A DNA stretch of 33,725 nucleotides from a virus. Numbering within the stretch: position 1 is the stretch's first letter; the number at the start of each line of letters is the position of its first letter. Where the stretch lies: positions 1-33,725 of the IMG/VR virus record IMGVR_UViG_3300028392_000188. The stretch is one strand, 5' to 3'. Below the pieces are notes generated by a model. That model saw only the letters and a program-made list of their open reading frames with translations. It was not told where the DNA came from and ran no database searches. Position numbers and translations under genes: made by a program. Positions 1 to 33,725 of this stretch are shown here, in pieces.

Positions 1-1264
1 CGCAGCCGAAGCACGTCAGGCAGAGATCACAGATCTTGACGCCAAAATCACAAGTGCAGAAGCACTTGAAGCCCGCACCGCAGTAATCAAGGAAGCCCGC
101 GCCGATTCAGGTGTTAAGACTTTCGGTTCTGCTGTAATCGGTAAAGAAGAAATGACCTATGATGTCCGTGGCGAACACTCGTTCGTTCGTGACATGATCG
201 CTGCACAACTGCGCAACGATTCTTCTTCATGGGAACGTCTTGCACGTCACCAGCAAGAAGTTGCTGTCGAGCTTCGCGATGTTTCGCGCACCGACGGTTC
301 AGGTGGAGATTTCGTTCCGCCAATTTACCTGATCAACGAATATGCGGAATTCGCGAGAGCTGCACGAGTAACTGCTAACCTCACAACGAACATGGCCCTG
401 CCCCAGGGGACAGATTCCGTGAATATCCCGGCTATTACAACCGGTAGTCGCACAGGCTTCCAGGCGGCCGACAACTCTTCGACATACGCACCAGTAAGTC
501 CGCGTGACCTTGTCACAGCAACTCGCACCGGTCGCGTTGAGACTATCTCGGGCTTCGAGAACGTTTCAATTCAGCTTGTAGAGCAGTCACCAATTGCAAG
601 CGGCCTAGACCGTTTGATCTTTGGTGATTTGATGGCAGATTATGCGTTGCAACTAAACACCGCTGTTGTTGGAACAGGCGACGGTTCCGCAGGATCACTT
701 AAGGGTTTCGTTACCCTTGGTACGGATACCACTAACGGAATCCCTACAACCTGGACAGAGGCGAGCCCGTCGGCTGTTGGCGCATACGCCGCAATCAACA
801 AGGCAATCTCACAGGTTGTTAACAACCGTTACCGCGATGTAGAAGCAATCGTCATGAGTGCTTCGACATGGTACTGGTTGGCTTCATTGGCTGACTCAAG
901 CAACCGTCCGCTTATCGTTCCGACGAATGGTGCAAACCAGGCGTTCAACGCTAACGGCACGATTGACAAGGCAGGCGCAGCAGCAGGATTGGTTGGTCTG
1001 ATTTCAGGCGTTCCAGTTTATGTTGATGCAACAATGACGAAGGCCTATGGCGCAGGAACAAACCAGTCACCAATCTTGGTTGGTAAGTTCTCTGACTCAT
1101 ACCTGTTCGAAAGTGGCGTGAAGACTCGCGTTCTTCCAGACGTACTGTCAGCAAACCTCACCGTTCGCTTCCAGGTCTACGGATACGCAGCACTCATCCA
1201 CCGCTTCAACAAGTCGGTTTCGACTATCAGCGGTACCGGTGCAATCGCGCCATCAGGTTACTAA
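1..1264 (+). CDS. Major capsid protein, HK97 fold, intron-less allele (5'-truncated by window edge)
   Basis: Forms the icosahedral shell. The reading frame is open from base 2, so the gene began upstream of the window. What is visible corresponds to residues 33-452 of the complete copy at 31286-32923. An Ala/Glu-rich helical stretch (the delta or scaffold-like region) precedes the GGDFVPP motif at about nucleotides 301-322, which is typical of HK97-type capsid proteins. The rest is the capsid body, ending in SGTGAIAPSGY. This copy is uninterrupted: V and P of GGDFVPP are adjacent at 316/317. In the other copy a 279-nt intron sits at that phosphodiester bond. The ATG at 152 is internal, not the start. 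The assignment is secure from context (protease and portal upstream, connector downstream) and motif. Confidence 0.93.
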   Translation, partial: AAEARQAEITDLDAKITSAEALEARTAVIKEARADSGVKTFGSAVIGKEEMTYDVRGEHSFVRDMIAAQLRNDSSSWERLARHQQEVAVELRDVSRTDGSGGDFVPPIYLINEYAEFARAARVTANLTTNMALPQGTDSVNIPAITTGSRTGFQAADNSSTYAPVSPRDLVTATRTGRVETISGFENVSIQLVEQSPIASGLDRLIFGDLMADYALQLNTAVVGTGDGSAGSLKGFVTLGTDTTNGIPTTWTEASPSAVGAYAAINKAISQVVNNRYRDVEAIVMSASTWYWLASLADSSNRPLIVPTNGANQAFNANGTIDKAGAAAGLVGLISGVPVYVDATMTKAYGAGTNQSPILVGKFSDSYLFESGVKTRVLPDVLSANLTVRFQVYGYAALIHRFNKSVSTISGTGAIAPSGY

Positions 1265-1280
1265 TCTAACCTAGTTGTCG

Positions 1281-1317
1281 GCGGGAATCTGGGTTCCTTA
1301 CGGATTCAGATTCCCGC
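1281..1317 (+). other. Stem-loop after the capsid gene
   Basis: GCGGGAATCTG (1281-1291) pairs with CAGATTCCCGC (1307-1317), an 11-bp perfect stem with a 15-nt loop. There is no T run after it, so it is not a classic intrinsic terminator. It may attenuate read-through, or stabilise the 3' end of the highly expressed capsid message. The second copy at 32940-32976 keeps the stem exactly and changes only loop bases, which supports a structural role. Confidence 0.7.
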
Positions 1318-1352
1318 TGCAACACTCACAACAAAAGTTCAGGGGAATGGAC

Positions 1353-1493
1353 ATGGCAAGAATGAAAACGCTATTGCTGGAAGCAGCAATCGCAATCGAA
1401 AAAGTTTTAGAAGTTGGCGGCACCATTGAACAGGTGCTGGATACTTTGGATCAGGTTCAGGACATTCCTAATTCGGGGGTTGAAACCCGATGA
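1353..1493 (+). CDS. Small conserved protein downstream of capsid
   Basis: 46 aa, not recognised. I chose the ATG at 1353 because AGGGGA (1341-1346) lies 6 nt upstream of it; an in-frame ATG at 1347 directly abuts that motif and is less likely. The product is helical, with an Ile/Leu/Val heptad-like centre (LLLEAAIAIEKVLEVGG, then IEQVLDTLDQV), suggesting a short coiled coil. Its stop overlaps the glycosyltransferase start (ATGA). The second copy (33012-33152) differs by a single silent change in the parts compared, so it is under constraint. It could be a small capsid-associated protein; that is inference from position only. Confidence 0.6.
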   Translation: MARMKTLLLEAAIAIEKVLEVGGTIEQVLDTLDQVQDIPNSGVETR

Positions 1494-2239
1494 AAATGTC
1501 TGACAAGGTTTGCATTGGAATGGTCAACAATGGTTGGGTTCAGTCCCAGCTCATGGTTGACATCATCCACATCGCACTAATGAAGAAGTCACATTTTGAT
1601 TCTGTGGTTCAGGTGGCCAACATTGGTTTGACTACCCGTTCACGCAATGTGGTTGTTCGTGAATTCTTGGACAACACAGAAGCCGAATGGTTGTTGTTGG
1701 TTGATTCTGACGAATCGTTGAAACCTGAAGTGTTCCAATTATTGTGCGATACCGCGCATGACAAGGAACGTCCAATTGTTTCGGGTTTAGTATTCGGCGC
1801 GTTCTTTGACAATGATGGTCAACTTCGCCCGGTTCCTACGATTTACAACATGGACGAAGAAGATGGTTTGCAACCGATTGACAATTTCCCAATCAACGAG
1901 CTGATTGAAGTTGACGCGGTTGGCACTGGCTGTGTGTTGATTCATCGTTCGGTGTTGTTAAGAATGCAAGCCAACGCCACACAGAACCAAGGCCCACGCT
2001 GGGCATGGTTCGCCGAGGGTGCTATTGACGGCACATATTTTGGCGAGGATTTGTTATTCAGTAAGCGTTTGCAATCTTTGGGATACAAGATTCATGTTCA
2101 TACTGGCGCGACACTTCCCCACCGAAAAGAGTTTTGGCTCGACCACCGCCATCATGCGGGTTGGTTGCAGACATTCAATCCAAACGCAGGTTCGGAAGTT
2201 CCCCTGGCTTCTGAACCTGCGTCTAATTCCGAGGAGTAA
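1490..2239 (+). CDS. GT-A-fold (family 2-like) glycosyltransferase
   Basis: 249 aa, predicted to transfer a sugar from a nucleotide-sugar donor in the cytoplasm. Visible motifs are the early helix TRSRNVVVREFL, the metal-binding DxD within LLLVDSDE (about residues 70-77), a late GEDLLFSKRLQSLGY segment with the catalytic-type ED pair, and a following TGATLPH. This order matches GT2-like enzymes. It overlaps the preceding gene by ATGA, and an in-frame ATG at 1496 is an alternative start. Sitting between capsid and fibre-like genes, it may decorate virion proteins, or modify host glycans. The substrate cannot be read from sequence. A second, slightly different copy begins at 33149. Confidence 0.8.
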   Translation: MKMSDKVCIGMVNNGWVQSQLMVDIIHIALMKKSHFDSVVQVANIGLTTRSRNVVVREFLDNTEAEWLLLVDSDESLKPEVFQLLCDTAHDKERPIVSGLVFGAFFDNDGQLRPVPTIYNMDEEDGLQPIDNFPINELIEVDAVGTGCVLIHRSVLLRMQANATQNQGPRWAWFAEGAIDGTYFGEDLLFSKRLQSLGYKIHVHTGATLPHRKEFWLDHRHHAGWLQTFNPNAGSEVPLASEPASNSEE

Positions 2240-2241
2240 TC

Positions 2242-3204
2242 ATGGCAACACTTCCCGGAACATATAACCAAGTCACGGTTGACAAAAACGGATTCGTTGT
2301 TGCTGGCGCCAATGTGTCAGGTAGTGGATCTAGTGCAGTCACATCGGTCAATGGTCGAACCGGTGCGGTGACAGGTTTAGCGGAATCCTCTGGCAACTTG
2401 TCACAGTTCGCCGCAACAACTTCGGCACAGCTCGCGGGTGTGTTATCTGACGAGACTGGCACTGGTTTGAATGTGTTCAACACAAACCCGACCCTTGGTT
2501 CTGCTTCGACGTCAACTCCTGCGTTGATTGTTCAGGCGGCAACGTCACAGTCGAGCGGCGACATCGTTCGTGTGACTGACTCTGCTGGAAGTATTTATTC
2601 CAATTTTTATGTTGGCGGTTTTTCTGTCAACGCTTCTGATTTTTCATCTGTCTTAATTCTTGACGGAACAGGAATGAGTCTTCAAAATAGTCTTTCGATG
2701 ACTGTTGGTAATACCGTTCTCGACGCTTTCGGTCGAGTCAACTATTCGGCAACAAGTTTGTTGAAACTTGGCGACAACATCACCGCCGGTGGTGGTGTTC
2801 AGGTTGGAACCGCTGCAAGCGCAATCAACCTTGTTGGCGTGACGGTTCATAATTCAAACGCTTATGGTTATCAGCCAACACCTGCGGCGGTCAATGCTTC
2901 TGGACTTATGACCGCGGCTAACTTGTTGACCGGTATCATCACATCAACAACGGCCGCGACAGTTTCGGCACAGTTGCCAACTGGAACAAACTTCGAAACA
3001 GGTATTGCTAACTCGTTGGGCGCACCTGCCACTAATACGTCTTGGGACTTTAGTGTGATTAACACTGGTGTCAGTAACTCTTTGACAATTACAACCAATA
3101 CAGGTTGGACATTGGTTGGCGGAATGGCTGTCACACCGAACACATCGGGTCGCTTCCGAGCTCGTAAAACAGCAACAAACACTTTCACGTTGTACCGTAT
3201 CTAG
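2242..3204 (+). CDS. Fibre-like virion protein
   Basis: 320 aa, low in Cys and Lys and rich in Ser, Thr, Gly, Ala, Val and Asn, as in beta-structured fibres. It contains VTSVNGRTGAVTG (about residues 33-45), a short motif common at the N-terminal parts of phage fibre proteins, followed by FAATTSAQLAGVLSDETGTG, also common there. The C-terminal half has beta-like Asn/Thr-rich repeats, and it ends TFTLYRI. AGGAGTAA (2232-2239) lies 2 nt before the ATG. Its place between capsid and connector, away from the tail-tip genes, suggests a head fibre or decoration protein rather than a tail fibre. That location call is inference. Confidence 0.65.
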   Translation: MATLPGTYNQVTVDKNGFVVAGANVSGSGSSAVTSVNGRTGAVTGLAESSGNLSQFAATTSAQLAGVLSDETGTGLNVFNTNPTLGSASTSTPALIVQAATSQSSGDIVRVTDSAGSIYSNFYVGGFSVNASDFSSVLILDGTGMSLQNSLSMTVGNTVLDAFGRVNYSATSLLKLGDNITAGGGVQVGTAASAINLVGVTVHNSNAYGYQPTPAAVNASGLMTAANLLTGIITSTTAATVSAQLPTGTNFETGIANSLGAPATNTSWDFSVINTGVSNSLTITTNTGWTLVGGMAVTPNTSGRFRARKTATNTFTLYRI

Positions 3205-3212
3205 GATTAGCG

Positions 3213-3326
3213 ATGTCAGAATCCAAATGCCGTTCAGGGTGCAAGACACAGGATCACAATTCTTACTGGGAATGTTTGCAAGCCGCGAACATTGCCATTG
3301 ACAAATCATCATTGAAATCGGAGTGA
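3213..3326 (+). CDS. 37-aa Cys-containing small protein
   Basis: A short frame between the fibre-like gene and the connector gene, starting at the ATG at 3213 after AGGATT. It encodes MSESKCRSGC, then KTQDHNSYWECLQAA, then a Ser/Lys tail. The pattern CxxxC, then TQDH.S...EC resembles very small proteins I associate with actinobacteriophage head modules, from memory and without a search. Three cysteines and a His could bind one metal ion. The stop (3324-3326) lies 2 nt before the next ATG, so the two genes are translationally coupled. Function unknown. Confidence 0.6.
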   Translation: MSESKCRSGCKTQDHNSYWECLQAANIAIDKSSLKSE

Positions 3327-3328
3327 GC

Positions 3329-4174
3329 ATGGCCACATGGGACTTAGGTGACGCGGTAACGCTGACCTACACTAACCGCGACGCTTCGGGCAACCCAGCG
3401 GACGCAACAACAATGGTCGCCACAGTTACGCTTCCAGACGGTACGAGCGCGACCCCTAGCGTCACGCATGGCGCGACAGGTGTCTACTCAACCATTTACA
3501 CGCCGAGCCAATATGGACGCCACCTGATTCGTTGGGTGGCCACTGGCACGAATCCCAGCGGTTTCACGGATGAATTCACTGTCCGCGACCTGACAGCTCT
3601 GCCGGTCGTTTCTTATGACTCGGTTCTGGCTCACCTCAACATTCCGACCGCTTCGGCTAATGAAGAAGAAGTTCGACGTTTCATTGACGCCGCGCAAGAC
3701 TTGGCTGAAAACTATGTCGGCGCGGTTCTTGGTCGTCGCACCTATGTCGAATACTACGACGGCAACACCGACGTTCTTCGACTTCGTAATCCTCGCGCAA
3801 TCAACGTGACGGAAGTTATTGAAGCGGGCGTGACGTTGGACTCGTCGCAGTATCAACTGGATCCAACTGGCCAGCGACTCATGCGACTAACCACGAACGC
3901 CATCAGTGGAACAACCGCAATTGCTTATGGGTATTTCGCGCCAGGTGTGAATTCTGTGAAGGTGACTTATATTGCCGGATACGCAATCACGCCACCAGCG
4001 GTTCAACAAGGGGTCTTGGAAATCGTTCGCCACTTATGGCAAACACAGCGCGGAGCTTCTGTGGTTATGAGCCGTACCGGTTCGGGCGATGACTTCTACC
4101 CAGCCAGCACCTACTCCTTGCCACGTCGAGCAATGGAATTGTTGGATCCTGCAAGTCTGCCGGGTCTGGCGTAA
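3329..4174 (+). CDS. Head-tail connector (gp6-like adaptor) with N-terminal Ig-like domain
   Basis: 281 aa from the ATG at 3329, which has GGAG 5 nt upstream; a GTG at 3323 is an alternative. Residues 1 to about 90 look like a beta-sandwich (WDLGDAVTLTYT, then VATVTLPDGT, then GVYSTIYTPSQYG), as in bacterial Ig-like adornment domains. From about residue 95 it turns into a helical adaptor: YDSVLAHLNI, then EEEVRRFIDAAQDLAENYVG, then a beta-rich core and VLEIVRHLWQTQRG. The second part matches the HK97 gp6-type connector that docks under the portal. The Ig-like part would face the virion surface. It is a two-domain fusion in the expected place in the gene order. Confidence 0.75.
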   Translation: MATWDLGDAVTLTYTNRDASGNPADATTMVATVTLPDGTSATPSVTHGATGVYSTIYTPSQYGRHLIRWVATGTNPSGFTDEFTVRDLTALPVVSYDSVLAHLNIPTASANEEEVRRFIDAAQDLAENYVGAVLGRRTYVEYYDGNTDVLRLRNPRAINVTEVIEAGVTLDSSQYQLDPTGQRLMRLTTNAISGTTAIAYGYFAPGVNSVKVTYIAGYAITPPAVQQGVLEIVRHLWQTQRGASVVMSRTGSGDDFYPASTYSLPRRAMELLDPASLPGLA

Positions 4175-4635
4175 TGGCTGTGACCACCGCGTTCCCTGCG
4201 GTTATCAACGGGATTCTGACAAGCCTTCGGGCGTCGTCAGATTTGTCGGCTGTGCGAATCTTCGACGGTGTTGAAATTGACTCCAGTTACCCTGGCGACT
4301 TCATCGCGGTTGGCCATGATGGAACGGACGACGGTTCTGTGTCGGTTTCCTCGGCAACCCAATCATTCGAACAACTTGGCAATTTCAAGCAATTTGAAGA
4401 TGGTCAAATCGAATGCTTCCTATCAACGTGGGATGGGTCTGACAGCCTCACAGCGCGACGAGCGCGGGCGAGCCAAATCATTTCGGCTGTGGATACCGCC
4501 ATTCGTGCGGACGTCTCTCTGGGCGGCGCTTGCCTTTATTCTTTCCTATCAAATCACACAACCCGCTACCTTCAAACCGATGTCGGTGCGGCAGTCAATG
4601 TCAATTTTACAATCGCCTATCGGGCAAGAACCTAA
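4174..4635 (+). CDS. Putative tail terminator or tail-completion protein
   Basis: 153 aa, coupled to the connector gene by TAATG. It opens with a helix (AVINGILTSLRASSDLSAVRIFDG), then has beta strands (FIAVGHDG, then the repeated Ser/Val run after DDGSVSVSS) and a C-terminal helix-strand unit ending VNFTIAYRART. Size, fold impression and place between connector and tail tube fit a tail terminator of the lambda gpU type. No diagnostic motif is present, so this is mostly a context call. A neck or head-closure protein is the alternative. Confidence 0.5.
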   Translation: MAVTTAFPAVINGILTSLRASSDLSAVRIFDGVEIDSSYPGDFIAVGHDGTDDGSVSVSSATQSFEQLGNFKQFEDGQIECFLSTWDGSDSLTARRARASQIISAVDTAIRADVSLGGACLYSFLSNHTTRYLQTDVGAAVNVNFTIAYRART

Positions 4636-4646
4636 CAGGAGTAATC

Positions 4647-4850
4647 ATGGCAACTTTCAAAAACATTTCACCGCTTGGTGATTTGGTTGTTCCAGCATTG
4701 GGCAAAGATGTTCTTGCTGGCGAAACCGTCGATGTCACGGATACGGACATCATTGGATCACTTCGCGACCAGGTTGATACTTGGCAAGAAGTTTCAGGGG
4801 ATAGCAAGAAATCATCATCAACCCCAGACGCTGCACCGGCAGCCGAATAA
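4647..4850 (+). CDS. Small conserved head/tail-module protein
   Basis: 67 aa. The start is set by AGGAGTAA (4637-4644), 2 nt before the ATG; longer upstream readings of this frame run through the previous gene and are not credible. The N-terminal half (FKNISPLGDLVVPALGK, then VLAGETVDVTD) is a short beta-rich domain seen in small proteins of many siphovirus structural operons. The C-terminal tail is Ser/Lys/Pro/Ala-rich and probably disordered. It may be a tail-tube accessory or minor structural protein; function unknown. Confidence 0.6.
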   Translation: MATFKNISPLGDLVVPALGKDVLAGETVDVTDTDIIGSLRDQVDTWQEVSGDSKKSSSTPDAAPAAE

Positions 4851-4862
4851 CAGGAGTAACAC

Positions 4863-5843
4863 ATGAGTATTGGTGCAGGAATCGGCGCCCAACTGGGCTT
4901 AAAAACAGAAACGACTTTCAACACTGCTGTCACAGTAGATCGCTTCTACGAATTCAACAGCGAGAACCTTGCCTATAACAAGAAGACTGTTGTTGGCATG
5001 GGACTTCGTGCTGGTGGTCAACTGCCACGTTCACAACGTCGCGTTGTCACAACTTTCGAATCAACTGGCGACTTTGAAATTGACCTACCAACCCGCGGCC
5101 TTGGAATGCTTCTTGGTCATGCGACTGGAACAATGTCTTCAGCGACACTTGTTTCAACGGGTGTCTATTCGTACACATTCACATTGGCTGACGTCTATGG
5201 ACGTTCAATGACCATTCAGGCTGGCGTTCCACAGTACGGCGGAACCGTTACCCCCAAGACAGTCACCGGCGCAAAGATTGCTTCGTTTGACTTGAGCGTT
5301 TCTAACGGTGACATTGCCAAGGGCAAGTTCACCATTGACGGTGCTGGGTTCTCAACAACTACGCCAACACTTGCAACCGCTTCATATGCGTTGCAGGGTT
5401 CGGTGTTCCACTTCGCACAAGGCGCAGTGACCATTGACGGTTCAGCCGTTGCCAATATCAAGGACTTCACCGTTTCGGTGAATAACACTTTGAAAAATGA
5501 TCGCTACAACCTAGGCGCGTCAGGTGCTAAGGCTGAACAAGGAATCAACGGTTTCCGAGCTGTGACTGGTTCCATGACCGCTGAGTTCACTGACACAGTT
5601 CTATTGACCAAGTTCCTTGCCGATACTTCGGCAGCGATTGTGGTCACGTTCACTGGTTCAACAATTGCCAGCACTTACAAAGAAACTCTGTCCATCACAA
5701 TTCCAGCAGCCAAGTTCAATGCAGACACACCAAACGTGTCAGGCCCAGGTGTTGTTGATTTGTCAATGACGTTCGACGCATATGACGACGGAACCAACCC
5801 ACCGATGACCATTGTTTATCAAACGGCAGATTCTGCCCTTTAA
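4863..5843 (+). CDS. Major tail tube protein
   Basis: 326 aa, the subunit that polymerises into the tail tube around the tape measure. It is beta-rich with few charged residues: a QLGLKTETTFNTAVTVDRFYEF start, TTFESTGDFEIDLPTRGLGMLLGHATG, then VTIDGSAVANIKDFTVSVNNTL, and a C-terminal VDLSMTFDAYDDGTNPPMTI. This order is characteristic of the phage tail-tube family. AGGAGTAA (4852-4859) precedes the ATG by 3 nt. It sits directly before the tail chaperone pair, the standard order. Length is within the normal range, and nothing is missing. Confidence 0.85.
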   Translation: MSIGAGIGAQLGLKTETTFNTAVTVDRFYEFNSENLAYNKKTVVGMGLRAGGQLPRSQRRVVTTFESTGDFEIDLPTRGLGMLLGHATGTMSSATLVSTGVYSYTFTLADVYGRSMTIQAGVPQYGGTVTPKTVTGAKIASFDLSVSNGDIAKGKFTIDGAGFSTTTPTLATASYALQGSVFHFAQGAVTIDGSAVANIKDFTVSVNNTLKNDRYNLGASGAKAEQGINGFRAVTGSMTAEFTDTVLLTKFLADTSAAIVVTFTGSTIASTYKETLSITIPAAKFNADTPNVSGPGVVDLSMTFDAYDDGTNPPMTIVYQTADSAL

Positions 5844-5867
5844 TCAAAGAAAGCCAGGGGAAACACC

Positions 5868-6242
5868 ATGACCGAAAGAATCGAATTGCCAGACAATGCG
5901 TGGGCAGAATTAAGAAGTCCACGTTCAGTGCCGGAACGCTTACGCCGACCTGTCACAAAAATGATGTTTCAGATTTCGCAACAACAAACCGAAAACATTG
6001 GGAACAACTTTGTTGATCCTGAAATGGTGATGGTTTATTCAGAGCTGAATGACCTTCTGATTGTTGCCCGCGTTGCCGCGTGGTCTTACGATTTGCCAAT
6101 CAGTGTGGATAGTGTGTTGGATTTGCCTGGCGACGCTTACGAGCTACTGCAAGCCAAAGCCGCCGAATCTATGACCGAGATGATTCCAAACTTCGGTCAG
6201 TCCAGCGATCAAGAATCCCCCACGCAGCCCTCAGACGTTTAA
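5868..6242 (+). CDS. Tail assembly chaperone, upstream frame (G-like)
   Basis: 124 aa, read alone to the stop at 6240. It lies between tail tube and tape measure, the invariant position of siphovirus tail assembly chaperones that coat the tape measure during tail polymerisation. The N-terminus is acidic and basic mixed (MTERIELPDNAWAELRSP). The middle is helical, and the tail is Ser/Gln/Pro-rich and looks like a linker before the frameshift point. An overlapping reading frame one base back remains open past this stop to 6436, so a minor fused product is expected. Confidence 0.78.
   Translation: MTERIELPDNAWAELRSPRSVPERLRRPVTKMMFQISQQQTENIGNNFVDPEMVMVYSELNDLLIVARVAAWSYDLPISVDSVLDLPGDAYELLQAKAAESMTEMIPNFGQSSDQESPTQPSDV
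6217..6221 (+). promoter_or_regulatory. Candidate -1 ribosomal slip site (C5 run)
   Basis: Frame 0 reads GAA TCC CCC ACG here. A proline tRNA on CCC (6219-6221) can re-pair one base back on CCC (6218-6220), giving TCC CCC CAC and entering the downstream chaperone frame. This is a single-tRNA slip, not the classic X XXY YYZ heptamer, so it is tentative. No other strong slip site was seen in the overlap. Confidence 0.4.
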
Positions 6243-6436
6243 GTCGTGCGCTTGAGGGCGGAACGGTGCGCGGGACACTTCCCGAAGAAGAACTGCGCAC
6301 CTATCGACTATGCAAATTGTTGGGATGTTTGCCGTCTCAACTAGAAGAAGAACCCGGCGTAATGCTGGATTGGATTCTTGCCATTGACGACACCATCACC
6401 GAAACAAAAAATTCGATGTGGGAAAGAGAGAACTAA
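6221..6436 (+). CDS. Tail assembly chaperone, -1 frame extension (T-like)
   Basis: This frame is offset -1 from the upstream chaperone, overlaps its end, and runs to the TAA at 6434-6436, two bases before the next ATG. It reads ALEGGTVRGTLPEEELRTYR, then LCKLLGCLPSQLEEEP, then VMLDWILAIDDTI, ending MWEREN: a plausible helical domain. It has no ATG with a good ribosome site near its beginning; only a GTG at 6266 could serve. If the shift occurs at the C5 run (6217-6221), the fusion is about 189 aa. Two-frame chaperones of this kind are normal in siphoviruses. The exact shift point is inferred. Confidence 0.7.
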   Translation, partial: HAALRRLSRALEGGTVRGTLPEEELRTYRLCKLLGCLPSQLEEEPGVMLDWILAIDDTITETKNSMWEREN

Positions 6437-6438
6437 TC

Positions 6439-6942
6439 ATGGCTAGTGGCCCACTCATTCAACCAGTCTTTCGTGGTGGCAAAGAATTTAACCATGCCAT
6501 TAAAGAATTAGACAGTCGAATTGCCAAAGCCACAATTGTTGGAATGCGCGAAAATCAAAACCTTTTGAAGCGCGTGGTCAAGAAGAATCTGAATGGCAAA
6601 CCGCGTTCCAACTGGCGTGGTCACATGTTCAACGGTCGCGCTATTTATGAACATAACATTCACTACACAAGTCTCCCATCGTCCGCACCGCGGTCTGGTG
6701 GCCCAGGCAAATTCACCGGCGCATTGCGCAACGGTGTTGGTTCCCAGCGTCCACGAGCTGACGCGACTGGAACTGTGACTGGTGGCGTTGGTGTGGGTGG
6801 AAAAATTAACAACTTTAAGAAGCACAGACTTGAAAAAAAGTTTCCTTACTTTGCGCCAGCGGTTGCGGAAGCGTCATCAAAATTTGTGCCTAACTTTGAA
6901 AAAGGTTGGGCGAAGGCTATTGACAGAATGGGTGGACTCTGA
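6439..6942 (+). CDS. HK97 gp10-like neck/tail protein
   Basis: 167 aa from the ATG at 6439; an upstream in-frame ATG at 6418 lies inside the chaperone frame. The N-terminal helix FNHAIKELDSRIAKATIVGM is followed by a basic segment, LLKRVVKKNLNGKPRSNWRG. A Gly/Pro-rich loop comes next (SAPRSGGPGKFTGALRNGVG), then a C-terminal YFAPAVAEASSKFVPNFEKGW. The PGxxTGALRN-type loop and overall layout match HK97 gp10-like minor proteins. These are usually encoded before the tail tube, so finding one between the chaperones and the tape measure is unusual. It overlaps the tape measure start by TGATG. Confidence 0.62.
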   Translation: MASGPLIQPVFRGGKEFNHAIKELDSRIAKATIVGMRENQNLLKRVVKKNLNGKPRSNWRGHMFNGRAIYEHNIHYTSLPSSAPRSGGPGKFTGALRNGVGSQRPRADATGTVTGGVGVGGKINNFKKHRLEKKFPYFAPAVAEASSKFVPNFEKGWAKAIDRMGGL

Positions 6943-8465
6943 TGGGTGCATTACCAGCAGTATTTGTTGAGCTAAAAGCCAACATTAGTCAATTCTCTGC
7001 CAAGATGGGCGAAGCAAACGCCGAAATGCAACACCTTCAAAAAAAGGGTGAAGTCTCATTCGCCAAGTTGGGTGCAGTTGCTAAAACTGCCCTTCTTGGT
7101 GTTGCAGGTTTGGCCGCTGGTGTTGCTATTGCCGGTGTCGAGATGGCTGATAAGTTTGAGAAGTCTCACGCGAAGTTAGAAACCGCGCTGAAAAATGGTG
7201 GCACTTCTTACGAGGAATATGCGACACAGATTCAGGCGGCCACGGACGCTCAAGCAAAGTTGGGTTTCAATTCGGCTGAGACTGAATCGGCGTTGGCTAC
7301 TTTAACAACATCGTTGAAGGATCCAAAGGTTGCCCTGAAAGATTTGTCGCTCGCGGCTGACCTTGCCAAATATAAAAACATCGACCTGACAACCGCTTCG
7401 ATTGCGGTTGCTAAGGCACAAGAAGGCAACCTGCGACCGTTGAAGCAACTTGGTATTGACTTGCCAGTTGCTGCCGGTGGTGCGCTCAAACTTCAAACTG
7501 CCACAGACAAACTTCATGCTGCACAAGATAAGTTGCAACAGGTTATGGCTGATCCGAAACATACGGTGAAACAACTAACTGACGCACAAGACAAACTTGT
7601 CAAGGCTCAGAAAAAAGTCAACGATGTTTCAACCGCTGGCAAAGACATCATGGACGGACTCACCAAGGCTATTGGTGGTCAGGCTGCTGCCGCCGCCGAT
7701 ACTTTCGGTGGGAAGATGGAAGTACTCAAGTCACAAGTTGAAAATGCTTTAACCACTATCGGCCTAGCACTTATGCCAGCCCTAATGACTTTGGCGGATT
7801 ATCTGACAAAGCATGTTGTTCCAATGGTTAAGGGATTCGCTGACGGTCTAGGTGGCGTGAAAGATAAGTCTGACAATGCAGCCGAAGGCGCGAAGAATTT
7901 CGGAACAGAGATTCGCAACATCGTCAAATTTATTGCGGACAACAAAACCGTGTTTGAAGTATTTGGAAAGTCTATTGCCGCGGCGTTCTTGGTTGGCAAG
8001 GCTGCGACCGCAGCTTCTTCGTTGGTGACTGCCCTGAAACTTATCCGCGGTGCATTCGCAACCACAACTTTAGTCGCAGCAACAACCGCAGAAGCCGAAG
8101 CGGCAGCGACTGGCGGTGCTTCACTATTAGCCGCGACTCCTGCCATTCTTGCCCTTGCCGCGTTCTTTGGAACGGCAATCTTTAGTCTTGCAGGTTCTGG
8201 CCCATCACAATCAGCAATCGAAGCCAACAAGGCTCGTGGCGGTTTCCGTGGTCGGGGTAATGTCCCGACTCCATTAGATACAACCGGGCGTTCGTATGGT
8301 CACCTTTCAAACTTCATCGGCCCAACAAGCGGTTCGGGTATGAATGTTCAAATCCATGTTGCCGGTTCGGTAATTCACGAACGCGACTTGGCTGTAACGG
8401 TTCGAGATTCAATTGCGCAAATGATGAGACGCACAGGAAACAATCCTGCAATCTTGGGGGTCTAA
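6942..8465 (+). CDS. Tape measure protein
   Basis: 507 aa. It sets tail length and lies inside the tube before DNA release. The N-terminal part is helical (VELKANISQFSAKMGEANAEM). A hydrophobic segment follows (LLGVAGLAAGVAIAGV, about residues 51-66), then coiled-coil Ala/Lys/Gln repeats (KLHAAQDKLQQV, then QLTDAQDKLVKAQKKV). A second group of hydrophobic segments lies at about residues 345-425, and a C-terminal domain holds VQIHVAGSVIHERDL. At roughly 0.15 nm per helical residue this predicts a tail near 75 nm, a short siphovirus tail. Position and composition make the call firm. Confidence 0.88.
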   Translation: MGALPAVFVELKANISQFSAKMGEANAEMQHLQKKGEVSFAKLGAVAKTALLGVAGLAAGVAIAGVEMADKFEKSHAKLETALKNGGTSYEEYATQIQAATDAQAKLGFNSAETESALATLTTSLKDPKVALKDLSLAADLAKYKNIDLTTASIAVAKAQEGNLRPLKQLGIDLPVAAGGALKLQTATDKLHAAQDKLQQVMADPKHTVKQLTDAQDKLVKAQKKVNDVSTAGKDIMDGLTKAIGGQAAAAADTFGGKMEVLKSQVENALTTIGLALMPALMTLADYLTKHVVPMVKGFADGLGGVKDKSDNAAEGAKNFGTEIRNIVKFIADNKTVFEVFGKSIAAAFLVGKAATAASSLVTALKLIRGAFATTTLVAATTAEAEAAATGGASLLAATPAILALAAFFGTAIFSLAGSGPSQSAIEANKARGGFRGRGNVPTPLDTTGRSYGHLSNFIGPTSGSGMNVQIHVAGSVIHERDLAVTVRDSIAQMMRRTGNNPAILGV

Positions 8466-8468
8466 CTA

Positions 8469-9917
8469 ATGTCGCTGTATGACGGCACCAACGGCCCACT
8501 AATCAAGGTTTATGTTGACAATGCTGGGTTGACCCCAAGCGCGTTCGTGTTGGGCGTTTCTACACTTGCGCCGAATACTTCCATTTTTGTTTTGTCGGCT
8601 GTTGGTAATGGCACAACCATTGTTTTCACTTGCACCAATTCATTTACCGTTGGTCAAACAGTAAAGGTGACTGGACTAACTACTGCAACAGGCGTGAGCC
8701 TGAATGGAACGTACATCATCAGCTCGCGCAATGCGACGACTTTCACAGTGTCTAGCACCAAGGTTGGAACAACAGGTGGCAGCGGTTTAGCAGTTGTCGG
8801 CGACCAGTTGACCACGAACACTCCATACACATCGCTTGTGCAGATTCCATCAACGGATGTGCGTAACATTTCTATTCGGCGAGGTCGTACCCGCGAAGAT
8901 CAAACTTTCCAACCTGGCACAATGACCCTTGAGTTGGACAACTGGACGGGCGTTTATGATCCACAAATGCTCAATTCAACGTGGTCACTTGGCACATATT
9001 CCTATTTCTCTGCTGGTCGTGCCATGCGCGTCACCGCCACTTGGTCGGGTGTTGAATACAATCTTTATTCTGGCTACATCGAGCAGATTGACATTGACCA
9101 AACTTTGAACCCAATTGTCACCATCACTTGCACCGACCTTCTGGCAACTTTGGGTTCAATAGATTTGACCGGAATATTCGGAACATCAACTGGTCTTGGA
9201 TATTATGGTTCAAGCGCAGTGTTTGCGGATTCTGTTTGTCGAGCTGCCAACATCAACCCGAACCTGTATTCCAACACTGGAACAACGGTTGCTTATGCTC
9301 AGGTAACAACTACCCAATCGGCTTATGACATTCTGCAAACTTTGGCAACTGGTCAGGGTGGTCGTTCATTCGTTGACCGTTCTGGTGTGTTCAGATTTCA
9401 GGATTACAACAACATCGTTCCAGGCTCGACATCGTTGACATTTAGCGATCAACGCACAAGCGCGACGATTGAATATGATGACATCGCAATTACGTCGGGC
9501 GCAAAGTATTTGCTCAACCAAGTCATTTTGACTGATTCTGCCGGATATTCAGTAACAGCAACGAATGGTTATTCTTCTCAGCAATATGGTTTGAGGTCTG
9601 CGGTTCTTTTGTCTTACGGCGGTGCGCTTGGTTTTTCAGCCACAGAATTTGGAACAATTGCCACTTATCTTGCCAACCATTTTGCAACACCGTCATATCG
9701 TGTGGATTCGATTTCGTTTGACTGTATGAACCTGAACGGTTTTGGTGGATCAGTGTGGGCAAACTTCTTGCCGTTAGAACTTGGTCAGCGGGTATCGGTT
9801 GCACGAACACCTATCTACACAACCGCCACAACTTATGACTGTCTAGTGCAGTCAATTAACCACGACATATCACCGACCGGTTGGCGGACTTCGCTCAACC
9901 TAAGCCCAGCAAATTAA
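8469..9917 (+). CDS. Minor tail / tail-tip hub protein with inserted beta domain
   Basis: 482 aa, directly after the tape measure, where distal-tail and hub proteins are encoded. Residues about 35-110 form a Thr/Val/Gly-rich beta insertion (Ig-like or carbohydrate-binding in appearance). After it comes VRNISIRRGRTREDQTFQPG and MTLELDNWTGVYDP, followed by SGYIEQIDID and VTITCTDLLATLGSIDL. This run is typical of siphovirus minor tail proteins that build the tip ring. The C-terminal half continues with repeated beta strands ending DISPTGWRTSLNL. The ATG at 8469 follows GGGGG closely. Receptor contact by the inserted domain is inference. Confidence 0.75.
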   Translation: MSLYDGTNGPLIKVYVDNAGLTPSAFVLGVSTLAPNTSIFVLSAVGNGTTIVFTCTNSFTVGQTVKVTGLTTATGVSLNGTYIISSRNATTFTVSSTKVGTTGGSGLAVVGDQLTTNTPYTSLVQIPSTDVRNISIRRGRTREDQTFQPGTMTLELDNWTGVYDPQMLNSTWSLGTYSYFSAGRAMRVTATWSGVEYNLYSGYIEQIDIDQTLNPIVTITCTDLLATLGSIDLTGIFGTSTGLGYYGSSAVFADSVCRAANINPNLYSNTGTTVAYAQVTTTQSAYDILQTLATGQGGRSFVDRSGVFRFQDYNNIVPGSTSLTFSDQRTSATIEYDDIAITSGAKYLLNQVILTDSAGYSVTATNGYSSQQYGLRSAVLLSYGGALGFSATEFGTIATYLANHFATPSYRVDSISFDCMNLNGFGGSVWANFLPLELGQRVSVARTPIYTTATTYDCLVQSINHDISPTGWRTSLNLSPAN

Positions 9918-9926
9918 GGAGTCACA

Positions 9927-10382
9927 ATGGCCGCAGGGTTCCCTTTGAAAACTACGTTTGCCGACGGCAACGTCTTGCCAGCTTCTGACCTGAACGACAT
10001 CAGCAACACTTTGCAATTGACCGGAACGTATCCTGACCAACTTGCACCGTTGGCCGCTGACGCTGTGCGCCGACCTGTTGCATTTGCGATGGTGTGTGGA
10101 CAGATTTCTGACGCTCGAACCTTGGCCGCAAATACTTTGGCAACTATTCCAATCACGGTTCCTGCCATTTACACTGCACGATTCACGGCTGCGCCAATCA
10201 TTACGGTCAGCAAGGCAAACCTTGCAACGAACACCAACCCAATTACGGTGTGGGTTTCAAGTGTGACCACTTCTGGTTTCAGTTTGAATTGCTTCAATCC
10301 GACGGCTGCTTCCATCACATATTCGGGACTTGCAATCGACTACATTGCTATTCAAGTCACCAGCGCGTCAGCGTCTGGCTGA
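9927..10382 (+). CDS. Minor tail protein (tip or receptor-binding candidate)
   Basis: 151 aa with an AAGGAG site before the ATG. The N-terminal segment FADGNVLPASDLNDISNTL is the short helix-turn motif found at the start of many tail-tip and fibre proteins, where it anchors them to the hub. The remainder is Thr/Ala/Ile-rich beta sequence without cysteine pairs that would suggest an enzyme. The small size suggests a trimeric knob or adaptor. Position after the hub gene and before the last structural gene supports a distal tail role. The receptor is unknown. Confidence 0.62.
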   Translation: MAAGFPLKTTFADGNVLPASDLNDISNTLQLTGTYPDQLAPLAADAVRRPVAFAMVCGQISDARTLAANTLATIPITVPAIYTARFTAAPIITVSKANLATNTNPITVWVSSVTTSGFSLNCFNPTAASITYSGLAIDYIAIQVTSASASG

Positions 10383-10410
10383 TAAGTAACTTCGAAGTAA
10401 AGGAAACAAC

Positions 10411-10662
10411 ATGGCCGTTCAGACTGCTCAATATACGGTTACGACAACCGCTTCCCAAATCATTCCCGACGGCATTTCAGCCGAGGAAGTCCATCTTCAT
10501 TGCGCTGGAACTGTTTACATTGGCAACTCTGCTGTCACTTCGTCGAATGGTTTGCGCATGGACAATGGCGACAAAATAACATTCAATGTTCACGGTCAAG
10601 GAATCTGGGCATGTACGTCCACCGGAACCAATACCATCTACTCGATGTGGATTGACAAGTGA
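10411..10662 (+). CDS. Small beta-rich structural protein
   Basis: 83 aa with AAAGGAAA before the ATG. It is Thr/Ser/Ile-rich, alternates hydrophobic and polar residues (VQTAQYTVTTTASQII), and has GTVYIGNSAVTSSNG and GDKITFNVHGQGIWACTSTG, which read as a compact beta sandwich or knob. It is the last gene of the tail-tip group, and its stop overlaps the next gene's GTG. A virion decoration or tail-tip knob is likely from place and composition. No family was recognised with certainty. Confidence 0.55.
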   Translation: MAVQTAQYTVTTTASQIIPDGISAEEVHLHCAGTVYIGNSAVTSSNGLRMDNGDKITFNVHGQGIWACTSTGTNTIYSMWIDK

Positions 10663-11012
10663 GTATCCCAGACTGGGCAACAACCGTGTCGGCTGTTCTT
10701 GCTGTTTGTGCGGTTGTTGGTGTGGTTGTCAGTCGCGCTTTCAAACATTGGCTTGGTGAACAATTCCACGAGCTGAAAGAATTGAAGCCCAATGGTGGCG
10801 GTTCCACCTATGACATTGTGCGCCAGGTGGCGATGGATACTTCACGCGCCGCGGTTGCTGCCGAACAGGCTGCGCAAACTGCTAAGGAAGCCCACGTGCA
10901 CATTGAAACAATTTTGGATCGCGTGTCTAACCTTGAACAAGTTGTCATTGCTTGGACTCCTAAGAAAATTGCACCGGTGAAAAAAACTGCTACCCCAAGA
11001 AAGAGAACCTGA
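10659..11012 (+). CDS. Membrane-anchored coiled-coil protein of the lysis cassette
   Basis: 117 aa from a GTG (10659) that overlaps the previous stop. An N-terminal transmembrane segment (VSAVLAVCAVVGVVVSRAF, about residues 10-28) is followed by an amphipathic helical region (LGEQFHELKELK, then AAVAAEQAAQTAKEAHVHIETILDRVSNLEQVV) and a Lys/Pro/Thr-rich tail. Its place immediately upstream of the holin suggests a lysis-timing or membrane-disrupting partner, comparable to one-TM proteins in many phage lysis cassettes. It has no spanin motif and no enzymatic residues. Confidence 0.6.
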   Translation: MSIPDWATTVSAVLAVCAVVGVVVSRAFKHWLGEQFHELKELKPNGGGSTYDIVRQVAMDTSRAAVAAEQAAQTAKEAHVHIETILDRVSNLEQVVIAWTPKKIAPVKKTATPRKRT

Positions 11013-11266
11013 TGTCTCAGATCAAAGAAATTGTTTTCCGCATGATTGCGGTGTGTATTGCCACGGCACTTGGAACCATTGGGGCGGGCTCATTGTTGGG
11101 TGTGGATGTGTGGAAGTCCGCTGGGTTGGCTGCCGTTCTTGGTTGCGCTGTGGTTCTTGAATCACTATCCCGCGCCTATTTGGGCGATGGTCAGATTACT
11201 GAAAAAGATATTGACAAGGCTTTCCAGAAACTTAATGAAGGCACCGACGAACAGGAAACAATATAA
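11012..11266 (+). CDS. Holin
   Basis: 84 aa. Two transmembrane segments are visible: IAVCIATALGTIGAGSLLG (about 12-30) and SAGLAAVLGCAVVLESLS (about 36-53). They are joined by a short VDVWK turn, and a polar C-terminal tail reads DGQITEKDIDKAFQKLNEG. Size, two-TM layout and charged tail fit holins that permeabilise the membrane and release the endolysin. It starts one base into the previous stop and ends overlapping the endolysin start, so the three lysis genes are translationally coupled. Confidence 0.72.
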   Translation: MSQIKEIVFRMIAVCIATALGTIGAGSLLGVDVWKSAGLAAVLGCAVVLESLSRAYLGDGQITEKDIDKAFQKLNEGTDEQETI

Positions 11267-11679
11267 TGGCACTTCCAATCAAGGGTGGCAAGGTAGGCAC
11301 ACCATATGGCAAAAAGGGTGCAGCCTGGTCTCACGGGATTCACAAAGGCGTAGATTTTCCGACGCCAGCAGGAACGGATGTTCTTGCGGTTGCTGACGGA
11401 GTTGTTGTCGGGATTGGGACTTGGGGTTCAGCCTTCGGTGTTCATTCGCTCATTGTGAAGCATGGAATCAATTGGGCTGTTTATGCCCATCTCATGTCCA
11501 CGCTGGTCAAGGTTGGCGACAAGGTGAAAAAGGGACAGCACATTGGCGAATCGGGCGGTCGTGCCGGTCATCCTGAAGACGGAAATGTCTTCGGCGAGCA
11601 CCTGCATTTCGAAGTCCAGAAAACTGCCAATTGGGCTTGGGACGGCCACGTTAATCCTGCCGCGCTTCTTGCCGGCTAA
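11266..11679 (+). CDS. Endolysin, M23 zinc endopeptidase
   Basis: 137 aa, a single catalytic domain of the lysostaphin/M23 type that cuts peptide bridges of peptidoglycan. Zinc and catalytic residues are visible: HxxxD as H26-D30 (GIHKGVDF), H75 in YAHL, and HxH as H112-H114 (GEHLHFEV). The core LAVADGVVVGIG and GDKVKKGQHIG strands are standard for the family. There is no signal peptide, so it depends on the holin just upstream for release. There is no separate cell-wall-binding domain, making this a minimal endolysin. The neighbouring PA14 protein might supply wall or glycan binding, but that is inference. Confidence 0.88.
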   Translation: MALPIKGGKVGTPYGKKGAAWSHGIHKGVDFPTPAGTDVLAVADGVVVGIGTWGSAFGVHSLIVKHGINWAVYAHLMSTLVKVGDKVKKGQHIGESGGRAGHPEDGNVFGEHLHFEVQKTANWAWDGHVNPAALLAG

Positions 11680-11686
11680 GTAACTT

Positions 11687-12778
11687 ATGAAACTGTTTGG
11701 GTGGCGACCGTTGCGTTTGGCGGCGGTCGCTTTCCTTCTTGGTTTGTGCATGTGGAATACACCTGCCACGGCTGACGTTCAACAGGGTTTGACGGTCGAA
11801 GTTTATTCTTTCGACCCACAATCAACCCCAGAACGCCAGCCTTATTTTTTGTGTTCGGACACAGTGGACACCGCTTGGACTTCGGCGTCACAGCTCAACA
11901 ATGATTGGGGCGGCGATGTTGTTGCAGGGTGTCAGGGTGACTTTGTTCTGATTCATTACCACGGCTACATCACCGCGCCGACCGATGGGACTGTGACGTT
12001 TCAGTCCATGGCCGATGACGGTTTCTGGATGTCTATTGGCGGGGAAACTGTCATCGACAACTGGACGCTCAAAGGTTGTTCGGGCGGTCAAGGAACGCAC
12101 GATTTCACCGCTGGAGTCAGTCAAGAATTTGACGCATGGTTCTACGAATACGCAGGCGGCGCTTGCAATGAATTGTTTTGGAATGACCCTACTGGTTGGA
12201 ACTTGGTTCCCGCCGAAGCGTTCACCACGGTTGCCCTTGAGCCAACCCCAACACCTGAGCCAACACCTTCGGATGTGCCAGTTGTTGTTCCTAGTGATAC
12301 GCCGGCGGGAACCCCTACCCCTGACCCCACGCCGTCGGATGTGGTGACCGATACGCCGACCCCTGATCCGACTCCTACGGATACACCAACCCCTGACCCA
12401 ACGCCGTCAGATACCCCGTCAGAGACTCCCACGCCTACCCAGTCGGATACACCAACGCCGACACCTACACCGTCAGAAACTCCCACGCCGACACCAACGC
12501 CGTCAGAAACTTTGCAGGTGTTGGCTAACGAAATAACACCCACGCCAGAACCAACGCCGACACCTGATGTGTCGGCAATGCCCGCGCCAATCACCGTTGA
12601 AATCTCACCGGGCTTGGCAAGGATTCCAGGGGTTAAACAGTTGGCCCACGCTCTCGCCGCTTTCATGAATGTCGGAAACGACATGACACCAGCCCAACGC
12701 AAACAAGCGCAACAGGTTACCGTGTCGGCGATTGTTGTTGGTCAAATCGCTTCAGCCCAAAGGAAGAACAAAAAATGA
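11687..12778 (+). CDS. Secreted PA14-domain protein with Pro/Thr-rich stalk
   Basis: 363 aa. A basic start followed by [19 protein letters not shown] is a signal peptide with a likely AxA cleavage near residue 29. Residues about 34-180 form a PA14/GLEYA-type beta domain, with the tell-tale [20 protein letters not shown] segment (paired Asp before a hydrophobic strand) and four to six cysteines that could form disulphides outside the cell. Then comes a stalk of PTPxPTPS repeats (nucleotides 12241-12570) and a C-terminal basic, helical region. There is no LPxTG anchor or TM segment. PA14 domains bind glycans or extracellular matrix. Encoded inside the lysis cassette, it could bind host surface glycan, aid lysis or block superinfection; function unproven. 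Confidence 0.72.
12241..12570 (+). repeat. Pro-Thr-Pro repeat stalk (coding microsatellite-like)
   Basis: Short imperfect units encoding [12 protein letters not shown]-like peptides recur across about 330 nt inside the PA14 gene. Units vary in third positions, so this is a protein repeat rather than a recent DNA expansion. Such stalks hold a binding domain away from a surface. The antisense strand is open here only because of the repeat. Confidence 0.8.
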
Positions 12779-12960
12779 AATGGCTTGTCACTTACATTCG
12801 CGCCGTCACTGGTGAAACCTACACGTTGATTGGCTTGCTTATTGCCTATTTCACACTGGAAGGTTCAGCAAAGAAAGTCACAGGACTTCTTGTTTTGGTG
12901 GGTTCTTTGGTGTGGTTGGTGACGTTACCGGTCAGGGAATCGTCCGATGACGATGACTAA
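12775..12960 (+). CDS. Small two-TM membrane protein
   Basis: 61 aa, overlapping the PA14 gene by ATGA. Two hydrophobic stretches ([13 protein letters not shown] and [19 protein letters not shown]) flank a short polar loop, and the C-terminus is acidic (ESSDDDD). This could be a second holin or an antiholin, given its size and location at the end of the lysis cassette. No family motif is available, so the role is a context guess. Confidence 0.6.
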
Positions 12961-13012
12961 TGTCATGGGGTTGTCGTAGCCTTTTGTGTAGGTAATACCG
13001 AGAGGAAAACCA

Positions 13013-13267
13013 ATGGCATTGTTTGACGATTTGCAAATGGCAGGGGAAGGTCGTTTGCGTCCAGGCGTGAAATGCGTCGTTGGGCAACTTCTCACAAACC
13101 TCGATGATAAAGATCGTGGTGCGCTGGTCGCCGTACTTGATGAAAGTCAGGTTTCGGCGGCCAGCCTTTCGCGTTTGCTACACAATAACGGTCACAGCAT
13201 TTCCCACCATTCGATAAGCAACCACCGACGTCGTGCGTCGGGTACTGGTTGCCGGTGTGAGTTGTGA
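13013..13267 (+). CDS. Small HTH-like DNA-binding protein
   Basis: 84 aa with GAGAGGA upstream of the ATG. The C-terminal part (SQVSAASLSRLLHNNG, then HSISHHSISNHRRR) looks like a helix-turn-helix in which a site-specific recognition helix follows the SASxLSRLL helix, ending in a basic patch. The tail has two cysteines (GCRCEL). It overlaps the phosphoesterase start by GTGA, so the two are co-translated. I recall similar small proteins paired with phosphoesterases in actinophages, but have not searched. It may act as a regulator or as a DNA-loading partner. Confidence 0.55.
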   Translation: MALFDDLQMAGEGRLRPGVKCVVGQLLTNLDDKDRGALVAVLDESQVSAASLSRLLHNNGHSISHHSISNHRRRASGTGCRCEL

Positions 13268-14460
13268 CATTCAGCGACGACTTGACCAAGTTGACCAGCC
13301 CTGGACGGCAAGGTTCGGATATTAAGAAGTCCGACATCCCTGACGGCTGGCGACCATACATGGAACTTGGCAACGATGGCGGGGTGTTCGTTTCATTACC
13401 GCGCACCGCCGGCGACCTGCCTGACGCCGTTGACCTGTTTGCGGACTTTGATTTGGATCCTAATCAGTGGGTGGTCACTGGCGTTCGGCGTAGTCGGTGG
13501 CAACGCTGGGACGGGGAATGGTTGGAGTCGGCGCGGGTGTCGGTCATTCCTGCGTCGGTGGCGTCTGCGGTTGATGAATCTGATGTTGAGAAACTGATTT
13601 CGGCGGTGGCAAAATGGCGTCCGAGAACCACCGCCAAGCCACACACAGGCACGTTGAGCGCGGTTTATGCCATTGGTGATACTCAGTACGGGAAAGACGC
13701 TGGCGACGGTACAGAAGGCACAATTGCCCGCGTCATGACAGGGTTGTCAGGTTCACTTTCACGCCATAAAGAATTGACCAAACTAGGTCGCCCGATTGGC
13801 TCGGTTATCTTGCCACAGCTCGGCGACGCCATCGAGGGATGTGTCAGCCAGAATGGCAAAGTGTTAGGTCGTTCGGACATTCAAGCCCAGACAAGTCAGG
13901 TTCGAATCGGTCGGCGAATACTTATGGAATGGATCAAGGCATTCGCGCCACTGGTCGAAGAAGTGATTGTTCCAGTCGTTCCAGGCAACCATGACGAAAC
14001 CACCCGACAGACAATCACCGACCCAACGGACAACTGGCAGATTGACATTGTGAGCGCAGTCCAAGACGCTTGCGCCGAAAATCCTGCATTGGCTCACGTT
14101 GCTTTCCGATACCCCGAACGCGACAACTCAACCCTTGCCATAGACGTCAACGGACAAATCCTTGGCATGGCACACGGACACCAAATACGCGGTGGCGCGG
14201 CCAAGTGGCTACAAGCCCAAGCGTTAGGCAGCACGCCGGTCGGCAACGCCGACGTTCTGTTGACCGCGCACTTTCATCATTTCATCGCCCAGCAGATTGG
14301 GCCGAGATTGCACATCCAGATTCCAGCCAGCGATGGCGGTTCGGCATGGTATAGAAACACCAACGGTTTAGATTCACCGACTGGCATTGTGTCGTTTGTC
14401 ATGGGTGACGGTTATGATCCGCGCAGGGACTTGTGCGTACTAGAAGGGGAAACGCGATGA
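13264..14460 (+). CDS. Calcineurin-like metallophosphoesterase
   Basis: 398 aa from a GTG that overlaps the preceding stop. Metal-ligand motifs appear in the family order: GDTQ (D139, with Gln where the family usually has His), LGDAIEG (G187-D188), VPGNHDE (N242-H243), then AHGHQ and the late TAHFHH. An N-terminal region of about 125 residues without recognised motif precedes the catalytic core. Such enzymes hydrolyse phosphate esters, including nucleic-acid ends and cyclic nucleotides. The substrate is not deducible. Next to a methyltransferase and a DNA-binding protein, a DNA-related role is plausible. The D-x-H to D-x-Q change is worth noting. Confidence 0.8.
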   Translation: MTFSDDLTKLTSPGRQGSDIKKSDIPDGWRPYMELGNDGGVFVSLPRTAGDLPDAVDLFADFDLDPNQWVVTGVRRSRWQRWDGEWLESARVSVIPASVASAVDESDVEKLISAVAKWRPRTTAKPHTGTLSAVYAIGDTQYGKDAGDGTEGTIARVMTGLSGSLSRHKELTKLGRPIGSVILPQLGDAIEGCVSQNGKVLGRSDIQAQTSQVRIGRRILMEWIKAFAPLVEEVIVPVVPGNHDETTRQTITDPTDNWQIDIVSAVQDACAENPALAHVAFRYPERDNSTLAIDVNGQILGMAHGHQIRGGAAKWLQAQALGSTPVGNADVLLTAHFHHFIAQQIGPRLHIQIPASDGGSAWYRNTNGLDSPTGIVSFVMGDGYDPRRDLCVLEGETR

Positions 14461-15656
14461 CAACACCGTTCCAACTATTCAATGGCGATTGCCTTGAAAT
14501 TATGCGAGGGATGGACGACAACAGCATTGACTCCATTGTCACCGACCCGCCATATGAAATTGGATTCATGTCAGCCAAATGGGACAACACCGGAATTGCG
14601 TTCAACCCTGATTTGTGGCGCGAGGCTTTGCGGGTGCTCAAGCCAGGGGGACACCTATTAGCGTTTAGTGGTTCGCGTACTTATCACCGCATGGCCGTTG
14701 CTATCGAGGACGCTGGATTTGAAATCCGCGACCAGATCATGTGGCTTTATGGTTCAGGCTTTCCCAAGTCGCTAGATGTGTCAAAGGCGATTGACAAGGC
14801 AGCAGGAAGCAAAAGGGCTGTAATTGACGAAGTCAAGATTCGCAAAGACGATGGCACAAATTACGCACTCGGACATTCAGGCAACCTGACTTCGCTTGAG
14901 CCAATAACCACCGAAGCCCAACAATGGCAAGGCTGGGGAACGGCACTGAAGCCGGCGCATGAGCCAATTGTTCTGGCTCGCAAACCGCTCATTGGCACTG
15001 TCGCCGCGAACGTGTTGGAACATGGTGTCGGTGGGTTGAACATTGACGGGTCGCGGGTTGCTTCGGATGACGGATTTGAAAAGGCTTGGGATAAACCAGT
15101 CAGCACAAATATTTCTGCAACTGGTGGAAAGTTTATTAGTGAGGGAATTCAGCACACAGTTGACCTTTCAAACAATCGTCCAGTAGGGGGCCGTTGGCCA
15201 GCCAATGTCATTCACGATGGTTCGGATGAAGTGTCGGAACTATTTGGCGAACCTGCCCGTTTCTTCTATTGCGCGAAAGCCAGCAAGCGTGACCGCAACG
15301 AGGGACTGGACGGGTTCACCGAACGACAACCGGACGAGTCAAGAGAGGTTGGAAGCAAAAGGGGCAACAATCCAAGAAACCGAGGTGCGCAATCTGTCAC
15401 CAACTTCCACCCAACCGTCAAACCAACCGACCTCATGCGCTACCTGATTAAGTTGGTCACACCGCCAGGCGGAACAACTTTGGATCCGTTCATGGGTTCA
15501 GGCTCGACCGGCAAAGGCGCAATGCGCGAGGGTTTCAAATTCATTGGGATTGAGCAGTCCGCGGAATATCTGGAAATTGCCAAGGCTCGCATTGAGTACG
15601 AGCTGAACAAATCGGAACAGTTGGAAATCACCCGACGCTATTTGAAAGTAGATTGA
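14457..15656 (+). CDS. DNA methyltransferase (beta-class, N6-adenine or N4-cytosine)
   Basis: 399 aa from the ATG at 14457, which overlaps the previous stop (ATGA). The catalytic motif DPPY is at residues 30-33, early in the protein. The AdoMet-binding motif is near the C-terminus (LDPFMGSGSTGKGAMREGFKF). This order defines the beta class. A long middle segment (about residues 95-300) would be the target-recognition region. DPPY favours adenine-N6, though N4-cytosine is possible. With no restriction enzyme gene beside it, it is probably an orphan methylase protecting phage DNA from host restriction, or marking replication sites. Confidence 0.85.
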   Translation: MTTPFQLFNGDCLEIMRGMDDNSIDSIVTDPPYEIGFMSAKWDNTGIAFNPDLWREALRVLKPGGHLLAFSGSRTYHRMAVAIEDAGFEIRDQIMWLYGSGFPKSLDVSKAIDKAAGSKRAVIDEVKIRKDDGTNYALGHSGNLTSLEPITTEAQQWQGWGTALKPAHEPIVLARKPLIGTVAANVLEHGVGGLNIDGSRVASDDGFEKAWDKPVSTNISATGGKFISEGIQHTVDLSNNRPVGGRWPANVIHDGSDEVSELFGEPARFFYCAKASKRDRNEGLDGFTERQPDESREVGSKRGNNPRNRGAQSVTNFHPTVKPTDLMRYLIKLVTPPGGTTLDPFMGSGSTGKGAMREGFKFIGIEQSAEYLEIAKARIEYELNKSEQLEITRRYLKVD

Positions 15657-15657
15657 C

Positions 15658-15981
15658 ATGGAACGCCGACAGATTTTGTCTGAAGCAATTGAATTGACCG
15701 AAGCCGACCGCAACATTCAGCATGGCGAACCACGCGAGAACCACGAACGCATTGCGGGGATTTGGTCGGTAATCCTTGGGCAACCGATTACAGCTCACCA
15801 GGTTGCGCTGTGTATGGCTGGGATGAAACTGGCGCGACTTGCCTACAATCCCAATCTGCTCGATTCCTACATCGACGGGGCAGCCTACTTGGCGATTGCT
15901 GGCGAGATTGCTACCGACAAGCCAAAGCCCGAATGCACCGGATACGACCCCCAATCGTTGGAATGTGACTGCTGTCGCTAG
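15658..15981 (+). CDS. DUF6378-like phage protein
   Basis: 107 aa. It has the pattern I associate with DUF6378: AxxLTEADRNIQHGEPRENHERIAGIW, then LGQPITAHQVALCMAGMKLARL and LLDSYIDGAAYLAIAGEIA. His/Glu residues in helices suggest an all-alpha, possibly metal-binding fold of the MazG/dUTPase-like kind, but catalytic function is not established. It ends in a cysteine cluster (ECDCCR). This is the last gene before the terminator at 16021, hence the end of its transcription unit. Confidence 0.6.
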   Translation: MERRQILSEAIELTEADRNIQHGEPRENHERIAGIWSVILGQPITAHQVALCMAGMKLARLAYNPNLLDSYIDGAAYLAIAGEIATDKPKPECTGYDPQSLECDCCR

Positions 15982-16020
15982 TGTTGATTTATAACTGAAT
16001 AGCCTTTCAGGGCATAGCGT

Positions 16021-16070
16021 GAAACCCCCAGAATGATGTCCGGACGGATTGAATCTGGGGGTTTCTTTGT
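16021..16070 (+). terminator. Rho-independent terminator
   Basis: GAAACCCCCAGA (16021-16032) pairs perfectly with TCTGGGGGTTTC (16054-16065), a 12-bp stem with a 21-nt loop that itself can fold (GTCCGGAC). TTTGT follows. It lies 39 nt after the DUF6378-like stop and closes the lysis/modification block, separating it from the early region. Confidence 0.9.
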
Positions 16071-16107
16071 GTTACCAAACTGTTATAAAAATACTTTCCA
16101 AATGTGC

Positions 16108-16135
16108 TTGCGTGGGGGTTCGATAGGCGTATTGT
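16108..16135 (+). promoter_or_regulatory. Candidate early promoter
   Basis: TTGCGT (16108-16113) and TATTGT (16130-16135) are spaced by 16 nt and resemble -35 and -10 elements. It lies between the strong terminator and the first early gene at 16180, where a new promoter is needed. Upstream DNA is A/T-rich (GTTATAAAAATAC). The match is imperfect, so this is a candidate only. Confidence 0.45.
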
Positions 16136-16179
16136 TGTTCTTGTCAGGACAAGCTGACACAAGGACGAAGGACAAGAAA

Positions 16180-16392
16180 ATGGAACTCAATACAAACACT
16201 GCACTAGTTAAAGAAATTTCAAATTGGGCAAAAACCAACTGGAAGCACGCTGAAACTGGTGATTTAGAAGCGTTGATTTTTGAAGCGTTTGATCAGATAA
16301 CTGATGATTTAGAAAATGGCGAAACAGGTGTTTTTGAATTACGAGCAAATGAAACTGTCAGTGGCCGTCCAGAAACTTTGTCGGTGTTTTAA
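16180..16392 (+). CDS. Acidic 70-aa early protein
   Basis: First gene of the early block. The start is fixed by AAGGACAA (16168-16175), 4 nt before the ATG; the frame continues upstream through the terminator but that part is not coding. The protein is strongly acidic (14 Asp/Glu against 5 Lys/Arg by eye), helical at first (NTALVKEISNWAKTNW, then ALIFEAFDQITDDL), then beta-like (GVFELRANETVSGRPE). No family recognised. Small acidic proteins expressed first often counter host defences or take over host enzymes; this is a hypothesis from position and charge. Confidence 0.65.
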   Translation: MELNTNTALVKEISNWAKTNWKHAETGDLEALIFEAFDQITDDLENGETGVFELRANETVSGRPETLSVF

Positions 16393-16394
16393 TC

Positions 16395-16655
16395 ATGGAA
16401 TTCTCAACCAACATTCACGACTGGATTGCATTCCTGCCAACGCTGACAATTGTTGGGGTATCATTCGTCCTAGGACGTTTGTGGGAATACTTGCGCGTCA
16501 ATGGGACGAACGATTCTCGCATTGAATCCGCAAGACTGAAACGTCAACTTCTCGCCAGTCATGTCCAGACTGGCGTTCGCGTGGACGCTCGCCATTCCTT
16601 GTCCGGTGCGCTTGAGCGTCCACGCACCCACACCCACATTCGGGCGGTGAAGTAG
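16395..16655 (+). CDS. Small one-TM early membrane protein
   Basis: 86 aa starting two bases after the previous stop. One transmembrane segment (WIAFLPTLTIVGVSFVLGRLW, about residues 10-30) is followed by a basic, His/Arg-rich cytoplasmic tail (RIESARLKRQLLASHVQTGVRV, then RPRTHTHIRAVK). Not recognised. Early membrane proteins of this size can act in superinfection exclusion or host membrane takeover; nothing in the sequence decides this. Confidence 0.5.
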   Translation: MEFSTNIHDWIAFLPTLTIVGVSFVLGRLWEYLRVNGTNDSRIESARLKRQLLASHVQTGVRVDARHSLSGALERPRTHTHIRAVK

Positions 16656-16657
16656 TC

Positions 16658-16738
16658 ATGATGTGTGGCGACTGCCTAACCAACATGGTGTGGTCATCGG
16701 TCAAGAACCGTTGGGTTTGTCGGCGGTGTGGATCATGA
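16658..16738 (+). CDS. 26-aa zinc-ribbon microprotein
   Basis: A tiny frame starting with two ATGs (16658, 16661). It encodes CGDC near the N-terminus and CRRC near the C-terminus, with 16 residues between (LTNMVWSSVKNRWVCRRC includes the second pair). This CxxC...CxxC spacing is a minimal zinc ribbon. Its stop overlaps the next start (ATGA), and it begins 2 nt after the previous stop, so it fits the coupled gene chain exactly. It could bind nucleic acid or a host protein. It is too short for gene-finding programs, so easily missed. Confidence 0.6.
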   Translation: MMCGDCLTNMVWSSVKNRWVCRRCGS

Positions 16739-16944
16739 AAATGAAACCAGAGATTGCCCGTTGCGCTTGCGACTCAAGCTGCAAATGCCGAACGGTCACC
16801 GAACAGATACAGCGCAAGCAACTGAAGCGCATTCGCGAAGTGGTAGCCGAACTACAACACAACCTGAACGTGTCCCCTGATGGCGCTGTGAGCCTGGACT
16901 ACATCACCCAACGACTAACCGACGCATTGGAAACCCAACGATGA
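16735..16944 (+). CDS. Small Cys-cluster protein
   Basis: 69 aa from the ATG at 16735 (overlapping the microprotein stop). The N-terminus carries CACDSSCKC (about residues 10-18), a tight cysteine group able to bind zinc or an iron-sulphur cluster. Then comes a long helical part with heptad character (IQRKQLKRIREVVAELQHNL) and a C-terminal YITQRLTDALETQR. It overlaps the resolvase start by ATGA. Not recognised; perhaps a small regulatory or recombination accessory protein. Confidence 0.55.
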   Translation: MKMKPEIARCACDSSCKCRTVTEQIQRKQLKRIREVVAELQHNLNVSPDGAVSLDYITQRLTDALETQR

Positions 16945-17282
16945 GCAAGAACAAAGCCAAAGGCACATCCGCGGAAACTGCCGTGGTGAACTATCTGAAC
17001 GCCAACGGTTTCCCACATGCTGAACGTCGAGCATTGGCAGGGATCAACGACAAAGGCGACGTTGGCGGAATCCCGTTCGTTGTTATCGAAGTCAAAGCCC
17101 ACCGGACTTACACCATCCCAGCCTGGATGAAAGAACTGGCAACCGAAAAGGCAAACGCCAAAGCCAAGACAGCGTTCCTAGTGGTCAAGCCCAACGGGGT
17201 TGGCACAGCCAACACTGGCAACTGGTGGGCAATCATGCCATTGGCCGACATGACCGAACTTATGAAAGAAGCTGGACGATGA
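16941..17282 (+). CDS. Holliday-junction resolvase-like nuclease
   Basis: 113 aa of the PD-(D/E)xK class. Visible residues: KGTSAE with E12 at the start, GD40 in INDKGDVGG, and E50-V-K52 in FVVIEVKAH, followed by a helix with Lys and Ala. This arrangement (Glu, GD, ExK) matches archaeal Hjc-type and phage resolvases that cut four-way DNA junctions during recombination or packaging. A VRR-NUC-like nuclease is the alternative. It is coupled by ATGA to genes on both sides. Confidence 0.75.
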   Translation: MSKNKAKGTSAETAVVNYLNANGFPHAERRALAGINDKGDVGGIPFVVIEVKAHRTYTIPAWMKELATEKANAKAKTAFLVVKPNGVGTANTGNWWAIMPLADMTELMKEAGR

Positions 17283-17704
17283 ACTATCCGCCACGACCAA
17301 CGGCAATCCTTGGGCAACTGCCCGACCTGCCATTGGCTGCCTGCATGTTCACCAAGAATCCTGACCTATTCTTCCCAACGGCTGCGGTCGTTGCCAATCG
17401 AACACTTCGGCAAATCGCCGACCTTTGTTCCGGATGTGAAGAAAATGTCAGATGTTTGGAGTACGCTCTGGAACACAACATCAAGGAAGGGTTCTGGGGT
17501 GGCATATCGCCACAGGATCGAGCCGAGATGAAACCACGGTCAAATCGTCGCCAGCGTGGCGATTCGGTGAAAGCGGTGGACAGACTTCTAGCATTGGGCA
17601 TGACGCTAGAACGAGCCTGTGACGAACAAGGCATACTGGTTGACTCATACAAGACCAACAAATACCGCAACTCCAACAAACCAAAAGGACAAGACAATGA
17701 ATAA
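17279..17704 (+). CDS. whiB: WhiB-family iron-sulphur regulator
   Basis: 141 aa starting at the ATG at 17279. Four cysteines are placed as in WhiB proteins (C22, C50, C53, C59: C-x27-C-x2-C-x5-C) and would hold a [4Fe-4S] cluster. GFWGGIS (residues 71-77) is the family's G(V/I)WGG turn that contacts sigma factor. It is followed by a basic stretch (KPRSNRRQR) and an extra C-terminal helical segment (AVDRLLALGMTLERACDEQGI) that resembles an HTH unit and is absent from most WhiB proteins. WhiB is confined to Actinobacteria and their phages, so this is the main host clue. It probably redirects host transcription. Confidence 0.85.
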   Translation: MNYPPRPTAILGQLPDLPLAACMFTKNPDLFFPTAAVVANRTLRQIADLCSGCEENVRCLEYALEHNIKEGFWGGISPQDRAEMKPRSNRRQRGDSVKAVDRLLALGMTLERACDEQGILVDSYKTNKYRNSNKPKGQDNE

Positions 17705-17933
17705 CTTTTTTATCGCATTCGCCATACTGCTTGCCGGACTCATTCTTGGTTATCAGCTCGGCGACATCATGGCATGGCGCAAGGCCAGCCGAATGATTGA
17801 CCAGCGCAAGAAACTCGACCGCGAGAATGCGCTCAAGTTTCAAGCCAAGATTGCTCAAGAAGCAACCCCAGTCTTTGACCAGTTTGTCAAAGAAACCACA
17901 TTCGCCCAGCGCGACCAGACTCCACTAATTTAA
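17697..17933 (+). CDS. Small one-TM protein with coiled tail
   Basis: 78 aa. AAGGACAA (17685-17692) lies 4 nt before the ATG, so longer upstream readings of the frame are unlikely. One N-terminal TM segment (FFIAFAILLAGLILGYQLG) is followed by a charged helical tail (RKASRMIDQRKKLDRENALKF, then AKIAQEATPVFDQFVKE). Not recognised. Anchored coiled-coil proteins may organise replication at the membrane; this is conjecture. Confidence 0.55.
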   Translation: MNNFFIAFAILLAGLILGYQLGDIMAWRKASRMIDQRKKLDRENALKFQAKIAQEATPVFDQFVKETTFAQRDQTPLI

Positions 17934-17942
17934 GGACAAGAT

Positions 17943-18266
17943 ATGAGCATGCAAGTTGATATTGACACAATCGCGCTGGATCCAGATGTGGCGCGTTATG
18001 TGTTGGAATACAAGAAACTCAAACTCGAACAGAAGCAACTCGAAGAACAGATTGCCGACGCTCGCGGTCGTATCGAATCAGCGATGGGCGATTCCAAGAT
18101 TGCGTTGGTCGATGGTGCACCGGCGGTTCGCTGGGCAACAGTTGAATCCGAGCGTTTCGACGTCAAGAAGGCTCGCGAGATTCTTCCACCGCAGGTTCTT
18201 GATGTGCTACTGGTGAAGTCAATCAGTAAGCGGTTCACGCTCATTGACGGTTCGGATTCTTACTAA
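17943..18266 (+). CDS. Coiled-coil protein of the recombination/exonuclease module
   Basis: 107 aa with AAGGACAA 3 nt upstream of the ATG. The N-terminal half is a clear coiled coil (ARYVLEYKKLKLEQKQLEEQIADARGRIESAMGD). The C-terminal half has a beta/helical part with VDGAPAVRWATVESERFDVKKAREILPP. That motif recurs in small phage proteins encoded beside YqaJ/Cas4-type exonucleases, as here (exonuclease two genes downstream). Probably a recombination accessory factor; the molecular role is unknown. Confidence 0.6.
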   Translation: MSMQVDIDTIALDPDVARYVLEYKKLKLEQKQLEEQIADARGRIESAMGDSKIALVDGAPAVRWATVESERFDVKKAREILPPQVLDVLLVKSISKRFTLIDGSDSY

Positions 18267-18523
18267 TGAGAAACCCATTCCGCCGCCATCGCCGAAGCGA
18301 TGATTTGTTCATCAGTCTTGAAACCCACAACAAGGTTCAAGCACAGTTGGAATTTGCCCTTCAAGGTTGGGACAGAACCATTGAATTGGTCGATGACCAG
18401 CAACGAGCATTGAACAAGATTGCCGAGCTGGCTAAGCAAATGAACGACCACAAGCACAGCACAAATTCGGAATTCTACGCGGTCAAGATACTCGACGCTA
18501 TAAAGGGTGAGAAGAATGTTTGA
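18266..18523 (+). CDS. Small helical hypothetical protein
   Basis: 85 aa, overlapping the previous gene by TAATG and running 8 nt into the exonuclease start. It begins with a basic N-terminus (RNPFRRHRRSDD) and continues as a helical, charged protein (KVQAQLEFALQGWDRTIELVDDQQRALNKIAELAKQM). No cysteines, TM segments or known motifs. The basic head could bind DNA. Its position between the coiled-coil protein and the exonuclease suggests a shared recombination role; not established. Confidence 0.5.
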   Translation: MRNPFRRHRRSDDLFISLETHNKVQAQLEFALQGWDRTIELVDDQQRALNKIAELAKQMNDHKHSTNSEFYAVKILDAIKGEKNV

Positions 18524-19265
18524 AGCACCAGGCACAAGCCCAGAACGCGAACTGCGCGAAACCTTGACCGCCGCCATCAAGAAACGGTCGTCAGGTTCCA
18601 CCCGGTCACGCCAGACAGATATCGGGCCGAGCGAAGTTGGCGAACAATGCGTTCGGAAACTTTCTTATCGAATGCTGGGTTGGGAAAAGACCAACACCGA
18701 TACCGACCCATGGGCGTCAACCAGTGGCACAGCAATTCACGCCTATCTGGCCGACGTATTCAAGCGCGACAATGACAAGAAAAACCCGCGTTGGATTATT
18801 GAAACAAAAGTCCAAGTGACCCCAACCCTTGCCGGGTCGGTTGACCTGTTCGACACCCAATTGGGCATGGTCATTGACCACAAATGTGTTGGCGCTAGCA
18901 GCATGAAGAAGGCGCGAGAGTCTGGCCCAAGCCATCAACAATTGGTTCAGTTGAACTTGTACGCCTACGGATTCAAACAACAAGGATTCGATGTCAAAAC
19001 AATTGCTTTGGCGTTCTATCCGTTCGGCGGATTCCTAACCGGTTCCAACGGACTTCACACCTGGGTTGGCGACTACGATGAACAGATTGCGCTGGACGCC
19101 ATTAGTCGTTTGAATGACATCAAACTATTGGTGGCAACCCTTGACCCCGAAACAAACCCCGAGCGTTGGGCAATGATTCCAGCAACCGAATCTTATTTGT
19201 GCAGTTGGTGTCCATGGTTCCTGCCAGGTTCCGAAGACCTATCCAAAGGATGTGGCAAACAATGA
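18516..19265 (+). CDS. Cas4/RecB-like exonuclease with four-Cys cluster
   Basis: 249 aa from the ATG at 18516; the in-frame GTG at 18507 is less likely, since AAGGG sits 8-9 nt before the ATG. PD-(D/E)xK nuclease residues are H75 (GTAIH), D110 (GSVDLFD), D121-x-K123 (IDHK) and Q145 in QLNLYAYG. C45 plus the C-terminal C229, C232 and C246 match the [4Fe-4S]-binding layout of Cas4 and AddB. It would resect DNA ends for recombination with the putative ssDNA-binding protein nearby. There is no CRISPR array in the window, so this is a phage recombination nuclease rather than an adaptation enzyme. Confidence 0.82.
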   Translation: MFEAPGTSPERELRETLTAAIKKRSSGSTRSRQTDIGPSEVGEQCVRKLSYRMLGWEKTNTDTDPWASTSGTAIHAYLADVFKRDNDKKNPRWIIETKVQVTPTLAGSVDLFDTQLGMVIDHKCVGASSMKKARESGPSHQQLVQLNLYAYGFKQQGFDVKTIALAFYPFGGFLTGSNGLHTWVGDYDEQIALDAISRLNDIKLLVATLDPETNPERWAMIPATESYLCSWCPWFLPGSEDLSKGCGKQ

Positions 19266-19444
19266 AATGGTTTTATCTGATAACCACAACCGCCGTCGGT
19301 TGGGTATCTGAAACAGTTGGGAAGATTGTCAACCGCGTTGACTACACGTCACAGCTCGTGGATCCTTACGACATATTCACCGACGATGAAGCAACCACCG
19401 AACCTGACTTCGACACCGACGCCGCACTACGAAACGCACAATAG
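19262..19444 (+). CDS. Small acidic hypothetical protein
   Basis: 60 aa, overlapping the exonuclease stop by ATGA; longer upstream reading of this frame lies in the exonuclease gene and is not used. The N-terminus is hydrophobic (WFYLITTTAVGWVSETVG, possibly a weak TM or amphipathic helix). The rest is acidic (PYDIFTDDEATTEPDFDTDAA). Not recognised. Its compact size and acidic end recall small interaction proteins in early operons. Confidence 0.5.
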   Translation: MKWFYLITTTAVGWVSETVGKIVNRVDYTSQLVDPYDIFTDDEATTEPDFDTDAALRNAQ

Positions 19445-19502
19445 ACCACCGCTGGCAACCGTCAGCGGCACAACCAAACAACAACAGGAAGAAGGACAAG
19501 AA

Positions 19503-19985
19503 ATGTCTTTTGAAGCACCAAGCCAGTCCAGTATCGGGCCGAAGCCGGCAGACCTACAAGGCCACCTGCTCATTGTGAAGCCCACCGAATACAAGTCAGG
19601 AATTGTCACCAGCCTTGGCGACGCTGAAGCAATTCAGTGTGATGTCATTGACCTTGACACCAATGAAGAACACAGCGACGTTCTATTCTTCAACGTCGGT
19701 TTGCGTTCAGGTTTGAAGTCAAAGATTGGTTCGCAGGTACTGACCCGCATTGGTCAAGGAACCGCCAAAGCAGGCAAATCCGCACCATGGATCCTGATTG
19801 ACGCAACCACCGACACAGCGGACGTGGCCAAGGCAACCGCCTACATCACCGCCAAGGCAACCGGCACATTGGCAGCACCGGCAACGCCAACGGCAACCGT
19901 CACACCTGAAGCAATCGCTTCTGTTGTTGACATCAATGACCCAGCAATCCAAGCATTGTTGGCAAAGGTTCAGGCAAAAGCCTGA
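19503..19985 (+). CDS. Putative ssDNA-binding / OB-fold recombination protein
   Basis: 160 aa, with AAGGACAA (19492-19499) 3 nt before the ATG. It begins MSFEAPSQSSIGPKPADLQG, then HLLIVKPTEYKSGIVTSLGD, VLFFNVGLRSGLKSKIGSQV, and LTRIGQGTAKAGKSAPWILI. This beta-strand-rich pattern is one I recall from actinophage proteins placed beside Cas4-type exonucleases and thought to bind single strands. The C-terminal third is Ala/Thr/Pro-rich linker plus a final helix. It is the partner expected for the exonuclease. OB-fold identity is inferred from pattern, not proven. Confidence 0.58.
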   Translation: MSFEAPSQSSIGPKPADLQGHLLIVKPTEYKSGIVTSLGDAEAIQCDVIDLDTNEEHSDVLFFNVGLRSGLKSKIGSQVLTRIGQGTAKAGKSAPWILIDATTDTADVAKATAYITAKATGTLAAPATPTATVTPEAIASVVDINDPAIQALLAKVQAKA

Positions 19986-19997
19986 TTCCAGGGGAAC

Positions 19998-20035
19998 GTG
20001 AACGGTTGTCGGACTCCTTGCCGGCAACCGTTCAC
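19998..20035 (+). other. Perfect long inverted repeat (attenuator or operator)
   Basis: A 15-bp stem with one G-U pair: GTGAACGGTTGTCGG (19998-20012) against CCGGCAACCGTTCAC (20021-20035), with an 8-nt loop. It lies between the putative ssDNA-binding gene and the next coding start at 20055, with AAGGACAA right after it. There is no T run downstream, so it is either a Rho-independent-like pause or attenuator without U-tract, or a binding site for a dimeric regulator. Confidence 0.75.
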
Positions 20036-20054
20036 ACCACTAAAGGACAAACAC

Positions 20055-20294
20055 ATGACATCAGAACACACCCACCCAGACATGGCGAAAGCCATGATCC
20101 GCGAATCAAAAGAAGTAATTGCCGCGGGCAATCAGCTTCTAGAAATGGTCGAAACACTTGCCGGACGTATTGGGCAGATTCGAGCATTACATCCACATCA
20201 CGAATCTTTGGTTGACGAAAACAAAGACTGGTGCGGTGGCTGTGACGAATTCTGGCCTTGCCAAACGATTCAAATCATTGGTGAGAAATCATGA
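20055..20294 (+). CDS. Small CxxC protein
   Basis: 79 aa with AAGGACAA (20043-20050) 4 nt before the ATG; the frame's upstream GTG falls inside the hairpin and is not used. The N-terminal part is helical (MAKAMIRESKEVIAAGNQLLEMVETLAGRIGQIRAL). The C-terminal CGGCDEFWPCQTI is a cysteine motif found in small actinophage proteins and may bind zinc with the upstream His residues (HPHHE). Function unknown. Confidence 0.6.
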   Translation: MTSEHTHPDMAKAMIRESKEVIAAGNQLLEMVETLAGRIGQIRALHPHHESLVDENKDWCGGCDEFWPCQTIQIIGEKS

Positions 20295-20401
20295 CCATTG
20301 CGCCATTGAGACCATTGAAAGTTGACCAACCGAACGTCATCCCCGACCCTGAATGGTGGGAAGATGACGAACCCGACGAACCAGACAAGGACACCAAATG
20401 A
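20291..20401 (+). CDS. 36-aa acidic microprotein
   Basis: A short frame fitted precisely between its neighbours: its ATG overlaps the previous stop (ATGA), and its stop overlaps the next start (ATGA). It has MTIAPLRPLKVDQPNVIPDP followed by an acidic Trp-containing tail (EWWEDDEPDEPDKDTK). The coupling on both sides supports translation. The composition is that of a disordered, negatively charged peptide that could bind a basic or nucleic-acid-binding partner. Not recognised. Confidence 0.55.
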   Translation: MTIAPLRPLKVDQPNVIPDPEWWEDDEPDEPDKDTK

Positions 20402-20580
20402 GCAACAATGAACTTGCCGAACAAATCATTGACCGGTTCACGCCAGTCGCGTTCACCTGCGAATGCAAAGGAACCCACCCAAGTTGCAAAGACACAATTG
20501 AAACCCCATACGCTTTCGCACAAGCGGAAACGGTTAGGCGCATTGCCGAATGGATCAAGACCCTAGACGGCAATCAATGA
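20398..20580 (+). CDS. Small hypothetical protein with Cys motif
   Basis: 60 aa, coupled by ATGA to the genes on both sides. It has a helical start (NELAEQIIDRF), a central TCECKGTHPSCK (three cysteines and a His, able to bind zinc), then a helical end (AFAQAETVRRIAEWIKTL). Not recognised; one of a run of short coupled genes that may form one multi-protein unit. Confidence 0.5.
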   Translation: MSNNELAEQIIDRFTPVAFTCECKGTHPSCKDTIETPYAFAQAETVRRIAEWIKTLDGNQ

Positions 20581-20831
20581 ACCGTTGGTTCATTCAAACT
20601 TTGCACCCGCAACACAAAGACAACCTAGACAAACTGTGGTGGGCAATTGCGCGAGCTGTGAAAATGGGCAGCACCAAAACACAACTGGCGAACTGGCGAA
20701 TCATTGACGTCAACCAAGCAACATGGTTGCTGGGACAAGACGCCAGAGAAACCGCAATCGGAACAGTCTTCGTCTATGCCTACACTGGCATTGACCAAAT
20801 ATCAGAAGTAACAGGACAGGATTATTCGTGA
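20577..20831 (+). CDS. Small hypothetical protein
   Basis: 84 aa from the ATG at 20577 (ATGA overlap). It is mixed alpha/beta with Trp and Lys (MNRWFIQTLHPQHKDNLDKLWWAIARA is split by a polar turn) and ends in FVYAYTGIDQISEVTGQDYS. There is no cysteine cluster or TM segment. It overlaps the GTG start of the PP-loop protein. Function unknown. Confidence 0.5.
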   Translation: MNRWFIQTLHPQHKDNLDKLWWAIARAVKMGSTKTQLANWRIIDVNQATWLLGQDARETAIGTVFVYAYTGIDQISEVTGQDYS

Positions 20832-21655
20832 AACATGTTGTGATGTTTAGCGGTGGGATTGGCTCATGGGCAACCGCCAAACGTGTATCCAAACAACATG
20901 GAACTGACAACATGGTTTTGTTATTTAGCGACGTCAAAGGCGAAAACCCTGACCCAAATGTGGGCGAGGATCCTGACACATACCGATTCATTGAAGAAGC
21001 GGCCAAAAACATTGGTGCCGAATTAGTCATTGTCAAAGACGGTCGAGATATTTGGCAAGTATTTGCAGACAAAAGATTCTTGGGCAATAGCCGTCTGGCG
21101 TCATGTTCTCACGAATTGAAACAGAAACCGGCGCGAAAATGGTTGGATGAAAATTGCGACCCTGAATCAACAATTGTTTATGTGGGAATTGACTGGACTG
21201 AAACACACCGCGTTCCATCCATTGTGCGCAACTACCAGCCATACACAGCACTTGCGCCATTGACCGAACCACCATATTTGGACAAGTCAGAAATGATTGC
21301 CTGGGCAGAATCAGAAGGTTTGAAATCGCCAAGACTTTACGAACTAGGATTCTCACACAACAATTGCGGTGGCGGTTGTGTCCGAGCTGGTCAAGCACAA
21401 TTCAAAAAACTTTTTACAGTAATGCCAGACAGATTTGCTGTCTGGGAACAAAATGAACAAAAAATGCGTGACCTTTTGGGTGATGTGTCAATCTTGACCG
21501 AAGTGGTCAAAGGCGAAAAACAACGACTAACATTGACAACCTTGCGCGAAAGAGTAGAAAACCAACAACCACTGTTTGACGAATTAGATTTCGGCGGATG
21601 TGGCTGCTTTGTAGATGAAGAAATTGACCCAGAATTAGAAAAGGACAAAGAATGA
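20828..21655 (+). CDS. PAPS-reductase-family PP-loop protein
   Basis: 275 aa from a GTG overlapping the previous stop. The PP-loop MFSGGIGSWATAKR (SGGxxS, about residues 8-13) is the ATP-pyrophosphatase signature of the adenine-nucleotide alpha-hydrolase/PAPS reductase group. A middle ASCSHELKQKPARKWL and a later HNNCGGGCVRAGQAQFKKL carry cysteines used in related phage proteins. It ends with another cysteine pair (GGCGCF). Relatives include DndC-type DNA sulphur-modification enzymes and tRNA thiolases, as well as many orphan phage proteins. The substrate is unknown; nucleic-acid modification is the leading guess. Confidence 0.72.
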   Translation: MKHVVMFSGGIGSWATAKRVSKQHGTDNMVLLFSDVKGENPDPNVGEDPDTYRFIEEAAKNIGAELVIVKDGRDIWQVFADKRFLGNSRLASCSHELKQKPARKWLDENCDPESTIVYVGIDWTETHRVPSIVRNYQPYTALAPLTEPPYLDKSEMIAWAESEGLKSPRLYELGFSHNNCGGGCVRAGQAQFKKLFTVMPDRFAVWEQNEQKMRDLLGDVSILTEVVKGEKQRLTLTTLRERVENQQPLFDELDFGGCGCFVDEEIDPELEKDKE

Positions 21656-23826
21656 CAACAACACCGGACAGCCAACCAGCAACACCAAACGTGCTACTGG
21701 CCGCGCTTGAATTCCTTGCAGAAGGGGTGGCAGTCGTACCAGCCGCCAACGACGGAACCAAACGACCATTAGGCAACTGGAAAGAATTCCAAACGCGTCA
21801 ACCTGAAGCAACCGAAGTGTTGCAATGGGCAACGACAGCACAAGGATTCGGCGTCATCACTGGCGCAGTCTCAGGAAATTTAGAGATGATGGAATTGGAA
21901 GGTCGAGCAGTCGCCGCCGACCTACACACCCAAGCCCGAGAACTTGCCTACGCCAGCGGACTAGACCACCTGTGGGAAATCCTTGCCAACACCTACGTCG
22001 AAGCAACCCCATCAGGAGGACTTCACTGGCTTTACCGAATCAGCGACCACGATGTCCCAGGCAACACCAAACTAGCTCGACGACCAGGCGAGAATGGCGG
22101 GGTTGACGTACTAGCCGAAACTCGTGGCGAAGGCGGGTTCTGCATTGTTGCGCCATCAGGCGGAACCACACACCCATCAGGGGACAGTTGGGAACGACTC
22201 AACGGATCAACACCAAAGTCCATTCAGACAATCAGTTGGGAACAGCGCGAAGCAATTCACGCAATCTTCAAAATGCTCGACGAAATGCCCAACGTCGAAC
22301 TTATCCAAACAGCCATCCAGCCCAAAGACCCCGACGGCAGACTCTCGCCCGGTGACGACTACAACAACCGAACCAGTTGGGACGATATTTTGACCGACTG
22401 GACGAAGGTATATCAGCGTGGTGGGGAAACATTCTGGCGACGACCTGGCAAAGATGTCGGAATCAGTGCCAGCACCGGTCGCGGGGAATCTGACAATCTT
22501 TACGTCTGGACTACATCGACACAGTTTGAATCCGAGAAGCCATACAGCAAATTCGCGGCGTGGACTTTGCTGAACTTCGGCGATACTAGCCAACAGTCAT
22601 TCAGCATGGCCGCCAAACAACTCCGACAGCTCGGATTCGGCGACATCAGCATGGTTCAAGAACAACGCCTGAACGACTTCATGCCAGAAAACTTGGTGAA
22701 CCTAGACCCAAAAGAACTCGGCGAACTGGGTGAATCCACGCCAGTTGACCATGACGACCCACTATTCAAGTTTGAACTGCTCAACGCCAAAATCCGCCGA
22801 CAAGTCAAACGCACACTCGACGATGAAGAAATCTTGGCAACATTCAGAACGCCAACATTCGTGCGATCCTTGGCCGAAGAACTACAACAGCCAGAGCCAG
22901 AACAAGAATGGGTAATCAACGAACTACTACCCCAGAACGCCAACGTCCTTCTCACCGCCGCATATAAGTCCGGCAAGACCACCATGGTCAATAACCTAGT
23001 GAAGTCAATCGTTGACGAAGAACCATTCCTAGACACCTACGGAGTCCAACCCCACGACGGTCGCGTGGTTATCTTCAACTACGAAGTAGACCCCCGACAA
23101 TATCGCCAATGGTTACGAGAAATGAACATCCGAAACCTAGACAAAATCACCATAGTCCACCTACGCGGATTGCGAATGCCCATGATTGTCGAACATATCG
23201 AAGACAAGATTGTGGACATGCTCGCCGAGCTGGAATGCCAGACGTGGATCATTGACCCTTTCGCCCGCGCATTCGTAGGCAGTGGCGAAGAAAACAGCAA
23301 CAGCGACGTCGGACGGTTCCTAGACACCATTGACGTCATCAAAGACCGCGCAGGGGTTCACAATATGGTCATGCCAGCCCACACAGGGCGTTCCACCGAC
23401 GATGGCGGAATGGTACGCGCCAGAGGTGCGACAAGGCTCGACGACCACGCAGACGTCCGCTGGCTCATGTCAAAGACCGACACCGGAGACCGCTTCTTCT
23501 CGGCCAACGGTCGCGATGTGGAACTGTCCGAACGGTTACTGGAATTCGACCCCGAAACCCGAAAACTGGCATTCAAGCGCGACATCAACAAACGCGAAAA
23601 GGCACTAGAGGACATCATTCATTCGATGGTGGAATATGTGACACTCAATCCAGAATGCACCGCCACACAGCTCACAGTCAACGCCAAGGGAGACAAAAAC
23701 AGGTTCAGCGAAGCCAAGGCAAAGGCACTTTCGGACGGCAAAATCGTTGAAAAAATCTACGGATCCAGCAAGGTCTACATTTTGCCATCGCCTAACGACT
23801 TCAGGCGAACAGAATCCATTGCCTAA
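21652..23826 (+). CDS. Primase-polymerase/helicase fusion
   Basis: 724 aa with AAGGACAA 3 nt upstream. The N-terminal PrimPol-type part (about 12-190) has FLAEGVAVVP, an acidic ELEG (81-84), SGGLHWLY with H125, and GVDVLAETRGEGGFCIVAPS. A linker/primase C-terminal region (230-330) carries SWDDILTDW and FWRRPGKDVGISA. Then comes a RecA-fold ATPase with Walker A AAYKSGKTT (436-444) and Walker B WIIDPF (532-537), and later arginine-bearing RARGATRLDDHADVRWLM. It ends in a winged-helix-like segment. This is the phage's replication initiator: it makes primers and unwinds DNA, then recruits a host polymerase, as none is encoded. The neighbouring genes fit an early replication module. Confidence 0.83.
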   Translation: MTTTPDSQPATPNVLLAALEFLAEGVAVVPAANDGTKRPLGNWKEFQTRQPEATEVLQWATTAQGFGVITGAVSGNLEMMELEGRAVAADLHTQARELAYASGLDHLWEILANTYVEATPSGGLHWLYRISDHDVPGNTKLARRPGENGGVDVLAETRGEGGFCIVAPSGGTTHPSGDSWERLNGSTPKSIQTISWEQREAIHAIFKMLDEMPNVELIQTAIQPKDPDGRLSPGDDYNNRTSWDDILTDWTKVYQRGGETFWRRPGKDVGISASTGRGESDNLYVWTTSTQFESEKPYSKFAAWTLLNFGDTSQQSFSMAAKQLRQLGFGDISMVQEQRLNDFMPENLVNLDPKELGELGESTPVDHDDPLFKFELLNAKIRRQVKRTLDDEEILATFRTPTFVRSLAEELQQPEPEQEWVINELLPQNANVLLTAAYKSGKTTMVNNLVKSIVDEEPFLDTYGVQPHDGRVVIFNYEVDPRQYRQWLREMNIRNLDKITIVHLRGLRMPMIVEHIEDKIVDMLAELECQTWIIDPFARAFVGSGEENSNSDVGRFLDTIDVIKDRAGVHNMVMPAHTGRSTDDGGMVRARGATRLDDHADVRWLMSKTDTGDRFFSANGRDVELSERLLEFDPETRKLAFKRDINKREKALEDIIHSMVEYVTLNPECTATQLTVNAKGDKNRFSEAKAKALSDGKIVEKIYGSSKVYILPSPNDFRRTESIA

Positions 23827-23888
23827 TGGGAAAATTGGCACATCGCCTGCATCGCCTGAACACATTTCAAAAATCAGGTGGAAGTCTG

Positions 23889-23909
23889 ACTAACCCTTTA
23901 GTGGTTAGT
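23889..23909 (+). other. Short stem-loop in the 106-nt gap after the helicase
   Basis: ACTAACC (23889-23895) pairs with GGTTAGT (23903-23909) over a 7-nt loop. Also in this gap (23827-23932), CATCGCCTG occurs twice in tandem at about 23840-23858. No T run follows. It could be a weak terminator, a pause site or part of an origin; I see no -35/-10 pair here. Confidence 0.4.
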
Positions 23910-23932
23910 AGACATTTAGGAGATGATTGCGA

Positions 23933-24286
23933 ATGACACCAAAACGACTCAAACCACTTCCAACAGCCCAACCCGACACCTGCCGAAAATGCGGATCAAC
24001 CACCTGGCTCATTCAGACAGAAAACTTCATCCCAATCCAACTCGCCACAACCCTTCTCACCGACCACACCGAACTCGCCGCCAAACTCAACCGACTCCCC
24101 ACCTGGAACCTACACAAAGCCCACCCGACCTTCACCATCCGACACCGAGCAATCTGGGACATCCAAGCAACCCGACAACAACCACACCTGCCCAATCACC
24201 TGTGCGACCTAGACTTCACACAAGAACATCCCAACTACTTCCCCAGCCGAATCACCTACGAATTCACCGAGGAATCAAGATTCTGA
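23933..24286 (+). CDS. Zinc-finger-containing hypothetical protein
   Basis: 117 aa from the ATG at 23933, with AGGAG 10 nt upstream; a TTG at 23927 is closer to that site and may be the real start. It has CRKCG near the N-terminus (one CxxC), then a helical, Thr/Leu/Pro-rich part and a late CDLDF. Its codons are unusually C- and A-rich. An alternative frame is open through the whole gene on the same strand, an effect of that composition. It overlaps the following gene by TGATG. Possibly a DNA-binding protein acting with it; unproven. Confidence 0.6.
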   Translation: MTPKRLKPLPTAQPDTCRKCGSTTWLIQTENFIPIQLATTLLTDHTELAAKLNRLPTWNLHKAHPTFTIRHRAIWDIQATRQQPHLPNHLCDLDFTQEHPNYFPSRITYEFTEESRF

Positions 24287-25062
24287 TGAACCTGCACAAA
24301 TGCCCCACCTGCCGGCGCAAACTAGCAGACACCAAAAACATCATTTGTGACAAATGCACCGAACGAATGCGCAAAAACCTTGACGACCTGCCACAGCTCA
24401 TGATCGAAGCGGGCAAATACCTAGAACCCCAACAAGGCGGCCAAGGCACATCATCAGGTGCGCACCCAAGCATTGGGATCAACGTCAACGCTTTCGACTT
24501 TGCAAGCGGTAGGGACATCCTCAACGTCCTGCACGAATGGGAAAAGATTATCCGCACCGAACGCCAACTGACCCCGCCAGCCTTGCTACCGTTCTATAAC
24601 AACCCCGTCAGAATGTCCGTCCGCTTCCACCTAGCACACCTGACCTGGACAATCCAACAACCATGGGCAGACGAATTCTGGCAAGAAGTCAGCCAACTAC
24701 ACCACCACGGAATCATTGCAGCCCAAAAACAAATAGATCCTGTACGACGAATCCCATGCCCGGCACCACACCCAGAAGACGACGCCAAGAACTGTGGCGC
24801 AATGCTAGGCGTCACCGACGCCGACCTGACCACATCCATCCAATGCCGACGTTGCAAAACCAACTGGACACCAGCACGACTGGTCGCGGTAGCAATGTCC
24901 GACCCCAACCATGAAGTGTGGTTGGATGTGGAATCTATTGCGGCATGGATTGGGTTGTCAGAACGTCAGGTTCGGCGAATAGTCCAGACCAAACGAATCC
25001 CCAAGCGCGGGCAGTTAGTCAACGTCAATGCTTTCCTTGACGCCCACCGTGGCACGATTTGA
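24286..25062 (+). CDS. Zinc-ribbon and helix-turn-helix DNA-binding protein
   Basis: 258 aa from the ATG at 24286. The N-terminus has CPTCRRKLADTKNIICDKC (residues 6-24), a zinc ribbon. The middle is mixed, with another CxxC pair (QCRRCKTNW). The C-terminal part (HEVWLDVESIAAWIGLSERQ, then VRRIVQTKRIPKRGQLVNVN) is a MerR/excisionase-type winged helix-turn-helix. The last 160 bases change composition: upstream is C/A-rich, downstream G/T-rich, the switch lying at about 24900. It is probably a regulator of early-to-late gene expression or a replication factor. Confidence 0.68.
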   Translation: MNLHKCPTCRRKLADTKNIICDKCTERMRKNLDDLPQLMIEAGKYLEPQQGGQGTSSGAHPSIGINVNAFDFASGRDILNVLHEWEKIIRTERQLTPPALLPFYNNPVRMSVRFHLAHLTWTIQQPWADEFWQEVSQLHHHGIIAAQKQIDPVRRIPCPAPHPEDDAKNCGAMLGVTDADLTTSIQCRRCKTNWTPARLVAVAMSDPNHEVWLDVESIAAWIGLSERQVRRIVQTKRIPKRGQLVNVNAFLDAHRGTI

Positions 25063-25091
25063 CAATTAGTGTCCGCCGAGTGTGCTACGCT
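25059..25091 (+). promoter_or_regulatory. Candidate promoter before the packaging block
   Basis: TTGACA (25059-25064) is a perfect -35 box. TGTGCT (25081-25086) at 16 nt is a poor -10. The extended TGCTACGCT (25083-25091) is a better -10 but at 21 nt. The box overlaps the previous stop. A leader hairpin follows at 25121-25146. A plausible late-region promoter, moderate to low certainty. Confidence 0.45.
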
Positions 25092-25120
25092 AAGCGCAAA
25101 CAACTTCTGTCAGAACAATC

Positions 25121-25146
25121 ACCCACAACTCACAAGGTTTGTGGGT
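25121..25146 (+). other. Leader stem-loop
   Basis: ACCCACAA (25121-25128) pairs with TTGTGGGT (25139-25146), loop of 10 nt, followed by GTTGT. It lies between the candidate promoter and the first small gene at 25177. It could be an attenuator or a mild terminator. No known riboswitch fold is visible. Confidence 0.55.
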
Positions 25147-25176
25147 GTTGTCATGTCAAGGTGTCACAATGAAACC

Positions 25177-25335
25177 ATGGCAGTCATCGTCAACCAGATT
25201 GAACAAGTAACCGTCGCCGAGATCGACGAAGCATTAGGTTACTTGGTCGATACGTTGCGCCAGCAACCGAACCCCGATGTGTTCATGAGCATTGTTGACG
25301 AGCTACTAGACGCACGATTGGCAATCAAGCCATGA
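25177..25335 (+). CDS. Small helical hypothetical protein
   Basis: 52 aa from the ATG at 25177; the start is uncertain because AAGGTG lies 13 nt upstream, and an in-frame ATG at 25153 lacks a good site. It is acidic and helical (VNQIEQVTVAEIDEALGYLVDTL, then VFMSIVDELLDARL). It overlaps the next gene by ATGA. Not recognised. Confidence 0.5.
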   Translation: MAVIVNQIEQVTVAEIDEALGYLVDTLRQQPNPDVFMSIVDELLDARLAIKP

Positions 25336-25538
25336 GGCTCTCGGTATCCATTGGCGACGTAATCATCGACTATGAGGATGACCAAACAACGCCGTCGCTT
25401 GATGGACTTGAATCAACTTTGAATCGGATCACTGACGCAGCCATTCACACCTACACCAATACCGAAACAATGTTCGTCTCATTCACACCGGAATCGGAAG
25501 AAACCGAAGAAGAATCAGAGACCGAGGACAATGCCTAA
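25332..25538 (+). CDS. Small acidic hypothetical protein
   Basis: 68 aa, ATGA-coupled to the previous gene and overlapping the HNH gene by 8 nt. Beta-like at the start (RLSVSIGDVIIDYEDDQ), it ends in a strongly acidic tail (ESEETEEESETEDNA). Not recognised. The acidic end could mimic DNA or bind a basic partner; speculative. Confidence 0.5.
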   Translation: MRLSVSIGDVIIDYEDDQTTPSLDGLESTLNRITDAAIHTYTNTETMFVSFTPESEETEEESETEDNA

Positions 25539-25851
25539 GATTGCTTGCCTTAACTGTGGCATCCCTTCAAACGGTTATCGCTGTGAGAATTGCGCTCAAG
25601 CGTATGCGAAGAAGTACGCCTGGAAGCCATCGTCTGCCCAACGTGGCTATGACGCGCAGTGGCGCAAGGTACGCCTACAAGTCTTGGACAGAGACCACTG
25701 GACGTGTTACATATGCAATAAAAAACTTGTTGGAAATGACGCCACTGTGGATCACTTGGTTGCCCTGTCTAAAGATTACGAACAAAGACTGAACCCTGAC
25801 AACCTGCGGGCATGTTGTCGTTCGTGCAATAGTGCTAAGAAGAATAAATAA
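25531..25851 (+). CDS. Free-standing HNH endonuclease
   Basis: 106 aa. The N-terminal zinc motif is CLNCGIPSNGYRCENC. The HNH core follows: RLQVLDRDHWTCYICNKKLV, then ATVDHLVALS (the D-H pair), then NPDNLRACCRSCNSAKK (Asn and the second CxxC). It is located just before the terminase genes, as is typical for HNH proteins that assist packaging in HK97-like phages. It is also the only nuclease in the genome that could act in trans on the intron-less capsid site, so homing by this enzyme is possible, though the packaging role is the better guess. Confidence 0.85.
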   Translation: MPKIACLNCGIPSNGYRCENCAQAYAKKYAWKPSSAQRGYDAQWRKVRLQVLDRDHWTCYICNKKLVGNDATVDHLVALSKDYEQRLNPDNLRACCRSCNSAKKNK

Positions 25852-25969
25852 AAACAAGTCAATTTAGAAATTCCTATTTTTTCAGGGGATTTGTTAGATG
25901 ACCCAGCCCCCAAGCAGAACGCACACATTCGCGAAACTTTGAACTCTGAATTTTGATTGGACTTTCCAC
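25852..25969 (+). other. 118-nt non-coding gap before the terminase small subunit
   Basis: No gene or clear terminator here. It is A/T-rich at first (AAGTCAATTTAGAAATTCC, then TATTTTTTCAGGGGATTTG) and holds a C-rich segment (CCCAGCCCCCAAG). Between HNH and terminase is where cos packaging sites often lie in similar phages. No repeat or palindrome that would prove a cos site was seen. Confidence 0.35.
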
Positions 25970-26419
25970 ATGGCAACAAACGGACGGCCACCAAAACCTG
26001 TCGAGCTGAAACGCGCTCAGGGAAATCCCGGAAACCGCAAACTTCCCGATGTGTCAATTGTTCAAACCTTGCCTATGGCGGTAGCAATTCCAGAGCCACC
26101 GGCAGACCTTGGCGAAGAAGGATTGCGTTTGTGGAATCGCTCATGGGATTTCGCAATAACTTGGCTAAGTCCGAACAGTGATATTTCCGCGGTTGAACAT
26201 GCTTGCCGAACAGCCGATTTGTTGATGTTGGCGCAGAACAAATATCGCGCCACGTTGGATTCCGCTGACGGTCGCGTTGTTGTGGCCATGTCTAAAACCA
26301 TGACCGACACTTTCGCAGCCCTAGGCTTTGACCCGACTTCGCGTTCTCGCTTAGGTGTCGCCGAAGTGAAACGCGCCAGTGCGCTTGATAACTTAATCGC
26401 TAAACGTCAGGCGAAATGA
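25970..26419 (+). CDS. terS: Terminase small subunit (P27-like)
   Basis: 149 aa. It starts GRPPKPVELKRAQGNPGNRKLP (GRPxKP and GNPG are hallmarks of P27-type small terminases), followed by a helical body with ADLGEEGLRLWNRSWDF and a C-terminal FDPTSRSRLGVAEVKR. It recognises phage DNA and recruits the large subunit. The ribosome site before the ATG is weak. The stop overlaps the large-subunit start by ATGA. Confidence 0.8.
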   Translation: MATNGRPPKPVELKRAQGNPGNRKLPDVSIVQTLPMAVAIPEPPADLGEEGLRLWNRSWDFAITWLSPNSDISAVEHACRTADLLMLAQNKYRATLDSADGRVVVAMSKTMTDTFAALGFDPTSRSRLGVAEVKRASALDNLIAKRQAK

Positions 26420-27975
26420 TGGCAACCCAGGGGAAACGCAAGGATCAGAATTGGCCGCCACGCTGGCTCACGCCTGTCCCTGCCGCCGACTTGAAACGGT
26501 CGTCCGGCGATGACGTTGTGGATTTCGCTGAAGCGTTGTGCAAAATCACCAAGGACAGTGTTGCTGGTTCGTCGGGTGAACCCTTAATTTTCAGACCTTG
26601 GCAACGTGAATTGACTCGGTCACTGTTTGCTCGCAAGGCTGATGGAACATTACGTCATCGAACGGCCATCGTCGGATTGCCCCGCAAAAATGGAAAATCG
26701 GCGTGGGCGGCGTCTTTGGCTTTGGAACACTTGGTTCTTGGCCCGAATGGTGGCGAAGTTTATTCCTGCGCCGCTGACCGCGCCCAGGCGAAGATTGTGT
26801 TTGATACGGTCAAGGAAATGGTCAGGCTTCAACCTGAACTGTCTGAATTCTTGCAACCGTTTCGTGACGCGATTTACAACCCAAAGAATGGCGCGGTGTA
26901 TCGCGCATTGTCGTCGGAGTCATTCACGAAAGAAGGCTTGTCCCCTACTTTCACGGTATTCGATGAAGTCCACGCGCAACCGAATCGTGAGCTGTGGGAC
27001 GTTCTCGCGTTGGCTTCCGGCGCACGCAATGAACCGTTGATGGTGGGAATCACCACCGCAGGAGTCAAGACAGATTCCACCGGTAAAGATTCAATTTGTT
27101 ATTCGCTATATCAGCATGGCCAGAAGGTCGCACTGGGCGAAATTGTGGATCCAACTTTCTTCATGGCTTGGTGGGAAGCCGCCGACCAGTCGCAGGATTA
27201 TCGCGACGTTGATGTGTGGAAGCAGGCCAACCCTGGCTTCGATGACATTGTGGCAGCGCAAGATTTTGAATCGGTTATTAACCGAACCCCTGAATCAGAA
27301 TTCCGCACTAAGCGATTGAATCAGTGGGTGTCGGTGTCTGACACTTGGCTTCCTGCTGGAACGTGGGAATCTATTGTTGATGATTCTCGCGAGGTCGAGC
27401 GTGGCGCGTCAATCGTTCTAGCCTTTGACGGTTCTTATAATGGCGACTGCACCGCAATTGTCGGCGTGACTGTCGAAGAAAATCCGCATGTGTTCGTTGT
27501 GGAGTCGTGGGAAAAACCTGATGGCGAATCTGCTGAATGGCAGGTTCCAGTTATCGAGGTCGAAGATCGTATTCGTGAAGCGTGCCAGAAATGGCAAGTG
27601 GAAGAAATCGCGTGCGACCCTTACCGCTGGGCAAGAACATTCCAAGTGTTGGAAGATGAAGGTTTGCCGGTGGTGTTGTTCCCACAGTCAGCTTCTCGCA
27701 TGACTCCAGCGACAACTCGCTTCTTTGAAGCGGTAATGAATAAGACCATGACCCAAGATGGCGACCCACGTTTGGCGCGTCATATTGGAAACGCAACAAT
27801 GAAAACAGATTCGCGTGGTTCTCGCTTGGCGAAGGAGTCGCGCAATTCTGTCCGTCGAATCGACTTGGCGGTTGCGTCGGTTATGGGTTTGGAACGTGCC
27901 GCATGGTGGGCGTCTCAAGATGGCGGAATGCCAATGATTTTCGATCCGTGGAGTTTAGGGGAATTTGATGAATAA
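26416..27975 (+). CDS. terL: Terminase large subunit
   Basis: 519 aa (518 from the second ATG at 26419). It powers DNA packaging and cuts the concatemer. The ATPase has Walker A GLPRKNGKS (87-95) and Walker B TVFDE (180-184). The RNase H-like nuclease has Asp residues in LAFDGSYNGDC, ACDPYRW and RRIDLAVASVMG. It is complete and of normal length. It overlaps the small subunit on one side and the next small gene on the other. Confidence 0.93.
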   Translation: MMATQGKRKDQNWPPRWLTPVPAADLKRSSGDDVVDFAEALCKITKDSVAGSSGEPLIFRPWQRELTRSLFARKADGTLRHRTAIVGLPRKNGKSAWAASLALEHLVLGPNGGEVYSCAADRAQAKIVFDTVKEMVRLQPELSEFLQPFRDAIYNPKNGAVYRALSSESFTKEGLSPTFTVFDEVHAQPNRELWDVLALASGARNEPLMVGITTAGVKTDSTGKDSICYSLYQHGQKVALGEIVDPTFFMAWWEAADQSQDYRDVDVWKQANPGFDDIVAAQDFESVINRTPESEFRTKRLNQWVSVSDTWLPAGTWESIVDDSREVERGASIVLAFDGSYNGDCTAIVGVTVEENPHVFVVESWEKPDGESAEWQVPVIEVEDRIREACQKWQVEEIACDPYRWARTFQVLEDEGLPVVLFPQSASRMTPATTRFFEAVMNKTMTQDGDPRLARHIGNATMKTDSRGSRLAKESRNSVRRIDLAVASVMGLERAAWWASQDGGMPMIFDPWSLGEFDE

Positions 27976-28129
27976 GTGGTTCAGCCGTGAAGTTGTCACG
28001 AACGTGACCGAAATTGGTGGAGCATTGTCAGTGACCGTGGGGGTTGGTTTGCTGGCTGGTGCTGCCGCTGCCCTAATCCTTGGAGGGATTTTCGCAATGT
28101 TGTTTTCATATTTGGCAGATAGCCGATGA
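27968..28129 (+). CDS. 53-aa one-TM protein between terminase and portal
   Basis: It starts at the ATG at 27968, inside the last bases of the terminase gene, and overlaps the portal start by ATGA. It has a short charged N-terminus (NKWFSREVV) and one long hydrophobic stretch (LSVTVGVGLLAGAAAALILG, then GIFAMLFSYLA), a membrane helix rich in Gly and Ala. It was found by reading the gap in all frames. Its coupling and membrane character suggest translation. Role unknown. Confidence 0.6.
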   Translation: MNKWFSREVVTNVTEIGGALSVTVGVGLLAGAAAALILGGIFAMLFSYLADSR

Positions 28130-29355
28130 GTATTCTTCGCCGTGGTGCTGGCGATGTCGTCGGCCGTTACCCACAATTCAACAACTATGTCGCGCCACTG
28201 TCGCAACTGTACGGCCAGACACAAGTCACGTCTAGTGCTGGCGAGCGCATTGACGAATGGACAGCGTTAGGCATTTCGTCAGTGTTCTCGGCTGTGTCTA
28301 TTCTTGCCGATTCTGTGGCGTCGCTTCCGCTTCGTGCGTTCAAAATTGTTGACGGTCAGCGCGAGAATATTCCGTTGCCTTCATTGTTGGCTGAACCTGA
28401 TGTGGCTGCCGGAACAAACACTTTCGAATTCATTCACATGGTCATGGTGTCTTTGGCACTTCATGGAAACGCATACATTCACATTGACCGCGACCGAGCT
28501 GGAAACGCAATCGGTTTGGTTCCGCTTCATCCGTACCAAATGCAGGTGCTTCCAACTGGCGACCAGATTGGTCGTCGCTACCTGCACCTAGGCAATGAGA
28601 TCGACCAAGATTCAATTCTTCACTTGCGTTGGATGACTCCGCCACAATCATTGGTCGGTGTCTCGCCACTGATTCAGTCGCGCAACCTGGTTGGAATTTC
28701 GTTGGCCATGGATCGTCACCTAGCCCAGTTCTATGGCGAAGGTGGCACACCGTCGGGCGTTCTAGCAACTGATCAGAAGTTGACCATTGATCAGGCTCGC
28801 GTCATTCAGGGAACATGGGAAGCAACCCACCGACGTCATCGCCGTCCAGCGGTGTTGTCTGATGGTTTGAAGTTCACACCAATCACGACGTCGGCTGCGG
28901 ACGCTCAAATGATCCAGTCTCGCGAACAACTTATTCGCGATATTGCCCGTATCTTCCGAATCCCTGCGCACCTAATCGGCGCAACTGGCGACGGTCAGAC
29001 CTACCAGAACGTCGAGCAAGGTTCAATTAACTTCCTGACCTACACGATCACACCATGGATTCGCCGTCTTGAAATTGCGTTGTCCAAGGTTCTTGCACCT
29101 GGAACCGATGTTGTATTTGACTTCGCTTCGCTTCTTCGCACCGATTCGCTCACTCGCGCTCGCGTGAATTCCATGATGATTAACTCTGGCGCAATGTCAC
29201 CGAACGAATCACGCATGACTGTTGGCCTTGAACCTTACGAAGGTGGCGACGTATTCCACCAGTCGATGGTTGGCAATGTCACCGCTGGTGGCGAATTGCC
29301 GGCACTTGGTCTCGATGTGGATCCAAGCGCACCTGTCATGGGGGTTCTTGAATAA
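28126..29355 (+). CDS. Portal protein (HK97 family)
   Basis: 409 aa, the dodecameric DNA gateway. Family features: WTALGISSVFSAVSILADSVASLPLRAF, then FEFIHMVMVSLALHGNAYIHIDRDR, then the conserved HPYQMQVL turn. The clip/stem region has a FRIPAHLIGATGDGQTYQNVEQGSINFL stretch (both quoted in parts here), and a C-terminal portion with LLRTDSLTRARV. Complete and of normal length. It overlaps the protease fusion start by one base (TAATG). Confidence 0.9.
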   Translation: MSILRRGAGDVVGRYPQFNNYVAPLSQLYGQTQVTSSAGERIDEWTALGISSVFSAVSILADSVASLPLRAFKIVDGQRENIPLPSLLAEPDVAAGTNTFEFIHMVMVSLALHGNAYIHIDRDRAGNAIGLVPLHPYQMQVLPTGDQIGRRYLHLGNEIDQDSILHLRWMTPPQSLVGVSPLIQSRNLVGISLAMDRHLAQFYGEGGTPSGVLATDQKLTIDQARVIQGTWEATHRRHRRPAVLSDGLKFTPITTSAADAQMIQSREQLIRDIARIFRIPAHLIGATGDGQTYQNVEQGSINFLTYTITPWIRRLEIALSKVLAPGTDVVFDFASLLRTDSLTRARVNSMMINSGAMSPNESRMTVGLEPYEGGDVFHQSMVGNVTAGGELPALGLDVDPSAPVMGVLE

Positions 29356-31211
29356 TGGCTGAAACATTCCGACCACCACAGGCAGTTCAGAATAACGCTG
29401 CACGCGCTTTGAAATGGATTGCCGACGGCAAAGCCGGAAGCGGTTTCACCGATACCGGTCGCGCTCGCGCTGTTCAATTAGCCAAAGGCGACGCAGTATC
29501 CGCAGAAACAATCCTTCGGATGTATTCATTCTTTGCTCGTCACGAAGTAGACAAGCAGGGTAAGGGATTCAACAATGGCGACGATGGATTCCCTAGTGCT
29601 GGGCGCGTTGCTTGGGACGCATGGGGTGGCGATGAAGGATTCACCTGGTCGTCAAAGATTAGAGAACAACTGTCGGCGCGTGCCGCATTATTGGAAGGCG
29701 TAAGCATGAACAAGCGCGACGCAATGGAATCTGACGTTGCTGACCTGCCCGAAGAATTAGCGGAATTGTTGGGAACAACTGTTCAATTCTATTTCCGCGC
29801 ACATGGCGCACATTGGAACGTCAAGGGTGCGGACTTTAGCGAATACCACAAACTATTCCAAAAGATTTACGAAACTGCTTACGAGCTGATTGACCCCATC
29901 GCCGAGAACCTGCGCAAAATTGGTTCTGTTGCACCATTCCACCTGGCTGAATTCTCCGCGTTGGGATACTTGCCGGACGCTAATCCTGGTCAAGATCCGA
30001 TGAGCCTAGCCCGCGACTTACTGAATGCAAACGATGTGTTCTTAGATGAGCTGTCAGATTGCTTCGATTGCGCAACCCGCTACAACCAGCAGGGAATCGC
30101 AAACTTCCTGGCTGGTGCTATCGACGGTCAGCAATTCTACAAATGGCAACTAACCGCTTCGCTTGGCGAAGAAGTAACCCAGCCACAACCTGACCCAATG
30201 GACGCTCAAGGTGTCGATGAAGATGACGCCGAAGAAATGCCAATGATGGTTGACGGGATGATGGGCGCATATTCAGCCGACCCAGAAGTTGAAACCGCTG
30301 AAGTTGTTTTGGAATCCGAGGAAGTTGTTTCGGAATCTGATGAAGACCGCGCCGCCATGGCTCGAATCGGCGAAGGTTCATTCGTGTCTTGGGATTCTTC
30401 CGGCGGTCGTGCGCGTGGCAAGGTTGTCAAGGTTGTGACCAAAGGCGCGGCAAGTTCCAGCGAAGGTTACACATTAGAAGCAACCAAAGATTCGCCAGTG
30501 TTCCAGGTTCAAATCTATGCAGCCAAGGGCAACGGATACATTCCGACCGACACAACAGTTGTCCATCGTGCAGACACTTTGACAATCATCACGCCACTAC
30601 CTTCCCCACGAAGCGAGGAAACAATGTTCGAAGAACGAAAGGGTGCATTCGCGTCCGCCGAGCGTGTTACGATGGACGCAGAAGTGCGGTCATTAGATAC
30701 CGGCGACGGATCCTTGAAGATTGGTGGCTACGCCGCACAATTCAACAAGGAAGCCACTGGTCTTTCATTCCGTGAAGTTATTGCACCAGGCGCATTCTCG
30801 CGTTCGTTGCAGTCCGGCGAACCTGTTTATTTGCTAGTGAACCATGACACCAACGGAATCCCTTTGGCGTCCACAGCTTCGGGAACATTAAATCTTTCCG
30901 AAGATGAAGTTGGTTTGCGCATGGAAGCCAACTTGGATCCTGCAAATCCGAAAGCCCAAGAATTGTATTCGGCTATCAGTCGCGGCGATATTGCAAAGAT
31001 GTCGTTTGCGTTCACTGTTGCCCCCGAAGGTTCTAGCCGTTCGGAAGGTTTGCGCACGTTGACCGACCTGAATCTGTTTGAAGTTTCAGCGGTCACTTGG
31101 CCTGCATACAATGACACCGCTTTGGGTGCACGTTCCGCCGAGGACGCTCAAGCCGAAGCCCTTGAATTGCGAAAGCGACTTCTTCAACTCAAGCAGAAGT
31201 TCGCTAAGTAA
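29355..31211 (+). CDS. Prohead protease fused to Dps-like and other domains
   Basis: 618 aa with four parts. (1) Residues 1-115: a small domain with ARALKWIADGKAGSGFTDTG, common next to phage portal genes. (2) About 125-270: a Dps/ferritin-like helical domain with HWNVKG (H153), H165, and D180/E184 in IDPIAENLRK. Four of the five ferroxidase-ligand positions of Dps are kept; the fifth (Asp) is Gln169. (3) About 338-412: a beta domain resembling the hypervirulence-associated TUDOR/DUF2945 unit (SFVSWDSSGG, then GKVVKVVT). (4) About 424-618: the HK97 prohead protease with H497 (NHD) and S550 (KMSFAF), which processes the capsid. Internal ATGs with ribosome sites (29706, 30624) may give separate products. 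Confidence 0.82.
   Translation: MAETFRPPQAVQNNAARALKWIADGKAGSGFTDTGRARAVQLAKGDAVSAETILRMYSFFARHEVDKQGKGFNNGDDGFPSAGRVAWDAWGGDEGFTWSSKIREQLSARAALLEGVSMNKRDAMESDVADLPEELAELLGTTVQFYFRAHGAHWNVKGADFSEYHKLFQKIYETAYELIDPIAENLRKIGSVAPFHLAEFSALGYLPDANPGQDPMSLARDLLNANDVFLDELSDCFDCATRYNQQGIANFLAGAIDGQQFYKWQLTASLGEEVTQPQPDPMDAQGVDEDDAEEMPMMVDGMMGAYSADPEVETAEVVLESEEVVSESDEDRAAMARIGEGSFVSWDSSGGRARGKVVKVVTKGAASSSEGYTLEATKDSPVFQVQIYAAKGNGYIPTDTTVVHRADTLTIITPLPSPRSEETMFEERKGAFASAERVTMDAEVRSLDTGDGSLKIGGYAAQFNKEATGLSFREVIAPGAFSRSLQSGEPVYLLVNHDTNGIPLASTASGTLNLSEDEVGLRMEANLDPANPKAQELYSAISRGDIAKMSFAFTVAPEGSSRSEGLRTLTDLNLFEVSAVTWPAYNDTALGARSAEDAQAEALELRKRLLQLKQKFAK
30615..30626 (+). promoter_or_regulatory. Internal ribosome site and start for the protease domain
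   Basis: GAGGAA (30615-30620) lies 3 nt before an in-frame ATG (30624, residue 424) exactly at the border between the TUDOR-like and protease domains. Translation from here would give a 195-aa stand-alone protease, the normal size for HK97-type proteases. A second candidate (GGAAGG 29693-29698, ATG 29706) lies before the Dps-like domain. Confidence 0.45.
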
Positions 31212-31285
31212 TTCCCACAAGTTTTCCCCACCGCAACTCTGCCGTGGCGAATTGCACGAAACCAACCAACCCATTAGGAGTAACC

Positions 31286-32923
31286 ATGTCCATGTTGGAC
31301 AACCTACGCGAAGCCCGCGCCACCGCGCTTGCTGACGCAACGGCGTTGCTATCTGGCGAGGCAACAGTGGAAGCACTGGACGCAGCCGAAGCACGTCAGG
31401 CAGAGATCACAGATCTTGACGCCAAAATCACAAGTGCAGAAGCACTTGAAGCCCGCACCGCAGTAATCAAGGAAGCCCGCGCCGATTCAGGCGTTAAGAC
31501 TTTCGGTTCTGCTGTAATCGGTAAAGAAGAAATGACCTATGATGTCCGTGGCGAACACTCGTTCGTTCGTGACATGATTGGCGCACAACTTCGCAACGAT
31601 TCTTCTTCATGGGAACGTCTTGCACGTCACCAGCAAGAAGTCGCTGTTGAATCACGCGATGTATCACGCACCGATGGTGCTGGTGGAGATTTCGTTTATG
31701 GCGAGAGCCAGGGACGCTTCGTAGCGTAAGTTACGAATGAACATCACGCTGTATCGGTGAACCCCACCAAATTTATTTGGGGAATACCGAGGGAACCCAC
31801 GCTAGGGACTCCGTAGAGACTACACGCGAGACAACCTTGATAGGTGCAATACTGGTAGCGAAGCCAGGTTGCAACTAAGGTTGAAGATATAGTCCGAACT
31901 AACACAATGGAAAAGTGTTAGAGGTTGTCAGAAATGCGCAACCCGGCAACATAAATGTTGCTAGTAACAAATTTGCCCCCAATCTACCTCATCAATGAAT
32001 ATGCTGAATTCGCTCGTGCTGCTCGCGTAACCGCGAACCTCACAACGAACATGGCACTTCCAGCCGGTACTGACTCAATCAACATTCCTGCAATCACAAC
32101 CGGTACCCGTACCGGTTTCCAGGCTGCTGATAACTCAACAACCTACGCACCAGTAAGCCCACGCGATCTAGTAACTGCTACTCGCACCGGTCGTGTTGAA
32201 ACAATTTCTGGTTTCCAAAATGTGTCAATCCAGCTTGTTGAGCAGTCACCAATTGCTGGCGGTCTTGACCGTCTAGTATTCGGCGATCTTATGGCCGATT
32301 ACGCACTGCAACTAAACACCGCAGTTCTTGGCACTGGCGATGGCTCAGCAGGATCACTCAAGGGTTTTGTTACCCTTGGCGCTGATACTACAAACGGCAT
32401 TCCTACAACGTGGACTGAAACAACTCCGTCCGCTGTTGGCGCTTATGCTGCTATCAACAAGGCAATTTCGGGTGTTGTTAGCAACCGTTTCCGCGATGTT
32501 GAAGCAATCGTTGTTAGCCCGTCAACATGGTACTGGTTAGCCGGTCAGGTTGACTCTGCAAACCGTCCGCTTATCGTTCCAACAAATGGTGCAAACCAGG
32601 CGTTCAACGCTAACGGTGTCATCGACAAGCCAGGTGCAGCAGCAGGAATGGTCGGTCTGATTTCAGGCGTTCCAGTTTATGTTGACGCAACCATGACAAA
32701 GACATACGGCGCAGCAACAAACCAGGCACCAATCGTGCTTGGAAAGTTCAGTGATAGTTACCTGTTCGAATCGGGACAGAAAACAAGAGTTTTGCCGGAT
32801 GTTCTGTCGGCAAACCTCACTGTGCGTTTCCAGGTTTACGGTTACGCAGCACTAATCCACCGCTTCAACAAGTCGGTTTCGACTATCAGCGGCACCGGTG
32901 CAATCGCACCTTCAGGTTACTAA
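31286..32923 (+). CDS. Major capsid protein, intron-containing allele (join 31286..31696, 31976..32923)
   Basis: 452 aa after removal of the intron. AGGAGTAA (31276-31283) is 2 nt before the ATG. Exon 1 encodes the N-terminal delta/scaffold-like region (LDNLREARATALADATALLS, coiled coil) up to GGDFV (V137). Exon 2 resumes at P138 (PPIYLINEYAEF) and runs to the stop. Joined, the GGDFVPP motif is restored, with codons GTT|CCC CCA intact. Without splicing, translation runs 10 residues into the intron and stops (TAA at 31727), giving a 147-aa delta-domain peptide. An ATG at 31955 inside the intron is not a credible start. The capsid body has diverged from the copy at 1-1264, while flanks are nearly identical. 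Confidence 0.9.
31697..31975 (+). ncRNA. Group I self-splicing intron, 279 nt, in the major capsid gene
   Basis: It interrupts the capsid gene between GTT and CCC. The 5' exon ends in U and the intron ends in G, the group I rule. GGCGAG (31700-31705) can pair with the exon end TTCGTT, including a G-U at the splice site (P1). Further elements: P2 ACGCT/AGCGT (31714-31727), P4 CGGT/ACCG (31755-31789), P5 CCAAA/TTTGG (31767-31780), P7 GACTA (31818-31822) with TAGTC (31890-31894) inside the conserved AAGATATAGTCC, P8 CAACCTT/AAGGTTG (31832-31883) with a nested stem, P9 CTAACAC/GTGTTAG (31899-31921), and two more 3' hairpins. No P7.1/P7.2 insertion and no open reading frame for an endonuclease. 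The precise absence of 279 nt in the other copy confirms the boundaries. Confidence 0.93.
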
Positions 32924-32939
32924 TCTGACCTAGTTGTCG

Positions 32940-32976
32940 GCGGGAATCTGGATACCTTACGGATTCAGATTCCCGC
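32940..32976 (+). other. Stem-loop after the capsid gene, second copy
   Basis: The same 11-bp stem as at 1281-1317, with substitutions only in the loop (GGATACC instead of GGGTTCC around the turn). Conservation of the stem between strain variants supports function in RNA. Confidence 0.7.
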
Positions 32977-33011
32977 TGCAACACTCACAACAAAAGTTCA
33001 GGGGAATGGAC

Positions 33012-33152
33012 ATGGCAAGAATGAAAACGCTATTGCTGGAAGCGGCAATCGCAATCGAAAAAGTTTTAGAAGTTGGCGGCACCATTGAACAGGTGCTGGA
33101 TACTTTGGATCAGGTTCAGGACATTCCTAATTCGGGGGTTGAAACCCGATGA
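33012..33152 (+). CDS. Small conserved protein downstream of capsid, second copy
   Basis: 46 aa, the counterpart of 1353-1493 with the same AGGGGA site and the same sequence apart from a silent change (GCA to GCG, Ala). It shows that this little gene is under purifying selection while the adjacent capsid gene diverges. Confidence 0.6.
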   Translation: MARMKTLLLEAAIAIEKVLEVGGTIEQVLDTLDQVQDIPNSGVETR

Positions 33153-33725
33153 AAATGTCCGACAAGGTTTGTATTGGAATGGTCAACAATGGTTGGGTTC
33201 AGTCTCAGCTCATGGTTGATATTATCCACATCGCACTAATGAAGAAATCACATTTTGATTCTGTGGTTCAGGTGGCAAACATTGGTTTGACTACCCGTTC
33301 ACGAAATGTGGTTGTTCGTGAATTCTTAGACAATACCGAAGCCGAATGGTTGTTGTTGGTTGATTCTGACGAATCGTTGAAACCTGAAGTGTTCCAATTA
33401 TTGTGCGACACCGCGCATGACAAGGAACGTCCAATTGTTTCAGGTTTAGTGTTCGGCGCGTTCTTTGATAACGACGGTCAACTTCGACCAGTTCCCACGA
33501 TTTACAACATGGACGAAGAAGATGGTTTGCAACCGATTGACAACTTCCCAATCAACGAGCTGATTGAAGTTGACGCGGTTGGCACTGGCTGTCTGCTCAT
33601 TCATCGTTCGGTGTTGTTAAGAATGCAAGCCAACGCCACACAGAACCAAGGCCCACGCTGGGCATGGTTCGCCGAGGGTGCTATTGACGGCACATATTTT
33701 GGCGAGGATTTGTTATTCAGTAAGC
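33149..33725 (+). CDS. GT-A-fold glycosyltransferase, second copy (3'-truncated by window edge)
   Basis: The first 192 residues of the glycosyltransferase also seen at 1490-2239, cut by the end of the window within the GEDLLFSK region. Only scattered, mainly third-position differences separate it from the first copy (for example GTGTTG versus CTGCTC codons in CVLIH/CLLIH). It includes the DxD motif. It is the same gene reached after one full genome turn, not a paralogue. Confidence 0.85.
   Translation, partial: MKMSDKVCIGMVNNGWVQSQLMVDIIHIALMKKSHFDSVVQVANIGLTTRSRNVVVREFLDNTEAEWLLLVDSDESLKPEVFQLLCDTAHDKERPIVSGLVFGAFFDNDGQLRPVPTIYNMDEEDGLQPIDNFPINELIEVDAVGTGCLLIHRSVLLRMQANATQNQGPRWAWFAEGAIDGTYFGEDLLFSK

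Follow-up and report, generated by a model that had tools for sequence, protein, structure and literature searches.

The stretch of DNA analysed here (the window) is the whole of virus record IMGVR_UViG_3300028392_000188, which comprises 33,725 bases and is classed as linear. The genes follow the order usual in tailed phages: terminases, portal, S78 protease, major capsid protein, head-tail and tail genes, and then replication genes. A WhiB-like gene is present in the window, and all of the annotated phages with a related capsid protein (57 of 57) infect mycobacteria; the host is thus probably an actinobacterium. The window also contains a phosphoadenosine phosphosulfate reductase-like gene (20828-21655), likely an auxiliary metabolic gene. 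The major capsid protein gene appears at both ends of the record, as an intronless copy on the left (allele A) and as an intron-bearing copy on the right (allele B).

1-1264, plus strand: allele A of the major capsid protein gene, its 3′ 93%, without intron (PF05065 Phage_capsid, 2.1e-17; phrog_2263 major head protein, 4.3e-43)
262-1183, plus strand: diverged tract as found in allele A, differing from B by 20.8% (edge support 197-268 and 1168-1203)
1265-2066, plus strand: downstream flank of allele A, with a hairpin, a small ORF and the start of a glycosyltransferase-like gene (1490-2239)
25531-25851, plus strand: HNH nuclease (phrog_144, 1.2e-23; PF01844, 3.7e-9), upstream of the terminase genes
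25970-26419: terminase small subunit
26416-27975: terminase large subunit
28126-29355: portal
29355-31211: S78 protease (Peptidase_S78, 2.9e-40), upstream of the capsid gene
31286-31696, plus strand: allele B capsid exon 1, 137 codons, ending ...GGDFV
31381-31491, plus strand: left overlap, 111 bases identical to 1-111
31642-32842, plus strand: diverged tract in allele B, intron counted (tract coordinates moved to the B copy)
31697-31975, plus strand: group I intron of 279 nt with no endonuclease ORF (Rfam RF00028, 51.9 bits, narrowly above the cut-off of 50)
31976-32923, plus strand: allele B capsid exon 2, starting PPIYLINEY...
32924-33725, plus strand: downstream flank of allele B, its glycosyltransferase frame cut by the record end
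33599-33725, plus strand: right overlap, 127 bases identical to 1940-2066

The capsid protein is of the HK97 type. Pfam settles the family through the Phage_capsid profile; in addition, an S78 protease is encoded upstream and the gene is present in one copy in 16 relatives. A search for solved structures matching the capsid protein by sequence found none. The start codon and the first 95 nt of the gene are present only in the B copy (31286-31380). In both alleles the stop codon is followed by a very stable hairpin (1264-1340 and 32923-32999; -34.8 kcal/mol), perhaps a terminator or a processing site, with small A/B differences near its loop. Besides its S78 domain, the protease ORF has matches, both upstream of that domain, to a ferritin-like domain (residues 134-271) and to a TUDOR-like one.

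BLASTN comparison of the window with itself paired 1-316 with 31381-31696 (94.9% identity) and 317-2066 with 31976-33725 (87.9%). Once 31697-31975 is removed, 1-2066 and 31381-33725 align with zero gaps and 229 mismatches. The earlier note had proposed this alignment as a check on a sharply diverged capsid body lying between nearly identical flanks, and the mismatches are indeed concentrated in the capsid gene. We located the edges of the tract by a likelihood fit with two breakpoints, taking as support the breakpoints within 2 log units. The fit raised the log-likelihood from -719.5 to -634.0, so that the tract is not a product of chance, and it divided the differences into 5 of 261 positions on the left (1.9%), 192 of 922 in the tract (20.8%) and 32 of 883 on the right (3.6%). 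The tract spans most of the mature shell part of the capsid protein. Divergence had been said to begin at about 199, and this position does fall inside the support interval for the left edge, although the best-fit start is 262 and a single difference already occurs at 112, ahead of those at 199, 201, 202, 211 and 262. Likewise, the genes that follow are quieter, as the note had seen, but the differences do not vanish: they amount to 1.8% in 1264-1489 and to about 5% in 1490-1940, mostly synonymous (about 4% over 1264-1940 as a whole), and the two copies are identical only in the final 127 bases. The flanks are therefore quiet, yet part of their identity at the extreme ends is forced by the way in which k-mer contigs end, and the comparison of the two strains covers the overlap.

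The position of the right end is informative about how the record was assembled, since it lies exactly 127 bases past the last A/B difference. Both 127 and 123 are usual final k-mer sizes. Neighbouring A/B differences lie at most 116 bases apart, which at k = 127 keeps each branch in a single continuous phase. Where a circle contains a two-branched bubble, a de Bruijn contig that traverses each strain's branch once is expected to end exactly 127 bases past the last difference. This account is exact at one end only, the left overlap being of 111 bases and not of 127. As a circular map predicts, the glycosyltransferase frame interrupted at 33725 resumes at 2067. The records of relatives (19-34 kb) carry a single capsid gene in 16 of 16 cases, at varying positions, and exact 123-base end overlaps were found in two of the three relatives' records tested; the group thus assembles as circles. 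Records G038 (L378/L379) and G042 (L380/L381) have exact 123-base end overlaps though classed as linear, and are probably complete circular assemblies.

We strongly infer a circular map of about 31.7 kb, intron included, of which the record represents a single turn, its overlapping ends each carrying a different strain's allele. Two co-occurring strains would supply A and B, their coexistence and phase resting on the logic of the assembly, and the assembler would have closed the circle by taking the branch of allele A on the left and that of the intron-bearing allele B on the right. The overlap, the tract and the 127-base right end all support the earlier description of two strain variants joined end to end. 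As it stands the record is misleading, since users would take a single polymorphic gene for two capsid genes or for a terminal repeat. Another way to obtain such ends would be a chimeric join, in which the A branch came from a more distant phage that matches this genome exactly over stretches of at least about 111-127 bases, across which the assembler passed from one genome to the other. Such shared stretches would suffice, and flank identity is partly guaranteed by the contig ending. However, 1264-1940 is only about 4% different though the assembly forces no match there, and the branch is continuous in phase. Relative L003, which is about 11-20% diverged outside the quiet stretches, shows what a clearly more distant genome looks like; by comparison A and B look like close strains, and we regard a chimeric join as unlikely.

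The silent sites tell of the history of the tract. Over positions 200-1261 dN was 0.071 and dS 0.93 (dN/dS 0.08), while dS was 0.02 to the left of the tract and 0.20 to its right. Because silent sites are diverged, the common ancestor of the tract must be older than that of the flanks, which points to recombination and not to selection on the protein. A third allele, carried by relatives L001-L003, has no intron and shows 92% protein identity. Within the tract its distance from A, and likewise from B, is almost that between the two, but its similarity switches along the gene: across 199-899 the intronless L003 differs by 15-22% from A and by 7-21% from B. At 199-316 the third allele is closer to B (6.8%, against 15.3% from A), and at 1100-1263 it is closer to A (4.9%, against 12.8% from B). 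The capsid gene is thus a mosaic of several ancestries. The suggestion of a recombined capsid cassette is supported both by the diverged silent sites and by these mosaic relatives.

Abrupt breaks of this kind are also found between genomes that both lack the intron. Relatives L006 and L027 differ by at most about 6% from 301 to about 4650 and by about 20% beyond a point that lies inside the capsid gene, and L049 and L078 show a break at about 3000, again inside the capsid gene. Capsid recombination in this phage group does not, then, need the intron. In such intronless replicate pairs the N-terminal codons are identical and the third positions of the body differ by 20-23%. We considered that a quiet left flank might simply reflect general conservation of the N-terminus, and rejected this idea since, over 2,775 pairs, N-terminal codons were not generally quieter than the body. 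The tract between A and B is two-sided and lies within one gene, whereas the breaks in the intronless replicates are mostly one-sided. A donor for allele A or B was not found, the nearest relatives being usually 5-20% away by segment; exact searches with each allele's own 26-27-mers gave zero matches in viral_contigs, which are weak zeros given that this set may lack near relatives.

We consider it probable that the window represents the circular genome of an uncultivated phage with two capsid alleles that arose by homologous recombination among relatives, and that the intron is a separate presence/absence polymorphism. Co-infecting relatives would recombine through conserved stretches, replacing or shuffling the mature part of the capsid gene while the flanks stay alike; selection would remove changes harmful to the shell, so that nearly all A/B differences would be kept silent. 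The known mosaicism of phage virion genes likewise shows identity changing abruptly inside a gene when related genomes are compared, as is seen here also in intronless pairs. The present case differs from the usual ones in that a single contig holds both alleles, in the form of an assembly overlap.

The element that interrupts allele B is a new member of a known intron family. Comparison with the intronless copy makes its junctions unambiguous: exon 1 ends with GATTTCGTT, the intron ends in G and exon 2 begins with CCCCCAATC. As in group I introns, the last base of exon 1 is U, the last base of the intron is G and P1 contains a U.G pair. P1, read from the sequence, pairs exon positions 31690-31696 (UUUCGUU) with 31700-31706 (GGCGAGA). 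In a consensus fold with 26 relatives, 33 of the 64 pairs change on both sides, and the window keeps 59 of the 64. From its structure and its spliced relatives, this group I intron is predicted to be self-splicing. The spliced reading frame stays open and runs collinearly with allele A; the intron would interrupt the B gene in DNA, remove itself from the mRNA and restore a normal capsid protein. It is inserted in the conserved motif GGDFV^PP, a site uninterrupted in all 91 of the relatives that have both exons, and an Rfam search over 50 relatives' records found no intron above the cut-off. One 12-bit Rfam match, downstream of the L040 capsid gene, was dismissed as noise. A hidden intron was suspected in L112, L136 and L148, which start within 31 bases of exon 2, but their leading bases are ordinary exon. 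Exact searches with the intron core also gave zero matches in viral_contigs, zeros that are weak for the same reason as those above, and searches of phage and plasmid DNA with the region returned no match beyond the intron core.

The intron had been placed near the left edge of the tract, and it is inside the tract but some 50-120 bp from that edge. This location invites the explanation, raised in the earlier note, that the tract moved with the intron: the intron would have homed from an intron-bearing relative into an A-like capsid gene and the repair of the break would have copied about 1 kb of donor exon too. T4 introns are known to co-convert flanking exon (PMC2988022), and introns in the distant capsid genes L250 and L226 occupy the same codon boundary, so the site can be invaded. 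In the approximately 60 bp to the right of the intron, L003 shares 8 sites with A against 2 with B, which would fit a short conversion in B. Nevertheless, almost as much divergence is seen in the intronless L003 over this tract, which is therefore not confined to the intron-bearing allele. On the left side of the intron L003 agrees with B at 12 of 14 informative sites, so the copy replaced there is A, the one without an intron. Switches of similarity near 505, 840, 880 and 1080 are as strong as that at the intron, where A/B divergence does not peak; in fungal mitochondria, exon divergence peaks within 70 nt of the intron (PMC5378118). Nor do the 279 nt hold an endonuclease ORF. A search of 30 window proteins found just one HNH or homing-type endonuclease, at 25531-25851; this gene lies elsewhere and, from its position, is probably associated with packaging. 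Finally, the intronless pairs L006/L027 and L049/L078 show the same abrupt breaks. The system does resemble T4 td-type homing (PMC2988022) in that a phage protein gene exists in alleles with and without a group I intron, but here the intron is without an endonuclease and the tract is not centred on it and is present in intronless alleles. Co-conversion of the tract is hence improbable, although a short conversion of about 60-70 bp directly to the right of the intron is possible. We conclude that the two alleles arose by ordinary recombination among phages, without the intron as its cause.

Two other explanations fare worse. A true duplication would place two diverged capsid copies in one genome, as a terminal redundancy or as a second gene, and there is a precedent in distant relative G066, which has two adjacent capsid genes. 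In the window the neighbouring genes are repeated too and the copies lie at the record ends, and each of the 16 closer relatives has one copy. Terminal repeats of one genome are kept identical by replication, so true ones would not have diverged. This explanation is very unlikely. Diversifying selection on the shell surface with no recombination, also offered in the earlier note, would account for the concentration of differences in the mature part of the capsid but is already refuted by the present values and is extremely improbable, since dN stays far below dS over the tract, dN/dS never rises above about 0.35 in 150-base windows with usable dS, surface selection does not diverge silent sites in the way seen here, and the amino-acid changes are mostly mild (S/T, V/I, A/S, A/G).

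The nearest matches of the intron in annotated phages are mainly introns of Cluster J mycobacteriophages. One of these, in the capsid gene of LittleE (Cluster J, Omegavirus, JF937101), is spliced in infected cells according to RT-PCR and protein sequencing (PMC3706429). It interrupts a homologous major capsid gene (about 38% identity) at the same conserved motif, its core is about 74% identical over 80 bases, and the terminal bases are the same, U for the exon and G for the intron. In contrast, when its junction is re-read with a U required at the end of exon 1 and a G at the end of the intron, the LittleE insertion falls at GG^YAVPP, nine bases to the 5′ side of the site in the window; the LittleE intron is about 0.8 kb long and contains an endonuclease ORF, and the phage is cultured and has a genome of 109 kb (PMC3706429). 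The tail-gene intron of BAKA/Optimus (Cluster J), which is spliced (PMC3706429), belongs to the same family, is of similar length (265 nt) and also lacks an endonuclease, but the gene that it interrupts is a minor tail gene. The window's intron extends capsid-gene introns from the Cluster J mycobacteriophages, where they are proven, to an uncultivated group of small-genome phages.

A core-pattern search of viral contigs uncovered further capsid introns. Four of them (L245, L178, L173 and L170) are at the LittleE site, and those of L250 and L226, of the same kind, are at the codon boundary used in the window. A third site, within the V codon of TDSV (GT^C), was pieced together from the 5′ half in L249 (5290-5960) and the 3′ half in L179 (6697-7732). 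With insertions at three sites, capsid introns of this family are recurrent. In the intron tree the window's intron was not placed with those of L250 and L226, on a long branch with poor support. One may speculate, although we rate it as quite unlikely, that small group I introns have a hotspot in the GGxxVPP motif, where the mature shell protein begins, that they entered it several times independently (three sites in one gene family), and that a free-standing nuclease cutting there drives both intron spread and capsid recombination. The two adjacent capsid genes of G066 (40,260 bases) lie at L178 209-3389, and one of them has an intron at the LittleE site. The capsid introns at about 620-1367 in L226 and about 4320-5090 in L170, of some 740-770 bases, could hold an endonuclease gene.

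Follow-up and report, generated by a model that had tools for sequence, protein, structure and literature searches.

A putative compact, endonuclease-free group I intron in the major capsid gene of an uncultured phage

In an uncultured phage, a compact group I ribozyme related to the LittleE and BAKA introns, all of one family, very probably interrupts the major capsid protein (MCP) gene; the ribozyme lacks an endonuclease gene and would be spliced out. This is the explanation that best fits the 33,725 bases of the IMG/VR virus record IMGVR_UViG_3300028392_000188, the whole of which was analysed (hereafter the window). MCP sequence lies at both window ends, intron-less at 2-1264 and interrupted at 31286-32923 (Table 1). 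When 31381-31696 is joined to 31976-33725, the result aligns base for base with 1-2066, leaving a surplus of exactly 279 nt. The junction cannot slide, as exon 1 ends in TTCGTT, the insertion runs from TATGGC to AAATTTG and exon 2 starts with CCCCCA. Thus, the borders proposed by an earlier, sequence-only reading from the uninterrupted copy (316/317) are exact to the base. The base preceding the insertion is a U and its final base is a G (G31975). The interrupted gene matches a PHROG major head protein, that is, a virion structural gene. The same reading had described the 279-nt element as free of any homing gene; we found no ORF of at least 60 aa inside the intron and no LAGLIDADG-like gene anywhere in the window. 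The intron therefore lacks a homing endonuclease gene of its own, such as a mobile intron would carry, whether its ORFs or the entire window are considered. An HNH gene at 25531-25851 was considered as a homing enzyme and set aside; it immediately precedes the terminase gene, and a role in packaging is more likely.

Table 1. Coordinates of the MCP copies, exons, putative intron and predicted helices in the window
Feature	Positions	Strand	Basis and remarks
Intron-less MCP copy (copy A)	2-1264	+	5' truncated by contig start; unoccupied site at 316/317
MCP exon 1	31286-31696	+	codons 1-137, ending ...GGDFV (GAT TTC GTT); base-for-base alignment with copy A (2-316) begins at 31382
Right contig end repeating left end (1-2066) minus 279 nt	31381-33725	+	wrap-around; single MCP in ten relatives
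P1	31693-31716	+	exon CGUU (31693-31696) with guide GACG (31713-31716); extended stem; fold and pairing search
Putative group I intron	31697-31975	+	279 nt, phase 0, no ORF; RF00028 (51.9 bits), model R1 (131.3 bits), covariation
Possible P10 partner GG	31711-31712	+	just 5' of guide; complementary to CC 31976-31977 of exon 2; same GG+GACG in L204 and L212
P2 hairpin (UUCGUA/UACGAA)	31718-31737	+	double changes at 6/6 pairs
P3	31744-31831	+	31744-31745 and 31747-31749 with 31826-31828 and 31830-31831; 99.1% of cells paired, double changes at 4/5 pairs
P4 and P5	31754-31790	+	P4 31754-31758/31786-31790, P5 31762-31765/31779-31782; fold, covariation
P6	31791-31812	+	covariation
P7, guanosine-binding helix	31818-31894	+	31818-31822 with 31890-31894, perfect; 100% of cells paired in 65 introns
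P8	31832-31883	+	31832-31838/31877-31883; covariation
P9	31899-31921	+	double changes at 6/7 pairs
P9.1	31923-31943	+	double changes at 6/6 pairs
P9.2 hairpin	31945-31962	+	followed by family GUAACA motif (31964-31969) and terminal G31975
MCP exon 2	31976-32923	+	PPIYLINEY... to stop; 91% aa identity to copy A

We looked for statistical support for group I membership. The search against Rfam RF00028 that the sequence-only reading had proposed gave the sole RNA family match in the window, with a score barely over the curated cut-off (51.9 against 50 bits, E 1.4e-10). The minimum free energy of the intron fold had a z-score of -3.85. Relatives were collected with exact core patterns, by scanning viral contigs twice and bacterial genomes once; blastn of the intron DNA against a phage collection gave partial matches only. 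At its gathering threshold RF00028 recovered one of 11 pattern-selected loci tested (L138). It therefore misses most of the family, and sequence patterns and our own covariance model were used instead. This model (R1), built from 32 introns with the window left out, scored the window intron at 131.3 bits (E 4.4e-25) and gave no match in 80 related capsid loci. In an alignment of 65 introns including that of the window, with the structure (P2, P3, P4, P5, P6, P7, P8, P9 and P9.1) written from the window, 96.6% of cells were paired and double changes occurred at 35 of 51 pairs. The covariation score of 0.425 compares with 0.117 after column shuffling and with no more than 0.075 after sliding of the partners. 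Covariation thus supports the P3-P8 core with its P3/P7 pseudoknot topology. The P7 helix was never broken, its last pair alternating between A-U and G-C in 20 of the 65 introns, and AAGATATAGTCC is located at 31884-31895, at P7. The predicted P1 fold, CGUU/UAUGGC-GAGA-GCCAGGGACG (the slash marks the 5' border), is closed by a GAGA tetraloop of the GNRA type (31703-31706) and contains a U31696-G31713 wobble, the mark of a 5' splice site. The group I assignment, with the hallmarks first listed for it (U before, G at the end, AAGATATAGTCC, a perfect P7, and P2, P5, P8 and P9), was therefore borne out, and P1, P3, P4, P6, P9.1 and P9.2 can be added. Positions 31697-31975 are accordingly predicted to be a complete, compact, endonuclease-free group I intron inside the MCP gene.

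Group I introns splice in two steps, the first initiated by guanosine. In the window, the phosphodiester that follows U31696, positioned by the U-G wobble of P1, would be the target of exogenous guanosine bound at P7. A second attack, by the released exon 1 behind G31975, would ligate GTT to CCC and restore ...GGDFV-PPIYL... and a normal capsid protein. If the transcript stayed unspliced, translation of exon 1 would run some 33 nt into the intron and end at the in-frame stop 31727-31729. From these features we infer that the window copy splices. If splicing had been lost, the capsid could be made in pieces, with exon 1 as an N-terminal scaffold part and exon 2 translated from the ATG at 31955 (MLLVTNLPPIYL...). 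This ATG is in frame, within P9.2, and the break would fall near the maturation cleavage point by homology with LittleE, whose mature capsid starts about 10 residues upstream of the LittleE intron (PMC3706429). However, no ribosome-binding site is evident ahead of 31955, and the window copy has kept every core helix and the core positions that are invariant in the family, which is unexpected for a dead intron; we consider a capsid in pieces highly unlikely. An assembly artefact, in which the intron of another phage was stitched into the MCP gene, appears extremely unlikely. The two contig ends demonstrably come from different strains and 66 related MCP genes carry no intron, but both ends of the insert coincide exactly with functional splice borders, its guide matches its own exon, and introns sit at the same codon boundary in independent contigs.

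The two MCP copies were then compared. They are identical at 197 of the first 198 nt, whereas identity falls to about 80% (nt) over exon 2 and recovers to about 96% downstream of it. The genes downstream of the MCP are also duplicated, and the repeats extend to both contig ends. The window is best read as a genome of about 31.4 kb assembled past one round, with ends derived from two strains, because each of ten relatives (19-34 kb) contains just a single MCP and the window copies lie at the extreme ends with the downstream genes repeated. A true duplication within one phage genome, leaving one MCP gene with and one without the intron, would also place both copies on one contig about 20% apart in exon 2, and an adjacent MCP-like pair is possible in other phages (cf. 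L142). The repetition of downstream genes up to both contig ends and the single MCP of the ten relatives argue against it, and we regard duplication as very unlikely. With wrapped ends, the copies would be MCP genes of divergent strains and not a clean plus/minus pair, given the difference of about 20% in exon 2. The earlier proposal of plus and minus alleles on one contig therefore stands in part: both MCP forms are in the same assembly and the intron is likely both present and absent within one sample, but a simple polymorphism is unsupported, and a clean single-locus polymorphism or an allele frequency would go beyond this evidence. We make no claim of exon co-conversion by homing, since near-identity over 198 nt followed by divergence fits strain mosaicism or assembly equally well. 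In L142, MCP-like genes at 209-1156 and 2268-3395 are adjacent, one interrupted by an intron and the other not. Upstream of the interrupted gene, a single window ORF (29355-31211) combines a ferritin-like (Dps-type) domain, a TUDOR-like domain and a prohead protease S78.

We looked at how the insertion site is occupied elsewhere. None of 66 distinct related MCP genes on viral contigs is interrupted, and close MCP relatives with this intron were not found, all 80 related capsid loci being without it. Exon 1 ends in CGTT, fully complementary to the window guide, in 35 of these 66 genes. In contrast, the introns of two other contigs, L204 (IMGVR_UViG_3300028792_000013) and L212 (IMGVR_UViG_3300047160_001145), interrupt a homologous MCP gene at the identical FV/PP point and carry the same GG+GACG guide, in keeping with the earlier view of GGDFV/PP as a conserved capsid site. 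The site is thus patchily occupied. The terminase large subunits of both contigs are 54-65% identical to that of the window, and their cores are not the nearest kin of the window core. While the L212 intron (308 nt) has no endonuclease gene, like the 279-nt window intron, that of L204 is 775 nt long and contains a LAGLIDADG-like gene on the sense strand, which matches Pfam LAGLIDADG_3 slightly below the curated cut-off. The stop codon of this gene (605-1129) is within the conserved GUAACA motif at the intron 3' end, therefore gene and ribozyme overlap. Four other introns (L139, L142, L184 and L213) are inserted 9 nt upstream, at GG/YFVPP or its equivalent, with the guide GCCGCC or GCCGTC. Guide and insertion site go together, because FV/PP introns carry GG+GACG and GG/Y introns GCCGCC or GCCGTC. 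The window intron may have reached its site by reverse splicing or by homing with a relative's endonuclease, the latter since lost or supplied in trans.

Introns of this kind are known. Splicing was demonstrated in vivo for two of them (Pope 2013, PMC3706429): the MCP intron of mycobacteriophage LittleE, a group I element of 819 bp with a LAGLIDADG gene, and a 265-bp endonuclease-free intron in a minor tail gene of BAKA and Optimus. LittleE (Mycobacterium phage, Omegavirus; gp13, JF937101) resembles the window in that a group I intron splits its HK97-type MCP gene, again at a GG-x-x-V-P motif. It differs in its LAGLIDADG gene, on the bottom strand, in its insertion point 9 nt upstream (GG/YAVPP) and in its guide, of the GCCACC type instead of GACG. 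The published LittleE junction (NGTGG/YAVP) is the same point as in L139, L142, L184 and L213. The BAKA/Optimus intron (JF937090) is compact and endonuclease-free with the same core, but interrupts a minor tail gene, and direct blastn similarity between the BAKA and window introns is limited to about 80 nt at 74%. Both LittleE (L221) and BAKA (L222) introns fall within the same alignment and tree as that of the window and, with other introns, went into the covariance model that gives the window its 131.3 bits. By these comparisons, the window intron is assigned to the same family as the capsid intron of LittleE and the tail intron of BAKA. A capsid gene of the lactococcal phage Tuc2009 also holds a group I intron, as cited in PMC3706429; this is a Firmicute phage, likened to the window by the cited description alone. 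The novelty implied by the sequence-only reading was thus overrated: this is not a new kind of element, as a capsid-gene intron and an endonuclease-free intron of the same family were shown to splice in 2013 (PMC3706429), and the window adds a further member, at a neighbouring site and in an uncultured phage.

What goes beyond PMC3706429 is the concentration of the intron cores in capsid genes. We collected 93 cores in 81 loci by intron sequence, not by gene, and searched their flanks up to 0.7 kb upstream and 1.8 kb downstream. MCP sequence of five PHROG families (1357, 10, 2263, 752 and 29) flanks 85 of the 93 cores, a bias measured for one group I branch only, which the exact-match patterns favour, and in counts that are not independent events, some loci being near-duplicates. 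In the 20 cases for which the frame directly after the intron was tested, the product was a major head protein in 19 and a minor tail protein in one (BAKA). Several MCP loci have two introns and one has three; loci with two or three family introns are L134, L149, L153, L155, L159, L140, L163, L195 and L176. In L134 and L149, the 3' halves of the two introns are identical and the exon between them measures only about 40 nt, which suggests conversion or recent spread.

The window core is nearest to those of L143 and L211 (78% identity, tree support 91/74). Their introns are located about 40 codons downstream of the window site, in GTDSV/NIP, and their MCPs are 50-59% identical (aa) to that of the window. 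This kinship would agree with a move from one site to another accompanied by a new guide, on a tree that is weak. A common same-site origin of the window, L204 and L212 introns lowers the log-likelihood of the core tree by 33.7 and is disfavoured, not rejected (p-AU 0.136). Since the window core has its kin at another MCP site while its guide matches other introns at the window site, these elements may possibly form a lineage of compact, mostly endonuclease-free introns specialised on actinobacteriophage-like MCP genes, moving among MCP sites and unrelated MCP families through guide change, either by reverse splicing or with LAGLIDADG enzymes acting in trans; we put this forward tentatively.

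As the MCP usually ranks with the most strongly expressed proteins of a phage, an intron in its gene must splice very efficiently, and a natural intron of 279 nt is attractive for ribozyme work. That one family is nearly confined to capsid genes, across five MCP families and often with several introns per gene, bears on why phage group I introns cluster in few genes and on how endonuclease-free introns spread. It also concerns annotation, as intron-bearing capsid genes get split and their N-terminal exon is missed.

Finally, family cores were also found in bacterial sequences. A Streptomyces diastatochromogenes contig (L220, JAPTYK010000001.1) carries the same intron at about position 1066, in an apparent prophage MCP gene of the phrog_1357 type, an indication that some of the family has actinobacterial hosts. 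The same P4-P5-P6 core was detected on contigs of candidate phyla (L218 and L219; Microgenomates, Uhrbacteria), and in L218 the core is followed by an apparent 3' end of 16S rRNA.
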